Of a DNA stretch of 64,000 bases, positions 1 through 64,000 are shown in pieces. This stretch comes from Roseococcus sp. SYP-B2431 (GTDB lineage: Bacteria > Pseudomonadota > Alphaproteobacteria > Acetobacterales > Acetobacteraceae). The stretch is from assembly GCF_004336745.1 (NCBI RefSeq), contig NZ_SJXD01000031.1, positions 1 through 64,000 on the forward strand. The letters run 5' to 3'. The first letter of the stretch is position 1. Every line of letters starts with the position of its first letter. The notes beneath the pieces are model-generated. The model searched no databases. It was not told the origin of the DNA and saw nothing but the letters and a program-made list of their open reading frames with translations. A program made the translations under genes and the position numbers.

Positions 1-1
1 G

Positions 2-2083
2 CTCCTGGCCCGGCTGGGCGCGCTGGCGGACGGCCGCCCCGCGCCCGGCGCCGAGCCGCCGCCCGCCGCCGGCCCCGCCGCCGGCGACCCGCTGCGGATC
101 ACCCTCACCTCCCTCCTCGCCACCGAACTGCCCCTCATCGCGCTGGAGCCCGCCGAGTCCGCGCCGCTGGCGGAGGCGGCGCGCGAGGCGAAGCTCCCCC
201 GCATCGCCGCGCTGCTGGAGGCGCTGCCCGCCGCGCCCGACCGCCTGGCCGCGCTCGGCCGCCTGCGCCGCGCCCTGCTGCTGCTCCAGGCCGCCACGGG
301 CGGCGATCCCATCCCGCCTTTGACCGGCGACCTCCGCCCCGCCGCCGAGGCCCTGGCCCTGGCCCTCGACGATCCCGGCCCCGGCCTGCTCGTCGCCGCC
401 GAGCGCCTCGCCGCCAGCGCCGATGCGGTCGGCGACGAGCCCGCCGAGACCCTGGCCCGCCAGGTCCAGGACCTCGCCTGCCGCTCCGGCGAGGCCGCGC
501 GGCAGCGCCTCGCCGAGCTGCGCGAGGAGTTCCGGCAGGCCCTGACCGCCCCCACCCTCGCGCCCCTGGCCGACCGCGTGCGCCCGCCGCCGCCGCCGCT
601 CACGCCGGGCCTCGCCGCCGCCCTGCCCGCCTCCTCCCATGCCCGCGCCGCCGCGGCGCTCGCCGCCGGCCAGCGCATCTGGCGCCTGCGCCTGGGCCCG
701 CTGCCGACCGCCGAGGCCGTCGCCGAGCCCTTCCTTGCCCGCATCGGCGAGGTGCTGGGCAGCGCCGGCCCGCCCGAGGCGCTGGACATCTTCGTCGCCA
801 GCGACCTGCCCCCGGAGGAGCTTGCCGCCCTCCGCGCCGAGGCCGATCCCGAGGGCGGCGCCCTCACCGATCTCGCCGCCGCCGACGCCCCGCCGCCCGC
901 CCCCACCATGCGCGTCCGGCAGGACCGCATCGACGCCGTGATCGCGCTGGAGGCCGAGCTGCGCGCCGCCGCGCTGTCCCTGGGCGAGGCGCTGAGCGCG
1001 CCCCATGCCCGCACCGCGCTGGAGGACCTCGCCTCGCTGCAATCCCGCCTGCCCGCCCGCGCCGCGCTGGTGCTGGGCAATGCGCTGGAGCGGCTGCGCG
1101 CCACCGCCGGCCTCGCCGAGCGCGCCAGCGGCCGCCTCTCCCTCGCGCTCGGCCAGCTCGACGAGGCGGTTCTGGAACTGCGCGTCGTGCCCTTCGCCAG
1201 CCTCGCCATGCGCCTGCCGCGCGTGCTGCGCGCCACGGCCGAATCCCAGGGCCGCGAGGTCGCACTCGAGGTCCAGGGCGAGGATGTCCAGATCGACCGC
1301 AGCCTGGCCGACCTGCTGGCCGACCCGCTGCTGCACCTCGTCCGCAACGCCGTGGACCACGGCATCGAGCCGCCGACCGAGCGCCTCGCGGCGGGGAAGC
1401 CCGCCACCGGCCGCCTGCATCTCGTCGCCGACCGCCAGCCGGGGCGCCTGCTGGTCAGCATCGCCGATGATGGGCGCGGCATCGACGACGCGGCCGTGCT
1501 CGCCCGCGCCGTCTCGCGCGGGCTGGTCTCGCCCGAGGCCGGCGCTCGCCTCGGCCGCGCCGAGATCCACGCGCTGCTCTTCCTGCCTGGCTTCTCCACC
1601 CGCGACGCCGTCAGCGAGACCTCCGGGCGCGGCGTGGGCCTCGACGTGGTGCAGGACGCCGCGCGCCGCGCCGGCGGCTCCGTCCGCGTGGAGAGCGAGC
1701 CGGGCGCCGGCACGCGCTTCGTCCTCGACCTGCCGCTGACCGCCGCCATCCAGCCGGTGCTGCTGGTGGAGGCGGCCGGCCACCCCTACGCGCTCCCCGC
1801 CGGCCGCGTGGAATCGGTGATCCGCCCGGAGCAGCTGGCCGACGGGCAGGCCGTCACCACGCTGGAATCCGTGCTGCACCTGCCGCAATCCCGCAGCAGC
1901 GCCATCGTGATGATCCGAAGGCCCGCAGGCGCCCTCGCGCTGGCAGTGGACCGGGTGGGACGCAGGACCGACCTCCTGCTGAAGCCGCTGCATCCGGCAC
2001 TGGCGGGGACGCCGGGCGTGGGCGGCGTGGGCGTGCTCGGCAATGGCGAGCCGGTGCTGCTGCTGGAGCCGGACGGCATCTGA
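2..2083 (+). CDS. cheA: CheA-type chemotaxis histidine kinase, 3' part (5' end outside window)
   Basis: Seen: the frame is open from base 2 with no stop, so the gene enters from the left. A dimerisation-like helix (RQDRIDAVIALEAEL, about 916-960) precedes a kinase ATPase domain with an N-box (HLVRNAVDHGIE, about 1335-1370), a G1 box (DDGRGID, about 1467) and a G2 box (GRGVGLDVV, about 1628). A CheW-like domain follows from about 1745 to the stop. Known: CheA autophosphorylates on a His in an N-terminal Hpt domain and passes phosphate to response regulators under chemoreceptor control. The Hpt domain is not visible here and should lie upstream. The TTG at 320 is internal and is not a credible start. 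The chemoreceptor at 3975-5606 is a plausible partner. Confidence 0.9.
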   Translation, partial: LLARLGALADGRPAPGAEPPPAAGPAAGDPLRITLTSLLATELPLIALEPAESAPLAEAAREAKLPRIAALLEALPAAPDRLAALGRLRRALLLLQAATGGDPIPPLTGDLRPAAEALALALDDPGPGLLVAAERLAASADAVGDEPAETLARQVQDLACRSGEAARQRLAELREEFRQALTAPTLAPLADRVRPPPPPLTPGLAAALPASSHARAAAALAAGQRIWRLRLGPLPTAEAVAEPFLARIGEVLGSAGPPEALDIFVASDLPPEELAALRAEADPEGGALTDLAAADAPPPAPTMRVRQDRIDAVIALEAELRAAALSLGEALSAPHARTALEDLASLQSRLPARAALVLGNALERLRATAGLAERASGRLSLALGQLDEAVLELRVVPFASLAMRLPRVLRATAESQGREVALEVQGEDVQIDRSLADLLADPLLHLVRNAVDHGIEPPTERLAAGKPATGRLHLVADRQPGRLLVSIADDGRGIDDAAVLARAVSRGLVSPEAGARLGRAEIHALLFLPGFSTRDAVSETSGRGVGLDVVQDAARRAGGSVRVESEPGAGTRFVLDLPLTAAIQPVLLVEAAGHPYALPAGRVESVIRPEQLADGQAVTTLESVLHLPQSRSSAIVMIRRPAGALALAVDRVGRRTDLLLKPLHPALAGTPGVGGVGVLGNGEPVLLLEPDGI

Positions 2084-2088
2084 GCCGG

Positions 2089-2619
2089 TCAGGCCGGAAC
2101 GTAGGTCAGCCTCATCACGCCCTCACCGATGAGATCGCTGGCCGCGAGGCGGAGCGGCGGCCGGGGACCGGCGAAGAACGGCGTGCCGCGACCGAGCACG
2201 ACGGGGTGGAGGTAGAGCCGGTATTCGTCGATCAGGCCGAGCTCCGTCAGGCTTCGCGCCAGCTCCGGGCCGGACACGGCGATCTCCCCGGCATGCCCGG
2301 CCTTCAGCACCCGCATCGTCGCCTCGAGGTCATCCCCGATCAGCGTCGCATTGGGGCCGGCGGAGGTCAGCGAGCGCGACACGACCCACTTCGGTTGGCT
2401 CCGCCAAGCGGCCGCGAACGCGCGTCGCTCCGCGTCCCACTCGGGCCGATCCTCGTCCCAGTAGCGCATGATCTCGTACATGCGGCGCCCGTACACGCTG
2501 CCCGCCAGGCCGCGGACGTGCTCGATCCAGTGACGGAACAGCGCGGGGCCCGGCGCGAAGGCCATGTGGTCGACATAGCCATCCAGCGACTGGTTCATCC
2601 CGAAGATCAGCTTCGCCAT
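2089..2619 (-). CDS. Dihydrofolate reductase-fold (RibD C-terminal) protein
   Basis: Seen: 176 residues beginning MAKLIFGMNQSLDGYVD, the N-terminal strand and SLDG motif of the RibD C-terminal/DHFR-like family. A glycine-containing NADPH-side segment (IAVSGPELARSL) and the C-terminal LYLHPVVLGRGTPFF signature are present. Known: this family (YwjB/YyaP-like) binds reduced pyridine nucleotides, but most members have no assigned substrate and are not the housekeeping folate enzyme. It ends 6 bp from the cheA stop (convergent), and its start is 47 bp from the end of the receiver-phosphatase gene, so co-transcription with that gene is possible. Function beyond 'DHFR-fold reductase' is not supported. 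Confidence 0.85.
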   Translation of the reverse strand: MAKLIFGMNQSLDGYVDHMAFAPGPALFRHWIEHVRGLAGSVYGRRMYEIMRYWDEDRPEWDAERRAFAAAWRSQPKWVVSRSLTSAGPNATLIGDDLEATMRVLKAGHAGEIAVSGPELARSLTELGLIDEYRLYLHPVVLGRGTPFFAGPRPPLRLAASDLIGEGVMRLTYVPA

Positions 2620-2665
2620 GCCGCAGGATCTCCGCCGGAGTTCTTCACAGGGGCCTGAGCCCGCG

Positions 2666-3814
2666 TCAGGCGAAGCGGACCGCCAGCACCGTCACGTCGT
2701 CGGCCGGCGGCGCCGTCTTCACGAAATCGGCCACGCCTTTCAGCAGGGCCCCAATCGCCGGCGCCGGTTCCACCAGCGACCCCAGCGCCGCCAGCACCGC
2801 CTCCTTGCCGAACAACTCGCCCGCCAGATCCTGCGCCTCGGTCACGCCATCGGTCAGCAGCAGCATCGCCTCGCCCGGCGCCAGCGCGAAGGGCGCGCTG
2901 GAATAGGGAAACTCCTCCGTGACGCCGAGCGCGGGCTGGATGGAATAGCCGCCCATCACCTGCACGCCCGAACCCGTCAGCCGCAAGGGCGGCTCATGCC
3001 CCGCCACGCAGATCCGCCCCTCGCCCGTCTCGGCGTCCAGGACCGCCAGGGCGGCCGTCACGAAGGTCATGTCCGGATTGTCGAGGGCCAGGTCGTCATT
3101 CGCGAGCGCCAGCAGCGCGCCCGGATCGGGCACCTCGCCCCGCGCATCGGCGAGCCGCACGCCCGCGCGGATCAGCCCCATGCTGCGCGCCATGGTGAGT
3201 CCCGCCGAGGCGCCCTTCCCCGCCACGTCCGCCACCACGAACATCAGGTGCCGGCTGCCGATCCAGCGCATGTCGTAGAGATCGCCGCCCACCTCGCGCG
3301 CCGGCTCCATATGCGCGGCCACCGTGAGCCGCCCGCGCGACAGCCCCGCGAAATCGCGCGGCACCAGCGAGAGCTGCGCCTGCCGGGCGCTCTCCAGCTC
3401 CGCCTCCAGCGCGTGCAGCCGCTCGGCCGCCAGATCGCGCAGCCGCTTCTTCTCCAGCACCGCCTGGAGCCGCGCCTTCAGCAGCGGCGGGTCGAAGGAC
3501 TTCGGAAGATAGTCCTCCGCCCCCAGCTCGATGCAGCGAATGACGCCCGACATCTCCGTCTGCGCCGAGATCACGATGACCGGCGGGGCCTTCGGCATGC
3601 CGTGCAGCCGCTCCAGCACGCCGATGCCGTCGAGCTCCGGCATCTCCAGGTCGAGCAGCACCACGTCGAAGGGCTTCTGCGCGATCGCGGCCAGCGCCTC
3701 GACGCCGTTCACCGCCATGGCCGGCTCGCCATAGCCGAGCTCGGCCAGCCTCCGCTTCAGCAGCAGCCGGTTGAAGCTGCTGTCGTCGACGATGAGTATT
3801 TCGGCAGGAGTCAT
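2666..3814 (-). CDS. Response regulator with PP2C (SpoIIE/RsbU-type) phosphatase output
   Basis: Seen: 382 residues. Residues 1-120 form a receiver domain with acidic pair D10-D11, phospho-acceptor D55 (LLDLEMPELDG), S83 and K105. A helical linker follows, then a PP2C phosphatase domain from about 165 with REVGGDLYDM, VADVAGKGASAGL and LLTDGVTEA metal-binding motifs. Known: such proteins dephosphorylate an anti-sigma-factor antagonist or similar phosphoprotein when the receiver is phosphorylated. Neighbours: CheA and a chemoreceptor flank it, suggesting CheA-to-REC signalling (inference). No anti-sigma or STAS gene is visible. Its leader is occupied by one copy of the dispersed repeat at 3821-3932, whose end supplies a GAGGG 7 nt before the ATG. 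Confidence 0.9.
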   Translation of the reverse strand: MTPAEILIVDDSSFNRLLLKRRLAELGYGEPAMAVNGVEALAAIAQKPFDVVLLDLEMPELDGIGVLERLHGMPKAPPVIVISAQTEMSGVIRCIELGAEDYLPKSFDPPLLKARLQAVLEKKRLRDLAAERLHALEAELESARQAQLSLVPRDFAGLSRGRLTVAAHMEPAREVGGDLYDMRWIGSRHLMFVVADVAGKGASAGLTMARSMGLIRAGVRLADARGEVPDPGALLALANDDLALDNPDMTFVTAALAVLDAETGEGRICVAGHEPPLRLTGSGVQVMGGYSIQPALGVTEEFPYSSAPFALAPGEAMLLLTDGVTEAQDLAGELFGKEAVLAALGSLVEPAPAIGALLKGVADFVKTAPPADDVTVLAVRFA

Positions 3815-3820
3815 ATATTC

Positions 3821-3932
3821 GCCCTCAGACGCCGGGCGCCGCCTCCGGCGGCTTGGCTTCGCCGCGCCACTGGTCCGCCCGGCCGGGCGGTCCGTTGGGC
3901 GGCGCCGGCCGCCGTCGCGGCCGGATTCTCGG
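3821..3932 (-). repeat. Structured dispersed repeat, copy A, in the leader of the receiver-phosphatase gene
   Basis: Read on the minus strand, the block runs from CCGAGAAT, through a perfect hairpin CCGGCCGC-GACG-GCGGCCGG (3924 down to 3905), a GC palindrome at 3890-3875 and GCGGCGAAGCCAAG, to a second hairpin GCCGCC-GGA-GGCGGC, and ends GCCCGGCGTCTGAGGGC at 3821. The ATG begins 6 nt further on. A second copy with the same order of parts lies at 54839-54947 on the plus strand, directly before the MFS gene. Both copies also end in a short frame closing at the same TGA. Family name unknown. Confidence 0.75.
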
Positions 3933-3974
3933 CATACGTCGCCAAGCCTGAGCGGGCGGCCCCTGTTGTCGGCA

Positions 3975-5606
3975 TCATTCCGGGCGGGCCGCCATGCTCT
4001 CCACCGCGCTGCGCGATTCGCTCGCCAGCCGGGACAGGTCGATCATCGTCACCGTGATTTCCTCCGCGGCCGTCGCGTTGGACTGGCCGATGCGCGTCAG
4101 CACCGCCACCCGCTCGTCCAGCGAGGCGACGGTGGTCTGCTGCTCCTCCATGGCCACGGCGATGGCCGCGGCCAGCCGCGCGCTCTCCCGCGTCAGCCGC
4201 TCGAAATCGTCCATCGCCTCGCCCACGGCGGCGGCCGTGCCCGCGCCCTCGCGCGTGCGGCGGCCGGCGGCGAGCACCACATCCGCGATCTCCTGCGCCA
4301 GCGCCTCGGTGTTGGCGGCCAACGCCCGCACCTCCTCCGCCACCACCGCCAGCCCGCGCCCGTGCTCGCCCGCCCGCGCCGCCTCGATCGCGGCGTTGAT
4401 CGCGAGGATGTTCGTCTGCGTCGCGATCTTGGCGATGGTGCCGGCGATGCGCGTCACGCGCTCCGTGTCCTCGCCCACCGCGTCCACCGTCTCGATGAGC
4501 TGGCGCACCTTCTCCAGGCTCTCGCCCAGCAGCGACTGCGCCTCGGTCGCCGTGTCGCGCGCGCGCTGGGTGCTGCGGCCCACATCGGCCACCGCCTCGG
4601 TCGTATGGCCCAGCGCGTCCGACACCTGCCGGAGCTCGGCCAGCTGGGTCATCGCGCCCTCGCTCACCTGGCCGATCGCCTGGCTCGCCTGGGTTGTCAC
4701 GACGGCGGTACGGCGGGCGCCTTCCAGGGCCTGCTCCATCAGCCGGTTGGTGTTGCCGAGGTTGATCTTGAACACCTCCACGGCGCGCGCCATCTCGCCC
4801 ACCTGGTCGGCCCGGTCGGCGCCGGGCACATCCACCTCGGCTTCGCCATGCGCGAGCTTCTGCATGGTGCCCGCGAGGCGCGAGAGCGGCCGCGCGGTCA
4901 GCCATACCAGCACGAACCACACCAGCAGCAGCCCGAGCAGCCCCACGCCCGCCGCCACATAGGTCAGCAGGCGCCCCTCTTCCTGGATCTGGTGCGCGCG
5001 GTTGAGGTTCGCATCCGCATCCGCCTTCGCGATGGCCCGCGCATCGCTGGAGAGGCGGTTGAAGGCCACGACCATGTCGAGCCATTCCTCCTGCAGCGGC
5101 GCGTATTGGTCGCGGCGGCGGTTGGCGAAGGCGTCGCGCGTGCGCTCGCCGAGATCGGGCAGGCGGGCGCGCATGTCGCGCGCCCCGGCGGCGGCGATGG
5201 AATCGATCCGGCTGCCCACGATGGACATCAGGAGGTCGAAGCTCTCCATGATGCCCTCCGCGTTGCGCTGCATGCGCACGGCCGTGACCGTGGGCGGCAG
5301 GACGCCGGCCAGCACCGCGGCGAAGCCCTGGGCGAAGTCCGACACGTCGTTGGAGAAGTCGTCCACGGCCTCGATGGCGGCGCGGTCGCGCACGCCCATC
5401 TCCTCGATGATCGCGCCCTGGCGGGACAGCAGCATGAGCGAGTTGCCGGCGAGGAAGGCCAGCACGGAGAACATCAGGATCAGGATGACGGCGGCGCGCG
5501 TGCCGATCCGGCCCAGGAAGCGGCCCCGCTTGGGCGCCGCCGCGCCGCGGATCGCGCCGGTGTAGCTGGAGCCGGTCTCGGCCAGGGCCTGGGTGTCTGG
5601 AGCCAT
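3975..5606 (-). CDS. Methyl-accepting chemotaxis protein
   Basis: Seen: 543 residues from the ATG at 5606; a TTG one codon upstream is less likely. Membrane segment 1 is at about 38-60 and segment 2 at about 225-245. The roughly 165 residues between them form a helical periplasmic sensor domain with no cysteines of note. A HAMP domain and the cytoplasmic signalling hairpin follow, with the invariant tip [16 protein letters not shown] and [13 protein letters not shown]. Known: MCPs control CheA through CheW at the inner membrane. There is no C-terminal CheR-binding pentapeptide. It is divergent from the racemase gene (48 bp between starts) and lies upstream of the receiver-phosphatase on the same strand, separated by 160 bp containing repeat copy A. 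The ligand cannot be read from sequence. Confidence 0.93.
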
Positions 5607-5654
5607 CAAGGGTTAGGATACAGCACTTTCCGCCGCTCGTCTGCCGGAGTCGCC

Positions 5655-6386
5655 ATGGCCTGCCGCATCCTCGTCGTGAACAGCAACACCACGGATTCCG
5701 TGACGGCGCGGATCGCCCTGGCCGCCGAGGCCGCGGCGCCGGAGGGCTGCACGGTGGAGACGGTCACGGCGCCCTTCGGCCTGCCGCTGATCGTGACGCG
5801 GGCGGATTGGATGGTGGCCGGGCCGCCGACGATGGCGGCGCTGGCGGCCCGGCGCGGCACCTTCGACGCGGCGGTCGTGGCCTGCTTCGGCGACCCCGGC
5901 GTGGAGGCGGCCAAGGAGCTGTTCGACGTGCCGGTGATCGGCATCAGCGAGGCCGCCTTCCACGCCGCCTGCCTGCTGGGACGGCGCTTCGGGGTGGTGA
6001 GCTTCACGGCGGCGCTGAAGCCGATGTTCGTGGATTGCCTGGAACGGGCGGGCCTCACGGGCCGCTGCGCGGGGTTCCGGATGGGACCGGCCTTCGCGGG
6101 CGATCCGGGGCGGGTGGCAGAGGAACGGCGGGAGATGATCCTGGACCTCTGCCGGGCGAGCATCGAGCAGGACGGGGCGGAGGTGGTGATCCTGGCCGGC
6201 GGGCCGCTGGCCGGGCTGGCGCCGGTGCTGGCGCAGGACGTGCCGGTGCCGCTGGTGGACGGGACGGCGGCCGGGGTGCGGCTGGCCGCGGCGCTGGCGG
6301 GGCTGGCGCCGGCGGTGAAAGCGGGGCGGTCGCGTCCGCTGGCGGGGTACGAGGCCGGCCTCACGCAACTCTACGGCGGCGATTGA
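5655..6386 (+). CDS. Aspartate/glutamate/hydantoin racemase-family protein lacking the second catalytic Cys
   Basis: Seen: 243 residues, the usual length of the family, starting MACRILVVNSNTT. The first active-site cysteine is present as C77 in VVACFGDPG. The position of the second, normally in an LGCAG loop, reads ILAGGPLAGLA (A181-G182), with no cysteine nearby. Known: hydantoin and allantoin racemases use two cysteines as acid/base. Inference: this protein may act by a one-cysteine mechanism (maleate isomerase-like or decarboxylase-like chemistry) or be a non-racemase member. It is a single gene, divergent from the chemoreceptor, with no hydantoinase beside it. The long open frame upstream of 5655 in the same phase is a GC artefact; the ATG fits the family N-terminus. 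Confidence 0.8.
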   Translation: MACRILVVNSNTTDSVTARIALAAEAAAPEGCTVETVTAPFGLPLIVTRADWMVAGPPTMAALAARRGTFDAAVVACFGDPGVEAAKELFDVPVIGISEAAFHAACLLGRRFGVVSFTAALKPMFVDCLERAGLTGRCAGFRMGPAFAGDPGRVAEERREMILDLCRASIEQDGAEVVILAGGPLAGLAPVLAQDVPVPLVDGTAAGVRLAAALAGLAPAVKAGRSRPLAGYEAGLTQLYGGD

Positions 6387-6657
6387 GCGTCGGCCTCCCG
6401 GCAAAACTCCCCGGCGCCCCTGGTGGCGCTCATAGTGGCATGCGTAGGTTCGACAAAGGTCAGGGAAGCGCGGTCAAGAAGATGCTCGACATATGGGTGA
6501 TCGACATCAGCAGACAGCGGGCGCCCGGCGTGCTGCAGCACTGGCGCCAATGAAAGATCACGGCCACGACCAGCGTCGGGCAAATTTCCACCCGTCACAC
6601 CAAAGCTACCACTGACGCTTGATTTCATGGGAGCCACACACTCGAATAGTGTGCGCA
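6387..6657. other. 271-bp intergenic stretch of lower GC, no gene recognised
   Basis: Composition drops below that of the flanking genes from about 6430. It contains a perfect 12-nt palindrome GTGCTGCAGCAC at 6530-6541. A 37-codon open stretch from 6439 has no recognisable relatives and no convincing ribosome-binding site. No tRNA or insertion-sequence ends were seen. It probably belongs to the same inserted segment as the orphan gene that follows. Confidence 0.4.
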
Positions 6658-7257
6658 ATGAAGCAACCCGGACGGCGACACGCGATGAGGTCGAAAATCG
6701 TCAGATTGTATGAGCCCTCGGACATCCGAACGGTTCTTCGTCAGAGCCTGACCAACAACGGCCACGCCAACAGCCGTCACGAGCTCATCGGCGATGGCTA
6801 CGCGACCGCTCCTCACATCCGACTCGCGGACATGCGCAAGCGAATCCTGGGCGGGGGGCCCAATGTCTCGAGCTTTCGAAACTGCTTACCCGACGCGATC
6901 GCCTTCGCTCTCCGCAAAGGCTCCGGGCAGAGGGCGCTGACCGTGCTGGCCAAGCCTGAAACCATCTATGTCTTCGCCTGCGTTTCCATCAAGGATGGCG
7001 GCTTCAGGATGGTCAGGTACAGCAAGCACGATCTTGTCCTGAATGCCGATGGCAAGGACTTCATGCCGGAGTCCGGCAGCCGATTGAGCTTCGCGCGGCC
7101 GGAGATCGAAATCGCGGACGTCCTTGCCATCAAATTGATGGTGACCCCCGATGATGACCTTCACATCCGAACAGCTTTTCCGATCCGATCCGGTGAAAAG
7201 ATCCTCGGCATCGAAGCCAGGGACAAGGACGGTACGGAGCACTTTTACCCCGAGTGA
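6658..7257 (+). CDS. Orphan protein of unknown function, low GC
   Basis: I do not recognise this gene. The ATG at 6658 gives 199 residues; a TTG at 6619 and an ATG at 6685 are alternatives, and none has a strong ribosome-binding site. The protein is mixed alpha/beta, charged, without signal peptide or membrane segments. The C-terminal part reads DDDLHIRTAFPI before a final strand region ending EHFYPE. A TAFP/TAYP strand near the C-terminus is seen in several small bacterial RNase toxin folds, but this resemblance is weak and only a hint. Composition is clearly below the neighbours, and the frame is not mirrored by long open frames in other phases, both signs of a foreign gene. No immunity or antitoxin gene is adjacent. 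Confidence 0.6.
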   Translation: MKQPGRRHAMRSKIVRLYEPSDIRTVLRQSLTNNGHANSRHELIGDGYATAPHIRLADMRKRILGGGPNVSSFRNCLPDAIAFALRKGSGQRALTVLAKPETIYVFACVSIKDGGFRMVRYSKHDLVLNADGKDFMPESGSRLSFARPEIEIADVLAIKLMVTPDDDLHIRTAFPIRSGEKILGIEARDKDGTEHFYPE

Positions 7258-7313
7258 CACCCGTTTTCCCTGGTGTTACTGCCCTTCCGGCTGCAGCCGG
7301 CTTCGGCGCGGCC

Positions 7314-8486
7314 TCACCCCCGCGCCAGCTCCTGCTCCACGATCGCCGCGAAGAAGCTCGCCCCCACCGGCAGCGCATCATCGTTGAAGTCGTACTTCGT
7401 ATTGTGCACCGGCACCTCGCCCTTATCGGCGGCAGCCTGCCCCAGCTTCAAAAAGCACCCGGGCCGTTCGAGCAGCATGTAGGAAAAATCCTCCGCCCCC
7501 ATGGCCGGTGCCCGACTCCGGATCACCTTCTCCACCCCCATCACCTTCGCCGCCGCCAGCGCAGCGCGCTCGGTCTCGGCCTCGTGGTTCACCGTGGGCG
7601 GGTAGCCGCGCCGGTACTCCACCACGGCTTCCGCGTCGTACATCGCCGCCGTGCTGGTCGCGATCTGCGTGATCAGACGCTGCATCTCGTCCCGCGTCTC
7701 CGGCCGCAGCGTCCGCACGGTGCCGCTGATGGTCGCCGTGTTCGGGATCACGTTGTTCGCCGTCCCCGCATGGAACTGGCACAGGCTGATCACCGCCGAA
7801 TCCAGCGGATCCACCCGCCGCGCCACGATGCCCTGGATCGCCACCACGATCTGCGCCCCCGCCAGGATCGGATCGAGCGACATATGCGGCCGCGCCGCGT
7901 GCCCGCCGCGTCCCTGCACCGTGATGGTCACGCCGTCCGACGCCGCCAGGATCGGCCCCGCCACCACCGAGGTCTCGCCCAGCTTCAGGCCGGGATCGTT
8001 GTGGATGCCGTAGACGCTGTCGCAGGGGAAGCGCTCGAACAGCCCCTCCTCGATCATGATCCGCGCGCCGGCGCCGCCCTCCTCGCCGGGCTGGAAGAGG
8101 AAGTGGACCGTGCCGTCGAAGTTCTTCGTCTCGGCCAGGTACTTCGCCGCGCCGAGCAGCATCGTGGTGTGGCCGTCATGCCCGCAGGCATGCATCTTGC
8201 CTGGGATGGTCGAGGCATGCGGCAGGCCCGTCTCCTCGGGCATGGGCAGGGCGTCCATGTCGGCGCGCAGCCCGATGGAGCGCCCCGAATCGCCGTTGCG
8301 CAGCACGCCCACCACGCCCGTGCCGGCGATGCCGCGATGCACCTCGATGCCCCATTCCGCCAGCTTCGCCGCCACCGTCTCGGAGGTGCGGAACTCCTCG
8401 AACTTCAGCTCCGGATGGGCATGAAGGTCCCGGCGCCAGGCGGTCATCTCCTCGGCGAAGGCGGCGATGCTGTTGTTCACGGGCAT
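7314..8486 (-). CDS. M20-family amidohydrolase (hippurate hydrolase/N-acyl amino acid deacylase type)
   Basis: Seen: 390 residues from the ATG at 8486, with AGGA about 10 nt upstream; a TTG at 8510 is less likely. Metal-binding motifs of the M20D family are in order: RADMDALPM, KMHACGHDGHTTMLLG, FQPGEEGGAGA and a dimerisation domain with GRGGHAARPH. Near the end, PAMGAEDFSYM carries the last metal ligand. Known: these cytosolic two-metal enzymes hydrolyse N-acyl or N-aroyl amino acids. No signal peptide. It is a single gene; the intrinsic terminator between it and the upstream gene separates their transcripts. The exact acyl substrate cannot be inferred. Confidence 0.9.
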   Translation of the reverse strand: MPVNNSIAAFAEEMTAWRRDLHAHPELKFEEFRTSETVAAKLAEWGIEVHRGIAGTGVVGVLRNGDSGRSIGLRADMDALPMPEETGLPHASTIPGKMHACGHDGHTTMLLGAAKYLAETKNFDGTVHFLFQPGEEGGAGARIMIEEGLFERFPCDSVYGIHNDPGLKLGETSVVAGPILAASDGVTITVQGRGGHAARPHMSLDPILAGAQIVVAIQGIVARRVDPLDSAVISLCQFHAGTANNVIPNTATISGTVRTLRPETRDEMQRLITQIATSTAAMYDAEAVVEYRRGYPPTVNHEAETERAALAAAKVMGVEKVIRSRAPAMGAEDFSYMLLERPGCFLKLGQAAADKGEVPVHNTKYDFNDDALPVGASFFAAIVEQELARG

Positions 8487-8510
8487 GGGGCAAGATCCTG
8501 GGGCGCGCAA

Positions 8511-8541
8511 AGGAAAAGGCCGGCGGAGTGTTCCGCCGGCC
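8511..8541 (-). terminator. Intrinsic terminator of the exported-protein gene
   Basis: On the minus strand a perfect 10-bp stem, GGCCGGCGGA-ACAC-TCCGCCGGCC (8541 down to 8518), is followed directly by TTTTCCTTT. It lies 64 bp after the stop of the gene ending at 8605 and just before the amidohydrolase start, so it separates two minus-strand transcripts. Confidence 0.8.
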
Positions 8542-8604
8542 CCTGATTTCAGCCCCGCGGACGGGGCGCCGTCAATTCACCGCCGAAACATCAGCGCCGC
8601 GCCA

Positions 8605-9072
8605 TCAGCGCCGCTGGGGCGGGATCTCCGAGATCGACAGCTTCGCCGGAATCCCCGTGCCGCCGCCGAACACGCCGATCCAGATGTCGTACTGGCCCGA
8701 GGCCGGCCGATCCAGCACGATGCCCGGGTTCAGGTCGGTCAGGTCGTCGTTGCAGACCCAGGTTCCGTCCGGAAGATTCACGACCAGCGTCGTATCCGCC
8801 TGCGACGTCACCGAGATGTAGAGCGGGAAGCGCCCTGCCTGGAACTGCAGCCGCACGTCCGGCGCATTCGCGATGGATCCCGTGCAGCCATTGCCCAGCC
8901 GATCGGAATTGATGTTGCCGCCCGCCGTCACGTCGATCGAGCGCGGGTCCGGCTGGAAGTTCGTGCTGAGCTCCATGGTCCCGAAAGTGGGCCGCTGGTT
9001 GAAGTCCTGCGCCAGCGCCGGAAGCGCGAAAAGGCTGCCCGCCAGGGCGAGGGCGGCAAGCTTGTTGACCAT
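8605..9072 (-). CDS. Exported protein with PPC-like beta domain
   Basis: Seen: 155 residues. Residues 1-22 ([22 protein letters not shown]) are a standard signal peptide with an ALA-Q cleavage site. The mature part is rich in Asp, Asn and beta-strand pattern, with two cysteines (NGCTGS and WVCNDD) that could form a disulfide. Phrases such as [29 protein letters not shown] resemble bacterial pre-peptidase C-terminal (PPC) domains that dock on secreted enzymes; here the domain stands alone. Divergent from glpK with 101 bp between starts. Expected in the periplasm or outside the cell. Function unknown. Confidence 0.75.
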
Positions 9073-9120
9073 GTGGGGGGTTCCGTCTTCTGCTCGTTCA
9101 CGCGAAGCCTAGGTGGCAGC

Positions 9121-9138
9121 CCGTTGTTGCGTCAACGG
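9121..9138. promoter_or_regulatory. Inverted repeat in the glpK/exported-protein divergent region
   Basis: CCGTTG-N6-CAACGG, within the 101-bp region between the two divergent starts. It could be an operator for one or both genes. A GGGAGGAA a few bases later (9143-9150) has no usable start codon after it, so it does not set the glpK start. Confidence 0.25.
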
Positions 9139-9173
9139 AATCGGGAGGAAAATCTCTTGCCCAGGCATACTCC

Positions 9174-10661
9174 GTGACCTTTCTCCTCGCGCTCGACCAG
9201 GGCACCACCTCCACCCGCGCCATCGCCTTCGACGCCGCGCTCGCGCCCCGCGCCACGGCGCAGATCGAGCTGCCGCAGCACTTCCCCGCCCCGGGCTGGG
9301 TGGAGCACGAGCCGGAGGACATCGCCGCCCATTCGCTCCGCGTGCTGCGCGAGGCCCTGGACGGGGCCGGCGGCCGCCCGGCCGACGTGGCCGGCATCGG
9401 CATCACCAACCAGCGCGAGACCACCGTGCTCTGGGAGCGGGCCACGGGGCGGGCGGTCGGGCGCGCGCCGGTCTGGCAGGACCGGCGCACCGCGGCGCGC
9501 TGCGAGGAGCTGCGCGCCGCGGGGCACGAGCCGCTGGTGACCGCGCGCACGGGCCTGCTGCTCGATCCCTACTTCTCCGCCACCAAGCTCGCCTGGCTGC
9601 TCGACAACACCCCCGGCGCCCGCGCCGCGGCCGAGCGCGGCGAGCTCTGCTTCGGCACGGTGGACAGCTTCCTGCTGTTCCGCCTGACCGAGGGCCGCGT
9701 CCACGCCACGGACGCCACCAATGCCGCGCGCACCCTGCTCTTCGACATCCGCCGCGGCGCCTGGGACGAGGAGATGCTGGCCCTCTTCCGCATCCCCCGC
9801 GCCGTCCTGCCCGAGGTGCGCGACTGCGCGGCGCGCTTCGGCGAGACCCGGCTTCTGGGCGGCTCCATCCCCATTCTCGGCATAGCCGGCGACCAGCAGG
9901 CGGCGACGCTCGGCCAGGCCTGCTTCGAGCCGGGGATGATCAAGTCCACCTACGGCACCGGCTGCTTCGCCCTGCTGGTGACGGGCGAGGAGGCGGTGGC
10001 CTCCACCAACCGGCTGCTCACCACCATCGCCTGGCAGCTCGATGGCCGCCGGGCCTATGCGCTGGAGGGCTCCATCTTCATGGCGGGCGCCACGGTGCAG
10101 TGGCTGCGCGACGGGCTCGGCATCATCGCCAGGGCCGGCGAGGCGGGCGAGCTGGCGGCGAAGGCCGATCCGGCGCAGCGCGTGCATCTGGTGCCCGCCT
10201 TCACCGGCCTCGGCGCGCCCTGGTGGGACGCGGAGGCGCGCGGCGCCCTCCTCGGCCTCACTCGCGCCTCGGGCCGCGCCGAGATCTGCCGGGCCGCGCT
10301 GGAGAGCGTGGCGCTGCAGACCGCCGACCTGCTGGACGCCATGCGCCGCGACTGGCCCCAAATGGGAAACACGGTGCTGAGGGTGGACGGCGGCATGGTG
10401 GCCAGCGACTGGACCATGCAGTTCCTCGCCGACATCCTCGGCGCGCCCGTGGACCGGCCCGTGGTGCCGGAGACGACGGCGCTGGGCGCGGCCTATCTCG
10501 CCGGGCTCCAGGCGGGGCTGCTGCCGCCGCCGGGCGACACGGCCACGCATTGGCGGCGGGAGCGGCGTTTCCAGCCGCATATGGCGCGTCCGGAGGCGGA
10601 GCGCCGCAAGGCCGATTGGCGCCAGGCCGTGGCGCGCGTGCTCAGCGCGGCTCCTGCCTGA
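9174..10661 (+). CDS. glpK: Glycerol kinase
   Basis: Seen: 495 residues, full length for the family, from a GTG start with AGG 8 nt upstream. It begins [19 protein letters not shown], the phosphate-1 loop of FGGY kinases. It has VWQDRRT (glycerol-binding region), a GTGCFALL adenosine-side segment and [12 protein letters not shown] near the C-terminus. Known: ATP-dependent phosphorylation of glycerol to glycerol 3-phosphate in the cytosol. No glpF, glpD or DeoR-type glpR is next to it. Its last 20 bp overlap the convergent Crp/Fnr gene, so antisense transcription may matter. Confidence 0.93.
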
Positions 10662-11391
10662 GGTTGAGGTAGGTCGCGTCGAAATCGGCGAAGGCGGCGA
10701 GCCGCTGGAAATCCGGGATCGTCACCTCGCCCTTGACCCAGGTGATGAGCCCCGTGCGCCGCAGCTCCTGCGCCACCCGGTTCACGTGCACCGCCGAAAG
10801 GCCGAGGATGTCGGACATCTCGGACTGCGTGACGGGGAAGCTCATCCGGTTGTCGCCGGCCAGATCCACCGCGTTCAGCCGCAGGTACATCTCGCAGATG
10901 AGATGGGCGAGATGCATCACGGCCGAGCGGCGCCCCAGGCAGCCGATCCAGGCGCGCTGGATCGCTCCGTCGATGGCCGTCGACATCCAGAGCAGCCGCC
11001 CGATATGCGGCGCCTTTTCAGCCAGTTCCACCAGCGCCGCATGCGGCACGAAGATCGCCCGGCAGTCCGAGACGGCGGCGACGCTGTGGTCCATGACCTT
11101 GAGCAGCAGCCCGTGCAGATCCACGAAATCACCGGGGATGTGCATCGCGGCGACCTGCCGCCGGCCATCGGCCAGCTGCAGCAGGCGCGCGGCGAACCCC
11201 CCGGCGAGGAGGCAGCTCTCCTGAGGTCGCGAATGCTGCGCGATGATCTCCTCGCCACGCCGGTAGCGCTGCATGCGCCGGGGCAGCGCCTCGATCAGAG
11301 TCTGCTCCTCCGCGCTCAGCCTGTCCCTTCGCTGCAGGAAGTGCAGCAGGGGGCTGACCTCCTTCGGGGAACCCTTCAGTGCGGAATCCAA
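10642..11391 (-). CDS. Crp/Fnr-family transcription regulator
   Basis: Seen: 249 residues from a TTG; no ATG or GTG in phase gives a better N-terminus. A cyclic-nucleotide-binding-like beta barrel spans about 25-120 ([23 protein letters not shown], split here by one word: [10 protein letters not shown]). A helix-turn-helix lies at about 185-215 ([20 protein letters not shown]). There is no FNR-type CxxC iron-sulfur cluster at the N-terminus, so it is not a classical oxygen sensor. Known: such regulators bind TGTGA-N6-TCACA-like sites, but no clear site was seen here. Its 3' end overlaps glpK tail-to-tail and its start faces the AtuA-like operon 123 bp away, which makes that operon a possible target (inference). 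Confidence 0.85.
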
Positions 11392-11514
11392 TGCGGTGGC
11401 CCCGTGGTGATGGCGCTAGGTCAACGCTCCCGCGTCCGGAAAGGTTTCTCGACGGCCGGAGCGCGGATTGACCGCGCCGCCGCACGCGACCAAGACTGGC
11501 GGCCGGAGGGGTTC

Positions 11515-12900
11515 ATGGCGGATAGCAGGTTTCTCGTCGGCAACGGCGCTGGTTTCTCGGGAGACCGGGTCGATGCGCCCCTCCCCGTGCTCAAGACCCT
11601 CATCGCCAGCGGGCTGCCCTCCGCGATGTTCTTCGAGACGCTGGGCGAGCGCACCGTGGCGCTCGCGCATCTGGAGAAGCGGCGCGACCCGAATGCCGGC
11701 TACGAGCCGATGCTGGAACGGCTGCTCGAACCCATCCTGGCGCTGGCCCAGCAGAACGGCATCCCGCTGCTCGGCAATTGGGGCGCGGCCAATCCGCCGG
11801 CCGCCGCGCGCGCCGTGGCCCGGCTCGCCATGGCCCAGGGCCTGCCCGACCTGCGCATCGCGCTGGTCGAGGGCGACGATGTCACCGGCCTCGTCGCCGG
11901 CGGGCAGCTTCCCGTGCACGAGGCCGATGCGGGCCTCGACATGGGCGCGTGGAAGCTCATCGCCGCCAATGCCTATATCGGCGCGGAGCCGCTGGTGGAG
12001 GCGCTGGCGCAGGACGCGGATGTCGTGGTCGCCGGCCGCACCAGCGATCCCGCGCTGGCCATCGCGCCGCTGGCGCATCACTTCGGCTGGCGGCTGGACG
12101 ACTGGGATGCGCTGGCGCTGGGCGCCGCCACCGGTCACCTGCTGGAATGCGGCAGCCAGGTCACCGGCGGCGTCTTCTGGGATCCCGGCTTCAAGGACAT
12201 CCCCGACCCCGCCAATATCGGCTTCCCCATCGCGGAGGTGACGCGCGACGGCGGCCTCGTCATCACCAAGGCGGCCAATACCGGCGGCCTCGTGGACCTG
12301 CGCACCATCAAGGAACAGCTGCTCTACGAGCTGCACGATCCCTCGCACTACATCACGCCCGATGTCGTGCTCGACATCAGCCAGTGCCGCGCCGAGCAGG
12401 CCGGCCAGGACCGCGTGGCGCTGCACAACCTGCGCGGCCATGCGCGCCCCGACACCCTCAAGGTCACGGCGAGCTTCGAGGGCAGCTGGCTCGGCGAGGG
12501 CGAGGTCTCGGTCGCCGGCCCCAATGCCCTGGCCCGCGCCCGCGCCACGGCCGAGGTGCTGCTCCAGCGCATGAAGATCCGCGGCCTCGACGTCCGCGCG
12601 CGGGTGGACCTGATCGGCGTGGCCAGCGTGCATGACAGCGACCATGGCGCGCTCTGGCGCAGCTATGCCGGGCCGGAGCCGGAGGACATCCGCATCCGCC
12701 TCGCCGTCGAGGCGCAAAGCCGAGACGACGCCGACCAGGCCTCGCGCGAGGTGCTCGCCCTGCTCTGCTGCGGCACGGCCGGCACGGGCGGCGCGCGGTG
12801 GCGGGTGACGCCGCGCATCCTCACCCGCAGCCACCTCGTGCTGCGTGAGCGCGTGCCGACGCGCGTCTCCGTCCGCACCGCGAAGGAGATCGCCGGATGA
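11515..12900 (+). CDS. AtuA-like (DUF1446) acyclic terpene utilisation family protein
   Basis: Seen: 461 residues from the ATG at 11515, preceded by GGAGGGG 5 nt upstream. It has FLVGNGAGFSGDR at the N-terminus, [31 protein letters not shown] and ECGSQVTGG, all typical of DUF1446. Known: AtuA is required in Pseudomonas for citronellol/geraniol catabolism, though its exact reaction is not settled, and many relatives sit in other acyl-CoA pathways. Here no geranyl-CoA carboxylase is present, so a terpene role is not supported. It overlaps the next gene by ATGA, indicating translational coupling. Divergent from the Crp/Fnr regulator. Confidence 0.85.
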   Translation: MADSRFLVGNGAGFSGDRVDAPLPVLKTLIASGLPSAMFFETLGERTVALAHLEKRRDPNAGYEPMLERLLEPILALAQQNGIPLLGNWGAANPPAAARAVARLAMAQGLPDLRIALVEGDDVTGLVAGGQLPVHEADAGLDMGAWKLIAANAYIGAEPLVEALAQDADVVVAGRTSDPALAIAPLAHHFGWRLDDWDALALGAATGHLLECGSQVTGGVFWDPGFKDIPDPANIGFPIAEVTRDGGLVITKAANTGGLVDLRTIKEQLLYELHDPSHYITPDVVLDISQCRAEQAGQDRVALHNLRGHARPDTLKVTASFEGSWLGEGEVSVAGPNALARARATAEVLLQRMKIRGLDVRARVDLIGVASVHDSDHGALWRSYAGPEPEDIRIRLAVEAQSRDDADQASREVLALLCCGTAGTGGARWRVTPRILTRSHLVLRERVPTRVSVRTAKEIAG

Positions 12901-13220
12901 AGACCGTTTCCCTGCACGCGATCGCCCACAGCCGTGCCGGCGACAAGGGCAACCGCCTCAACATGTCCCTGATGCCCTACGACCCCGCGCACTACCGCCT
13001 CATCGCCGAGCAGGTCACCGCCGACCGCGTGCTGGCCCTCTTCACGCATCGCGGCGCCACCGGCTGCGTCCGCTACGACCTGCCGAACCTCCAGGCCTTC
13101 AACTTCGTGGTGGACGAGGTGCTGGAGGGCGGCGTGAACGGCAGCCTCAACCTGGACGGTCACGGCAAGAGCAACTCCTTCCGCCTCCTGTCGTTGACGG
13201 TGGAGCTGCCGGAGGGCTGA
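12897..13220 (+). CDS. Small AtuA-associated protein (C-terminal domain of AtuA-type proteins as a separate chain)
   Basis: Seen: 107 residues opening with LHAIAHSRAGDKGNRLNMSL. The AHSRAGDKGN motif is the hallmark of the domain that in many species is fused to the C-terminus of the DUF1446 protein. Here it is a separate gene whose ATG overlaps the stop of the upstream gene. Inference: the two chains form one complex. No signal peptide or membrane segment. An intrinsic terminator follows at 13226, so this is a two-gene operon. Confidence 0.8.
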   Translation: MKTVSLHAIAHSRAGDKGNRLNMSLMPYDPAHYRLIAEQVTADRVLALFTHRGATGCVRYDLPNLQAFNFVVDEVLEGGVNGSLNLDGHGKSNSFRLLSLTVELPEG

Positions 13221-13225
13221 GCCGA

Positions 13226-13250
13226 CCGCCGCGAGCGGCGGCCTAGTTTT
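13226..13250 (+). terminator. Intrinsic terminator of the AtuA-like operon
   Basis: CCGCCGC-GA-GCGGCGG (13226-13241) followed by CCTAGTTTT (T-run 13247-13250), 5 bp after the stop codon. The T-run makes this a good rho-independent terminator in the plus direction. Confidence 0.7.
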
Positions 13251-13305
13251 CCGCGCCTCATCCGGCCCAGGCGGGCCGACGGGTCCGGACCAGCGGAGTG
13301 CGAGC

Positions 13306-13704
13306 ATGCGGCGTGACGATCAGGCCTGGATGTGGTCCGAGGCCCTGGCGATGATGACCCGGGCCGAGCAGATGCACCGGCAGTTCTTCCAGCCGCGCGC
13401 CACGCGCGAGGCCAGCTGGGAGCCGCCCGTGGACATGCTCGAGCTGGAGCACGAGGTGCTCATCCTGGTCGCGCTGCCCGGCGTGGACCCGGACCAGGTC
13501 GAGATCGCCATCGAGGGCGCGACGCTCGTCTTCTCCGGCCGGCGCACCCTGCCCGCCGCGCTCCGCACGGCCGTCATCCACCGGCTCGAGCTGCCGCAGG
13601 GCCGCTTCGAGCGGCGCGTGCCGCTGCCGGCCGGGAGCTACGTGGCGGTGGAGCGCAGCGCGGCGAATGGCTGCCTGCTGCTCAGCCTCCGCAAGGCCGG
13701 CTGA
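13306..13704 (+). CDS. Hsp20 (alpha-crystallin-type small heat-shock) protein
   Basis: Seen: 132 residues. An N-terminal arm with MWSEALAMMTRAEQMHRQFF leads into an alpha-crystallin domain (ILVALPGVDPDQVEIAIEGATLVFSGRR, described here by its core LPGVDPDQVEI), ending with ERRVPLPAGSY and a strand LLLSLRKAG. The usual C-terminal I-x-I tail motif is missing. Known: ATP-independent holdase that keeps unfolding proteins soluble. Its stop is 2 bp before the lon start, so it is co-transcribed with the protease; client hand-over from holdase to Lon is a reasonable inference. No CIRCE element or heat-shock promoter was recognised upstream. Confidence 0.85.
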   Translation: MRRDDQAWMWSEALAMMTRAEQMHRQFFQPRATREASWEPPVDMLELEHEVLILVALPGVDPDQVEIAIEGATLVFSGRRTLPAALRTAVIHRLELPQGRFERRVPLPAGSYVAVERSAANGCLLLSLRKAG

Positions 13705-13706
13705 GC

Positions 13707-16061
<2,355 letters not shown>

Positions 16062-16062
16062 G

Positions 16063-16080
16063 GGGCGGGGCCTCGCCCCC
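16063..16080. terminator. Hairpin between convergent lon and flavin monooxygenase genes
   Basis: GGGGCG-GGGCCT-CGCCCC, 2 bp after the lon stop, followed by a C-rich then CTTCCTT stretch. Placed to end both convergent transcripts, though no strong T-run is present. Confidence 0.4.
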
Positions 16081-16095
16081 CCCGCTCCCCTTCCT

Positions 16096-17292
16096 TCAAT
16101 CCCCCGGCTGCCGCTCGCGCAGCTTGAGCCGCTCCATCTCCGGCACGTCCTGGCCGGCATCCACGAAGGCCTGCTTCAGCGCCTGGAGGTTGGGCGCGAA
16201 GATGCCCTCGCGATTCGCCACGCACCATTCGCGGCTCTCGGTCTGCATGCGCAGGCTGCCCTGGAAGCGCGGCATGACCCAGCGCGCGAAGAGCTCGAAG
16301 CTGCGCAGCGTCTGCTCGCGATCGGCCCAGTCATGGGCGCGGAAAAGGATGCCGCCGGCTCCGCCATCCGTGAAGGCGAGCAGGCGCTCGATGCCCCTGG
16401 CCACCGTCTCCGGGCTGCCGACCAGCGTGGTGCCGGCCTTGAGCCCGTCGCGCAACGGCTCCTCCGAGCGCGTCGGCGGGCGGCCCAGCACCTCGCCGAA
16501 ATAATCCTCGGTCTCCATCCGCTCGCCCGCCTTCACCTGGCGGATCGCCAGCTCGTCCTCCTCGGCGACGTGCAGGTTCACCACGAGGCGCCAGTCGGCG
16601 CGGTTCATGGCCTTGCCGTGCTTGGCGGCCTCGGCCTCGCCCATGCGCCACTGCTCCGCGAGCTTCTGCGGGCCGCCCGGCAGGCCGGCACCCAGCGAGA
16701 TGAGGCCCAGACCATGCTTCGCCGCCGCCAGCACGCCGGAGGGCGTGGTCGAGGAGGCGACCTTGATGTCCATGTGCGGATAGGAATAGGGCGCGAGATG
16801 CAGCCGCGCCTGGCGCAGCTCGAACCAGTCTGTCTTCATGGTGACCGGCTCCTCGCAGGCGAGCAGCTTCATGATGGCCGCCAGCGATTCCTCCATGCGC
16901 GGGCGCTGGTTCTTCGCCTCCAGCCCGAGCATATAGGCGTCGGAGATGAGCGCGCCCGGCCCGCAGCCCAGCATCGCCCGGCCGCGCGTCATGTGGTCGA
17001 GCTGCACGAAGCGCTGCGCGACCAGGAAGGGATGGTGATAGGGCAGGCTCGTCACGCCCGAGCCGAGCTTGATGTGCTTCGTCCGCTCCGCCGCCGCCGC
17101 GATGATGAGCTCGGGGCTCGCGATGGTTTCCCAGCCGGCGGAATGGTGCTCGCCGATCCAGGCCTCGTCGTAGCCGAGGGAATCCAGCGCCACCAGCAGG
17201 TCGATGTCGCGGTGGATGGCCAGCGTCGGATTGTCGCCCAGCCTGTGGAAGGGGGCGAGGAAGATACCGAACTTCAGACCGGCATGGGCCAT
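16096..17292 (-). CDS. LLM-class (bacterial luciferase-like) flavin-dependent monooxygenase
   Basis: Seen: 398 residues from the ATG at 17292, with GGGAG 8 nt upstream (an upstream in-phase start at 17319 lacks a ribosome-binding site). The TIM-barrel pattern has [28 protein letters not shown] and [16 protein letters not shown], all typical of luciferase-like monooxygenases. The C-terminal helix region [12 protein letters not shown] is also present. Known: these enzymes use reduced flavin and oxygen on aldehydes, ketones, sulfonates or alkanes; the sequence does not fix which. A separate flavin reductase is not visible. The DMT transporter gene lies upstream on the same strand, and a TetR-like operator sits in the 50-bp gap. 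Confidence 0.87.
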
Positions 17293-17321
17293 GGACAGCT
17301 CCCGTGAATGCCCGCGCAAGC

Positions 17322-17338
17322 TGACCGCTCGGTCGGTT
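17322..17338. promoter_or_regulatory. TetR-type operator-like palindrome upstream of the flavin monooxygenase
   Basis: TGACCGCTCGGTCGGTT contains the perfect repeat GACCG-CT-CGGTC (17323-17334), 31 bp upstream of the monooxygenase ATG at 17292. ACCGACCGGT-like sites are common TetR-family operators. No TetR gene lies in the window next to it. Confidence 0.35.
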
Positions 17339-17342
17339 CAGG

Positions 17343-18233
17343 TCAACGCTTCCAGACCACCAATGCCACGCCGAAGGCGGCCACCGCCGTGCCGGCCATC
17401 GCCAGCGGCGCCATGACATCGCCGAGCACGCCCCAGGCGATGAGCCCCGCCAGGGGCGGCACCAGGAAGAACACCGAGGAGGCCCGCGCCGCCTCCCCGT
17501 GCCGCAGCATGGCGAAGAGCAGCGAGAGCGAGATCAGCGAGTTCACGAAGACCAGATAGGCCAGCCCCACGAAGAAGCCCGGCGCGAGCTCCACCCGCAT
17601 GGTCTCCAGCGCCGCGGCCAGCGGCAGCGTCGCGGCCAGCGCCACGGCGCACATCACGAGATTGGCGGTGACGAGGTCCGTGCCGCCGTCCGTGCCCTTG
17701 GCCGCCTTGCGCTCCAGCAGCGCGCCGCCCGTCATCACGGCCAGCGCCGTCATGGCGAAGAACAGACCGGCCCAGCCGCTCGCCGCCAGCCCCGAGCCCG
17801 AGACGATCACGAGCCCCGCCCCGGTCATGCCCAGCAGCAGCCCGATCCAGCCGCGCCTGCCCACCGGCGGGTCGCCGATCACCCGGGGCGCGAGCAGCGC
17901 CACCACCACCGGCTGCAGCCCGATCAGGAGCGCGATCGTCCCCGCCCCCATGCCGTTCGCCATGGCGAGGTTCATCGACGCGAAATAGGCGAACTGCACC
18001 AGCAGCCCCATGCGGACCAGGTGAAGCAGCACGGCGCGGCTGGGGCGCGCCGGGCGCCGGATCAGCCAGAGCGGCCCCAGCAGCCCGACCACCACCGCGT
18101 AGCGCAGCACCTGCAAGGTCAGCGGCTCGACATGGGGCAGGCAGAGCTTGATGGCCGTGAAGCCGCCCGACCAGAGCGAGACGAAAAGGAGGGGCGCGGC
18201 CACCAGCCAGGCCGGCCGCGCGGTGCCGCTCAA
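17343..18233 (-). CDS. EamA/DMT-family inner-membrane exporter
   Basis: Seen: a hydrophobic protein of about 296 residues with roughly ten membrane segments in two EamA repeats; SLWSGGFTAIKLCLPHVEPL and TANLVMCAVALAATLPLAAA mark the halves, and the chain ends VAAFGVALVVWKR. The start is uncertain: a TTG at 18233 with AGGA about 10 nt upstream gives the normal family length, while the open frame extends further upstream with no membrane character. Known: DMT transporters export metabolites or amino acids. It precedes the monooxygenase on the same strand with a 50-bp gap, so the two may be co-expressed. Confidence 0.8.
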   Translation of the reverse strand: MSGTARPAWLVAAPLLFVSLWSGGFTAIKLCLPHVEPLTLQVLRYAVVVGLLGPLWLIRRPARPSRAVLLHLVRMGLLVQFAYFASMNLAMANGMGAGTIALLIGLQPVVVALLAPRVIGDPPVGRRGWIGLLLGMTGAGLVIVSGSGLAASGWAGLFFAMTALAVMTGGALLERKAAKGTDGGTDLVTANLVMCAVALAATLPLAAALETMRVELAPGFFVGLAYLVFVNSLISLSLLFAMLRHGEAARASSVFFLVPPLAGLIAWGVLGDVMAPLAMAGTAVAAFGVALVVWKR

Positions 18234-18456
18234 TGCAGAGGGATCCTCGCCGCGCGGAGGCCGGGCGCCTGGATCTCGCGCGCCACCCTCAGAAGCCTGC
18301 CCTTCATCCGACCTCCCCTCGTCCCCGATGCTTGCCGGGGACGGGATCAGCTTCCGCCCGGAGCCGGGGCCGGCGCAAGCGTGCTTGAAGCGGGCCGGTT
18401 TCCCAGGCAAGAGGACGAGGGCAACCGGCCCCGCAGAGGCCATCCGGAGGAGTCGC
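18234..18456. other. Intergenic region between DMT transporter and TRAP operon
   Basis: 223 bp between divergent genes. It holds a stem CGTCCCC-N10-GGGGACG at 18320-18343 and the ribosome-binding site GGAGGAG (18446-18452) of dctP. It presumably carries the promoters of both units. No recognisable -35/-10 pair was found in the GC-rich sequence. Confidence 0.35.
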
Positions 18457-19500
18457 ATGAACCACCGCCGCACGCTGCTGCTGGGCGCGCTCGCCGCCCC
18501 CGCGATCCTCGCCATTCCCCGCGCCCGAGCCCAGGAGGTGACGCTGCGGCTGCACCATTTCCTGCCGGCCGTCTCCAACGTCCATCGCCACTTCCTGCAG
18601 CCCTGGGCGCAGAAGGTCGGCACCGAGAGCCAGGGCCGCATCCGCGTCCAGATCTTCCCGGCCATGCAGCTCGGCGGCGCCCCGCCGCAGCTCTACGACC
18701 AGGCGCGCGACGGCGTGGTGGACCTCATCTGGACGCTGCCCGGCTACACGCCCGGCCGCTTCCCGTCCATCGAGGTCATCGAGCTGCCCTTCGTCGGCCA
18801 CCGCCGCGCCGCCGTGAACGCGCGCGTGGTGCAGCAGCTCTACGAGACCCGCTTCCGGCAGGAATTCGCCGACACGCACCTCATCTGCGCCTGGGCGCAT
18901 GACGCCGGCGTGATCCATGCCCGCCGGGAAGTGCGCCGGCAGGAGGATCTCAACGGCCTCAAGCTGCGCTTCCCCTCGCGCCAGGCCGGCGAGGCTCTGC
19001 GCGCGCTGGGCGCCGCCCCCATCGGCCTGCCCATCCCGCAGGTGCCCGAGGCCCTGGCCCAGGGCGCGATCGACGGCGCCGTGGTGCCCTGGGAGGTGGT
19101 GCCCTCCATCCGCCTGCACGAGACGCTGCGCCACCACACCGAGATCGCCGGCAGCCCCACCTTCTACACCGCGAGCTTCGTGCTCGCGATGAACAAGGCG
19201 CGGTACGAGGGCCTGCCGGCCGGGCTCCGCGCCGTGCTCGACGCCAATAGCGGCCAGGTCGCCGCCGCCATGGCGGCGCCCGCCTGGGACGTGCAGGGGC
19301 CGATCGTCGAGGCCATGGTCCGCCGCCGCGGCAATGCCATCTTCGAGCTGCCGGAGGAGGAGCGCGCACGCTGGGCGCGCACGACCCAGCCCGTCATCGA
19401 CAACTGGGTCCGCGCCATGGGCGAGCGCAATATCCAGGCCGGCGCGCTGCTCGAGGAGGCGCGGGCCCTCATCGCGCAATACGGCCAGGGGGTCAGCTGA
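18457..19500 (+). CDS. dctP: TRAP transporter substrate-binding protein (DctP family)
   Basis: Seen: 347 residues from the ATG at 18457 behind GGAGGAG. A signal peptide with twin arginine-like start (MNHRRTLLLGALAAPAILAI, cut after RARA) precedes the DctP domain with LRLHHFLPA, GRIRVQIFPAMQLGG and a substrate-arginine region LKLRFPSRQAGEALRALGA. Known: periplasmic receptor that delivers organic acids to the DctQM permease using the sodium gradient. It is the first gene of an operon continuing into dctQ, dctM and pcaHGB, so an aromatic acid such as protocatechuate or a precursor is the likely ligand (inference from context). Confidence 0.9.
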   Translation: MNHRRTLLLGALAAPAILAIPRARAQEVTLRLHHFLPAVSNVHRHFLQPWAQKVGTESQGRIRVQIFPAMQLGGAPPQLYDQARDGVVDLIWTLPGYTPGRFPSIEVIELPFVGHRRAAVNARVVQQLYETRFRQEFADTHLICAWAHDAGVIHARREVRRQEDLNGLKLRFPSRQAGEALRALGAAPIGLPIPQVPEALAQGAIDGAVVPWEVVPSIRLHETLRHHTEIAGSPTFYTASFVLAMNKARYEGLPAGLRAVLDANSGQVAAAMAAPAWDVQGPIVEAMVRRRGNAIFELPEEERARWARTTQPVIDNWVRAMGERNIQAGALLEEARALIAQYGQGVS

Positions 19501-19517
19501 GTGAGCCTGGGCTGAGA

Positions 19518-19991
19518 GTGCGGGAGCGCGGACCCGTCGCCCGGATCGCGGCGGCATCGGCCCTGGCCGGCGGCGCCGTGCTGCTCGCCACGGCGGCGCT
19601 GACCACGGTCTCCGTCCTGCTGCGCTGGTGGACGAGCCAGCCGGTCAAGGGTGATTTCGAGCTGGTCTCGCTCGGCTCCGGCCTCGCCGTGCTGGGCTTC
19701 CTCGCCTGGGGCAGCGTGACGCGCTCCAATATCCTGGTGGACAGCTTCACCACCTGGCTGCCCGCCCGCGTCAACGCCGCGCTGGACGCCTTCTGGAGCC
19801 TGGCCTGGGCCGCGGCCACGCTGCTGATCGCCGAGCGCATGGCCCGCGGCGCGATCGACACCTGGGCCAGCAACATGCGGACCATGGGGCTGCTCGCCCT
19901 GCCCTATTGGTGGGCCATCGCCGTGGGCGCGCTGTGCTTCGCGCTGGCGGGGATCTCGGCCCTGCTGACGATTCCACGGCTGCTGCGCTGA
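19518..19991 (+). CDS. dctQ: TRAP transporter small permease (DctQ family)
   Basis: Seen: 157 residues from a GTG at 19518, with four predicted membrane helices: AAASALAGGAVLLATAALTT, LGSGLAVLGFLAWG, the middle segment near ALDAFWSLAWAAATLLIA, and LLALPYWWAIAVGALCFALA. Known: partner of DctM, stabilising the permease and docking the receptor. It starts 18 bp after dctP, and its stop overlaps the dctM start (TGATG). Confidence 0.85.
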   Translation: MRERGPVARIAAASALAGGAVLLATAALTTVSVLLRWWTSQPVKGDFELVSLGSGLAVLGFLAWGSVTRSNILVDSFTTWLPARVNAALDAFWSLAWAAATLLIAERMARGAIDTWASNMRTMGLLALPYWWAIAVGALCFALAGISALLTIPRLLR

Positions 19992-21313
19992 TGGCCCCCG
20001 AGTTCCAGCTCGCGGCCATGGGCTTCGCCGGCCTGCTGCTGCTGATCGTGCTGCGCGCGCCCATCGCGCTCGCCATGCTGCTCGCCGGGGCCGCGGGCTA
20101 TGTCCACATCCTCGATGCGGCGGCGCTGCTCAACTATCTCAAGACCACGCCCTACCACCTCTTCGCCAGCTACACGCTGAGCGTCATCCCGCTCTTCATC
20201 CTGATGGGCGCGCTGGCCGAGCGCGGCGGCCTGGCGCGCGACCTCTTCGCCGCGGCCAATGCCCTGCTGGGGCGCCGGCCGGGCGGGCTCGCCATGTCGG
20301 TGATCGGCGCGAGCGCGGCCTTCGGCGCGGTCTGCGGCAGCTCGGTCGCGACCACCGCCACCTTCGGCCGCGCCGCGCTGCCGGAGCTGCTGCGCTACGG
20401 CTATGCGCCCGGCTTCGCAACCGGCACCATCGCCGTGGGCGGCACGCTCGGCATCCTCATCCCGCCCTCGGTGATCCTGGTGGTCTATGGCATCAGCACC
20501 GAGCAGAACGTGGCCAAGCTCTTCATGGCCGCGCTGGTCCCGGGCCTGCTGGCGACCGCCTTCTATCTCGTCGCCATCGCCCTCTGGATGCGCCGCCGGC
20601 CGGAGCTCGGCCCGCCGGCGCCGCCGCCGGCGCCCGGCGAGCGCCGCCGGGCCTTCCGCAACGTGATCCCGGTGCTCGGCATCGCCGTGCTGGTGATCGG
20701 CGGCATCTATGGCGGCGTCTTCACGCCCACCGAATCCGCCGGCGTCGGCTGCATCGGCGTGCTCGCCATCGGCCTCGCCCGCCGCAGCCTCGACCTGCGC
20801 GAGATCCGCACGGCGCTGCTGGCCACCGCCGAGACGACGGCGATGATCTACGCCATCCTCCTCGGCGCCGAGGTCTTCAACGCCTTCCTCGCCTTGTCCC
20901 AGGCGCCGGACCTGCTGGCGCAATGGGTTACCGAGCAGGACTTCTCTCCCTTGGGCGTGCTGGCGGCGCTGCTGCTCACCTATCTCGTCCTGGGCGCCGT
21001 CATGGACGAGCTGGCGATGATCCTGCTGACGCTGCCCGTCTTCTTCCCCGTCGTCACCGCGCTGGATTTCGGCCTGACCGGGGAGGAGACCGCCATCTGG
21101 TTCGGCATCCTGGTGCTGATCACCGTCGGCATCGGGCTCACGGCGCCGCCCATCGGGCTGAACGTCTTCGTCATCTCCGCCATCGCGCGGCAGGTGCCCA
21201 TCGCGCAGACCTATCGCGGCGTCCTGCCCTTCCTGGCGACGGACCTCCTCCGCCTGGGGCTCTGCGTGGCCTTCCCCGGCCTGAGCCTTTGGCTCGTGCG
21301 GCTGTTGACGTAG
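19991..21313 (+). CDS. dctM: TRAP transporter large permease (DctM family)
   Basis: Seen: 440 residues, about 12 membrane segments, from the ATG at 19991 that overlaps the dctQ stop. Typical DctM phrases include LSVIPLFILMGALAERGG, CGSSVATTATFGRAALPEL and GTLGILIPPSVILVVYG. Late in the chain, GIGLTAPPIGLNVFVI also fits. Known: the transport channel of TRAP systems in the inner membrane. It is followed after 9 bp by pcaH, so uptake and ring cleavage are on one transcript. Confidence 0.92.
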   Translation: MAPEFQLAAMGFAGLLLLIVLRAPIALAMLLAGAAGYVHILDAAALLNYLKTTPYHLFASYTLSVIPLFILMGALAERGGLARDLFAAANALLGRRPGGLAMSVIGASAAFGAVCGSSVATTATFGRAALPELLRYGYAPGFATGTIAVGGTLGILIPPSVILVVYGISTEQNVAKLFMAALVPGLLATAFYLVAIALWMRRRPELGPPAPPPAPGERRRAFRNVIPVLGIAVLVIGGIYGGVFTPTESAGVGCIGVLAIGLARRSLDLREIRTALLATAETTAMIYAILLGAEVFNAFLALSQAPDLLAQWVTEQDFSPLGVLAALLLTYLVLGAVMDELAMILLTLPVFFPVVTALDFGLTGEETAIWFGILVLITVGIGLTAPPIGLNVFVISAIARQVPIAQTYRGVLPFLATDLLRLGLCVAFPGLSLWLVRLLT

Positions 21314-21322
21314 GATCGCGCC

Positions 21323-22024
21323 ATGTCCGACCCGATCCCCTATGCGCGCGCGATCCCCGGCACCCAGCCGCCGCTCGACAGCGCCTCCTATGGCAGCACC
21401 CACCGGCGGGCACCGCGGCAGGAGCCCATTCGCGCGCCCGTCACCCTGACCGAGGCCACCTCCCCCCGCTTCGCCCTGCCCTCCCATGCCGACATGTCCA
21501 GGCTCGACGGCCATGCCGCCATGGGCGAGCGCATCATCGTCGCCGGCCGGGTGCTGGACGAGCGCGGCACGCCGCTGCGCGGCTCCATGGTCGAGGTCTG
21601 GCAGGCCAATGCCGCCGGCCGCTACCACCATGCGCGCGACCAGCACGACGCGCCCCTCGACCCGCATTTCTCCGGCCAGGGCCGCGTCTTCACCGACGAG
21701 GAGGGCTGGTACCGCTTCACCACCATCCGGCCCGGCGCCTATCCCTGGCGCAACCACCACAATGCCTGGCGGCCGGTGCACATCCATTTCAGCCTCTTCG
21801 GCCAGGGCTTCGCCCAACGCCTCGTCACCCAGATGTACTTTCCCGGCGACCCGCTGCTGGCGCTGGACCCGATCTTCCTCGCGACCGCCGACGAGAAGGC
21901 GCGCGAAAGGCTGATCGCCAGCTTCGACCTGGACATCACCCAGCCCGAATTCGCCCTCGGCTACCGCTTCGACATCACGCTGCGCGGCCCCTCGGCCACC
22001 CCCTTCGAAGAGGGCGAGGCGTGA
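21323..22024 (+). CDS. pcaH: Protocatechuate 3,4-dioxygenase beta subunit
   Basis: Seen: 233 residues. The four iron(III) ligands of intradiol dioxygenases are all present: Y101 (GRYHH), Y130 (GWYRF), H153 and H155 (VHIHFSLFG). The N-terminal extension (YGSTHRRAPRQEPI) matches PcaH. Known: with PcaG it opens protocatechuate between the two hydroxyls to 3-carboxy-cis,cis-muconate, the entry to the beta-ketoadipate pathway. It ends overlapping pcaG (GTGA). Confidence 0.93.
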   Translation: MSDPIPYARAIPGTQPPLDSASYGSTHRRAPRQEPIRAPVTLTEATSPRFALPSHADMSRLDGHAAMGERIIVAGRVLDERGTPLRGSMVEVWQANAAGRYHHARDQHDAPLDPHFSGQGRVFTDEEGWYRFTTIRPGAYPWRNHHNAWRPVHIHFSLFGQGFAQRLVTQMYFPGDPLLALDPIFLATADEKARERLIASFDLDITQPEFALGYRFDITLRGPSATPFEEGEA

Positions 22025-22569
22025 GCACCGCCCACCAGACCTCCGGTCCCTTCTGGCACCTCATCGACTTCCCCGAATGGGCCGACCTTCTGCGCGCGGA
22101 CGGCCCCAATGCCGGTGCCCCCCAGACATACGCAGGCGGCGAGCGCATCACGCTCCAGGGCACAGTCACCGACGGCGACGGCGCGCTCGTCACCGACGCC
22201 ATGATCGAGATCTGGCACGCCGACCCGGACGGCCGCTACGACGGCGCCTTCCAGGGCTTCGGCCGCTGCGCCACCGATGCCGAGGGCCGCTTCCGCTTCA
22301 CCACCCTCAAGCCCGGCCCGGTGCCCGGCCGCGGCAACACGCTGCAGGCGCCGCATGTGCAGATCGCGATCTTCGCGCGCGGGCTGCTGCGGCACCTCAC
22401 CACGCGCCTCTACTTCGCGGAGGAGCCGCTGAACGAGAGCGATCCGCTCCTCTCGCTCGTGCCCCCCGAGCGGCGCTGCACCCTGATCGCAACCCCGACC
22501 GTCCCCGGAACCTGGCAGCTCGACATCCGGCTGCAGGGCGGGGCGGAAACCGTCTTCCTGGAACTCTGA
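22021..22569 (+). CDS. pcaG: Protocatechuate 3,4-dioxygenase alpha subunit
   Basis: Seen: 182 residues from the GTG at 22021, overlapping the pcaH stop by 4 nt. It starts with the PcaG motif QTSGPFWHLI and has MIEIWHADPDGRYDG, APHVQIAIFARGLLRHLTTR, and a C-terminus ending TVFLEL. It lacks the full ligand set, as expected for the non-catalytic alpha chain. Known: forms the alpha-beta heterodimer around the active site. It is 4 bp from pcaB. Confidence 0.92.
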   Translation: MSTAHQTSGPFWHLIDFPEWADLLRADGPNAGAPQTYAGGERITLQGTVTDGDGALVTDAMIEIWHADPDGRYDGAFQGFGRCATDAEGRFRFTTLKPGPVPGRGNTLQAPHVQIAIFARGLLRHLTTRLYFAEEPLNESDPLLSLVPPERRCTLIATPTVPGTWQLDIRLQGGAETVFLEL

Positions 22570-22573
22570 GCCC

Positions 22574-23920
22574 ATGCCCGTGAATCCCGCCGACTCGCCC
22601 GTCATGGGCGCGCTCTACGGCACCGACGCCATGCGCGCCGCCATGGGCGAGCGCGCCTTCCTCCAGCGCATGCTCGACTTCGAGGCCGCGCTGGCCCGCG
22701 CGCAGTCGCGCCTCGGCATCGTGCCGGTCGCGGCCGCCACCGCCATCACCGAGGCCGCCTCGGTCGACAAGCTGGACTTCGCGGCCCTGGCCGATGCCAC
22801 GCGCAACACCGGCTACCCGGTCGTCGGCCTGGTGAAGCAGCTCACCGCCGCCGCCGGCCCCGAGGCCGGCCGCTGGACCCATTGGGGCGCCACCACGCAG
22901 GACGTGATGGACACCGCGGTGGTGCTGCAGATGCGCCAGGGCTTCGCGCTCATCCGCGGCGAGCTGATGGAGCTGAACGGCGCGCTCGCCGCGCTCGCGA
23001 AGCGCCATCGCGGCACCATCATGGCCGGGCGCACGCATCTCCAGCACGCCCTGCCGGTCACCTTCGGCTACAAGGTCGCGGTCTGGCTCTCGCCGCTCAT
23101 CACCATGGTCGAGCGGCTCGACCAGCTCCGCCCGCGCGTGGAGCGGCTGGAGCTCGGCGGAGCGGCTGGCACGCTGGCCTCGCTCGGCAGCCAGGGAATC
23201 GCCGTCCAGCGCGAGCTGGCGCGCGAGCTCGGCCTCGCCTGCCCCGATATCCCCTGGCATGTTGCCCGCGACGGCATCGCGGAGGCGATCAACTTCCTCG
23301 GCCTCGTCTGCGGCGCGCTCTCCAAGATCGCGACGGATGTGATGCTGCTCATGCAGACCGAGGTCGCGGAGGTGAACGAGCCGCATGTCTTCGGCCGGGG
23401 CGGCAGCTCCACCATGCCGCAGAAGCGCAACCCGATCTCCTGCGAGTACATCATCGCCCAGTCGCGCGGCGTGCACGCGCTGGTGCCGCAGGTGCTGGCC
23501 GCCATGGCGCAGGACCTGGAGCGCGGCACCGGCCCCTGGCAGGCCGAGCTGCTGGCCATCGGCCAGGCCTTCAACCTCACCCATGGCGCGCTGGCCCAGG
23601 CGCGCTTCCTGGCCGAGGGGCTGGTGGTGGACCCGGCCCGCATGCTGAAGAACCTGGCCGCCACGGGCGGGCTCATCGCCTCGGAGCAGGTGATGATGGA
23701 GCTGGCCCCGATCCTCGGCCGCGGCGAGGCGCACCACGTCGTGAACAATGCCTGCGACGTGGCGATCGCCCAGGGCATCCCCCTGGCCCAGGCGCTGCAG
23801 CAGGTGCCCGAGATCACCACCCGCGTGGAACCCGCGATGATCACGGCCATGTGCAACCCCGAGAACTACCTGGGCAGCGCCATGACCTTCGTTGACCAGG
23901 TGATCGAACGGATGCGCTGA
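22574..23920 (+). CDS. pcaB: 3-carboxy-cis,cis-muconate cycloisomerase
   Basis: Seen: 448 residues of the fumarase/aspartase superfamily, with the signature GGSSTMPQKRNPISCEY and the catalytic-region phrases GRTHLQHALPVTFGYK and HWGATTQDVMDT. Known: the third reaction of the protocatechuate branch, giving gamma-carboxymuconolactone. Position directly after pcaG makes the assignment firm. pcaC, pcaD and the thiolase steps are not in the window, so the rest of the pathway must be elsewhere. Confidence 0.92.
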   Translation: MPVNPADSPVMGALYGTDAMRAAMGERAFLQRMLDFEAALARAQSRLGIVPVAAATAITEAASVDKLDFAALADATRNTGYPVVGLVKQLTAAAGPEAGRWTHWGATTQDVMDTAVVLQMRQGFALIRGELMELNGALAALAKRHRGTIMAGRTHLQHALPVTFGYKVAVWLSPLITMVERLDQLRPRVERLELGGAAGTLASLGSQGIAVQRELARELGLACPDIPWHVARDGIAEAINFLGLVCGALSKIATDVMLLMQTEVAEVNEPHVFGRGGSSTMPQKRNPISCEYIIAQSRGVHALVPQVLAAMAQDLERGTGPWQAELLAIGQAFNLTHGALAQARFLAEGLVVDPARMLKNLAATGGLIASEQVMMELAPILGRGEAHHVVNNACDVAIAQGIPLAQALQQVPEITTRVEPAMITAMCNPENYLGSAMTFVDQVIERMR

Positions 23921-23927
23921 CCCGTTC

Positions 23928-24302
23928 TCACGGGATCACGAAGCGCCCCTGCAGCCGGTGGCCGTCCGCCAGCTGCCCCGTGAAGACGATGCGCGCCCCC
24001 GCCTCCAGCGGGGCCGGGGCGCTGCCGGCGAGGCGGTTCGGCGAGGCGGGGGTCAGCGGCACGTTCACCGTCCGCCCGCCCGACTGCACCACGAGCCGGC
24101 CGCTGGCACCCTGCGTGGCCATCGGCCGGCTGCCCTCCGTCAGGATCACCTGCGCCGCCGCGCCCGAGATCACGAGCTCGTAGGTATGGCCGTGCTCGGT
24201 GGCGATCGGGCCGCCATTGGGGCCCCGCGGCGCCTGGGCCAGCGCCAGCCCGGGAAGGGCCAGCGCCGGAGCCCCGAGCAGGACGCGCCGTGTGACGTTC
24301 AT
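23928..24302 (-). CDS. Small exported protein of the metal-efflux operon
   Basis: Seen: 124 residues from the ATG at 24302, chosen because GGAGAAG lies 5 nt upstream; an ATG at 24314 overlapping the RND stop is the alternative. Signal peptide MNVTRRVLLGAPALALPGLA with ALAQA cleavage and a paired arginine. The mature domain has GPNGGPIATEHGHTYELV and GRTVNVPLTPASPNRL, a pattern shared with small beta domains found in or beside CusB-type adaptors. The HGH could bind a metal. It is the last gene of the four-gene efflux operon. Function unknown; a periplasmic metal-binding accessory is an inference. Confidence 0.7.
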   Translation of the reverse strand: MNVTRRVLLGAPALALPGLALAQAPRGPNGGPIATEHGHTYELVISGAAAQVILTEGSRPMATQGASGRLVVQSGGRTVNVPLTPASPNRLAGSAPAPLEAGARIVFTGQLADGHRLQGRFVIP

Positions 24303-24313
24303 GATCTTCTCCA

Positions 24314-27300
24314 TCAATAGGCGGCCGAGGCCGCGTCGCGCAGCGGCCGGTCCGCGTGATCGGCGGCCAGCCGCGCCAAAGCCCGGCGCCCGAAGCGCCG
24401 GATGAGCAGCGGCGTCAGCGCCGCATCCAGGATCGTCGCGCTGATGAGCCCGCCGAAGATCGTCACCGCCACCGGATGCAGGATCTCCCGTCCCGGCTCG
24501 CCGGCGCCGAAGAGCAGCGGCGTGAGCGCGAGGCCCGCCGAGAGCGCGGTCATCAGCACCGGCGCCACGCGCTCCTCGCTGCCGCGCAGGATCAGGCGGC
24601 GCCCCCAGCGCTCGCCCTCGAAGAGCGCGAGGTTGAGCGTGTGGCTCACCTTCAGGATGCCGTTGCGCGCGCTGATGCCGGCCAGCGTGATGAAGCCCAC
24701 CATCGAGGCCACCGAGAGCGGCAGGCCGAAGAGCCACAGCGCCGCCACGCTGCCCGTCAGCGCGAGCGGGATGTTCCCCATCACGATCAGCGCCAGCGCC
24801 GCCGAGCGGTAGCGGGAGAAGAGGACGACGAAGACCAGCGCGAGCGAGACCAGCGAAAGCAGGCCGATGGTCCGTGCCGCCTCCCGCTGCGCCTGGACCG
24901 TACCCTCGATGACCACCGAATAGCCCTGCGGCAGCGGTGCCTGGTCCAGCGCCGCCCGCATGTCGCGCACGAGGGAGGCGGCATCCCGCGCCCCATCCGT
25001 GTTGCCGGAGACGACGATACGCCGCTGCCCGCCCTCGCGCAGGATCTGGTTGGGCCCGTCCACCTCCTCCACGGAGGCGATGAGCCGCAGCGGGATATGC
25101 CCGCCGGGCGTCGCCACCAGCAGCTCGCCCAGTCCCTCGGTCGTGCGGTCGCGGTCGGCGAGGCGCACCACCACGTCGAAGCGGCGCACGCCGTCCACGA
25201 TCTGCGAGACGATGCGCCCATTGGAGAGCCCTTCCAGCGCCGTGTTGAGCGCCGCCGGCGTGATGCCGTAGAGCGAGGCTTGGGCATAGTCCGGCAGCAC
25301 GCGCAGCTGCGGGATGCGCACCTGCCGCTCCACCTGGAGATCCACCAGGCCGGGGATGGCGGCGAAGCGCGCGCGCAGCCCCTCGGCCAGCGTGCCGAGC
25401 GTGTCGAAATCCGGCCCGAAGAGCTTCACGGCGATTTCGGCCCGCACGCCGGAGAGCATGTGGTCCAGCCGGTGCCGGATGGGCTGGCCCAGGTTGAGCT
25501 GCGCCGGCAGCGGCGCCAGTCGCGCGCGGATCTCCGCCAGCACCGCCTCACGGCCTCTCCCGGAGGGCCGCAGCGCCACGTCCAGCTCGCTGACATGCAC
25601 GCCCTCCGCATGCTCGTCCAGCTCGGCCCGCCCCGTGCGGCGGCCCACGGTGACGACCTCGGGCACCTCCGCCACCAGCCCTTCCGCGAGGGCGCCGAGC
25701 CGGCTCGATTCCGGCAGCGATATGCCGGGACGGAAGGAGAGCGTGACGAGCACCGTCCCCTCGTTGAAGGAAGGCAGGAAGGCGCGCGGCAGGTTCCACG
25801 CGCCCCAGGCGGCGGCACCGAACATCAGCAGCACCGTGGCATAGACCACGCGCGGCGCCGCCAGGCCCCGCAGCACCATGGCGCGGTTCAGCCGCTTCAT
25901 CGCCCGCAGCACGAAGCTGTCCTGCCCTTGCGACGAACGCCGGTGTCCCAGCAGCCAGTAGGACAGCACCGGCGTCAGCGTCACGGAGACCACGAGGCTC
26001 GCCAGGATCGCCACGATATAGGCCACGCCCAGCGGGGCGAAGAGCCGCCCCTCGATCCCCGGCAGCGCGAAGAGCGGCACGAAGACCAGCACCACGATCA
26101 TCGTCGCGTAGACGATTCCCGAGCGCACCTCCTGGCTCGCGGCCGCGACGACGGAAAGGATGGGATGCGGCTCCGCCCGCGCCGCGTTCTCGCGCAGGCG
26201 GCGCAGGATGTTCTCCACATCCACCACCGCATCGTCCACCAGCTCGCCGATGGCGATGGCGATGCCGCCCAGCGTCATGGTGTTGATGGTCAGCCCCGCG
26301 AGATGGAAGACCACCACCGTCGCCAGCACCGAGACCGGGATGGCCACCAGCGAGATCGCCGTCGCGCGCACGTCCAGCAGGAAGAGGATCAGCACCACCG
26401 TCACCACCAGCGCCGCCTCCAGCAGCACGCGCTCGACGTTGCGGATGGAGGTCGCGATGAAGTCCGCCTGGCGGAACTGCACGCGCGTGGCCTCCATGCC
26501 GGCGGGAAGGCCGCGCTGAATCTCGGCCAGCGCCGCCTCGACGGCGCGCGTCACGGCGATCGTGTCCGCGCCCGGCTGCTTCTGCACGCCGACGATGACC
26601 GCCGGCCCGCCCATGAAGCCCGCATCGCCGCGGCGCGGGCGCGCGGCGAATTCCACCGCCGCCACCTGATGCAGCAGGATGGGCGCGGCCTGCCCCACGC
26701 GCAGCGCCACCGGCGTGTCGCGCAGATCCTCCAGCCGCCGCGTGAGGCCGAGGTTGCGGATGAGGTATTCCCGCCCCTGCTGGTCCACGAAGCCGCCGCC
26801 CGTATTGGCGCCGAAGCGCGCCACCGCCGCCTCGATCTGCGCGGCACTCACGTCCAGCGCCTGCATGGCCGCCGGATCGGGCGTCACGCGATACTGCCGC
26901 ACCTCGCCGCCGATCGGGATGACCTGCGCCACCCCCGGGATGGCCAGCAGCCGCGGGCGGATGGCGAAGTCCGCGGCCTCGCGCGTCTCCATGGGCGACA
27001 GCCCGCGCGCCGTCACCGCGACCAGCATGATCTCGCCCATGATGGAGCTGACCGGCCCCATCACCGGGTTCAGCCCCGCCGGCAGCCCGGCGCGCACCAG
27101 CCCCAGCCGCTCGGCCACGAGCTGGCGGCTGCGGTAGAGCTCGGCCGACCAGTCGAACTCCACATAGACGATGGAGAGCGCCACGGAGGAGACCGAGCGC
27201 ACGCGGGTCACGCCCGGCATGCCGTTCATCGCCGCCTCGATGGGGAAGGAGACCAGCCGCTCCACCTCCTCGGGGGCGAGGCCCTCGGCTTCCGTCAGCA

Positions 27301-27445
27301 GCGTGACGGTCGGGCGGTTGAGGTCGGGGAAGACGTCCACCGGCACCTTGGGCAGCACGAAGGCGCCATAGGCCATCAGGACCGCCGCCGCGGCGAGGAC
27401 GAGCAGGCGGTTGCGCAGGCTCGCGGAGACGAGGGCGGCGAACAT
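24314..27445 (-). CDS. Heavy-metal RND efflux pump, inner-membrane subunit (CusA/CzcA family)
   Basis: Seen: 1043 residues, 12 membrane segments with two large periplasmic loops, N-terminal [20 protein letters not shown]. The proton-relay helix in segment 4 reads [15 protein letters not shown]. Known: HME-RND pumps use the proton gradient to expel metal ions through a CusC-like channel. The segment-4 motif differs from both the classical CzcA form (DFGxxxDGAVxxVEN) and the CusA form (AIGxMVDAAIVxxEN), so the metal is not assignable from sequence alone. Its start overlaps the adaptor stop by 1 nt and its stop overlaps a possible start of the next gene. No outer-membrane channel gene is present. 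Confidence 0.9.
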
Positions 27446-29103
27446 CAGCGGATCTGGTTCACGAGGCCGGCGCCCTGCACCACCACACGCTCGCCCGGCC
27501 GCAGCCCGGCGGCCACCAGCACGCGCGCGGCGTCGATCGGCTCGACGCGCACGGCGGCGGCCGAGAAGGTCTCGGGCTCGCCATGCCGCCAGACGACGCT
27601 CTCGCCATTCGCCGCGCGCACCACGGCGGCGCGCGGCAGGATCAGCCCGCGCAGGTTCTCCGCGAGCCGCGCCACCACCCGCACCGGCTGGCCGAGCGGA
27701 AGGCCCGCCGGCGCGTCCTCGATGCGGAACTGCACCAGCGTCGCCTGCTGCTGCAGTGCCTGGCCGAAGCCCTGCAGGGTGAGCCGCATGGGCGCGCCGT
27801 CGCCGATCGCGGCGGTGGCGTCCTGCACCTCCAGCCGCGCAGCATCGGGGCCATAGACCAGCGCCTCCACCCAGAGCCCGCCTGGGTCGAGGATCTGGAA
27901 CAGGATGTCCTGCGCCTGCACCACCTGCCCCGCCACCACGCGCGCGACGGCGACGATGCCGTCCGCCGGGGCGCGGATCGCCTCGGGCTCGACGCGGTTC
28001 GCGCCGATGAGCGCGCGGCGGCGGCGCAGCCCGTCCAGCTCGATCTCGGTGTCGATGACCTGCACCCGCGTGCCGGCGCCGCTCGCCACCAGCGAGCGCG
28101 CGCGGTTCAGCCGCGCCTCGGCGCCGGCGATGAGCTGGTCGATCTCGCCCGAGCGCTCGGCGATCGTGGTGCGGTCCGCGATGGGCAGCGGCACCTCCAC
28201 CAGCGCGAGCACCTCGCCGCGGCGCACCTGCTGGCCGAGGCGCGGCAGCCCGCCCTCCGGCGGCGTCACGCGGCCGCCGGCGATGCTCTGGGCGAGGCCG
28301 CCCCGGTTGGGGTCGGCCACGACGCGGCCGACCAGCGTGACGGCGCGGCGCGCCTCCCCCTCACGCAGGGTGACGGTGCGCAGCTCCAGCAGGCGCTGGC
28401 TGATCTTGGGAAGGAAGACGGCACCGTCCGGCAGGCGCTGCGGCGCGTCGATCGCGCCGGAGGGGGCGGGCCCGGCCGCATGGTCGTGGCCCTCATGCGC
28501 CCGGGCGGGCATCGCCAGCACGAGCAGCAGCGCCGCCGCGACCCGCCGGCGCCGGGGGCGCAGCAGCATGGCCAGCAGGAAGCCGCCCGCCACGCCGCCG
28601 CCGATGGGGAACCAGGGCCGGTGCGCGGCCCATTCGAGGGCGGCCTGCCAGGGATCCTCATGCGGGCCGGCATGCGGGTCGGGCGGCGGCAGGGCGGGCA
28701 GCGTGCCGAGGAGCAGGTCGTCCCCGATCGCGCCGGTGATGGAGAAGACCAGCTCCAAGGGCGTGCCCCTGGCCGCCAGCGCCTCGGAATGCAGGAGGTA
28801 GGTGCCGTTCGGTTGCGGCTCGGCGGCGATGGCGGCTTCGCCCAGGGTGGCCTCGCTCAGGGTGGCCTCGATGCGCGCATCGGCGACCGGCGCATTGCCG
28901 TCGAAGCGGTCGAGCCAGATCCGGAGACGGTCGGCCGCCTCGCGCACGGCGACGAGCTCGTAGAGCTCCGAGTGCACGGCGATGCGCGGCCGGGCGGGCG
29001 CCGCGGCCGCGGGCGCCTCGTCATGCCCCTCATGGGCCAGGGCGGGCGCAGAGAAGGTGAGGGCGCAGGCCAGGACGGCACGGCGCAGGACGCGATGGAA
29101 CAT
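27445..29103 (-). CDS. RND efflux periplasmic adaptor with duplicated His-rich segment
   Basis: Seen: 552 residues, longer than typical adaptors (about 400). A signal peptide ([10 protein letters not shown]) leads into HEGHDEAP, a beta domain of about 120 residues, a membrane segment ([17 protein letters not shown]), then a second signal-like stretch ([14 protein letters not shown]) followed by HEGHDHAAG and the adaptor proper: hairpin, lipoyl-like and beta-barrel domains ending [13 protein letters not shown]. Inference: a fusion of a small membrane-anchored HEGHD protein with a complete adaptor, in which the second cleavage signal survives as an internal segment. Histidine clusters could bind copper, zinc or similar ions. 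Second gene of the operon. Confidence 0.85.
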
Positions 29104-29167
29104 GGGAACGGGCCTTCCGGCGGGACGCGATGCGAGACGCAGCGCGGCTGCCGGAGGGCCGCCGCGC

Positions 29168-29530
29168 TCAGGCGATCGCGATCAGCCTGGGGGGCCTTTG
29201 CGGCCGGTCGCCGGCATGGCCGAGGCGGAATGTGTCGAAGCCGCCCCAGGCCGTGCGGAAGGTCGAGGCCGGCGCGGCGGGGCGAAAATCCAGTGGCGGC
29301 AGCGAGGCCGCGTGGCACATCGCGCAATGCACCTCGCAGGGCGCCGCCTTGCCGTCCGGCTCGTGGCCGTCCTGGATCGATGGCAGAGAAACCTCGACGC
29401 CCAGGCTATCGAAAACATGGCTCTCGAAGGCATGCGCATGGGGCGCGGCCCCGAGGAGCAGGAGCGCCATCAGGACGGGCAGCATCCGCCGGGCGATTCC
29501 ATGAAGGCGCATCAGGACCATGCCCGTCAC
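29168..29530 (-). CDS. Small exported Cys/His protein at the head of the efflux operon
   Basis: Seen: 120 residues from a GTG at 29530 (ATGs at 29521 and 29512 are equally possible). N-terminal hydrophobic signal (MLPVLMALLLLGAAPHAHA) followed by a short mature part with CEVHCAMCHAASLPPLDF. The C-x3-C-x2-C cluster with flanking histidines suggests a metal site. Known: small signal-bearing proteins of this size often open copper or other metal operons. It lies 64 bp upstream of the adaptor on the same strand. I cannot place it in a named family. Confidence 0.65.
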   Translation of the reverse strand: MTGMVLMRLHGIARRMLPVLMALLLLGAAPHAHAFESHVFDSLGVEVSLPSIQDGHEPDGKAAPCEVHCAMCHAASLPPLDFRPAAPASTFRTAWGGFDTFRLGHAGDRPQRPPRLIAIA

Positions 29531-29572
29531 GGGTATCCCGCGGGAGTGGCGGCGGTCAATAGCTGGGGATGG

Positions 29573-30048
29573 TTAGGGTCGCGGTGAAATCCAGTCCGCG
29601 TCCAGCTCATCTTCGGCTGCCGGTTCCTCAGACGCGTGAGGATCGCCGAAAAGCTCCCACCCTTCACCGTCAGCGCTACGGTCCTCGCGATGGAATGACC
29701 ACCATGTCGACCCCGTGCTGCGCTCCTTGGTCCTCACCTTTGCTGCCACATGGACGCTTCCGGCGACGAGATACTCTGGCCGCATAGAATCTCGCAGGTT
29801 CACGAAGACGTAGGCATGAGAGTCGGATTTCACCTTCAGCCCGTGGCGGCCAACGAGCCAGAAGCGAGCCGGCCTGGCGTTAGTCTTCACCTGCACAGAC
29901 CACGCCTTCTGACAGAGCTGGTCCGTCACAGCAGATCAGCACCGGCCGCGCTCCTGGACGTCAGAGAGACGATAAAGCCGAGCTTCGATAGCTCAGCGGC
30001 AACAAGGAATACGCCCTGCATTCCGGTCATTTGGCCCTTGGACGCCAT
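29573..30048 (-). pseudogene. Frameshifted PD-(D/E)xK-like nuclease-domain protein
   Basis: Seen: two abutting frames on the minus strand. Frame 1 begins ATG at 30048 and reads MASKGQMTGMQGVFLVAAEL then SKLGFIVSLTSRSAAGADLL, hitting TGA at about 29928. Frame 2 continues without overlap as VTDQLCQKAWSVQVKTNARP and runs to 29573. Adding one base near 29930 (CTGTGACG to CTGGTGACG) joins them into about 158 residues. The joined chain has an Asp (GADLL) followed 15-20 residues later by VQVKT, the D...Q-x-K layout of restriction-like nuclease folds, and the break falls between the two. Lower GC than flanks. Either a decaying foreign gene or a sequencing error. Confidence 0.7.
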
Positions 30049-30093
30049 CGTTCCTACCTACGTCGCCGCTGCTGGTTGCGTCAGCAGCCAATT

Positions 30094-30882
30094 TCAAACT
30101 GAGACACGACCCGAAAACCTCATCTCGGGCAGCGGCCTCAGCTCCGCCCCGCCTGCCAGCAGCCCGGCCCGCACCTGCCGCGCCGCCTCGACCGCGCTCG
30201 GCTCGTCGCCATGCAGGCAGAGTGTCTGCACCTCCAGCTTCAGCCGCACGCCGCCCCGCGCGATGACCTCGCGCTCCAGCACCATGCGCAGCGCCTGCTC
30301 GCGGATCACGGCGATGTCGTGGTGCACGGCATCCGGCAGGGCGCGGCTGGCCAGCCGTCCATCGGGCTCGTAGAGCCGGTCGGCATAGCCCTCCAGCGCG
30401 CAGGGCAGCCCCTCGGCGCGCCCGGCTTTCTCCAGCTCGGTGCCGGGCAGCACCACCAGGATCATCCCGCGATCAACGGCCCGCGCCGCGCGCGCGATCG
30501 CCCGCGCGAGATCCGCATCGGCGCTGGCGAGGGTGTTCAGCATGCCGTGCGGCTTCACATGCGTGACCTTGCCGCCATGCAGCGCCGCCGTGCCGGCCAG
30601 CGCGCCCACCTGATAGGCGGTGATGGCCTCCACCTCGCGCGCCGACATCTTCAGCGCCCGCCGGCCGAAGCCCTGCAGGTCGGGAAAGCCCGGATGCGCG
30701 CCGATGCTGCAGCCCGCTTCCAGCGCCAGCCGCACCGTCTCGGCCATGATTCCGGGATCGCCCGCGTGATAGCCGCAGGCCAGGCTCGCCGCGTTGATGA
30801 GCGGCAGCAGCGCCGCGTCGTCGCCCATCTTCCAGGGCCCGAAGCTTTCGCCGAGATCGGCGTTGAGGGAGATCTCCACCAT
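30094..30882 (-). CDS. pxpA: 5-oxoprolinase subunit A (LamB/YcsF family)
   Basis: Seen: 262 residues from the ATG at 30882 (MVEISLNADLGESFG), the invariant N-terminus of the family. NAASLACGYHAGDP and THVKPHGMLNTLAS follow. Known: PxpA with PxpBC hydrolyses 5-oxoproline (pyroglutamate) to glutamate using ATP, removing a spontaneous glutamine breakdown product. Unlike the usual same-strand arrangement, pxpA here is divergent from pxpBC with 59 bp between the starts, so the two halves need paired promoters. Confidence 0.92.
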   Translation of the reverse strand: MVEISLNADLGESFGPWKMGDDAALLPLINAASLACGYHAGDPGIMAETVRLALEAGCSIGAHPGFPDLQGFGRRALKMSAREVEAITAYQVGALAGTAALHGGKVTHVKPHGMLNTLASADADLARAIARAARAVDRGMILVVLPGTELEKAGRAEGLPCALEGYADRLYEPDGRLASRALPDAVHHDIAVIREQALRMVLEREVIARGGVRLKLEVQTLCLHGDEPSAVEAARQVRAGLLAGGAELRPLPEMRFSGRVSV

Positions 30883-30941
30883 GCGATCATGATGGCGCGG
30901 GGGCATTTGCGCGTCCATGTCCCCGGTGCAATCTGCGCCGC

Positions 30942-31658
30942 ATGCCGCTGCCAGAACCACGCCTGCTCCCTCTGGGCGACGCCGCCCTCACCGTCGAATT
31001 CGGTCCCGCCTACACGCCCGAAGCCGCCGCCCGCGCGCGGAGCCTGGACCGGCAGCTCCAAGGCACCGAGGGCATCGTCGAGCGTGTGGCCACGCTGCGC
31101 TCGCTGACCATTCACTACGACCCGCGACGCCTCAGCCTGCGACGGCTGACGGCCCTGCTGCGCGGACTCGCTCCCGCGGCGGAGACCGAGGCGGAGGGCG
31201 CGCGCTGGATGCTGCCCATCTGCTACGAGGGCGAATATGCGCCGGACCTCACGGACCTTGCCGCGCGCCTCGGAATGCCGCCCGGAGAGGTCGTCGCGAT
31301 CCACGCGGCCGGCCGCTACCTCGCCGCCATGGTGGGGGGCTATCCCGGCTACCCCTATCTCGCCGGCCTCGACCCGCGCCTCGCCGCGCCGCGGCGGACG
31401 ACGCCGCGAATCGCCGTGCCGGCCGGCTCGCTCGGCGTCGCCAACGAGTTCACGGCCATCTATCCGCAGACGGTGCCCGGCGGCTGGAACCTCATCGGCC
31501 GGACCCCCGTGCCCCTCTTCGATCCGCTGCGCGAGCCGCCCTCGCTGGTCGCCACGGGCGACGAGGTGCGCTTCCGCCCCATCCCGCCCGCCGAGTTCGC
31601 CGCCCTGGCCGAGGGCTTCCGCGCCGGCGCCGATCCCGTGGCGCTCTGCCGCGCATGA
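30942..31658 (+). CDS. pxpB: 5-oxoprolinase subunit B (KipI family)
   Basis: Seen: 238 residues. The chain has LGDAALTVEFGPAYTPEAAAR near the start (read here as LGDAALTVEFG), a linker PICYEGEYAPDL, and the cyclophilin-like C-terminal part with GYPGYPYLAGLDPRLAAPRR. GSLGVANEFTAIYPQ follows. Known: PxpB and PxpC form the 5-oxoproline-binding half of the ATP-dependent oxoprolinase; the B. subtilis homologue was first named for kinase inhibition. Its stop overlaps the pxpC start (ATGA). Confidence 0.92.
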   Translation: MPLPEPRLLPLGDAALTVEFGPAYTPEAAARARSLDRQLQGTEGIVERVATLRSLTIHYDPRRLSLRRLTALLRGLAPAAETEAEGARWMLPICYEGEYAPDLTDLAARLGMPPGEVVAIHAAGRYLAAMVGGYPGYPYLAGLDPRLAAPRRTTPRIAVPAGSLGVANEFTAIYPQTVPGGWNLIGRTPVPLFDPLREPPSLVATGDEVRFRPIPPAEFAALAEGFRAGADPVALCRA

Positions 31659-32581
31659 GCCCCGCCATCCGCGTCGTCGAGGGCGGGCTCTTCGCCACCG
31701 TCCAGGATCTCGGCCGTGTCGGCCATCAGGGGCTGGGCGTGCCGCCCTCCGGCGCGCTGGACCCCGTCTCGCTGCGCACGGCGAACCTCGTCGTCGGCAA
31801 TCCGCCCGGCACGGCCGCGCTGGAGATGTGCCGCCTCGGCTGCACCCTCGAGGTGGAGGCGGATTCCGTGCGCGTCGCATTGGCCGGCGCCCGGGTCTCG
31901 CCCCCGATGCTGGAAAGCATGGTCCTGCGTCGCGGCGACACGCTCGCGATCGGCCGCATCGCGGGCGGCGCCTGCTACCTCGCCGTCGAGGGCGGCTTCG
32001 ACATCGCGCCCGTGCTCGGCAGCCTTTCCACCTACACGCGCGCCGGCTTCGGCGGGCTGCATGGCGGCCGCCTCCTGGCCGGGGACCGGCTGCCGCTCGT
32101 GCGGCCCGCCGCCACGCCCCGCCGCGAGCGCCGCCTGCCCCACCCCGTCCCCGCCGGGCGCGACCGGCCGCTCCGAGTCCTCCTCGGCCCGCAGGACGAC
32201 CACTTCACCGAGGAGGCCATCGACGCCCTGCTCTCCGCCGACTTCACGGTGACGCCCCATGCCGACCGCATGGGCCTGCGCCTCTCCGGCCCCAGGCTGA
32301 CCCATGTCGGCCGCCCCGAGATCGCCACGGACGGGCTGGCCACCGGCGCCCTCCAGGTGCCGGGCAGCGGCCATCCCATCGCCCTCCTGCCCGACCGCCA
32401 CACCTCCGGCGGCTATCCCAAGATCTGCGCCGTCATCGCCGCCGACCTGCACCGGCTGGGCCAGTCCGTTCCGGGCACCGTGCTGCGCTTCGAGGCCGTC
32501 GCGCCCGAGCAGGCGCGCGTGGCCCTGGCCCGACTCGAATCCGCCATGGCCGGCATGGCCGACCTGCTGTCCGAGGCATAG
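31655..32581 (+). CDS. pxpC: 5-oxoprolinase subunit C (KipA/biotin-dependent carboxyltransferase-like)
   Basis: Seen: 308 residues from the ATG at 31655. The family signature TVQDLGRVGHQGLGVPPSGA is at the N-terminus, then YLAVEGGFDIAPVLGS and STYTRAGFGGLHGG. HTSGGYPKICAVIAADL comes near the end. Known: partner of PxpB. Despite frequent annotation as urea amidolyase-like or allophanate hydrolase, gene order with pxpA/pxpB supports the oxoprolinase role. It ends 6 bp before a hairpin. Confidence 0.92.
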   Translation: MSPAIRVVEGGLFATVQDLGRVGHQGLGVPPSGALDPVSLRTANLVVGNPPGTAALEMCRLGCTLEVEADSVRVALAGARVSPPMLESMVLRRGDTLAIGRIAGGACYLAVEGGFDIAPVLGSLSTYTRAGFGGLHGGRLLAGDRLPLVRPAATPRRERRLPHPVPAGRDRPLRVLLGPQDDHFTEEAIDALLSADFTVTPHADRMGLRLSGPRLTHVGRPEIATDGLATGALQVPGSGHPIALLPDRHTSGGYPKICAVIAADLHRLGQSVPGTVLRFEAVAPEQARVALARLESAMAGMADLLSEA

Positions 32582-32587
32582 CGGCTA

Positions 32588-32612
32588 GGCCCAGTCCGAC
32601 GGACACTGGGCC
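32588..32612 (+). terminator. Hairpin after pxpC
   Basis: GGCCCAG...CTGGGCC arms (32588-32594 with 32606-32612) with an inner TCC/GGA pairing. No T-run follows, so this is a weak or Rho-assisted terminator. It is 50 bp before the next gene on the same strand. Confidence 0.4.
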
Positions 32613-32662
32613 GGGACACCCTGCTATGCTGCGCCGCGAAACCGGCCTGGAGATTGGATGCG

Positions 32663-33712
32663 ATGGAACTGGCGCTCTTCAACCTGATGTCGCTGAACCA
32701 TGACCAGGAGACGCCCGGCCAGGTCTTCGAGATGACGGCCGCTGCCGTCCAGCTGGCCGAGAAGACCGGCTTCGACGCCACCTGGTTCGCCGAGCACCAC
32801 TTCACCAGCGCCTCGATCTGCCCCAATCCGCTGATGATGGTCGCCCATTGCGCGGCGCTGACGAAGCGCATCCGCCTGGGCACGGGGGTGGTCGTGCTGC
32901 CGCTGCACAACCCGCTGCGCGCCGTGCAGGAGATCGGCTTCGCCCAGCTGGCCAGCGGCGGCCGTCTCAACCTGGGCATCGCCACCGGCCACCAGTTCCA
33001 CGAGTTCAACAGCTACGGCATCGACCATGCCGCCCGTTCCGAGATGATGCACGAGGAGTGGGACATCCTGGAGCAGGGCCTCGCCACCGGCCGGGTGAAC
33101 CACCAGGGCCGCCACTACAGCTATCCCGACTCGCCCATCTGCATCGCGCCGGGCCTGCCGCCGATCTACCTCGCCGGGGCCAGCGGCAGCCTGCTCGAGC
33201 GCGCCGGCCGCGTGGGCGCCACGCTGCTGGTCAGCCAGGGCGTCCGCACCGCCGAGATGGCGCTGCCGCTGAAGGCCAAGGCGGAGGAGGGCTACCGCGC
33301 CGGCGGCTTCACCGGCCGCGACATCCCGCTCGGCCTGCAGCGCTACATCTTCGTCACCGACGACCCGGCCGAGCAGCGCCGCGCCGCCGAGGGGCTGCTG
33401 AAGCTCGCGCGCACCACCCTCTCGCTGCGCGTGCCCGTGCCGCCGCGCGACGGGGTGCGCATGCATTCCGTGCCCTTCGAGGGCGAGCCGACCGTCGAAT
33501 GGCTGCTGGAGAACACGCCCATCGGCGGCGTGGAGAAGGTCACGCGGATCCTCGCGCACGACGTGAAGGTGCTCCGCCCCTCGCATATCAGCATGTATTG
33601 CGGCTTCTCCGGCCTGCCGGCCGCATCCACGCTGGCCGCGATCGAGCGCCTCGGCCGCGACCTGCTGCCCGCCCTGCGCCGGAGCGCGGAGGCGGAGGCG
33701 CTGGCCGCCTGA
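32663..33712 (+). CDS. LLM-class flavin-dependent monooxygenase
   Basis: Seen: 349 residues from the ATG at 32663, with GGAG 10 nt upstream; the TTG at 32654 would sit on top of that site. Motifs include ATWFAEHHFTSASICPNPL, IRLGTGVVVLPLHNPLRAV and GRLNLGIATGHQFHEF. Known: reduced-flavin-dependent oxygenase of the luciferase fold; the substrate is undefined. It is distinct in sequence from the one at 16096. The three-residue EHH motif after the second strand is conserved in both. It ends at a hairpin shared with the convergent hydrolase. Confidence 0.87.
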   Translation: MELALFNLMSLNHDQETPGQVFEMTAAAVQLAEKTGFDATWFAEHHFTSASICPNPLMMVAHCAALTKRIRLGTGVVVLPLHNPLRAVQEIGFAQLASGGRLNLGIATGHQFHEFNSYGIDHAARSEMMHEEWDILEQGLATGRVNHQGRHYSYPDSPICIAPGLPPIYLAGASGSLLERAGRVGATLLVSQGVRTAEMALPLKAKAEEGYRAGGFTGRDIPLGLQRYIFVTDDPAEQRRAAEGLLKLARTTLSLRVPVPPRDGVRMHSVPFEGEPTVEWLLENTPIGGVEKVTRILAHDVKVLRPSHISMYCGFSGLPAASTLAAIERLGRDLLPALRRSAEAEALAA

Positions 33713-33724
33713 TCCCCGGCCCGG

Positions 33725-33746
33725 CGGAGCGCTCAGGGGCGCTCCG
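33725..33746. terminator. Bidirectional hairpin between convergent genes
   Basis: CGGAGCGC-TCAGGG-GCGCTCCG, perfect 8-bp stem. The stop codon of the minus-strand gene (33733-33735) lies in the loop. Likely ends both transcripts. Confidence 0.5.
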
Positions 33747-34752
33747 TCATGAAGTGGCGGAACAGCTCCTCGTCCGGCCCGGCCGGCCCCGCCACCCGGC
33801 TCACCTTCTCCTCAACGAGGTGACGCTCGAACAGCTCGTCCAGCTTCCGGGCGGCCACCATGCGGCGGATCCGGTCCTGGGTGCGGCGCTCGTCCTCGCT
33901 GAGATGCCAGGCCCGCGCCATCAGCCGCGCGACCGCGTCGGGCGTGCCGACATGGCCGGCCATCATCAGGTGGTAGCGCGCCAGCTCGCGCCGCTTGCGG
34001 ATCGCGCGGGACCACCATTCCGGGGTGAGCTCGCCGGAGAGGGCCAGCGGCGCCAGCTCGGCGAGCAGGCCGATCCGCCGCAGGAAGCCCGGCAGCGGAT
34101 TCCCCAGCAGGGGCGCCTTGAGCCGCACGAGATTGGCGGGGTCCAGCCGCGCCACATGGCGCGCGTCGAGGCCGTCGAAGGGGTCGTAGGTGACGAAGAC
34201 CCGCGCCGCCTGCCGCGCGCCCTCCTCCGCCCGCGCGAAACGGCCGCTCCAATCCAGCGACCGCGCCTCGGGGAACCGCGCATCCCAGGGCGTCAGCGCC
34301 GGATCCAGGTTCGTCGGCGGGTTGTGGGCCAGGACGATCGAGCCGGGCGTGCTGAAGGTCAGGGCGGCGAAGCCGCCCATCGACCCCCCGGTGAAGAGGA
34401 CCCGGTCATAGGCGCCGACCAGGTCATGGAAGTCCGGCGACTGGAAGAAATCGTGAAGCGCCTCGCCCCGGTACCAGTCCGCCCGCCTCATCTTGACGCC
34501 GAGCACGGCCAGGCCCTGGTCGCGGAAGGCGCGGTGGAGCCAGGGCAGGCGATGCGGGGCCTGGGCGCTGTCATCCGTGTCGAAGGAGAGGACCAGGTCC
34601 GGGCCCTCCGGCGTGAAGTCGAGGCCATAATCCCCGACCTCCTTCAGCGCCCGGAAGTTGCTGGGGCGGCGGGCGCGGTCGCGCGCCAGGGGCGCGAGTT
34701 CCGCCTCCGCGCCCAGATGGTGAAGCTCGGCTGGTTCCATCGGTCCCGTCAT
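33733..34752 (-). CDS. Alpha/beta-hydrolase-fold protein
   Basis: Seen: 339 residues (start at 34752, or the ATG at 34740). The nucleophile elbow is VLFTGGSMGGFAAL (G-x-S-x-G-G), preceded by an AVLGVKMRRADWYRGEAL strand/loop that fits an oxyanion region. A possible acid lies in VFVTYDPFDGLDARHV, with H-A-R-H-V as a candidate histidine. The C-terminal third is helical and charged. Known: this type is annotated as a hydrolase of unknown specificity; similar proteins occur in capsule or glycan clusters. It is the last of four minus-strand genes. Not a recognised lipase or esterase family. Confidence 0.65.
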   Translation of the reverse strand: MTGPMEPAELHHLGAEAELAPLARDRARRPSNFRALKEVGDYGLDFTPEGPDLVLSFDTDDSAQAPHRLPWLHRAFRDQGLAVLGVKMRRADWYRGEALHDFFQSPDFHDLVGAYDRVLFTGGSMGGFAALTFSTPGSIVLAHNPPTNLDPALTPWDARFPEARSLDWSGRFARAEEGARQAARVFVTYDPFDGLDARHVARLDPANLVRLKAPLLGNPLPGFLRRIGLLAELAPLALSGELTPEWWSRAIRKRRELARYHLMMAGHVGTPDAVARLMARAWHLSEDERRTQDRIRRMVAARKLDELFERHLVEEKVSRVAGPAGPDEELFRHFMTERP

Positions 34753-34828
34753 GCATCCGGCAGCTTGCGTGGGGCGGCATCCTAGCCGGCTGCCGCCTTC
34801 CGCGCCATGTCGCGACGGGTTCCGGGCG

Positions 34829-35629
34829 TCAGGGCGTCTTCAGCGTCAGCCCCCCATCCACCACGATTTCGATGCCGGTGACGTATTTCGCCTCGTCCGA
34901 GGCCAGGTAGAGCGCGGCATAGGCGACGTCCCAGGCGTCGCCCATGCGGCCCATGGGCGGCTGGGCGTTGCGCTTCGCCACGATCGCCGCGACGTCGCCG
35001 CCGCTGCGCTGGCCGGCGAGCCGCGCCTCGACCAGCGGCGTGTGCATCAGGCCCGGCACCACCACGTTGCAGCGGATGCCGTGCGGCGCATAGCGGACGG
35101 CGATCATCTTGCTGAGCGCGGTCACGCCCGCCTTGGAGGCGGCATAGGCCATCAGGTCGTTGCCGATGTTGCGCAGCGCCGCGATGGAGGAGAGGTTCAC
35201 AATCGCCCCGCCGCCCTGCTTCGTCATCAGCGGCAGGACGGCGCGCGTGCTGAGATGCACGTAGTGCAGGTTGTGGTGGAACTGCTTGTGCCAGGCCTCC
35301 GGCGTCAGCTCCTCCGGCCCGCCGGGCACGCTGCCGCCGACATTGTTCACCAGGATGTCGATGCGCCCGAAGGCCGCGATCGTGGCCGCGACGACGCGTG
35401 CGATCTCGCTCTCCTGCGTCACGTCGGCGGCGAGCGCGAAGGCCTGCCCGCCCTCCTTCGCGATCAGCGCCGTGGTCTCCTCGGCCGCGGCGAGGTGCAG
35501 GTCCACGCAGGCGACCTGCGCGCCCTCCCGCGCGAAGAGGAGGGCCATGGCGCGGCCATTGCCGATCCCCTCGCCGACGGAGCCCGCGCCGAGCAGCAGG
35601 ACGCGCTTTCCCTGGAGGCGACCCGCCAT
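34829..35629 (-). CDS. SDR-family NAD(P)-dependent oxidoreductase
   Basis: Seen: 266 residues. The cofactor loop reads LLLGAGSVGEGIGNGRA, a variant of TGxxxGIG. NNVGG and the catalytic S...YAASK (Y-x3-K) are present, and the C-terminal substrate loop precedes YVTGIEIVVDGG. Known: classical short-chain dehydrogenase with NAD(P)H. Its start overlaps the stop of the upstream TctC gene (TGATG). Neighbours suggest it processes the ligand of that receptor (inference). Confidence 0.88.
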   Translation of the reverse strand: MAGRLQGKRVLLLGAGSVGEGIGNGRAMALLFAREGAQVACVDLHLAAAEETTALIAKEGGQAFALAADVTQESEIARVVAATIAAFGRIDILVNNVGGSVPGGPEELTPEAWHKQFHHNLHYVHLSTRAVLPLMTKQGGGAIVNLSSIAALRNIGNDLMAYAASKAGVTALSKMIAVRYAPHGIRCNVVVPGLMHTPLVEARLAGQRSGGDVAAIVAKRNAQPPMGRMGDAWDVAYAALYLASDEAKYVTGIEIVVDGGLTLKTP

Positions 35630-36579
35630 CAGCGCTGCGCCCAGGGGGTGGTGGCCCAGAGCTGCCGGTAGCGCTGCTCGTCCTGCCGGAGCCGCGCGAA
35701 CCAGGCCTCGCCCGGCTCGTGCTGCACCAGCAGCGAGCGCGCCTCGATCGCCTTGATGAATTCCGGATCCTTCGCGATGTCCTCCGTCGCCTCGCGGAAG
35801 CGCGAGACGACATGCGCGGGCGTCCCGGCCGGCATCACCAGGCCGCGCTCGGAGGCCATGTTCACGTCAACGCCCTTTTCCTTCAGCGTCGGCAGGTCCG
35901 GCGCGAAGCGGCTGCGCTGGGAGGCGGCGAGGGCCAGCAGGCGCATGCCGTCATTGTTGGTCAGCACATAGCCGAGGTTCAGCCCCGTCGCGACGATCTG
36001 GTTGCCGAGGATCGCGGTGCGGATCGGCGGATCGCCCTGGAAGGACACGTGGTTGAAGCGCAGCCCCGTCGCCACCTGGATGAGCACCATCAGCAGGTGA
36101 TCGTCCGTGCCGATGCCGGGCGAGCCGAAGGTGATGGTCTCCGGCGCCCGCCGCGCGGACTCGAAGAGATCCTCGATGGTCCGGTAGGGCGAGGAGGCGG
36201 CGACCGAGATGGCGGAGGGATCGCCGATCAGATTGCCGATGCCGTGGAAGTCGGCGAGCCTGAACTGCGCCGGCCGCTCGATGGGGATGGTCAGCAGGCC
36301 CGGCATGTTGGTGGTGCCGATGATGGTGCCGTCCGCCCGTCCGCGCGCGACCGCCGCCAGCGCGACCTCGCCGCCCGCGCCCGGCCGGTTGGAGACGACC
36401 ACCGTGCCGCCGATGCGCGGCTCCAGGAAGCGGGCGTAGAGGCGCGCGTCCACGTCGGTCGCGCCGCCGGGGGTGAAGCCGACGACGATCTCGATGGGCC
36501 GGTCCGGCCGCCAGGACTGGGCGAGCGCAGGCGCCGCCAGCAGGGCCGGTCCCGTGCCGAGCAGGGTGCGTCTTTTCAT
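35629..36579 (-). CDS. Bug/TctC-family tripartite tricarboxylate receptor
   Basis: Seen: 316 residues from the ATG at 36579, behind GGGAGGAA. Signal peptide MKRRTLLGTGPALLAAPALA cut before QSWRPDRP. Family motifs are IEIVVGFTPGGATDVDAR, VVSNRPGAGGEVALAA and TITFGSPGIGTDDHLLM. Known: periplasmic Venus-flytrap proteins that bind carboxylates or amides. No tctA or tctB permease genes are near. It is the second gene of a minus-strand run (epimerase, TctC, SDR, hydrolase). Confidence 0.9.
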   Translation of the reverse strand: MKRRTLLGTGPALLAAPALAQSWRPDRPIEIVVGFTPGGATDVDARLYARFLEPRIGGTVVVSNRPGAGGEVALAAVARGRADGTIIGTTNMPGLLTIPIERPAQFRLADFHGIGNLIGDPSAISVAASSPYRTIEDLFESARRAPETITFGSPGIGTDDHLLMVLIQVATGLRFNHVSFQGDPPIRTAILGNQIVATGLNLGYVLTNNDGMRLLALAASQRSRFAPDLPTLKEKGVDVNMASERGLVMPAGTPAHVVSRFREATEDIAKDPEFIKAIEARSLLVQHEPGEAWFARLRQDEQRYRQLWATTPWAQR

Positions 36580-36611
36580 TCTTGTTCCTCCCTTGGCCGT
36601 CCGCGCGGCCG

Positions 36612-37619
36612 TTAAGCGGTGGGCTCGTTGCCCTTCAGCCATTTGATCAGCCGGCCGAGGCCCTCCTTCATGTCCACCTGCGGCTTCCAGCCGATGGCGT
36701 CGAAGGCCTTCTCATGCGCGATCCGGAAGGCGCCGCCCGAGGTGAGCCGCACCTTGCCCGGCGTGTCGCCGACGAAGACGGGCGAAGGCCCGCCGCCGGC
36801 GAGCTCCGTCACCAAGGCCACGAGCTGCTTCGTCGTGACCGGCCCGGGGCCCGAGCAGTTCACGGCGACGTTGCTGGCCGCGCTCTCGAAGGCCATGCGG
36901 TTGGCGCGGGCGAGGTCGCCCACATAGACGAAATGCTTGGTCTCGCTGCCGTCGCCGAAGATCTCGGGCGGCTCGCCCTTCCGCAGCTTCTCCAGTGTCT
37001 CGATGATGTAGAGCGCATTGGCCGCACGATGGTGCTGGCGCTCGCCATAGACGGTCGAGTAGCGCAGCACGACATGCGGCAGGCCGCGCTTGGCGGTGTA
37101 GGTGCGGCAGAGCTGCTCGCCGATGATCTTGCTGGCGCCGTAGAGGATGGCGGCCGGCGGCGCGCCCTCGGAGAAGAAGGGCGTGGTCTCCACGAGATCG
37201 CCCTGGATGCCCGGCCCATAGCCGTAGACCGCGTTGGAGGAGGCGAAGACCACCTTCTTCACGCCCCGCGTGGCGGCCGCCTCCAGCGCGTTCTGCACGC
37301 CGCGGATATTGACGTCGAGGCCGCCCCAGGGGTCGCGGTCCATGTTCAGCGTCATATAGGCGGCGAGCAGCAGGGCGCCGTCGCAGCCCTCCAGCGCCGA
37401 CAGCAGGTCGCCCATGCGCATCACGTCGCCGCGGATGACCTTCAGCCGCGGATGGTCCTTCAGATGCGCGACGGCGGATTCGGCGCCCATGGAGAAGTTG
37501 TCGAAGAGGCGGACCTCCGCCGCGCCCGCGTCGAGCAGCTCGGCCGCCGTGGCCGAGCCGACGAGGCTCCCGCCGCCGATGATGATGAACCTGCCGCCGC
37601 CGATGGGCACCGAAGCCAT
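36612..37619 (-). CDS. NAD-dependent epimerase/dehydratase (extended SDR)
   Basis: Seen: 335 residues. The Rossmann glycine motif is FIIIGGGSLVGSATAAEL, followed by VRLFDNFSMG (acidic residue that selects NAD) and the catalytic YGASK. TVYGERQHHR and GDGSETKHFVYVGDLARA match the UDP-glucose 4-epimerase-like fold. Known: such enzymes act on nucleotide sugars, but many catabolic relatives act on other alcohols; no sugar-nucleotide context exists here. First gene of its operon. Its ribosome-binding site lies inside a perfect 9-bp hairpin, described separately. Confidence 0.87.
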   Translation of the reverse strand: MASVPIGGGRFIIIGGGSLVGSATAAELLDAGAAEVRLFDNFSMGAESAVAHLKDHPRLKVIRGDVMRMGDLLSALEGCDGALLLAAYMTLNMDRDPWGGLDVNIRGVQNALEAAATRGVKKVVFASSNAVYGYGPGIQGDLVETTPFFSEGAPPAAILYGASKIIGEQLCRTYTAKRGLPHVVLRYSTVYGERQHHRAANALYIIETLEKLRKGEPPEIFGDGSETKHFVYVGDLARANRMAFESAASNVAVNCSGPGPVTTKQLVALVTELAGGGPSPVFVGDTPGKVRLTSGGAFRIAHEKAFDAIGWKPQVDMKEGLGRLIKWLKGNEPTA

Positions 37620-37625
37620 GCGCTT

Positions 37626-37649
37626 CCTCCAGAAAACTTCTTCTGGAGG
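37626..37649 (-). promoter_or_regulatory. Hairpin that pairs with the Shine-Dalgarno of the epimerase gene
   Basis: On the minus strand: CCTCCAGAA-GAAGTT-TTCTGGAGG, arms perfect over 9 bp, then AAGCGC and the ATG at 37619. The second arm contains GGAGG, which is the ribosome-binding site at ideal spacing (6 nt), and the first arm carries its exact complement CCTCC. The arms contain A/T pairs, which is unusual in this GC-rich genome. It could be a translational switch (temperature, protein or metabolite) or a DNA operator. Confidence 0.6.
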
Positions 37650-37694
37650 CGAGTGTGGAGCGCGGCGCCGATCAGGGCAATGCGGCGCCCCCCC

Positions 37695-38618
37695 TCAACG
37701 CCAGTCGATCGCCGGCAGCGTCGTGATCGGCAGCCGCGCGGCGGTGAGCCGGCGGTTGCGCAGCTCCAGCGGCGCGTCGATACGCGGCGGCCCGCCCTCC
37801 GGCGGCACGCGCGCGGCGAGGCCCAGCACCGTGCGCAGCACGGGCGCCTGGCCGGGCGCGATCACGCCGGCACTCGTGAGCAGCGTCACCGCCTCCTGCG
37901 CGCCGGTGAGCTGCAGATTGCCGCGGCCCTCCGGCTGCAGCGCCTGGTCGAGCGTCAGCGTGGCGGTGAGGTTGGCCACGACCTCGCCCGTGCGGAACTC
38001 GCCGCGCTCCAGGCTGAGCGCGCCGCCGGAGTTGCGCCAGGCCGCGGCGGTCGCCTGCGGCGGCCGCGTCAGCCGGCCGGTGACGTGGACGATGTCGAAG
38101 CGCGGCAGGCCCTGGACCGCGAATAGGTCGGCACGGATGTTCACCGCCGCGCCGAAGACCTCGGCCGAGATACGGTTGATCTCCGTCGCCTCGCCGATCC
38201 GCAGCCCCTCGCCCTCCAGCGTGCCGCCCTGGCCGTCCAGCCGCAGGCGGAACGCCAGCGCGCGCTGCTGGACCGGCGTGCTGCCGTTCAGATGGACGAG
38301 CGTCTGCGCGCCGTCGAGCGTGAGGCGGAGCTGGCGCGGATCCTGCGGGTAGATCGCCAGCGTCGCGCGCTCGGCGCGCCAGCCGAGGCCCATCGGCGAA
38401 TCGACGCGCAGATGGTCGATTTTCAGCGCGGCGGCGAGCGGGAAGCCGCTGCGCACCGGCGGCGACAGCGTGATGCGCCAGCCCTCGGCGGTGCGTGCCC
38501 GGACCCAATTCGCCAGCTCGGCTTCGAGCCGGGTGGTAGCCTCCTGCCAGACGAAATAGGCGCCGCCTCCCGCAAGGGCGATCAGCACCAGGAGGACGGC
38601 CAACCATTTTTTCGCCAT
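37695..38618 (-). CDS. DUF2125-family membrane-anchored protein
   Basis: Seen: 307 residues. One N-terminal membrane helix (WLAVLLVLIALAGGGAYFVW) anchors a large beta-rich periplasmic part with WVRARTAEGWRI, VRSGFPLAAAL and LRVDSPMGLGWRAER, which are the DUF2125 signatures. Known: the family is restricted mainly to alphaproteobacteria, its function is unknown, and its fold has been compared to AsmA-like envelope proteins. Divergent from the chaC gene with 37 bp between the starts. Confidence 0.82.
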   Translation of the reverse strand: MAKKWLAVLLVLIALAGGGAYFVWQEATTRLEAELANWVRARTAEGWRITLSPPVRSGFPLAAALKIDHLRVDSPMGLGWRAERATLAIYPQDPRQLRLTLDGAQTLVHLNGSTPVQQRALAFRLRLDGQGGTLEGEGLRIGEATEINRISAEVFGAAVNIRADLFAVQGLPRFDIVHVTGRLTRPPQATAAAWRNSGGALSLERGEFRTGEVVANLTATLTLDQALQPEGRGNLQLTGAQEAVTLLTSAGVIAPGQAPVLRTVLGLAARVPPEGGPPRIDAPLELRNRRLTAARLPITTLPAIDWR

Positions 38619-38655
38619 GCGAGACGGATTATAGGGGGAAGCTGGTTTCGCAAAG

Positions 38656-39222
38656 GTGCTTTCGAGGGTGTCGCCGTTGCCGCTGGATGCCGATGGGCAT
38701 CTCTATGTCTTCGCCTATGGCTCGCTGATCTGGCGGCCCGGCTTTCCCAATCTGGGGCATGAGCCAGCCACGCTGCGCGGCTTCCACCGGCGCTTCTGCC
38801 TGTGGTCCCGGCATTATCGCGGCACGCCGGAGGCGCCCGGCCTGGTGCTGGGGCTGGACCGCGGCGGCAGCTGCCGGGGCGTGGCCTTCCGGGTCGCGGC
38901 CGCCGACGCGCCCGAGGTGCTGGACTATCTGGAGGCGCGCGAGAACCTCAACGGCGACAAGGTCTATCACCGCCGGGTGATGAAGCTGCGCCTCGCCGCC
39001 GGGCGGATCGTGGCGGGCATCGCCTATGTCGCGGACCGCGCGCACCCGGCCTATTGCCGGCCCTGCGAGCAGAGCACGGCGGCCACGATCGCGCGCGGGC
39101 GCGGCCAGGCCGGGCCGAACCGCGAGTACCTGGTGAACACGGCGAGCCAGCTCGCCTCGCTGGGCCTGCGCGACCCGAAGCTGGAGCGGCTGGTCCGGCT
39201 GGTGATGGCAACGCCCGGTTAA
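38656..39222 (+). CDS. ChaC-type gamma-glutamylcyclotransferase
   Basis: Seen: 188 residues from a GTG at 38656 (a GTG at 38668 is possible). The motif YVFAYGSLIWRPGF binds the gamma-glutamyl group, and the catalytic glutamate is in YLEARENLNGD. QSTAATIARGRGQAGPNREY follows. Known: ChaC enzymes degrade glutathione to 5-oxoproline and Cys-Gly in the cytosol. The product 5-oxoproline is the substrate of PxpABC encoded 6 kb to the left; a metabolic link is plausible, although the genes are not co-transcribed. Confidence 0.85.
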   Translation: MLSRVSPLPLDADGHLYVFAYGSLIWRPGFPNLGHEPATLRGFHRRFCLWSRHYRGTPEAPGLVLGLDRGGSCRGVAFRVAAADAPEVLDYLEARENLNGDKVYHRRVMKLRLAAGRIVAGIAYVADRAHPAYCRPCEQSTAATIARGRGQAGPNREYLVNTASQLASLGLRDPKLERLVRLVMATPG

Positions 39223-39259
39223 GGTTTTGCCCCGATGCTCCGTGGCGGAGGAAAAGCCA

Positions 39260-39604
39260 ATGGAGGAGGATGTGCGCGAGGTGCGCGTCCGCTGCACGCG
39301 GCACCTGGCCGAACTGCACCGGCTGCACCTGACCCTGCTGGGCGAGACGCGCTGGCTGAAGCGCTTCACCACCGAGGGGCGCGCCTCGGTGGAGATCGAG
39401 ATCGTGGCCGAGCTGATGGAGCAGTATCTCTCGGCCAGCGACGCCTTCCTGGAGAACATGCGCGGCCGGATGGAAGCGCGGCTCGGGCTGCTGCGGCGGG
39501 GCGAGCCGCTGGTGAACGGCAGGCCGGAGGACGCGCCGGGCCATGGCGGCTTCTGGCTGAGCTTTTCCCGGCTTTGCGCCGTGCTGCGGCGGGCCGCGCG
39601 ATGA
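39260..39604 (+). CDS. Small helical hypothetical protein
   Basis: Not recognised. The ATG at 39260 with GGAGG about 7 nt upstream gives 114 residues; a TTG at 39227 is less likely. The sequence is strongly helical and charged (VRVRCTRHLAELHRLHLTLL, then EIVAELMEQYLSASDAFLEN), no signal or membrane segment. It follows chaC by 37 bp on the same strand and may be co-transcribed. Coding is supported by the ribosome-binding site and by amphipathic periodicity only. Confidence 0.55.
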   Translation: MEEDVREVRVRCTRHLAELHRLHLTLLGETRWLKRFTTEGRASVEIEIVAELMEQYLSASDAFLENMRGRMEARLGLLRRGEPLVNGRPEDAPGHGGFWLSFSRLCAVLRRAAR

Positions 39605-39685
39605 AGTTGTTGCCAGGACGGGGCGCGGCACCCTAACCCTCGGAGACGAGGCGCCGCAGACGCGCCCCATCCAGGGAAGTCACGA

Positions 39686-41341
39686 ATGCCGCACGGCCAA
39701 GCCGATTCCACCCATGCCCTGGCCCCCCATGCCCTGGTCCCCCACGCCCTGGTCACGGTGCGCGAGGCCGTCCTCGCGCTGATGCGCGAGCTCGGCATGA
39801 CCACGGTCTTCGGCAATCCCGGCTCGACCGAGCTGCCCTTCCTCGACCGCTGGCCGGAGGACTTCCGCTATGTCCTGGGCCTCCAGGAATCCTGCGTGGT
39901 CGGCATGGCGGACGGCTTCGCGCGCGCCAGCGGGCGGGCGGCCTTCTGCAACCTGCATTCGGCGGTCGGCGTGGGGCATGCGGCGGGCAATATCTTCACC
40001 GCCTACCGCAACCAGGCGCCGCTCGTGATCACGGTCGGCCAGCAGGCGCGCTCGCTGCTGCCGGGCAACCCGTTCCTCGGCGCCACCGAGGCGGCCAACT
40101 TTCCCCGGCCCTACGTCAAGTGGAGCATCGAGCCGGCGCGGGCCGAGGACGTGCCGGGGGCCATCGCCCATGCCCATCGGATCGCCATGCAGCGGCCCTG
40201 GGGGCCGACCCTGGTGAGCATCCCGATGGACGACTGGTCGGTGCCGACGCGGCCGGTCGCGGCGCGGCGGGTGAGCGTGGATGTCGCGCCCGACCCGGCC
40301 CTGCTCGACATGATGGCCGAGGCGCTGGGCCGCGCCGCCCGGCCGGTGCTGGTGGTGGGGCCGGAGGTGGATCAGGAGGGCGCCGGGCCGGCGCTGCTGG
40401 CGCTCGCCGAGCGGCTGGGCGCGCCCGTCCTCGCCAGCCCCTTCGCCAGCCGCATGGCCTTCCCCGAGGACCACCCGCTCTTCGCCGGCTTCCTCCCCGC
40501 CGCCCCCGGCGCGGTGGCGCAGGGCCTCGCGGGCCATGATTTAGTGGCGGTGATCGGCGCCCCGGTCTTCACCTTCCACGTCGCGGGCGAATGCGGCCTG
40601 TTCCACGACGGCACGCCCGTCTTCCAGCTCACCTCCGACATCGAGGCCGCCGCCGCGGCGGGGACGGGCACGGCGATCCTCGGCTCCATGCGGCTCGCCT
40701 TGCCGGCGCTGCTCTCGCGCCTCGGCGCCGCGAGCCGCGCCGTGCCCCCTCCGCGCGAGAGGCCGCCGGCGCCGCCCCCGGCCGCGCCGCTGCCCGCCGA
40801 ATATCTCTTCGCCGCCCTGCGGCGGAGCATGCCGCAGGACGCGATCGTCGTGGAGGAGGCGCCCTCGCACCGGCCGGCGCTGCAGCGGCACCTGCCCATC
40901 ACGCGCTGGGGCGGCTTCTACACCATGGCGAGCGGCGGCCTCGGCTATTCGCTGCCGGCGGCGGTGGGCGTCGCCATGGCGCAGCCCGGGACCCGGGTGG
41001 TGGCCGTCATCGGCGACGGCTCGATGATGTATTCGATCCAGGCGATCTGGACGGCCGTGCAGCACCGGCTGCCGCTCACCATCGTGGTCGTGAACAATGC
41101 CGGCTACGGCGCCATGCGCAGCTTCAGCCGCGTGCTCGGCGTCGAGGGCGCGCCGGGCATCGAGCTGCCGGGCCTGGACTTCGTGAGCCTCGCGGCCGGC
41201 ATGGGCTGCCCCGGCCGGCGCGTCGAGGAGGCCGGGGGGCTGGAGGCGGCCCTGGCCGAGGCCTTCGCCGAGGACGGCCCGCGCCTCGTCGACGTGGCCG
41301 TGGACCATGCCGTCCCGCATCTCTACCAGAAGGCGAAGTAG
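39686..41341 (+). CDS. Thiamine-diphosphate decarboxylase, benzoylformate decarboxylase-like
   Basis: Seen: 551 residues. The N-terminal pyrimidine domain has TVFGNPGSTELPFL with the activating Glu in LGLQESCVVGMADGFA, and LHSAVGVGHAAGN carries the His equivalent to H70 of Pseudomonas BFD. IGAPVFTFHVAGEC carries a second His near the position of H281. The diphosphate motif is VIGDGSMMYSIQAIWTA with NNAGYG. Known: benzoylformate decarboxylase (MdlC) converts phenylglyoxylate to benzaldehyde. No mandelate dehydrogenase or benzaldehyde dehydrogenase is adjacent, so the aromatic substrate is probable but unproven. A 15-bp microrepeat codes for its N-terminus. It overlaps nothing and is followed immediately by a TctC gene. 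Confidence 0.82.
   Translation: MPHGQADSTHALAPHALVPHALVTVREAVLALMRELGMTTVFGNPGSTELPFLDRWPEDFRYVLGLQESCVVGMADGFARASGRAAFCNLHSAVGVGHAAGNIFTAYRNQAPLVITVGQQARSLLPGNPFLGATEAANFPRPYVKWSIEPARAEDVPGAIAHAHRIAMQRPWGPTLVSIPMDDWSVPTRPVAARRVSVDVAPDPALLDMMAEALGRAARPVLVVGPEVDQEGAGPALLALAERLGAPVLASPFASRMAFPEDHPLFAGFLPAAPGAVAQGLAGHDLVAVIGAPVFTFHVAGECGLFHDGTPVFQLTSDIEAAAAAGTGTAILGSMRLALPALLSRLGAASRAVPPPRERPPAPPPAAPLPAEYLFAALRRSMPQDAIVVEEAPSHRPALQRHLPITRWGGFYTMASGGLGYSLPAAVGVAMAQPGTRVVAVIGDGSMMYSIQAIWTAVQHRLPLTIVVVNNAGYGAMRSFSRVLGVEGAPGIELPGLDFVSLAAGMGCPGRRVEEAGGLEAALAEAFAEDGPRLVDVAVDHAVPHLYQKAK
39713..39757 (+). repeat. Three copies of a 15-bp unit in the decarboxylase N-terminus
   Basis: Units at 39713, 39728 and 39743 (CATGCCCTGGYCCCC pattern) encode HALAP, HALVP and HALVT, before the conserved domain starts. 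An N-terminal slippage expansion; alternatively the true start is the GTG just after it (39758). Confidence 0.7.
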
Positions 41342-42301
41342 ATGCTGCGGCGCGCGCTCCTGGCCTCGCTGGCCCTTCCTTCCCTGGCGCAGGCCCAGCC
41401 GGCCTGGCCCGCGCGGCCGCTTCGCATCGTCGTGCCCTTCCCGCCCGGCGGCCTCGCGGACCTGCTGGCGCGCCCCCTGGCGGCGCGGCTCCAGGCCGCG
41501 CTGGGGCAGCCGGTGGTCGTCGAGAACCGGCCCGGCGCGGGCGGCAATATCGGCGCCGACGCGGTCGCGAAAGCGGCGCCGGACGGCGCCACCTGGCTGC
41601 TCGGCTCCATGGGGCCGCTGGCGGCCAACCAGTTTCTTTTTGCTGCCATGCCCTACGAGACGCGCACGGCCTTCGCGCCCACCTCGCTGCTGGTGAACAC
41701 GCCCAAGGCGATCGTGGTGAATCGCGACCGGCCCTGGCGCAGCCTCGCCGAGCTGATCGCGGCCGCGAAGGCCGCGCCGGATTCGCTGCGGGCCGGCTCG
41801 GCGGGCAATGGCAGCTCGCTGCACATCGCGCTGGAGCTGCTGAAGCGGGAGAGCGGGACGGCCATCCTGCACGTGCCCTATCGCGGCGCGACCCCGGCGG
41901 TGACGGATCTCGTCGGCGGAAGGCTCGACCTGATCGTGGACAACCTGCCCAATATCCTGCCGCAGATCCGCGAGGGCACGGTGCGCGCGCTGGCCGTCGC
42001 CACGCCGGAGCGGCTGCCGCAGCTCCCCGAGGTGCCGACCACGGCGGAGGCGGGGCTGCCCGGCTTCGTCTTCGGGACCTGGTTCGGGCTGGCCGCGCCC
42101 GCCCGCACCCCGCCCGAGATCGTCGCGCGCATGGCCGCCGCCGTGGACGCGGCGCTGCGCGAGCCTGAGATTGGCGGAAGGCTGGCCGAGCAGGGCGCGG
42201 TGGTGGGCGGCGGCACGCCCGAGGCCTTCGCCAGCTTCATCGCGTCGCAGACCACCGCTCTGGAGGCGGTGATCCGCGACGCGCGCATCCGCGCCGAGTG
42301 A
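41342..42301 (+). CDS. Bug/TctC-family tripartite tricarboxylate receptor
   Basis: Seen: 319 residues from the ATG at 41342, immediately after the decarboxylase stop. The signal peptide LLASLALPSLAQA precedes PAWPARPLRIVVPFPPGGLA, the classic start of the mature domain. VVENRPGAGGNIGADAVAKA and HVPYRGATPAVTDLVGGRLD follow. Known: ligand-binding receptor of TTT systems. Translationally adjacent to the benzoylformate decarboxylase-like gene, so its ligand may be an aryl-2-oxo acid (inference). No permease is nearby. Confidence 0.92.
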   Translation: MLRRALLASLALPSLAQAQPAWPARPLRIVVPFPPGGLADLLARPLAARLQAALGQPVVVENRPGAGGNIGADAVAKAAPDGATWLLGSMGPLAANQFLFAAMPYETRTAFAPTSLLVNTPKAIVVNRDRPWRSLAELIAAAKAAPDSLRAGSAGNGSSLHIALELLKRESGTAILHVPYRGATPAVTDLVGGRLDLIVDNLPNILPQIREGTVRALAVATPERLPQLPEVPTTAEAGLPGFVFGTWFGLAAPARTPPEIVARMAAAVDAALREPEIGGRLAEQGAVVGGGTPEAFASFIASQTTALEAVIRDARIRAE

Positions 42302-42307
42302 GGGCGC

Positions 42308-43357
42308 TCAGGCGTCCCGCAGGCTGACCCCGAAGGCCGCCTCGTAGCGTTCCGCGAAGCGCGGCTTCACCTCCGGATTGACGATGCGCGGGGGCATCCG
42401 CCCCGCGGCGAGGTCCGAGAAGGCCAGCGCCGCGATGCGCGTGATGTTGGAGCGGCTCTCATTGGTCACGCCCGCGGTGTGCTGGCTGGCGATCACGGCG
42501 GGGTGGTGCAGCAGCGGGTGGTCCACCGGCGGCGGCTCCAGCTCCCAGACGTCGAGGCCGGCGGAGGCGACTTGGCCGGATTGCAGCGCCGCCAGCAGGT
42601 CGTCCTCGTCGTGGATGGAGCCGCGGGCGGTCGTGACGAAGACCACGCCCTTCTTCATCTTCGCAAAGGCGGCGGCATCGATCATGCCGCGCGTCTCCGG
42701 CGTCAGCGGACAGTGGACGCTGACCACGTCGGCCTCGGCCAGCAGCGAGTCGAGATCGACCTTCCGGATGCCGCGCGCCTTCATCGTCCCGGCGTCGAGA
42801 TAGGGGTCGGCGCCGATCATCTCGCAGCTGAAGGCGAGCCGGCAGATCTCCGAGACGCGCGAGCCGACATTCCCGCCGCCGATGACGCCGACCGTCTTGC
42901 CCTTGAGGTCGCGGCCCATCAGCGTGGCACGGTTCTGCGCGGTGCCAGCCTTCATGGCTGCGTGCGCCTCGGGCATTCGCTTGAGGCAGGCGAGCATCAT
43001 GCCGACGGCGTGCTCGGCCACGCCCTCGGCATTGCCGCCCGCCTGGTTGATCAGGGCCACGCCGGACTCGGTGCAGGCGACGGGGTCGAGCGGGTCGTAG
43101 CCCGCGCCGTAGCTGGCCGCGACCAGCAGGTTGGGGAGCTTGCCCAGCAGCTCCGCATGGACGTGCAGCGGCTTCGGCAACTCGTCGCGCGAGGCCATGA
43201 CGTAGTAGCCGTGGCAGGAGGAGAGGGTCTGCACCGCCTCGGCCGTGCTGGCCTCCAGCGGGATATGAATGACCTCGAGGTCCGGATCCCTGGCGCAGGT
43301 CTCGAGGAACATCGGATGGGGCACGAAGCCGTAATAGGCCAGGCGGAATTTCGGCAT
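42308..43357 (-). CDS. D-2-hydroxyacid dehydrogenase family protein
   Basis: Seen: 349 residues from the ATG at 43357, behind GGGAG. The Rossmann motif is VGVIGGGNVGSRVSEI, and the catalytic triad regions are VTTARGSIHDEDDL (Arg), LEPPPVDHPLL (Glu) and VIASQHTAGVT (His). Known: NAD-dependent 2-hydroxyacid dehydrogenases (glyoxylate/hydroxypyruvate reductase or phosphoglycerate dehydrogenase types). A long in-phase extension upstream is not coding. Convergent with the TctC gene and divergent from galB; with galB it may act on hydroxylated dicarboxylates (inference). Confidence 0.88.
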   Translation of the reverse strand: MPKFRLAYYGFVPHPMFLETCARDPDLEVIHIPLEASTAEAVQTLSSCHGYYVMASRDELPKPLHVHAELLGKLPNLLVAASYGAGYDPLDPVACTESGVALINQAGGNAEGVAEHAVGMMLACLKRMPEAHAAMKAGTAQNRATLMGRDLKGKTVGVIGGGNVGSRVSEICRLAFSCEMIGADPYLDAGTMKARGIRKVDLDSLLAEADVVSVHCPLTPETRGMIDAAAFAKMKKGVVFVTTARGSIHDEDDLLAALQSGQVASAGLDVWELEPPPVDHPLLHHPAVIASQHTAGVTNESRSNITRIAALAFSDLAAGRMPPRIVNPEVKPRFAERYEAAFGVSLRDA

Positions 43358-43361
43358 AGTC

Positions 43362-43373
43362 GAGTGATCACTC
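43362..43373. promoter_or_regulatory. 12-nt perfect palindrome upstream of the hydroxyacid dehydrogenase
   Basis: GAGTGATCACTC, 4 bp before the ATG and overlapping the GGGAG ribosome-binding site, in the 124-bp divergent region shared with galB. A repressor bound here would block translation or transcription of the minus-strand gene. Chance palindromes of this length are expected a few times per window, so the call rests on position. Confidence 0.3.
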
Positions 43374-43481
43374 CCTTGTCCGGTCCAGGCTGGCGCGAAG
43401 CGGCGCGCTTGCAAAGGGGGCCGGTTGCCGGGGCCGGGCGGCGCTTCTAGGTTCCGGCCCGCTGAATTTCGGGAGTCGAGC

Positions 43482-44195
43482 ATGCCGAACGTGCTGGTGG
43501 TCACCGCGCATCCGGGGGATTTCGTCTGGCGCGCGGGCGGGGCGATCGCGCTGCACGCCCAGGCGGGGCACAAGGTGCATATCGTCTGCCTGGCCTTCGG
43601 CGAGCGCGGCGAGAGCCAGGGCGCCTGGGCCAGGCCGGGCGCGACGCTGGAGATGGTGAAGGCCGGCCGCAAGGACGAGGCCGAGAAGGCCGCGGCGGTC
43701 CTCGGCGCCTCCATCGAGTTCTACGATGCCGGCGACTATCCGCTGGTGACGACGCCCGCGATGCTCGACCGCCTCGTCGACACCTTCCGCGCGCTGCGCC
43801 CGGAATTCGTGCTGACCCATGCGCCCAGCGATCCCTACAACATGGACCATCCCACGGCCTGCCAGTTCGCCCAGCATGCGCGCATCGTGGCGCAGGCGGC
43901 CGGCCACAGGCCGGGGCCGGACGCGGTGTATCGCGCGCCGCAGGTCTATATGTTCGAGCCTCACCAGACCGAGATGTGCGGCTTCAAGCCCGACGTCATC
44001 CTGAACATCGACCCCGTCTGGGACATCAAGCGCCGCGCCTTCGAATGCCTGCCCGCGCAGACGCATCTCTGGACCTATTACGAGCGCGTCGCGCTGAACC
44101 GCGGCATCCAGGGCGGCCGCAATGCCGGCATCAAGATGACCCACGGCGAGGCCTATCAGCGCGTCTTCCCCGAAGTGCTGGCGGAGCTGCACTGA
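43482..44195 (+). CDS. galB: PIG-L family protein, 4-oxalomesaconate hydratase-like
   Basis: Seen: 237 residues from the ATG at 43482. The chain opens VLVVTAHPGDFVWRAGGAIA, then FGERGES, GDYPL, THAPSDPYNMDHPTA and MFEPHQTEMCGFKP. Known: these phrases match GalB of Pseudomonas putida, a zinc-dependent hydratase that evolved in the PIG-L deacetylase fold. It converts 4-oxalomesaconate in gallate and protocatechuate 4,5-cleavage. The canonical deacetylase AHPDD is changed to AHPGD, as in that subfamily. galC/galD and the ring-cleaving enzyme are absent here. It overlaps the acyl-CoA dehydrogenase (TGATG). Confidence 0.78.
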   Translation: MPNVLVVTAHPGDFVWRAGGAIALHAQAGHKVHIVCLAFGERGESQGAWARPGATLEMVKAGRKDEAEKAAAVLGASIEFYDAGDYPLVTTPAMLDRLVDTFRALRPEFVLTHAPSDPYNMDHPTACQFAQHARIVAQAAGHRPGPDAVYRAPQVYMFEPHQTEMCGFKPDVILNIDPVWDIKRRAFECLPAQTHLWTYYERVALNRGIQGGRNAGIKMTHGEAYQRVFPEVLAELH

Positions 44196-45361
44196 TGGAT
44201 TTCTCCGTGACCGAGGAGCAGCAGGCGATCCGCGAAGGCGTGCTCGCCCTCTGCGCCGGCTTCGACGACGCCTACTGGCACCGCTGCGACAAGGAGCACG
44301 CCTTCCCGCACGAATTCCACAAGGCGATCGCGGAGGCCGGCTATCTCGGCATCTGCATCCCGGAGGAATATGGCGGCTCCGGCCTCGGCATCCACGAGGC
44401 GGCGATCATGATGGAGGCGATCAGCGGCTCCGGCGCCGGCATGACCGGCGCCTCCGCGATCCACATGAACATCTTCGGCCTCAACCCGGTGGTGGTCTTC
44501 GGCACCGCGGAGCAGAAGGCGCGCTTCCTGCCGCCGCTGGTGCGCGGCGAGGAGAAGGCCTGCTTCGGCGTGACGGAGCCCACCACGGGACTCGACACCA
44601 CGCGGCTCAAGACCCGCGCGGTGAAGCGGGGCGACAAATACGTCGTCGACGGTCAGAAGGTCTGGATCAGCACGGCGCAGGTGGCCGACCGCATCCTGCT
44701 GCTGGCGCGCACCACGCCGCTGGACCAGGTGGCCAAGCCGACGGAAGGGCTCTCGCTCTTCTACACGAAGCTGGACCGCACGCGCTGCCGCGTCTCCGAG
44801 ATCGACAAGATGGGCCGCGCCGGCGTGGACTCGAACGAGATCTTCTTCGAAGGCTACGAGGTGCCCGAGGAGGACCGCATCGGCGAGGAGGGCAAGGGCT
44901 TCCGCTACATCCTGCACGGGATGAATCCGGAGCGCGTGCTCATCGGCGCCGAGGCCATCGGGCTCGGCCGCGCGGCGCTGGGCCGGGCCACGGACTACGC
45001 CAAGGAGCGCGTGGTCTTCGGCCGTCCCATCGGCCAGAACCAGGGCGTGCAGCACCCGCTCGCGGCCGACTGGATGGCGCTGGAAGCGGCCTGGCTCATG
45101 GTGCAGAACGGGGCCTGGCGCTACGACCAGGGGCTCGACTGCGGCCCGCAGGCCAATGCCGGAAAATACCTCGCGGCCGAGGCCGGGCTGAAGGCCTGCC
45201 AGAACGCCATCATGACCCATGGCGGCTTCGGCTATGCCCGCGAGTATCACGTCGAGCGCTACCTGCGCGAGGTGATGATCCCCTGGATCGCGCCGGTCAG
45301 CCCCAACCTCATCCTCTGCCACATCGCTGAGCGCGTGCTGGGGCTGCCGAAGAGCTACTGA
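44195..45361 (+). CDS. Acyl-CoA dehydrogenase
   Basis: Seen: 388 residues from the ATG at 44195. Features of the family in order: MDFSVTEEQQAIREGVLALC, YLGICIPEEYGGSGLGI, CFGVTEPTTGLDTT and YVVDGQKVWIST. GKGFRYILHGMNPERVLIGA and the final THGGFGYAREYHVERYLRE follow. Known: FAD enzyme that introduces an alpha,beta double bond into acyl-CoAs, passing electrons to ETF. Translationally coupled to galB. No CoA ligase is adjacent, so the acyl substrate is unknown. Confidence 0.92.
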   Translation: MDFSVTEEQQAIREGVLALCAGFDDAYWHRCDKEHAFPHEFHKAIAEAGYLGICIPEEYGGSGLGIHEAAIMMEAISGSGAGMTGASAIHMNIFGLNPVVVFGTAEQKARFLPPLVRGEEKACFGVTEPTTGLDTTRLKTRAVKRGDKYVVDGQKVWISTAQVADRILLLARTTPLDQVAKPTEGLSLFYTKLDRTRCRVSEIDKMGRAGVDSNEIFFEGYEVPEEDRIGEEGKGFRYILHGMNPERVLIGAEAIGLGRAALGRATDYAKERVVFGRPIGQNQGVQHPLAADWMALEAAWLMVQNGAWRYDQGLDCGPQANAGKYLAAEAGLKACQNAIMTHGGFGYAREYHVERYLREVMIPWIAPVSPNLILCHIAERVLGLPKSY

Positions 45362-45369
45362 CGCCCCCC

Positions 45370-46341
45370 TCAGCCCTCAACGCGGATGTTGTTCTGCCGC
45401 ACCACGTCGCCCCAGAGGCGCATCTGGCGGCCGAAATGCTCGCCCATCACCTCCGGGCTGCTGGCGATCACGGTCACGCCCATCAGGCGCGTGAGGCGGC
45501 GGTTCACCTCCTCCTGGCGCAGCGCCTCGCCCAGCGCCGCATTGAAGCGGTCGATGAGCGGGCGGGGCGTGGCGGCGGGCGCATAGACCCCCCACCAGGG
45601 CGTGGCCTCCAGCCCCTCCAGCCCGCTCTCGACCAGCGTCGGCACCGAGAGCAGCGTGGGGTGGCGCGTGAGCGCGGTCTGCGCCAGCGGCCGCAGCGCC
45701 TCGGCCGCGAATTGCGCGGAGAGCACCGTGGTGGCCGCGATGATCGCATCGACCTGATTGCCGATGGTCGCCGTGACGGCCGGCGCCGCGCCGCCGCCGA
45801 AGGGCACATGGACCATGCGCAGCCCCTGGCGCTGAGCGATCAGCGCCATGGTCAGATGGCCGAGGCTGCCGAGCCCGGCCGAGGTGTAGTTGATCTCGTC
45901 CGGCCGCGCGCGCGCCGCGGCCAGCAGGTCGGGCAGCGAGCGGTAGGGCCGCGCGGGATGCGCGGCGATGACGTTGGGCGCCGTGCCGATCAGCATCACG
46001 GGCGCCAGGTCGCGCTCATGGTCGAAGGGCTGCGAGGGCAGCATCGACGGGTTCACCGCATGGGTGTCGAAGACGATGAGCCAGGTGTTGCCGTCGCCCG
46101 CCGCGCGGGCCGCCGCCGCCGCGCCGATACTGCCGAAGGCGCCGGGCCGGTTCTCGACGACCACCGTCACGCCGTAGCGCTGCTGCAGCCCCGGCTGGAC
46201 GAGGCGCGCGATCTGATCGGAGGTCCCGCCCGCGGCGAAGGGCACCAGCAGCCGGATGGGGCCCTGCGAGCCCTGGGCTCGTGCCACCGCAGGCGTCACC
46301 AACCCGGCGGCGATCGCGCCGCGCCTGGTCCATTGAGTCAT
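45370..46341 (-). CDS. Bug/TctC-family tripartite tricarboxylate receptor
   Basis: Seen: 323 residues from the ATG at 46341. The signal peptide (MTQWTRRGAIAAGLVTPAVA, with a twin Arg) precedes IRLLVPFAAGGTSDQIARL. VVVENRPGAFGSIGAAAAAR and INYTSAGLGSLGHLTMALI follow. Known: periplasmic carboxylate or amide receptor. It is 105 bp downstream of the amidase on the same strand, so the amidase substrate or product is a possible ligand (inference). Confidence 0.92.
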   Translation of the reverse strand: MTQWTRRGAIAAGLVTPAVARAQGSQGPIRLLVPFAAGGTSDQIARLVQPGLQQRYGVTVVVENRPGAFGSIGAAAAARAAGDGNTWLIVFDTHAVNPSMLPSQPFDHERDLAPVMLIGTAPNVIAAHPARPYRSLPDLLAAARARPDEINYTSAGLGSLGHLTMALIAQRQGLRMVHVPFGGGAAPAVTATIGNQVDAIIAATTVLSAQFAAEALRPLAQTALTRHPTLLSVPTLVESGLEGLEATPWWGVYAPAATPRPLIDRFNAALGEALRQEEVNRRLTRLMGVTVIASSPEVMGEHFGRQMRLWGDVVRQNNIRVEG

Positions 46342-46446
46342 GGCAAATCTCTCTCCCGTCTGCCGCTCCGGCTTTGGTGCCGCGGCTTCTTATATGAACC
46401 AACGGTAAGGCGAGCGGAGCGGCGATGGCAAGGGCGAAGGGTGCGT

Positions 46447-47880
46447 TCAGCCCGGCGGGCGGTGCCCCGCCCAGGGCCGCGCCTGCTCGAGCAGCGCGCC
46501 CAGCCGCAGGACATCCGTCTCCGCGCCCCATTTCCCCACCACCTGCACCGCCGTCGGCAGGCCGTCGGCGCCGAAGCCCGAGGGCAGCGAGAGCGCCGGA
46601 TGGCCCGTGAGGTTGAAGGGGTACTGATAGGCCGTCCAACCCTGGCGCGTGATGCCGCATTTCACCCCGTCCACCTCGACCTCGTCATTCGCCGCGTCGA
46701 ACTCCACCGGCAGGGCGGTGCGGCTCATCGTCGGCGTGACGAGGAAGTCGTAGCGCCCGAACAGCGCCTGGATCGCGCGGAACAGCCGCGTGCGGGCGAA
46801 TTGCGCGCGGCGGTAGTCGTGCAGGCCGAAGCCGTTCCCGCGCTCCATGAAGGCGAGCGTCACCGGGTCCATCTGGTTCTGCCAGCGCGGCAGGAACTGC
46901 GCGAAGCCCACCGCGAAGCCCGCCTGGTAGAGGATGCGCCCCTCATGCTCGATCCAGTCGATCTCGTCGGTGACCTCCTCGACCGCCGCGCCCATCGCGG
47001 CCCAGGCGTCCAGCGAGGCCCGGGTGTTCGCCGCCACGTCGGCCGCCACGCGCGGATTGTGGCAGCGCGGGATATAGCCGATGCGCACCGCCGAGAGATC
47101 GGCGCCGGTGAGCTGCGGCGAGAGCCGCCGCCGGTCCTCGCCCTTCAGCGACCACACGTCCCCGGCGGCGCCGCCGCTCAGCACCGCATGCATCACGGCG
47201 GCATCGGTGACGGTGCGGGCCAGCGGCCCGGCATAGGTGTTGTTGGAGAAGCTGTCCGTCGCGGATTCATAGGGCACGGCGCCGAGCGTGGGCTTCAGCC
47301 CGACCACGCCGCAGCAGGCGGCCGGCCCGCGCACGGAGCCCGCGCCGTCCGTGCCGAGGCCCAGCGGCCCGAGCCCCGCCGCGACCGCCGCCGCCGCGCC
47401 GCCACTCGATCCGCCGGAGGTGCGGCCGAGGTTCCAGGGGTTGCGGGTGATGCCGTGGGGCGGGCTGTCGGTCAGGCCCTTGTTGCCGAATTCGGGCGTG
47501 GTGGATTTGCCCAGGATGATCGCGCCCGCCGCGCGCAGCCGCGCGACCAGCACGTCGTCCGCTGCGGCGGGCGGCGCGTCGGCGAAGATCGCCGAGCCCT
47601 TGCGGGTGGGCACGCCCTTCACGTCCAGCAGGTCCTTGATATGGACGGGGACGCCGTGCAACGGACCGAGCGGCGCGCCGGCCTGCACGGCCGCCTCCGC
47701 CCTGACGGCCTCCGCCCGTGCCTCCCCGGCCATGACCTCGACGAAGACGTTCAGCCGCGGCTGCTGGAGCTCGATCGCCGCCAGCACGGCCTCCAGATAA
47801 TCGACCGGCGAGAGCGCGCCGCGGCGGATGAGTGCCGCGGCGGTGCTAGCGGGCGTGAAGAGAAGGTCGGCGTCGGGCAT
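46447..47880 (-). CDS. Amidase-signature enzyme
   Basis: Seen: 477 residues from the ATG at 47880. The Ser-Ser-Lys catalytic triad regions are clear: Lys in PVHIKDLLDVKGV, and the serine loop GRTSGGSSGGAAAAVAAG followed by GTDGAGSVRGPAACCGVVG. Known: amidase-signature hydrolases act on aliphatic, aryl or amino-acid amides. It is not GatA, because no gatB/gatC is present. A TATAAT box 82 nt upstream (47967-47962, minus strand) may be its promoter. Followed by a TctC gene. Confidence 0.92.
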   Translation of the reverse strand: MPDADLLFTPASTAAALIRRGALSPVDYLEAVLAAIELQQPRLNVFVEVMAGEARAEAVRAEAAVQAGAPLGPLHGVPVHIKDLLDVKGVPTRKGSAIFADAPPAAADDVLVARLRAAGAIILGKSTTPEFGNKGLTDSPPHGITRNPWNLGRTSGGSSGGAAAAVAAGLGPLGLGTDGAGSVRGPAACCGVVGLKPTLGAVPYESATDSFSNNTYAGPLARTVTDAAVMHAVLSGGAAGDVWSLKGEDRRRLSPQLTGADLSAVRIGYIPRCHNPRVAADVAANTRASLDAWAAMGAAVEEVTDEIDWIEHEGRILYQAGFAVGFAQFLPRWQNQMDPVTLAFMERGNGFGLHDYRRAQFARTRLFRAIQALFGRYDFLVTPTMSRTALPVEFDAANDEVEVDGVKCGITRQGWTAYQYPFNLTGHPALSLPSGFGADGLPTAVQVVGKWGAETDVLRLGALLEQARPWAGHRPPG

Positions 47881-47961
47881 GGGGGTCTCCGGCTTGCCGG
47901 CCGAGAGTGCTGGCGCATCGCGCGGGGCACAAGCGGGCCCCGGAACCGACCGCCGCAGGAG

Positions 47962-47967
47962 ATTATA
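47962..47967 (-). promoter_or_regulatory. Candidate -10 box for the amidase-TctC unit
   Basis: TATAAT on the minus strand, rare in this composition, about 82 nt upstream of the amidase ATG. No good TTGACA-like -35 lies at 16-18 nt; the best match is poor. It lies in the 194-bp region divergent to the next TctC gene. Confidence 0.35.
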
Positions 47968-48074
47968 CGCTTTTCCCCGCGGCCCCTGTATCTTTCGGCA
48001 CGAAGCCCCCAGACTTGCGGGCGGGAGACGTTGCACACGCGGTCAGAATTGGATCGAAGGGAGGCGAGGCAGGG

Positions 48075-49073
48075 ATGATGTTCGACTGGATCAGGCGCGG
48101 CGCTTGCGCGGCCATGCTGCTCACGGGACTCGGCGCGAATGGCGGCGCCCAGGCGCAGGAATTCCCGCAGCCGGGCCGCCCGCTGATGTTCGTCTCCGGC
48201 TTCCCGGCCGGCACCGCCATCGACATCTATGGCCGCATCATTCTCGAGCGCGTCCAGCGCGAGCTCGGCGTGCCCATGGTCATCGACATCCGCTCCGGCG
48301 CCTCGGGCAATATCGGCATGGAGCACGTGGCGCGCGCGGCGCCGGACGGGCACACGATCACGCTCGCCACCTCGGCCATGATGGCGATCAACCCGGCCGT
48401 CTTCCCGCGCATGCCGATCGACACGCAGGCCGACCTCGTGCCGATCCTGGGCGTCTTCGACGCGCCGAACTTCATGACGGTGAGCACGGAGAAGCGGCCC
48501 GACTTCACCACCTGCCAGGCCGTGGTCGATGCGGCGCGGGCCCGCCCCGGCCAGCTGAACTACGCGAGCACGGGCAATGGCGCCTCCACGCATCTTGCCG
48601 GCGCGCAATTCGCCTCGGTGCTGGGGCTCAACCTCGTGCACGTGCCCTATCGCGGCGGGCCCTTCGCCATGACGGCGCTGTACCAGGGCGACGTGGACGT
48701 CTTCTTCTACCAGACCGGCCCAGTGATCGAGTTCTACCGCCAGGGCCGCGTGCGCCTGCTCGCCGTCACCTCCGGCCAGCGCGTGGCCGCCGTGCCGGAG
48801 GTCCCGACCGTGGCGGAGGCCTGCAACCTGCCCGGCTTCGACAGCACCACCTGGTACGCGCTGATGGCGCCGGCGCGCACCCCGCAGCCCATCCTGAATC
48901 GCCTCACCGAGGTCTTCACCCGCGTGGCGAACGAGCCCGAGGTGCGCGAGCGCATCGCCGCCATGGGCTTCACACCCAACGTGCAGCCGCCCGAGGCGAC
49001 GCGCGCGCGGCTGGCCCGCGACATCGTCACCTGGCGGGACGTCGTCGCGCGGACCGGCGCGCGCGCGGAGTAG
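48075..49073 (+). CDS. Bug/TctC-family tripartite tricarboxylate receptor
   Basis: Seen: 332 residues from the ATG at 48075 (next codon but one, 48078, also possible). The signal peptide region is RRGACAAMLLTGLGANGGAQAQ, cut before EFPQPGRPLMFVSGFPAGTA. Then SGASGNIGMEHVARAAPDG and HVPYRGGPFAMTALYQGDVD. Known: receptor of the same family as the four others in the window. It has an unusual Cys (DFTTCQAVVDA) and ends right where the 101-bp tandem repeat begins. Downstream LysR gene is on the same strand. Confidence 0.9.
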   Translation: MMFDWIRRGACAAMLLTGLGANGGAQAQEFPQPGRPLMFVSGFPAGTAIDIYGRIILERVQRELGVPMVIDIRSGASGNIGMEHVARAAPDGHTITLATSAMMAINPAVFPRMPIDTQADLVPILGVFDAPNFMTVSTEKRPDFTTCQAVVDAARARPGQLNYASTGNGASTHLAGAQFASVLGLNLVHVPYRGGPFAMTALYQGDVDVFFYQTGPVIEFYRQGRVRLLAVTSGQRVAAVPEVPTVAEACNLPGFDSTTWYALMAPARTPQPILNRLTEVFTRVANEPEVRERIAAMGFTPNVQPPEATRARLARDIVTWRDVVARTGARAE

Positions 49074-49276
49074 AGCATGATCGCCGCGGGTGGAATCACC
49101 GGAGGCGTGGATCAGGCTCCAGACGAGAGGCTGGAGGCCTTGCCGTGAGCGCTTGCGAGCGGAAAAGCCTCTCGAGCATGATCGCCGCGGGTGGAATCAC
49201 CGGAGGCGTGAATCAGGCTCCGGACGAGAGGCTGGAGACCTTGCCGTGAGCGCTTGCGAGCGGAAAAGCCTCTAGC
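49074..49276 (+). repeat. 101-bp tandem duplication ending at the LysR start codon
   Basis: Two nearly identical units start with AGCATGATCGCC at 49074 and 49175 and differ at three bases plus a 2-nt gap. A third partial unit (AGCATG at 49274) supplies the LysR ATG at 49277. Each unit contains a 23-codon open frame from its ATG (MIAAGGITGGV...ERLE) to a TGA, and an inverted pair AGAGGCT...AGCCTCT bracketing its second half. No other copies exist in the window. Confidence 0.85.
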
Positions 49277-50209
49277 ATGGACCTCCGCCAGCTCCAGCTC
49301 TTCCGGCGCATCGTCGCCGAGGGCAGCTTCTCCCGGGCGGCGGCGGCGCTCGGCATCGCGCAGCCGGCGCTGAGCCGGCAGGTGCGCGCGCTGGAGGAGG
49401 AGCTCGGGATCCGCCTGCTCCATCGCAACGGCCGCGGCGTGAGCCCGACCGAGGAGGGGCGGCGCTTCGCCGACGCGGTCTCGCCCGTGCTGGACGATCT
49501 GGACCGCATCCGCGAGGAGGCCATGGCGGCGCAGGGCGTGGCGCGCGGCAGGCTGCGCGTGGCCATGCCGCCCTCGGTCGCCGCCGCGCTGGGGCCGGCG
49601 CTGATGCGCCACCTGCGCGCGGCGATGCCGGAGGTGCAGCTGAACCTGCGCGACGGCTTCACCGGCACCATCCACGAATGGCTGACGCGCGGCGAGGTGG
49701 ACATCGCCGTGCTCAATACGATGCGGCGCAGCGCGGCGGTGAAGACCGAGCCGCTCTACGACGCGCATCTCTTCCTGGTCCATCCGCCGGGCGACGAGCG
49801 GGTGGCGCGGCTGCTCACGCCCTCGGGCGAGATTTCGCTGGCCGACCTGGCCACGCTGCCGCTGCTGCTGCCCGGCCGGCATCACGGCGTCCGGCGCGAG
49901 ATCGCGGCGGCGCTCAGCGCGGCCGGCCTCGTCGCGACGCAGGTCGAGGACGTGGATTCGCTGACGGGCGTGAAGCACATGGTGGCCGAGGGGCTCGGCT
50001 ACACGCTCTTCGCCTGGGACGCGGTGGCGCTGGAGATCGAGGCGGGCGCGCTGGCGGCGGCGCGGGTCTGCGCGCCGGTGCTGCTGCACGGCTTCGTGCT
50101 CGGCACCTCGGCCGAGGTCTCGCCCGCGGCGCGCGCCGTGATGCGCTTCTTGCGCGAGGAAGTGCGCCGGCGCATCGCGGATGGAAGGCTGCGCGGCAGC
50201 CTCGGCTGA
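49277..50209 (+). CDS. LysR-family transcription regulator
   Basis: Seen: 310 residues. N-terminal winged helix at 1-60 (MDLRQLQLFRRIVAEGSFSR, IAQPALSRQVRALEEELG) and a co-inducer domain with AMPPSVAAALGPALM and PLLLPGRHHGVRREIA. Known: LysR regulators need a small ligand, often a carboxylate that also reaches a TctC receptor. Its start codon is the third AGCATG of the tandem repeat, so the repeat forms its whole leader. Ends at a strong hairpin. It lies next to a TctC gene of the same strand, its probable target (inference). Confidence 0.92.
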   Translation: MDLRQLQLFRRIVAEGSFSRAAAALGIAQPALSRQVRALEEELGIRLLHRNGRGVSPTEEGRRFADAVSPVLDDLDRIREEAMAAQGVARGRLRVAMPPSVAAALGPALMRHLRAAMPEVQLNLRDGFTGTIHEWLTRGEVDIAVLNTMRRSAAVKTEPLYDAHLFLVHPPGDERVARLLTPSGEISLADLATLPLLLPGRHHGVRREIAAALSAAGLVATQVEDVDSLTGVKHMVAEGLGYTLFAWDAVALEIEAGALAAARVCAPVLLHGFVLGTSAEVSPAARAVMRFLREEVRRRIADGRLRGSLG

Positions 50210-50212
50210 CGG

Positions 50213-50240
50213 GACCGGGAGGGGCCCGCCCCTCCCGGTC
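50213..50240. terminator. Bidirectional hairpin after the LysR gene
   Basis: GACCGGGAGGGGC-CC-GCCCCTCCCGGTC, perfect 13-bp stem, 3 bp after the LysR stop and 11 bp from the end of the convergent gene. No T-run on either side. Confidence 0.6.
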
Positions 50241-50251
50241 GTGACCCGCCG

Positions 50252-50818
50252 CTACCGCCGCATGGGCTCCACGCGCAGCGCCACGCTCCGCCCATAGACG
50301 ATGTCCACCTGCTGCCCGGGCCGCAGCGAGCGCGCGAATTCCACCATCTCGGGCTGCCGCGGCCGCGCCGTGCGCCGCACGCCCGCCGGCCCGGTGAAGG
50401 TCACCGCCCCGGTGCGGCGGTTCACGGCATCGACCGTCACGCGTGCGCGCACCCCTTCGGCCGCGCCCGCGCCGGGCCGCTGGCCGGGCGCGGTCCGCGC
50501 CCCGGCGACCCCGGCCCCGCCCGGCCCCGCGCCATCGGCCGGATTGGCGAGCGCCACGATCAGCGCCTCGCCGAACTCCAGCACGACGGTGTCGCCGGGA
50601 TGGACCTGCGCCAGGTTGCGCACATTGGGCCCGGCCACGACCGTCTCGAAGGTGCCGTCCTCGCCGCGCAGCACCAGCTGGCGCGTGCTGCGGTCGATCG
50701 ATTCCACCACGGCGCTCGCGGTGGCGGTGCGGCTCACGACGGCACCCTCGGGGGCCTGGGCGAAAGCTGGGGCGGCGGCCAGCAGCCCCGCGGCGAGGCC
50801 GAGTTGGAACAGGCGCAT
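50252..50818 (-). CDS. Exported protein of unknown function
   Basis: Seen: 188 residues from the ATG at 50818. Signal peptide MRLFQLGLAAGLLAAAPAFA, cut before QAPEGA. The mature part has two similar beta units: VVESIDRSTRQLVLRGEDG with VVAGPNVRNLAQVHPGDTVV, and VTVDAVNRRTGAVTFTGPAG with a Q-x-GQQVDIVYG ending. A Pro/Gly/Ala linker lies between. The repeat resembles small OB-like or PilZ-unrelated beta modules found in many alphaproteobacterial secretomes. No function can be given. Upstream in-phase sequence is non-coding. Confidence 0.7.
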   Translation of the reverse strand: MRLFQLGLAAGLLAAAPAFAQAPEGAVVSRTATASAVVESIDRSTRQLVLRGEDGTFETVVAGPNVRNLAQVHPGDTVVLEFGEALIVALANPADGAGPGGAGVAGARTAPGQRPGAGAAEGVRARVTVDAVNRRTGAVTFTGPAGVRRTARPRQPEMVEFARSLRPGQQVDIVYGRSVALRVEPMRR

Positions 50819-50973
50819 GCGACGTGTCTCCCTGATGGTTCGCCGGCTCCGGGCGCGGCGGGGCAAGCCTACAACCCTGGCAGCCCTGCATGCGAGCGCA
50901 GCTTTCAGCCGGATCGCCTGCCGGCCGTGGCCCGGGGCGCGAGGGCCCCGGCCGATTCCGGGGCAGAGCCGAT

Positions 50974-51492
50974 TCAGGGTCCGCGGGAATCGAGGCGGAC
51001 CACCGCCGTCAGGTCGGTGTCCTGCGTGCGCGCGCCGGCGCGCGTGAGCAGGGCATGGACCTGGCCGCGATGATGCGTCTGGTGGTTGAAGAAATGCGTG
51101 ACCGCGAGCCAGCGCGGATCGCGCCGCTCGCGCTGGGCGCCGCGGCTGAACCAGACGAGCTCCCGGTCCAGCGCCTCCTGGGTGAGGCCGGCCGCCCAGC
51201 CCTCGATGCGCGCGTCCAGCTCCCGCCGCACGGCGGAGAGCTCGCCCCAATCGGCGTGGAGCGCGGTGCTGCCGGGGATGCCGGCCGAAGGCGCCTCCCA
51301 TCCGTCGAAGCGGCTCATCCAGATGCGGTCGCCCCAGACCAGGTGGTTCAGCGTGGCGTGGATGCCGCCGAAGAAGGCGCCGCGGTCGGCCCGGCGCTCC
51401 TCGTCCGGGAGCGTGTCCGCGGCGGCATAGGTCCGCCGGTTCATCTCGCTGTTATAGGCCGCCATGGCGCGGACCCAGGCCGGCTGGATCAT
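50974..51492 (-). CDS. DinB-family putative metal-dependent protein
   Basis: Seen: 172 residues, a four-helix bundle pattern with the three metal-ligand regions of the DinB superfamily: HATLNHLVWGDRIWMSRF, the middle AELDARIEGW region, and FFNHQTHHRGQVHALLTRAG. Known: DinB/YfiT proteins carry a divalent metal on three histidines; some are thiol transferases, most are unassigned. It lies between an exported protein and a double acetyltransferase, all on the minus strand. Function unknown. Confidence 0.83.
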   Translation of the reverse strand: MIQPAWVRAMAAYNSEMNRRTYAAADTLPDEERRADRGAFFGGIHATLNHLVWGDRIWMSRFDGWEAPSAGIPGSTALHADWGELSAVRRELDARIEGWAAGLTQEALDRELVWFSRGAQRERRDPRWLAVTHFFNHQTHHRGQVHALLTRAGARTQDTDLTAVVRLDSRGP

Positions 51493-51544
51493 CTGGACCT
51501 CCTGTCATCCTGGCGCGGCGGGCGGCCCCCCCATGGGATCGCGA

Positions 51545-52534
51545 TCACCCCGTGCGCCGGTAGAAGTACCGCGCCGCGACGAGGCGGCCGGCGCCGTTGA
51601 CGGCGAAATCGGGGATATAGCCGCCCTCCTCCCAGCCGAGCCGGCGGTAGAGCCGCTCGCCCTCGGCATCCGCCTCGGTGTCCAGCGTCAGCAGCCGGCG
51701 CCCGAGGCGCAGCGCCGCCTGCTCGGCCCGCCGCATCAGCGCCTCGCCCACGCCGCGCCGGCGGAAGGCCGGATCGACCAGCAGCTTCATCACCTCGGCG
51801 CGATGCTGCTGGTTCTCCGGCGTCGCGAGGTCGAGCTGCACGGTGCCGGCCAGCGCGCCCTCCCACCAGGCGCCGAGCAGCACGCGGTGCGCCTGCGCCA
51901 CCTCGGAGGAGGTGCGCTTCCAGAAGCCGCGCGACTTCTCCGGCGCCAGCGGCGGCAGGAAGGTCACGGCGCCGCCCTCGGCCACGCAGGCGACCAGGAT
52001 CTCCGAGAAGCGCCGCTCCGCGCTCGCCGCCGCCGCCGCGTCCAGCACCTCGACCACGAGGCCGCGTGCCGGCTTGGCGTAGCGGAACTCCAGCGACTTC
52101 GAGAGGTCGTCGAGGATGCGGATGGCGCCCTGCCGGACATAGCCGCGCTTCTCGTAGAAGGCATGCGCCGCGTTGAAGCGCGTGTCGGTCCAGAGGACCA
52201 TGCGCTCGGCGCCGTGGCCGCGCGCATGCGCCTCGGCCGTGTCGAGCAGCCGGTGCGCGAGGCCGGTGCCGCGCGCGGCCTTGGCCACGTACATGCGGCC
52301 GATCTCCCAGGCGCCGTCCTCGCGCATCGGCCGGGTGGCGACCATGCCGAGCGGGCCTTCCGCGCCCTCGGCCAGCCAGAGCGCGCCGCCCTTCTCCGCG
52401 AAATGGGTGGCGAGGGCGCGGAGCTCCGGCAGTTCCGCATCCACGTCGAAGACGACGCCCGGGAATTCGCTCCAGGCGTCGCCGATCAGGCGGATATAGG
52501 CGTCGCTGTCGGCGTCGGTGCCGACGCGCAGCAC
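51545..52534 (-). CDS. Tandem GNAT-domain acetyltransferase
   Basis: Seen: 329 residues from a GTG at 52534 that overlaps the aminotransferase stop by 1 nt (TAGTG). Two GNAT domains in one chain: the first has KAARGTGLAHRLLDTAEAHA then FYEKRGYVRQG, the second has DPAFRRRGVGEALMRRAEQA then LYRRLGWEEGGY. Both keep the (R/Q)xxGxG/A acetyl-CoA loop. Known: N-acetylation of amines, antibiotics or proteins. The translational coupling with an aspartate-type aminotransferase hints at an amino-acid substrate (inference). Confidence 0.85.
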   Translation of the reverse strand: MLRVGTDADSDAYIRLIGDAWSEFPGVVFDVDAELPELRALATHFAEKGGALWLAEGAEGPLGMVATRPMREDGAWEIGRMYVAKAARGTGLAHRLLDTAEAHARGHGAERMVLWTDTRFNAAHAFYEKRGYVRQGAIRILDDLSKSLEFRYAKPARGLVVEVLDAAAAASAERRFSEILVACVAEGGAVTFLPPLAPEKSRGFWKRTSSEVAQAHRVLLGAWWEGALAGTVQLDLATPENQQHRAEVMKLLVDPAFRRRGVGEALMRRAEQAALRLGRRLLTLDTEADAEGERLYRRLGWEEGGYIPDFAVNGAGRLVAARYFYRRTG

Positions 52535-53736
52535 TAGGAGAGGCCCTTGCAGAAGTCCTGAATGCGCGCGCAGGCGGTGCGCAGGCTGTCCATGTCGGTC
52601 GCGTAGCTGATGCGGACATAGGGCGACATGCCGTAGGCCGCGCCCTGCACCACCGCCACATGCGCCTCTTCCAGCAGGGCGAAGGCGAAGTCCGTGTCGT
52701 TCTCGATCTTCCTGCCGGCGGGCGTGGTCTTGCCGATGCAGCCCGCGACGTTCGGGAAGACGTAGAAGGCGCCCTCCGGCTTGTGGCAAGCGATGCCCGG
52801 GGCCTGGTTCAGCGCCTCCACCACGAAGTCGCGCCGGCGGCGGTACTCCTCCGCCCGCTCCTTCACCAGCTCCTGCGGCCCGTCCAGCGCCGCCACCGCC
52901 GCCGCCTGGCCCACGGTCGAGACGCCCGCCGTCGCCTGGCCCTGCATGTTGAACATGCCCTTGATGAGCTCGGCCGGGCCCGCGCAGAAGCCGATGCGCC
53001 AGCCGGTCATCGCATAGGTCTTGGAGGCGCCGCTGATGATCAGCGTGCGGTCCTTCAGCCGGGGCTCGACTTCGGCGATCGTGCAGAACTCGAAGCCGTC
53101 ATAGACGAGGTGCTCGTACATGTCGTCCGTCATGATCCAGACGTCCGGATGCCGCAGCAGCACCTCCGCCAGCGCCTTCATCTCCGCGCGCGAGCAGGCT
53201 GCGCCCGTCGGGTTGTTGGGGAAGTTGAGCAGCACCCACCTGGTCTTCGGCGTGATCGCCGCCGCCAGATCCTCGGGGCGCAGCTTGAAGCCGTTGTTCT
53301 GCGGGCAGCTCACCGTCACCGGCACGCCGCCGGCCACCTTCGCCATGTCGGCATAGCTCACCCAGAAGGGCGAGGGGATCACCACCTCGTCGCCCGGGTC
53401 GAGCGTCGCCATGAAGGCGTTGAAGATGGACTGCTTGCCCCCGTTGGTGACGAGGATCTCGTCCATCGCATAGTCGAGGTTGTTGTCCCGCTTGAACTTG
53501 CGCTGCACGGCCGCCTTCAGCGCCGGCGTGCCGCCCTGCGGCGGATACTTGGTCTGCCCGTCCAGCGCCGCCTTGTAGGCCGCCTCGATCGCATGGCGGG
53601 GCGTGTCGAAATCCGGCTCGCCCGTCGTCAGGCTCACCACCTTCACGCCCTGCGCGGCCAGCTCCCGGGCCTTGATCGTCATGGCGACCGAGGCGGAGAC
53701 CTTCACATCGGCGAGGCGGCTGGCGAGGGCGGGCAT
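52534..53736 (-). CDS. Class I/II pyridoxal-phosphate aminotransferase (aspartate aminotransferase type)
   Basis: Seen: 400 residues. The family order is complete: VVSLTTGEPDFDTPRHAIEA, VTNGGKQSIFNAF, LNFPNNPTGAACSRAE and the PLP lysine in IISGASKTYAMTGWRIGF. Near the end, YVRISYATDMDSL carries the carboxylate-binding Arg. Known: this alphaproteobacterial AatA type transaminates aspartate (sometimes prephenate) with 2-oxoglutarate in the cytosol. Divergent from accA with 108 bp between the starts. Confidence 0.92.
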   Translation of the reverse strand: MPALASRLADVKVSASVAMTIKARELAAQGVKVVSLTTGEPDFDTPRHAIEAAYKAALDGQTKYPPQGGTPALKAAVQRKFKRDNNLDYAMDEILVTNGGKQSIFNAFMATLDPGDEVVIPSPFWVSYADMAKVAGGVPVTVSCPQNNGFKLRPEDLAAAITPKTRWVLLNFPNNPTGAACSRAEMKALAEVLLRHPDVWIMTDDMYEHLVYDGFEFCTIAEVEPRLKDRTLIISGASKTYAMTGWRIGFCAGPAELIKGMFNMQGQATAGVSTVGQAAAVAALDGPQELVKERAEEYRRRRDFVVEALNQAPGIACHKPEGAFYVFPNVAGCIGKTTPAGRKIENDTDFAFALLEEAHVAVVQGAAYGMSPYVRISYATDMDSLRTACARIQDFCKGLS

Positions 53737-53844
53737 CTGTTGTCCTGGGTTGGCAAAGGGCGCGCACTCTATGGCCCGCCGCGGGCGCCGCCAATACGCC
53801 CGCCCGGTTTCCGAGCCCCGGGCTTTCCGCTAGACCGGCTCGCC

Positions 53845-54801
<957 letters not shown>

Positions 54802-54809
54802 GCCCATGA

Positions 54810-54835
54810 GCGTTCCAGCCCAGGACCAGGAACGC
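54810..54835 (+). terminator. Hairpin after accA
   Basis: GCGTTCC-N12-GGAACGC, 8 bp after the accA stop, followed by CTCCCG. Weak T content, so probably only partly efficient. It is directly upstream of repeat copy B. Confidence 0.4.
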
Positions 54836-54838
54836 CTC

Positions 54839-54947
54839 CCGAGGATCCGGCCGCACAGCGGCCGGCGCGCCCAGACTGCCTGGCGGATGGCGCAGCCGGC
54901 GCGGCGCGAAGCCAAGGCGGCGAAGCCGCCGCCCGGCGTCTGAGGGC
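54839..54947 (+). repeat. Structured dispersed repeat, copy B, in the leader of the MFS gene
   Basis: CCGAGGAT then hairpin CCGGCCGC-ACA-GCGGCCGG (54847-54865), GCGCGGCGCGAAGCCAAG, hairpin GGCGGC-GAA-GCCGCC (about 54917-54931), and CGCCCGGCGTCTGAGGGC ending at 54947. The MFS ATG follows at 54948. It matches copy A (3821-3932) part for part. The 3' hairpin arms are swapped relative to copy A (GCCGCC/GGCGGC there). It also contains an 18-codon frame from ATG at about 54887 to the TGA at 54941, just before the MFS start. Confidence 0.75.
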
Positions 54948-56414
54948 ATGAACAACGCTTCTTCCCGCGCCGCCTTCTTCCGCGCCTTCCCCGCCATCGC
55001 CACCGCGATCTTCGTCTCCTCCATCGACCAGACCATCACCGCCACCGCCCTCCCCGACATGGCCGCCCATTTCGGCGTGGTCGAGCGCATCTCCTGGGTG
55101 GTCGTGGCCTATCTCGTCGCCGCCACCATCTCCGCCCCCATCTTCGGCAAGCTCGGCGACGCCTATGGCCGCCGCCGCATGATGTTCTGCGCCTTCGCCC
55201 TGCAGGCCGTGGGCTCGCTGGCCTCGGGCCTCGCCCCCGGCTTCGAGGCGCTGCTGGCCGCGCGCATCCTGCACGGCTTCGGCGGCGGCGCGCTGCTCAC
55301 CCTCGCCATGGCCCTGATCGGCGAGAGCGTCCCGCCCCGGGAGCGCGGCCGCTACCAGGGCTACCTCGTCGCCTGCTTCATGAGCGCCTCGGCCGCCGGT
55401 CCGCTCGCCGGCGGCTGGCTGACGCAGCATTGGGGCTGGAACTGGGTCTTCTGGGCCGGCCTGCCCATCGTGGCCGCGGGCGTGGTCGCCACGACCCGCC
55501 TGCCCCGCCACGGCGCCGAGAGCGGCAGCTTCCGCTTCGACGCCCCTGGCACGCTGCTCTTCGCCGTCTTCGTCGCCGCCCTGCTGCTGGTGCTGGACCG
55601 CGTCCAGCGCCTGAGCCTCGAGGCCCTGCTGGTCGCCCTCCCCTTCGCCGCGGTGGCCCTCGGCGCGGTGCTGCTGCTGCTGCGCGTCGAGCGCCGCGCG
55701 GCCGACCCGCTGCTGCCCCTCTGGCTCTTCACCGACCCGGTGATCTGGCGCACCAACGTGCTCGCCGCCTGCGTGGCGGGCGTGATGGTCTCCATGATCT
55801 CCTTCATGCCGCTCTACCTGACCGTGGTGCGCGACGTCTCCATCGCGACGGTGGGCGCCATGATGCTGCCGACGAGCCTCGCCGGCGGCATGGGCGCGCT
55901 GGCCTCCGGCCACTACCTGGCGCGGACCGGGCGCAACATGGCGCTGCCCTCGGTGACGCTGGGCATCAGCATGGTGACGCTGGCCGTCTTCTCCGTCGCG
56001 CTCGACGACATCTCGCTCGGCGCCCTGCCCTGGCTGCTGGCCTTCGCGAGCTTCGGCTTCGGCTGCTCCTTCCCGGCCGTGCAGACCACGGTGCAGGCGG
56101 CGGCCGGGGTAAGCCGGGTGGGGGTGGCCACGGCCTCGGTGCAGTTCATGCGCAACCTCGGCTCGGCGACGGGAACGGCGCTGCTGGGCGCGGTGATCTT
56201 CGGGGCGTTTGCCCTGGCGGATGCGCCGATGGCGGCGGGCTTCGCCGAGACGATGCGCGGGGGGCGGGCGGCCTTTTCCCTCCTGTCGGAGGCGGATCGG
56301 ATGGCGATGTCGGCAGGGCTGGCCGGGGGATTTAGGGCGATGTTCGCGGGAGCGGCGGTGCTGATGGGGGTGGCGACGGTGCTGGCTTGGCGGGTGCCGT
56401 TGCGAAGGGTTTAG
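54948..56414 (+). CDS. MFS transporter, DHA2 (drug:H+ antiporter) family
   Basis: Seen: 488 residues with 13-14 membrane segments. The opening SSIDQTITATALPDMAAHFG matches the first helix of DHA2 pumps, and GKLGDAYGRRRMM is motif A after helix 2. Motif C-like ISAAGPLAGGWLTQHWGW (starting ASAAGPLAGG) follows. Known: proton-driven export of drugs or toxic metabolites. Repeat copy B abuts its start; the only ribosome-binding candidate (GAGGG) is 1 nt from the ATG, unusually close, so initiation may depend on leader structure or be leaderless-like. Monocistronic by context. Confidence 0.9.
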   Translation: MNNASSRAAFFRAFPAIATAIFVSSIDQTITATALPDMAAHFGVVERISWVVVAYLVAATISAPIFGKLGDAYGRRRMMFCAFALQAVGSLASGLAPGFEALLAARILHGFGGGALLTLAMALIGESVPPRERGRYQGYLVACFMSASAAGPLAGGWLTQHWGWNWVFWAGLPIVAAGVVATTRLPRHGAESGSFRFDAPGTLLFAVFVAALLLVLDRVQRLSLEALLVALPFAAVALGAVLLLLRVERRAADPLLPLWLFTDPVIWRTNVLAACVAGVMVSMISFMPLYLTVVRDVSIATVGAMMLPTSLAGGMGALASGHYLARTGRNMALPSVTLGISMVTLAVFSVALDDISLGALPWLLAFASFGFGCSFPAVQTTVQAAAGVSRVGVATASVQFMRNLGSATGTALLGAVIFGAFALADAPMAAGFAETMRGGRAAFSLLSEADRMAMSAGLAGGFRAMFAGAAVLMGVATVLAWRVPLRRV

Positions 56415-56526
56415 CTTCGAATTCCCGGTGTCCAGCTCCCGGCTGATCGGCTAACATTAGGCAAAGAAGCCATGCAAAGCCAGTCACGAAGTCTGTTGGG
56501 CTTCGCGAGGGCGGGAGGATCGCGAC

Positions 56527-57519
56527 TTGGGCGACGCTGCGATGACGACGGCGCCGGAAGAGTCGCCGCCGACGCATGGGATGACGTACATTTCCGGCGG
56601 CCTCTTCCGGATGGGGTCCGACACTCATTACCCGGAGGAAGCGCCGGCGCACCTTGTCAGCGTCGATGCCTTCTGGATCGACACGGCACCGGTCACCAAC
56701 GCCCGGTTCCTCAGCTTCGTGAAGGCCACGGGTCACGTCACGGTGGCTGAGACGGCGCCCGACGCCAGGGATTACCCCGGGGCGAAGCCGGAGATGCTGC
56801 ACCCCGCCAGCCTGGTCTTCCGCGGGACGCGCGGTCCGGTGAGCTTGCGGGACTGGTCGAAATGGTGGGAGCTGCGCCGCGGCGCCGACTGGCGACATCC
56901 CCATGGTCCCGGAAGCTCGCTCGACGGCCTCGACGACCATCCCGTGGTCCATGTCGCCCTTGCCGATGCGCTCGCCTACGCGCAATGGGCCGGCAAGGAC
57001 CTCCTGACCGAGGCCGAGTGGGAGTTCGCCGCCTGGGGCGGCCGGAGCGATGCCGAATACGCCTGGGGCGACGAGCTCACGCCCGGCGGGCGGCACATGG
57101 CGAACACCTGGCAGGGCGCCTTCCCCTACAAGAACAGCGCCGAGGATGGCTGGCACGGGACCTCTCCGGTGGGCGCCTTCCCCGCCAACGGCTACGGACT
57201 CTTCGACATGATCGGAAACGTCTGGGAATGGACGAGGGACTGGTATTCGCCCCGCCATGAGCCGGACGCCGCCAAGGCCTGCTGCATTCCGCACAATCCG
57301 CGCGGCGCGGCCGAGGCGGGCAGCCACGATCTCTCCCTGCCGGGGATTCGAATTCCGCGAAGGGTGTTGAAGGGCGGCAGCTTCCTCTGCGCGCCGAGCT
57401 ATTGCCGCCGTTATCGGCCCGCCGCGCGCCATGCGCAGCCGGTCGACACCTCCACCTGTCACATCGGTTTTCGCTGCGCATTGCGGCCGAAGGTCACATC
57501 GGGAGAGTTGCCACCATGA
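56527..57519 (+). CDS. Formylglycine-generating enzyme (sulfatase activator)
   Basis: Seen: 330 residues from the TTG at 56527, chosen because GGGAGGAT is 8 nt upstream; the ATG at 56542 is the alternative. It has [34 protein letters not shown] and [11 protein letters not shown]. The active-site pair is C288 and C293 in [19 protein letters not shown], with the same five-residue spacing as the copper-binding pair of human SUMF1. Known: oxygen-dependent conversion of a sulfatase cysteine to C-alpha-formylglycine. Its stop overlaps the sulfatase start (ATGA). GC is lower than neighbours to the left. Confidence 0.93.
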
Positions 57520-59165
57520 ACCAGAAGAATTCGCGTCGCGACATGCTGCTCGGCAGTGTGGCCGGCTTGGCTGCCGCGACCGGGCCGGTCCTCGCTCAGG
57601 CCCCGCAGGCGACGCAGCCGGGTTCCGCGCCGGCGCAAGCCGCTGCTAGGCGCCAGCGCCGGCCAAACATCCTGGTTCTCTGGGGCGACGACATTGGCTG
57701 GCAGAATGTCAGCGCCTACGGCCTCGGCACGATGGGCTACACCACGCCGAACATCGACCGCATCGGCAACGAAGGCGTCAAGTTCACCGACCACTACGCG
57801 CAGAATTCCTGCACCGCGGGGCGCGCGGCCTTCATCACCGGGCAATATCCCATCCGGTCGGGGATGACGACGGTCGGCGTTCCCGGCGACGCGCTGGGGA
57901 TGCAGGCGGCCTCCCCCTGCCTGGCCCAGGTCCTTAAACAGGCTGGCTACCGGACCGGGCAGTTCGGCAAGAACCACCTGGGCGACCGGAGCGAGCACCT
58001 GCCCACGGTGCACGGCTTCGACGAGTTCTTCGGCATCCTCTATCACCTCAACGTCTACGAGCAGCCGCAATACCGGGACTATCAACGCTTCGCCGACAGC
58101 CAGCCCGGGGGGCGCGAGGCGTTTCAGCGAAGGTTCGGCATCAGGGGCGTGCTGCACTCGCATACGACGGATCGCGACGACCCGACGGAGGATCCGCGCT
58201 TCGGTCGCGTGGGCCGGCAGCGCATCGAGGATACTGGGCCGCTGACCACGGCGCGTATGGAGGATTTCGACGCGACCGAGGTGATGCCCAAGGCGTTCGA
58301 CTTCATGCGACGCGCCAAGGAAGAGGATCAGCCCTTCTTCGTGTGGCTCAACACGAGCCGCATGCACCTCTACACGCACCTAAACGACCGCTGGCGCTAT
58401 GCGGCGGAACGCTTCACGTCGGAACTGGACATGCATGGCAGCGGCATGCTGCAGCATGATCACGACATCGGCCTTGCCCTCGATTTCCTGCGGGAGAACG
58501 GGCTCGATGAGAACACCATCGTCTGGTATTCGACCGATAACGGGCCCGAACACTCCTCCTGGCCCCATGGCGGAACGACGCCGTTCCGCGGCGAGAAAAT
58601 GACCACCTACGAGGGTGGCGTCCGCGTCCCCTCGCTGCTCCGTTGGCCCGGCACGATCCGGCCGGGACAGGTCCTGAACGGCATTCAGGCGCACCAGGAC
58701 ATGTTCACGACCCTCGCCGTCGCTGCGGGCGTGACGGACGTCGTCGAGCGGATGCGTGCGGAAAAGCGCCAGTACATCGACGGAGTCAACAATATCGATT
58801 ATTGGACGGGACGGTCCCAGGAAAGCGCACGGAACAGCTTCCTCTATTATTATGAAAGCGCCATCACTGCCGTTCGTATGGGTCCATGGAAGATGCACCT
58901 ATCGACCCGTGAAAATTATTACGACAATATTGTTCCTCGTACCACGGCACTGATGTTCAACCTGCGCGCGGACCCTTTCGAAAGCTATGACCGCGTCGAT
59001 TCATTCGGCCATCTGGCGCAGCACACATCCTGGATTTTCGAGCCCATGAGCGAACTCATCAAGGAACATCTGAATACGCTGCGGGAATTCCCGCCGGTTC
59101 AGCGCGGATCGTCCATCAGCCTGACCAATGTCGTCGAGGAATTCTTGCGAAGATCCCGCCAGTGA
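57516..59165 (+). CDS. Arylsulfatase-family enzyme with Tat signal
   Basis: Seen: 549 residues from the ATG at 57516. Twin-arginine signal [20 protein letters not shown] cut near VLAQA. Metal-site residues in [11 protein letters not shown], formylglycine cysteine C99 in [14 protein letters not shown] (C-x-A-x-R form), [10 protein letters not shown] and [12 protein letters not shown]. Known: hydrolyses a sulfate ester, substrate unknown, after modification by the adjacent FGE. Tat export fits, since the cysteine must be modified in the cytosol before export. The 3' third is noticeably AT-richer, pointing to acquired DNA. Translationally coupled to the FGE gene. Confidence 0.93.
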
Positions 59166-59347
59166 TTCCTCTCGCCGGGCTCAAGCCCCGCTCTGGGCCT
59201 GGCGATCGCCTCCTGCAACGTTCTTGGGCCTCCTGCCAAAGCCGTCAGGGCATGGCCCGTCATCTCGCTCGCGCTGGCGAGGCGGCCTGAGACGACATGC
59301 GCCTGGATGGGGTCCTGAAGCTCTGGCGTCAGGCTGGCATTCGGCAT
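59099..59347 (-). pseudogene. Decayed ParD-like antitoxin without toxin
   Basis: Seen: 82 codons from the ATG at 59347, behind GAGGGTGA. The first 40 residues (MPNASLTPELQDPIQAHVVS, then GRLASASEMTGHALTAL) match the ParD ribbon-helix-helix pattern, where SGRYASASEVVREALRLL is usual; several conserved positions are altered. The tail [19 protein letters not shown] departs from the family and overlaps the end of the sulfatase on the other strand by 67 bp. No ParE toxin follows. Either a relic cut short by insertion of the sulfatase unit, or an orphan DNA-binding protein. Confidence 0.6.
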
Positions 59348-59440
59348 GGCTCACCCTCTTCGATCATGGGAAAGCTAGGCATCGTCCTTCCGATGAAAGC
59401 GCCGTCAGGCGCAGCCTGGATCCGTCCGGTTCAGTAAAAT

Positions 59441-59473
59441 GTTCTTGTTATGTTCCTAAGTTCCAGCCATAAA
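59441..59473 (+). promoter_or_regulatory. LexA-box-like site overlapping a promoter
   Basis: GTTC-TTGTTAT-GTTC at 59441-59455 is the alphaproteobacterial SOS box form (GTTC-N7-GTTC). TTGTTA (59445-59450, -35) and CATAAA (59468-59473, -10) are 17 nt apart, so LexA would sit on the -35. A further GTTC lies at 59429 (N8). Transcription from this promoter would begin near 59480, at or just after the first candidate ATG. Confidence 0.5.
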
Positions 59474-59478
59474 GGCCG

Positions 59479-60132
59479 ATGCCCCTCCGCCACCTCCTCC
59501 CCGCCTGCCTCCGCGACCCGTACATCCGCCCCCGCGGCCCCCGCCCACGCCCACCCGCGCGCCTCATCATCCCGCACGCCCGCATGACCGACGAGGAATG
59601 GCACGCCCTCGAACCCCATCTTCCCACCCACACCGCCGGCCGCCCCTGCGACCTCCGCGCCCATTTCGACGCCTTCTTCCGCGTCGCCTGCACCGAGGGC
59701 GCCTGGCGCGAGCTCCCCGAGGAGTTCGGCAAACCCGACACCGTCTCCCGCCACTTCCCCCGCCTCACCCATGCCGGGCTCTGGGAGCGTCTGCTCCGGG
59801 CCCTGGCCGTCGCGCCGAAGGACCACATCCTCCGCCGCCTCGAAGGCTACATCTGCCGCGCCGCCCGACGCGCCATCCGCCTGCGCGGCCTGCGCCTCAT
59901 CTGGCTCGCCAGGCGCCTCGACCTCAAGCGCGCCCTCCCGGGACCGCCCTGGATGGTCGCCGATCCCGATTTGTCCGAAATCATCAAGACGCTGCCGATC
60001 GAGGCGCGATTGTCCCAATGGCGCCGCAACAAGCAGGCCGCCCTCGACTATCTGCGCGGCCTCAAGACCCTCCACACCCTTGCAGGAGGCCGCCGCTACC
60101 TCCCCCGGCCCTTCCGCGAGTGCTGGCCGTGA
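59479..60132 (+). CDS. Stand-alone IS402/IS5-type DUF4096 domain protein
   Basis: Seen: 217 residues from the ATG at 59479, or 182 from the ATG at 59584 where the domain really begins (MTDEEWHALEPHLP). GRPCDLRAHFDAFFRVACTE and PDTVSRHFPRLTHAGLWERL are the N-terminal DUF4096 part of IS5-group transposases. The rest is basic and helical, with no DDE catalytic domain or orfB. No terminal inverted repeats were found around it. Inference: a domesticated or relic DNA-binding domain. Preceded by the LexA-box-like site. Convergent with the TPR-methyltransferase (8 bp apart). Confidence 0.75.
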   Translation: MPLRHLLPACLRDPYIRPRGPRPRPPARLIIPHARMTDEEWHALEPHLPTHTAGRPCDLRAHFDAFFRVACTEGAWRELPEEFGKPDTVSRHFPRLTHAGLWERLLRALAVAPKDHILRRLEGYICRAARRAIRLRGLRLIWLARRLDLKRALPGPPWMVADPDLSEIIKTLPIEARLSQWRRNKQAALDYLRGLKTLHTLAGGRRYLPRPFRECWP

Positions 60133-60140
60133 CCGTCGCG

Positions 60141-61304
60141 TCAGCCGCCGACGCGGAACAGCACCCCGGCCACCTCCGCGCCCTTCTCCCGCCGCAGCAC
60201 GGCATCCTGCCGCGCGGCCACCGCCAGCCCCGCCGCCTCGGCCAGCGCCGCGGCATGGTCGGGATTGTGCCGGAATCGCAGCCCCTCCCCGAGCGCGACC
60301 GCCGCCTCGCCCGCCTCCAGGCTGAACACCGCCGTCCCGCCCGGCCTCAGCGCGGTGCGGATCGCCGCGAAGGCGGGCGCGAGGTCGCCCAGGTAGTTCA
60401 GCACATCCGCCGCCGCGACGAGGTCCCAGGCCGCGGCGCGGCGCGGCAGCAAGTCCAGCAGATCCGCCTCGTGCAGCGCGTCGTAGATCCCGCGCGCCCG
60501 CGCCTCGGCCAGCATGCGCGGCGAGAGGTCCAGCCCCTCCAGCCGGGTCGCGAAGGGCTTCAGCGCCACGCCCGAAAGCCCGGTCCCGCAGCCCAGGTCC
60601 AGCACCCGCCCGGGCGCCACGCCCTCCAGCAGCGCGGCCAGCAGCGCGGGCGTCCGGTAGCCGAGCGCGCCCTCCAGCTCCGCGTCGAAGCGCGGCGCGA
60701 AGGCGTCGAAGAGCTCGCGCACATAGCCGGCCGGCGCGCGGTCGGGCAGCGGCGCCGCGCCGAGCCCGGCCAGCAGGAAGCCCGCCTGCCCGGCCAGCGG
60801 CCCCGTCACCCGCGCCGCCGCCTCGCGCGCCGCCCCGGCCTTGCCGGCCTCGCGCGCCGCATGGGCCAGGGCCAGCCAGGCCTCCGGCGCGTCGGACAGC
60901 CGCACGGCCTCGCGCAGCGGCTCCATCGCCGCGCGCGCCTGTCCGGCCGCCGTCATCGCCTGGCCCAGGTTGCGCAGGCTCATGGCATCGGCGGGGTTCA
61001 GCGCCAGCGCCCGCCGCAGCGCGCCGATTGCCTCGCCGAGCCGCCCCGCCTCGGCCAGCGCCGCGCCGTGGTTGGCCTGGAACAGCGCGGAATCCGGCGC
61101 CGCCGCCACCGCCCGCGCGCCATGGCCGAGCGCCGCCGCCAGGTCGCCCCTCTGCCGCGCGCAGAGGCCCAGCAGGTTCTCCGCATCGGGGTGCCCCGGC
61201 GCCAGCCGCAGCGCGCGGCGGTACAGGCCCTCCGCCTCCTCGACCCGCCCGGCGCGATGCCGGTCGACGCCGCGCCGCAGCAATTCCTCCGCCGTGATCC
61301 TCAT
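60141..61304 (-). CDS. TPR-repeat protein with SAM methyltransferase domain
   Basis: Seen: 387 residues. Residues 1-170 are tetratricopeptide repeats (AEGLYRRALRLAPGHPDAEN, IGALRRALALNPADAMSLRN), 185 onward is a class I methyltransferase with VLDLGCGTGLSGVALKPFA and a GLDLSPRMLAEARARG acidic loop. Known: this TPR-methyltransferase layout is common in alphaproteobacteria, often annotated as a contactin- or biotin-biosynthesis-like methyltransferase (BioC-like fold), with no verified substrate. No signal peptide. It is a single gene, divergent from the TctC at 61456. Confidence 0.87.
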   Translation of the reverse strand: MRITAEELLRRGVDRHRAGRVEEAEGLYRRALRLAPGHPDAENLLGLCARQRGDLAAALGHGARAVAAAPDSALFQANHGAALAEAGRLGEAIGALRRALALNPADAMSLRNLGQAMTAAGQARAAMEPLREAVRLSDAPEAWLALAHAAREAGKAGAAREAAARVTGPLAGQAGFLLAGLGAAPLPDRAPAGYVRELFDAFAPRFDAELEGALGYRTPALLAALLEGVAPGRVLDLGCGTGLSGVALKPFATRLEGLDLSPRMLAEARARGIYDALHEADLLDLLPRRAAAWDLVAAADVLNYLGDLAPAFAAIRTALRPGGTAVFSLEAGEAAVALGEGLRFRHNPDHAAALAEAAGLAVAARQDAVLRREKGAEVAGVLFRVGG

Positions 61305-61455
61305 GCTTCGTCCTTTGGGCCGCGCCGGGCGTTTCCCCTATGGCCGTTAGACAATACGGGCCGTCCCCGCCAGCGGTCGACCCATTGCAAAGATACGACG
61401 GATGACCAAAAAGCGTTCCAAGTCCTGCTGAATGAACCGCTCCATGGAGGAAACC

Positions 61456-62442
61456 ATGTCCCGCCTCACCCGGCGCATCCTGCCCGCGCTGGCCGCCCTC
61501 GCCCTCGGCGCGACCGCCACCTCCGCCTCGGCGCAGAACTTCCCCACGCGCACCGTCACCGTCGTCGTCCCCTTCGCGGCCGGCGGCCCGACGGACACGG
61601 TGGCCCGCCTCGTCGCCGAGCAGATGGGCCGTGACCTCGGCCAGACCGTCGTCATCGAGAATGTCGGCGGCGCCGGCGGCACGCTGGGCGCCCAGCGCAC
61701 GGCGGTGGCCCGCCCGGACGGCTACAACCTGCTCATCCACCACATCGGCATGAGCACCATCCCGACGCTGTACCGGCGGCTGGCCTATGACCCGATCAAC
61801 GGCTTCGAGCCGGTCGGCCTCATCACCGAGGTGCCGATGACCATCATCGGCAAGCGCAACCTGCCCGCGAACAACCTGCAGGAGCTGGTGACGCTGGTGC
61901 GCCGCGAGGGCCAGGGCATCAACCTCGCCAATGCCGGCGTGGGCGCGGCCAGCCACCTCTGCGGCCTGCTCTTCCAGTCCGCGCTGAACGTGCAGCTCAC
62001 CACCGTGCCCTATCGCGGCACGGGCCCGGCGATGAACGACCTCGTCGGCGGCACGGTCGACCTGATGTGCGACCAGACCACCAACACCACCGAGCAGATC
62101 CGCGCCAACACCGTGCGCGCCTATGCGGTGACGACGCCCACCCGCCTGTCCGCGCTGCCGGACCTGCCGACGGCCAGCGAGGCCGGCATGCCGGGCTTCG
62201 AGGTCAGCATCTGGCACGGGCTCTATGCGCCGCGCGGCACGCCGGCCGAGATCGTGACGCGCCTGTCGCGCGCGCTGCAGGTCGCGCTGCGGGATCCGGG
62301 CCTCGCCCGCCGCTTCCAGGACCTCGGCACAGAGCCGGTGGCCCAGGAGCGCGCGACGCCGGCGGCGCATCGCGCCTTCTGGCAGGCCGACATCGCCCGC
62401 TGGCGTCCGGTGATCCAGGCCGCCGGCCAGTTCGCCGACTGA
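61456..62442 (+). CDS. Bug/TctC-family tripartite tricarboxylate receptor
   Basis: Seen: 328 residues from the ATG at 61456, behind GGAGG (61445-61449); the ATG at 61432 has no such site. Signal peptide MSRLTRRILPALAALALGAT ending ASAQ. Family motifs: TVTVVVPFAAGGPTDTVARL, VVIENVGGAGGTLGAQRTAV and TTVPYRGTGPAMNDLVGGTV. Known: periplasmic ligand receptor; the fifth of its kind here and again without TctA/TctB. A cysteine pair (SHLCGLL, DLMCDQT) is unusual. Ends at a hairpin. Confidence 0.92.
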   Translation: MSRLTRRILPALAALALGATATSASAQNFPTRTVTVVVPFAAGGPTDTVARLVAEQMGRDLGQTVVIENVGGAGGTLGAQRTAVARPDGYNLLIHHIGMSTIPTLYRRLAYDPINGFEPVGLITEVPMTIIGKRNLPANNLQELVTLVRREGQGINLANAGVGAASHLCGLLFQSALNVQLTTVPYRGTGPAMNDLVGGTVDLMCDQTTNTTEQIRANTVRAYAVTTPTRLSALPDLPTASEAGMPGFEVSIWHGLYAPRGTPAEIVTRLSRALQVALRDPGLARRFQDLGTEPVAQERATPAAHRAFWQADIARWRPVIQAAGQFAD

Positions 62443-62459
62443 GCCGTCCCGCACCGATC

Positions 62460-62484
62460 GGGGCGGCCGGATTTCGGCCGCCCC
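62460..62484 (+). terminator. Hairpin after the TctC gene
   Basis: GGGGCGGCCG-GATTT-CGGCCGCCCC, perfect 10-bp stem, 17 bp after the stop. It lacks a T-run but sits between two same-strand genes and likely ends the first transcript. Confidence 0.6.
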
Positions 62485-62529
62485 GTCATCCGGGATATGA
62501 TGCGCGCCAGACCGGATCCGGATTCCTCG

Positions 62530-63069
62530 ATGCGCCCTTTCCTCGCTGCCCTCCTCGTCGGCCTCGCGGCCTCCCCCGCCTGGAGCCAGCAGCGGCCCGC
62601 GGCGCCCGCCCCCGCCGCCACGCCCGAGCGCACCTCCGCCACCTATGGCGACTGGGTGATGCGCTGCGAGACCCGCACCGCGCCCGCCACCGGCCGGGGA
62701 TGCGAGCTGCTGCAGTCGCTGCAGGACCAGCGCGGGCAGCCGGTGGCGCAATTCGCCCTCGGCCGGATCCAGCGCGAGGATCCGACGCGGCTGGTGGTGC
62801 TGATCCCCTCCAACATCACGGTCGCGGTGCCGATGCGGCTCAACCTGGGGGACAATTCGCAGTCCATCCCCGTGACGCTCAAGGCCTGCGGCCCGCGCGG
62901 CTGCGTCGCCGACACCGAGCTGAGCGCTGCCCTGCTGACCCGGATGCGCGCCCGCGAGACGAGGGGCCAGCTGGAGTATCGCGATGCGCTGAATGCCGAG
63001 GTCGCGCTGCCCTTCTCGACGCGCGGCCTCGGCCAGGCGCTGGACGCCCTCGGGCGCGAGGGCTTCTGA
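62530..63069 (+). CDS. IalB-family (invasion-associated locus B) exported protein
   Basis: Seen: 179 residues from the ATG at 62530 (an ATG at 62497 would add 11 residues before the signal). The signal peptide MRPFLAALLVGLAASPAWS precedes QQRP. The IalB domain has SATYGDWVMRCETR, CELLQSLQDQRGQPVAQFAL and LKACGPRGCVADTELSAALL, with four cysteines able to form two disulfides. Known: the family was named for a Bartonella erythrocyte-invasion locus but is widespread in free-living alphaproteobacteria, so no virulence meaning follows. Monocistronic by context. Confidence 0.85.
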   Translation: MRPFLAALLVGLAASPAWSQQRPAAPAPAATPERTSATYGDWVMRCETRTAPATGRGCELLQSLQDQRGQPVAQFALGRIQREDPTRLVVLIPSNITVAVPMRLNLGDNSQSIPVTLKACGPRGCVADTELSAALLTRMRARETRGQLEYRDALNAEVALPFSTRGLGQALDALGREGF

Positions 63070-63389
63070 GGAGGCATTGAGTCTCCGGAAGGCAGATGAT
63101 TACTTAAGCGTGCATGCCTTGGAATATTGCAATCTGGACGGGTGCTTGCTGCGTCTATTCCGCAACTTCTTCGGTTAACCCTCTGCGAAAGCGGTACTTG
63201 CGGTTGGCGAATCGAAGTCCCGCGAGCTAGGCGGATTCTCAAGGAATCGGCGAGCGCCGTGACGGCCGCCCCCCGGGCCGTCACGGCTCGCCAGCGGCTG
63301 TTCCGGAGTCAGGATTCATGGTGTTCCGGCCGCCTTGCGAGGCCAGTGACAGGGGGCCGGAATAGACCGTCCCCCGCCTTGGGGCTGAG
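63070..63389. other. 320-bp intergenic region with one strong hairpin
   Basis: No gene is supported. The first 110 bp are AT-richer than the neighbourhood. A hairpin at 63249-63292 pairs GGCGAG with CTCGCC and CCGTGACGGCC with GGCCGTCACGG, with a 2-nt bulge and an 8-nt loop (17 bp in all). It lacks a T-run. It could be a Rho-independent-like end for ialB or part of the leader of the sensor gene. A T-arm-like phrase near 63205 has no matching acceptor stem. Confidence 0.5.
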
Positions 63390-64000
63390 ATGCCCCTCGT
63401 CCGACCGCTCCAGCGCGGCGTCCTCGGGGCCTGCCTGGCCCTCCTGCTCGTCCAGGCGCTGGCGACGTGGCTGCTGATCGAGCGGGGCCGGCACGAGGCC
63501 CTGGCAGAGGGCGGGCGCAGCGTCGAGCGCATCGGCCGCGCAGTGGAAGCCACCGTCAACCGCCACTTCACCCAGGTCGAGTCGCTCCTCTTCGGCCTCG
63601 CCACCATCCTTGGCCCGCTGCCGCCCGGCGGCCGCTTCGACCCGAACCGCGCCAGCGAGGTGCTGCAGGAGCTGAACAACCAGAACCTCGTCTTCCGCGA
63701 CCTCCTCCTGCTCGACAGCCAGGGCCAGGCCGTGGCCTCCGCGCTCAGCGTCTATCGCCGGCGCCGGCTTCCGCTGCCGAGAGGGCCGGGCTTCGCCGAA
63801 TACGGGCTGCACGAGGGCGGCCTGCGCATCGGCGGGCCGATCCGCAACCCGGCGTCGCGCGAATGGGCGCTGCTCTTCGCACAGCCCGCCGCCGTCGCCG
63901 GCCTCCCGGGCGGGACGGCCATGGCCGAGATCCCGCTCACCGCCCTCGGCCTTCTGCTGGCCCCCGGCGACGACGCGCCGGGCCTGCGCGTCAGCCTGCT
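63390..64000 (+). CDS. Membrane sensor protein, 5' part (continues past window)
   Basis: Seen: an open frame from the ATG at 63390 that runs off the right edge (203 residues visible). One membrane helix (GVLGACLALLLVQALATWLL) at about 12-31 precedes a periplasmic region of helical then beta character (NRHFTQVESLLFGLATIL, NQNLVFRDLLLLDSQGQAVA) typical of dCache/PAS-like extracytoplasmic sensors. Known: such domains top histidine kinases, diguanylate cyclases and chemoreceptors; the output domain lies outside. The phrase RDLLLLDSQGQAV fits the first strand of a Cache fold. Confidence 0.75.
   Translation, partial: MPLVRPLQRGVLGACLALLLVQALATWLLIERGRHEALAEGGRSVERIGRAVEATVNRHFTQVESLLFGLATILGPLPPGGRFDPNRASEVLQELNNQNLVFRDLLLLDSQGQAVASALSVYRRRRLPLPRGPGFAEYGLHEGGLRIGGPIRNPASREWALLFAQPAAVAGLPGGTAMAEIPLTALGLLLAPGDDAPGLRVSL

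Follow-up and report, generated by a model that had tools for sequence, protein, structure and literature searches.

The window analysed here, a 64,000-nt stretch of the Roseococcus sp. SYP-B2431 genome, carries two copies of a structured repeat (Table 1). Copy A lies before a receiver-phosphatase gene, and copy B lies before an MFS gene. From 5' to 3', the repeat is composed of hairpin P1, stem P2, the linker GAAGCCAAG, hairpin P3, and then GCCCGGCGTYTGAGGGC. According to the preliminary description, both leaders share all of these parts in the same order, the ATG of copy A follows 6 nt past the tail, and copy B ends at a start codon; all of this is present in the sequence. The element limits given there were approximate, as the modelled cores are slightly different and the DNA missing from element-free relatives reaches further 5'. 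The well-spaced GAGGG noticed in the last bases of copy A holds for that copy and could serve as a ribosome-binding site.

The tail GCCCGGCGTCTGAGGGC is exact in both window copies. Within the window alone, at up to 3 mismatches, two tail matches were found against 2.05 expected, though both are exact. Genome-wide, at up to 2 mismatches, the tail matched 82 times and the reversed pattern once, and this whole-genome count settles the tail observation beyond the window-only evidence. In the search of the window with covariance model R1, the next-best match reached 15.2 bits (filters off), against 93.6 and 89.1 bits for copies A and B. The window also contains, at 49073-49273, a 101-bp unit repeated twice in tandem with 97% matches, in a gap between two called genes.

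Table 1. Features of the two repeat copies in the window and of the adjoining DNA.
Feature	Position	Strand	Evidence
Copy A, modelled core (P1, P2, GAAGCCAAG, P3, tail)	3821..3927	-	R1, 93.6 bits
Copy A, hairpin P1: CCGGCCGC (3924-3917) / GCGGCCGG (3912-3905), loop GACG	3905..3924	-	sequence; near-invariant helix in the source genome
Copy A, P2: CGCCGC (3904-3899) with GCGGCG (3865-3860), variable inside	3860..3904	-	two of six pairs covary
Copy A, conserved linker GAAGCCAAG, end bases shared with P2 and P3	3852..3860	-	alignment A2
Copy A, hairpin P3: GCCGCC GGA GGCGGC, variable stem, compensatory changes	3838..3852	-	covariation
Copy A, conserved tail GCCCGGCGTCTGAGGGC	3821..3837	-	82 genome matches vs 1 control
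Copy A, possible 4-bp stem P4 in the tail, invariant	3821..3837	-	predicted
Copy A, A/T-rich 6-nt junction from tail to start of receiver-phosphatase gene	3815..3820	-	
Receiver-phosphatase gene, ATG at 3814	2666-3814	-	own codon-usage gene calls
Copy A, extra 5' DNA from upstream stop to core	3928..3974	-	missing with the core in 14 of 16 orthologous loci
Copy B, modelled core	54844..54947	+	R1, 89.1 bits
Copy B, hairpin P1	54847..54865	+	sequence
Copy B, P2: CGCGCC / GGCGCG, second P2 type	54866..54908	+	sequence, covariation
Copy B, linker GAAGCCAAG	54908..54916	+	sequence
Copy B, hairpin P3: GGCGGC GAA GCCGCC	54916..54930	+	sequence
Copy B, tail; MFS gene start at 54948 directly after	54931..54947	+	sequence
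Copy B, 5' DNA from upstream gene end (54801) to core	54802..54843	+	comparison with element-free loci
Copy B, possible hairpin P0, 54810-54816 with 54829-54835	within 54802..54843	+	predicted

Model R1 comprises 106 positions and was built from 21 full copies of the source genome, including both window copies; the alignment of these copies has a mean column identity of 82%. RNAalifold on the 21 copies resulted in a P1 of 8 bp, a P2 of 6 bp enclosing a variable segment, a P3 of 6 bp, and a tail closure of 4 bp. The element is about 105 nt or longer, and P1, P2, and P3 among its four modelled helices are backed by covariation. Within the source genome, P3 and two of the six P2 pairs covary. The cells changed on both sides numbered 41, against 14.8 in shuffled alignments, and sliding the helix partners abolished the pairing; the pairs changed on both sides were not in excess (6 against 5.4). 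P1 and the tail closure are near-invariant in this genome and therefore carry little covariation information there.

Across taxa, we compared 29 diverse copies, in which P1, P2, and P3 each have pairs changed on both sides. Here, 118 cells changed on both sides against 40.7 in shuffles, with a covariation score of 0.422 against 0.109; as before, the number of pairs with changes on both sides was not in excess (15 against 13.6). The shuffled controls ignore relatedness, whereas the slid controls keep it and scored from 0.044 to 0.100. The rows of alignment A3 were chosen by the exact core pattern, so that GAAGCCAAG and the tail are invariant there by construction; the P1 pairs, the P2 pairs, and the P3 stem are free of this selection. 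In 6 of the 29 diverse copies, P2 has a tandem G-A / A-G mismatch at its centre, and such mismatches in RNA often form sheared pairs.

Further hairpins accompany some copies. P0-like hairpins lie 5' of P1 in several other taxa; as a general feature, P0 was not recovered in the source genome, where stems above threshold reached 8%, against 12% in shuffled sequence. In four source-genome copies (L113 C1:502028, L112 C2:88190, L119 C2:45980, and L121 C12:87116), a 23-bp palindrome, a hairpin of the GGTTGGGGC-GCCCCAACC type found in both orientations, replaces P3 or sits inside it. Among the fetched loci and the window, which were scanned for it, this palindrome looks like another small repeat that is nested in the main one. 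In G001 (L315), the copy preceding the MFS orthologue holds an extra nested hairpin of about 35 nt in its P1 loop.

The R1 search of the source genome gave 85 matches at E <= 1, of which the 80 with E <= 0.05, scoring at least 30.5 bits, were used for the context counts. The genome search with a covariance model, proposed earlier, thus revealed about 80 copies, so further copies do exist. In total, the search covered 41 genomes, with at most 96 candidates scored in each. Matches at E <= 1e-4 were found in 21 of 21 genomes of the genus, including the source genome, with 1 to at least 96 copies per genome. At this threshold, none of the four genomes from other genera of the family had an R1 match, and one of 16 other genomes of the class did (G035).

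The exact core pattern was found in at least 115 stretches of a named genome collection. Among the matches listed, the records belong to Roseomonas, Falsiroseomonas, Neoroseomonas, Roseococcus, Rubritepida, Acidiphilium, and Azospirillum, as well as Sphingomonas, Erythrobacter, Qipengyuania, Porphyrobacter, Blastomonas, and others, and many come from one uncultured Rhodospirillales assembly. Copies of the source-genome type occur in Roseococcus and Rubritepida records. The core is common to genera of several alphaproteobacterial orders; it is thinly spread, as an even draw of the class had the exact core in 5 of 385 genomes, including the source genome. Plasmids gave partial matches in seven records, all of Azospirillum or Niveispirillum, and phage records gave no match to the element. 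In IMG/VR viral contigs, 16 stretches (L331-L346) match a relaxed core pattern.

Some copies are arranged in arrays. At L118 (C12:221702-222082), a divergent subtype forms an array of three head-to-tail copies with a period of 138 bp, and the arrays of a second species, G015, have a period of mostly 117-119 bp. In G015:C1, none of the 68 listed copies lies at 1.94-3.01 Mb of the 5.1-Mb genome; this stretch may correspond to the terminus region, provided that the record begins at the origin.

The preliminary description had read the repeat as landing in the same orientation just before start codons, as a 5'-UTR cassette would, and had named random orientation beforehand as an outcome that would count against a leader. 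Of the 80 source-genome copies, 28 are co-directional and 31 antisense within tandem gene pairs, 19 are in convergent gaps, and 2 are in divergent ones. The tandem orientation, 28 against 31 of 59, does not depart from even (p = 0.79), and with this random orientation the leader reading fails. Divergent gaps are depleted, with 2 of 80 copies against 61 of 203 control gaps (p = 2.5e-8); these gaps, of at least 30 nt, come from the fetched loci, some of which overlap so that some gaps are counted twice. Gene limits were taken from our own codon-usage caller, whose start for the mnmA-like gene (L063) seems to be 18 nt too far downstream. In G015, 25 of the 30 best copies (out of 68) were readable, and their tandem sites lean towards antisense: by site, there were 12 antisense tandem, 3 co-directional tandem, 7 convergent, and 1 divergent. 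A lagging-strand insertion bias was not detected (mean GC skew of 0.006 in element orientation, p = 0.12).

In 50 of the 80 copies, including the 19 convergent ones, the 3' end of the element faces the 3' end of an antisense gene. For 18 of the 80, a co-directional start follows within 20 nt. Among these start-adjacent copies, 13 have a spacing of 5-8 nt between element and start, and GAGGG is intact in 11 of the 13; in copy B, 0 nt separate the element end from the start. The GAGGG spacing is a by-product for a subset of copies and not a general rule. As stated earlier for the two window genes, the downstream genes are unrelated: 17 of the 18 genes behind start-adjacent copies were scanned, and they share no common theme. 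They include, under symbols that we partly presume from family names, mnmA-like, biotin carboxylase, acyl carrier protein synthase, nrdR, rsmD-like, moaC, glutamyl/glutaminyl-tRNA synthetase, rlmJ-like methyltransferase, and MFS transporter genes. At L121, roughly 1 kb separates copies C12:87116 and 88142, which precede the starts of two neighbouring genes, one of the Mur-ligase family and one for a carboxyl transferase, by 7 and 6 nt; copy 88142 is a degraded one of 30.5 bits.

The comparison of orthologous sites bears out the earlier suggestion that the repeat is mobile, since element-free sites were found at both window loci and elsewhere. For copy A, 17 orthologous loci were compared, the source genome included, and 16 were readable. 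The element is present in two of these, the source genome and G012 (90% protein identity), and absent from 14. By eye, the upstream stop overlaps the downstream start as ATGA or GTGA in 13 of these 14. For copy B, 18 loci were compared and 17 were readable, of which three have the element (the source genome, G001, and G007) and 14 do not; the element-free loci include, by eye, five with the stop/start overlap TGATG and three with a 4-nt spacing. The DNA missing from the element-free window loci reaches some tens of bases 5' of the modelled core.

Nine further sites were compared through collinear DNA, and eight were assessable; L350:15643-15752 was left out as it had no anchors. G012 carries the element at one of the eight sites. 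G007 is without a whole copy at seven, one of them with a partial copy, and at site 74273 it has 8 bases against 181. G001 carries the element at all six sites read, and in two of these copies P3 is lost or cut down. No clear target-site duplication was seen at the filled sites in this comparison. From presence and absence at orthologous junctions, it follows that the element enters or leaves junctions on a species time scale. Given the number of relatives without the element, absence was probably, for the most part, the older state at the window loci; losses could account for part of the pattern: G001 has six of six sites filled, two of them with a P3 that is lost or cut down.

An A-tract marks the 3' junction. 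For the flank statistics, we used 65 full copies of at least 54 bits, with tandem-array copies included. At least four A at +3 to +8 past the tail were counted in 41 of the 65 copies. Among 162 control genes, the same was true of 1 immediately upstream of the start and, counting T, of 2 immediately downstream of the stop; the control genes came from fetched loci that partly overlap, so some were counted twice. Of the 25 copies facing a start, 15 end 0-11 nt from it; of the 40 facing an antisense gene, 29 end no more than 18 nt from the stop. The 5' end is more loosely positioned than the 3' end. In G015, the A-tract was found in 13 of 25 readable copies (best 30 of 68 fetched). The sharp rule is the element 3' end against an A-tract at the edge of a gene. 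The element-free sites 439884 and 87116 in G007 already contain an A-rich stretch, and it is missing at the element-free sites 235593, 449038, and 87116 in G012. With the tract present at some element-free sites and missing at others, it is probably, but not provably, a feature of the target, as a preference for the target is hard to tell apart from the end of the element.

The upkeep of P3 was followed in six comparisons between orthologous copies, two of which concern copy B. Over the 59-76 aligned positions 5' of P3, the identity is 82-90%. In five of the six comparisons, P3 has changed at two or more pairs yet remains complementary, once with a G-T pair; in the sixth, copy B against G007, P3 is little changed and one pair is lost. 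Four comparisons were left out of the six: 74273 in G012, where P3 is unchanged; 74273 and 439884 in G001, where P3 is cut down or lost; and 87116, whose P3 in the source genome carries a nested hairpin. In addition, at least five perfect P3 pairs occur in 45 of the 56 source-genome copies (of 65) in which the linker motif was found. We read many, though not all, resident copies as having been kept paired at P3. P3 sits between the two most conserved blocks, and thus exchange between copies could also explain its changes.

The repeat is multicopy, has covarying hairpins, is present or absent at the same junctions in different genomes, and places its 3' end at an A-rich tract, which reads as a T-tract on the opposite strand, near a stop or a start. 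It is a mobile repeat that only sometimes lies before a start codon and not a dedicated gene switch, and the earlier interpretation is, overall, partly supported. The two window leaders are probably two copies of a non-autonomous, insertion-mobile structured repeat. An enzyme acting in trans would move the element into sites with a T-tract. It would probably recognise the hairpins together with two conserved motifs, GAAGCCAAG and the tail, and the insertion would leave no obvious target duplication. Surviving insertions would sit where the harm is small, at the junctions of tandem genes and in convergent gaps, and insertions in divergent promoter regions would be purged. After a sense-side landing before a start, the GAGGG tail could substitute for a lost ribosome-binding site; after an antisense landing, the element would become the 3' untranslated region of the gene next to it. 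In many resident copies, the hairpins would be preserved through compensatory change or through exchange with other copies, and these copies may act in place as RNA punctuation, for instance by shielding mRNA 3' ends.

As for the mobiliser, Y1_Tnp (PF01797) was found in 0 of 16 genomes of the genus, the source genome included, and mobilisation by a Y1/RAYT enzyme was rejected on this basis. Of the 21 genomes of the genus, 7 gave a reverse transcriptase match, and the source genome gave none. No autonomous parent bracketed by element ends was seen near the copies, with scan patterns that were too strict. In its widest form, the mobile-repeat reading describes a multi-helix class spanning several alphaproteobacterial orders, which would spread without a RAYT-type transposase, through a single-stranded DNA or RNA route to gene-end T-tracts; its copies would be selected for structure, with P3 as a swappable self-complementary cassette, and would act as RNA punctuation after landing. 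We put this forward tentatively, as a rather doubtful proposition when taken in all its parts.

Other explanations were weighed against the mobile repeat. A mostly static, REP-like 3'-UTR element, which would serve mRNA 3'-end stability or punctuation and whose spread would be rare or past, agrees with the 50 of 80 copies whose 3' end faces the 3' end of an antisense gene and with the P3 pairing kept in five of six orthologous copies despite changes. Its location rule also agrees with that of published REPs in the available part of PMC3733652. However, the presence/absence turnover between species of the genus is high, P3 has been lost in some orthologous copies (74273 and 439884 in G001), and no T-run directly follows the element's own hairpins, by eye, as it would in an intrinsic terminator. 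We consider such an element improbable. A target-primed, retroposon-like element, whose RNA 3' end would pair with target T-tracts, could draw on the RNA-like fold and the 3' junction at A-tracts, but neither a reverse transcriptase match in the source genome, despite about 80 copies, nor a clear target duplication was found, which makes it extremely unlikely.

A mobile 5'-UTR cassette or a riboregulator shared by the downstream genes would account for the covarying structure and for the 18 of 80 copies within 20 nt of a co-directional start, with 13 at 5-8 nt and 11 of these with GAGGG. Against it stand the tandem counts (28 against 31, and 3 against 12 sites in G015), a similarly tight 3' junction at the stop codons of antisense genes, the unrelated functions of the 17 scanned target genes, and the absence of the element from 14 of 16 and 14 of 17 orthologous window loci. 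On these counts, the cassette is very unlikely. A riboswitch or cis-leader was rejected, as there is no consistent sense orientation and the downstream genes are unrelated.

The mobile repeat has counterparts among known systems. As far as the available source text describes GTAG REPs and REPINs, the element resembles them in being small, multicopy, hairpin-bearing, mobile, and intergenic. Unlike those accompanied by RAYT, its consensus has no GTAG tag, and PF01797 is found in 0 of 16 genomes of the genus; membership of this group was rejected for both reasons. MITEs are short non-autonomous insertions, and the element is MITE-like in this sense; it appears to differ in that no terminal inverted repeats were seen in its consensus, with a 5' end placed approximately, and no clear target duplication at its filled sites. 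With its hairpin ends, one-sided T-tract, and no clear duplication, the element is similar in outline to the single-strand elements of the IS200/IS605 type, but no matching enzyme was found in the 16 genomes of the genus searched, and it shows no strand bias against GC skew. The Rfam gathering scan of the window gave no match, and the Rfam E-value scan of eight loci gave seven matches, none overlapping an element. No description of the element was found in the titles and abstracts of the open-access literature searched, and the word Roseomonas is absent from the main text of the RepRanger paper (PMC12306157).

Among the repeats described so far, the CGTC REPs of alphaproteobacteria come closest to the element. 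In the available part of the article by Di Nocera et al. (2013; PMC3733652), CGTC REPs are intergenic palindromes with no dedicated transposase known, located between tandem and convergent genes and near gene 3' ends. REPs are given there as 20-40 bp long, and CGTC REPs as single hairpins, defined by an unpaired terminal CGTC/TGTC/CCTC tag and a stem of 8-9 bp whose first two pairs are A/T, mostly ending in a CCA tail; they are stated to be missing from Acetobacteraceae. By this partial account, our element is similar in its intergenic position, its tandem and convergent contexts, its location near gene 3' ends, and in that no transposase was found. It differs in its length of about 105 nt or more, its three covarying hairpins, and its 17-nt conserved tail, which carries CGTY internally. 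Membership of the CGTC REPs was rejected, as the 21-copy consensus lacks the terminal tag, stem, and CCA features and is not a small single palindrome. The element has the high copy number, palindromes, intergenic position, and tandem or convergent contexts of REPs in the broad sense; it works like a REP yet falls outside the GTAG and CGTC definitions. The CGTC REPs already raised, in the same part of PMC3733652, the question of how alphaproteobacterial palindromes move without a dedicated transposase. The element-free sites in relatives, the sharp junction rule, and the strong covariation make this question testable, and an insertion of this kind can split overlapping gene pairs and bring a new ribosome-binding site.
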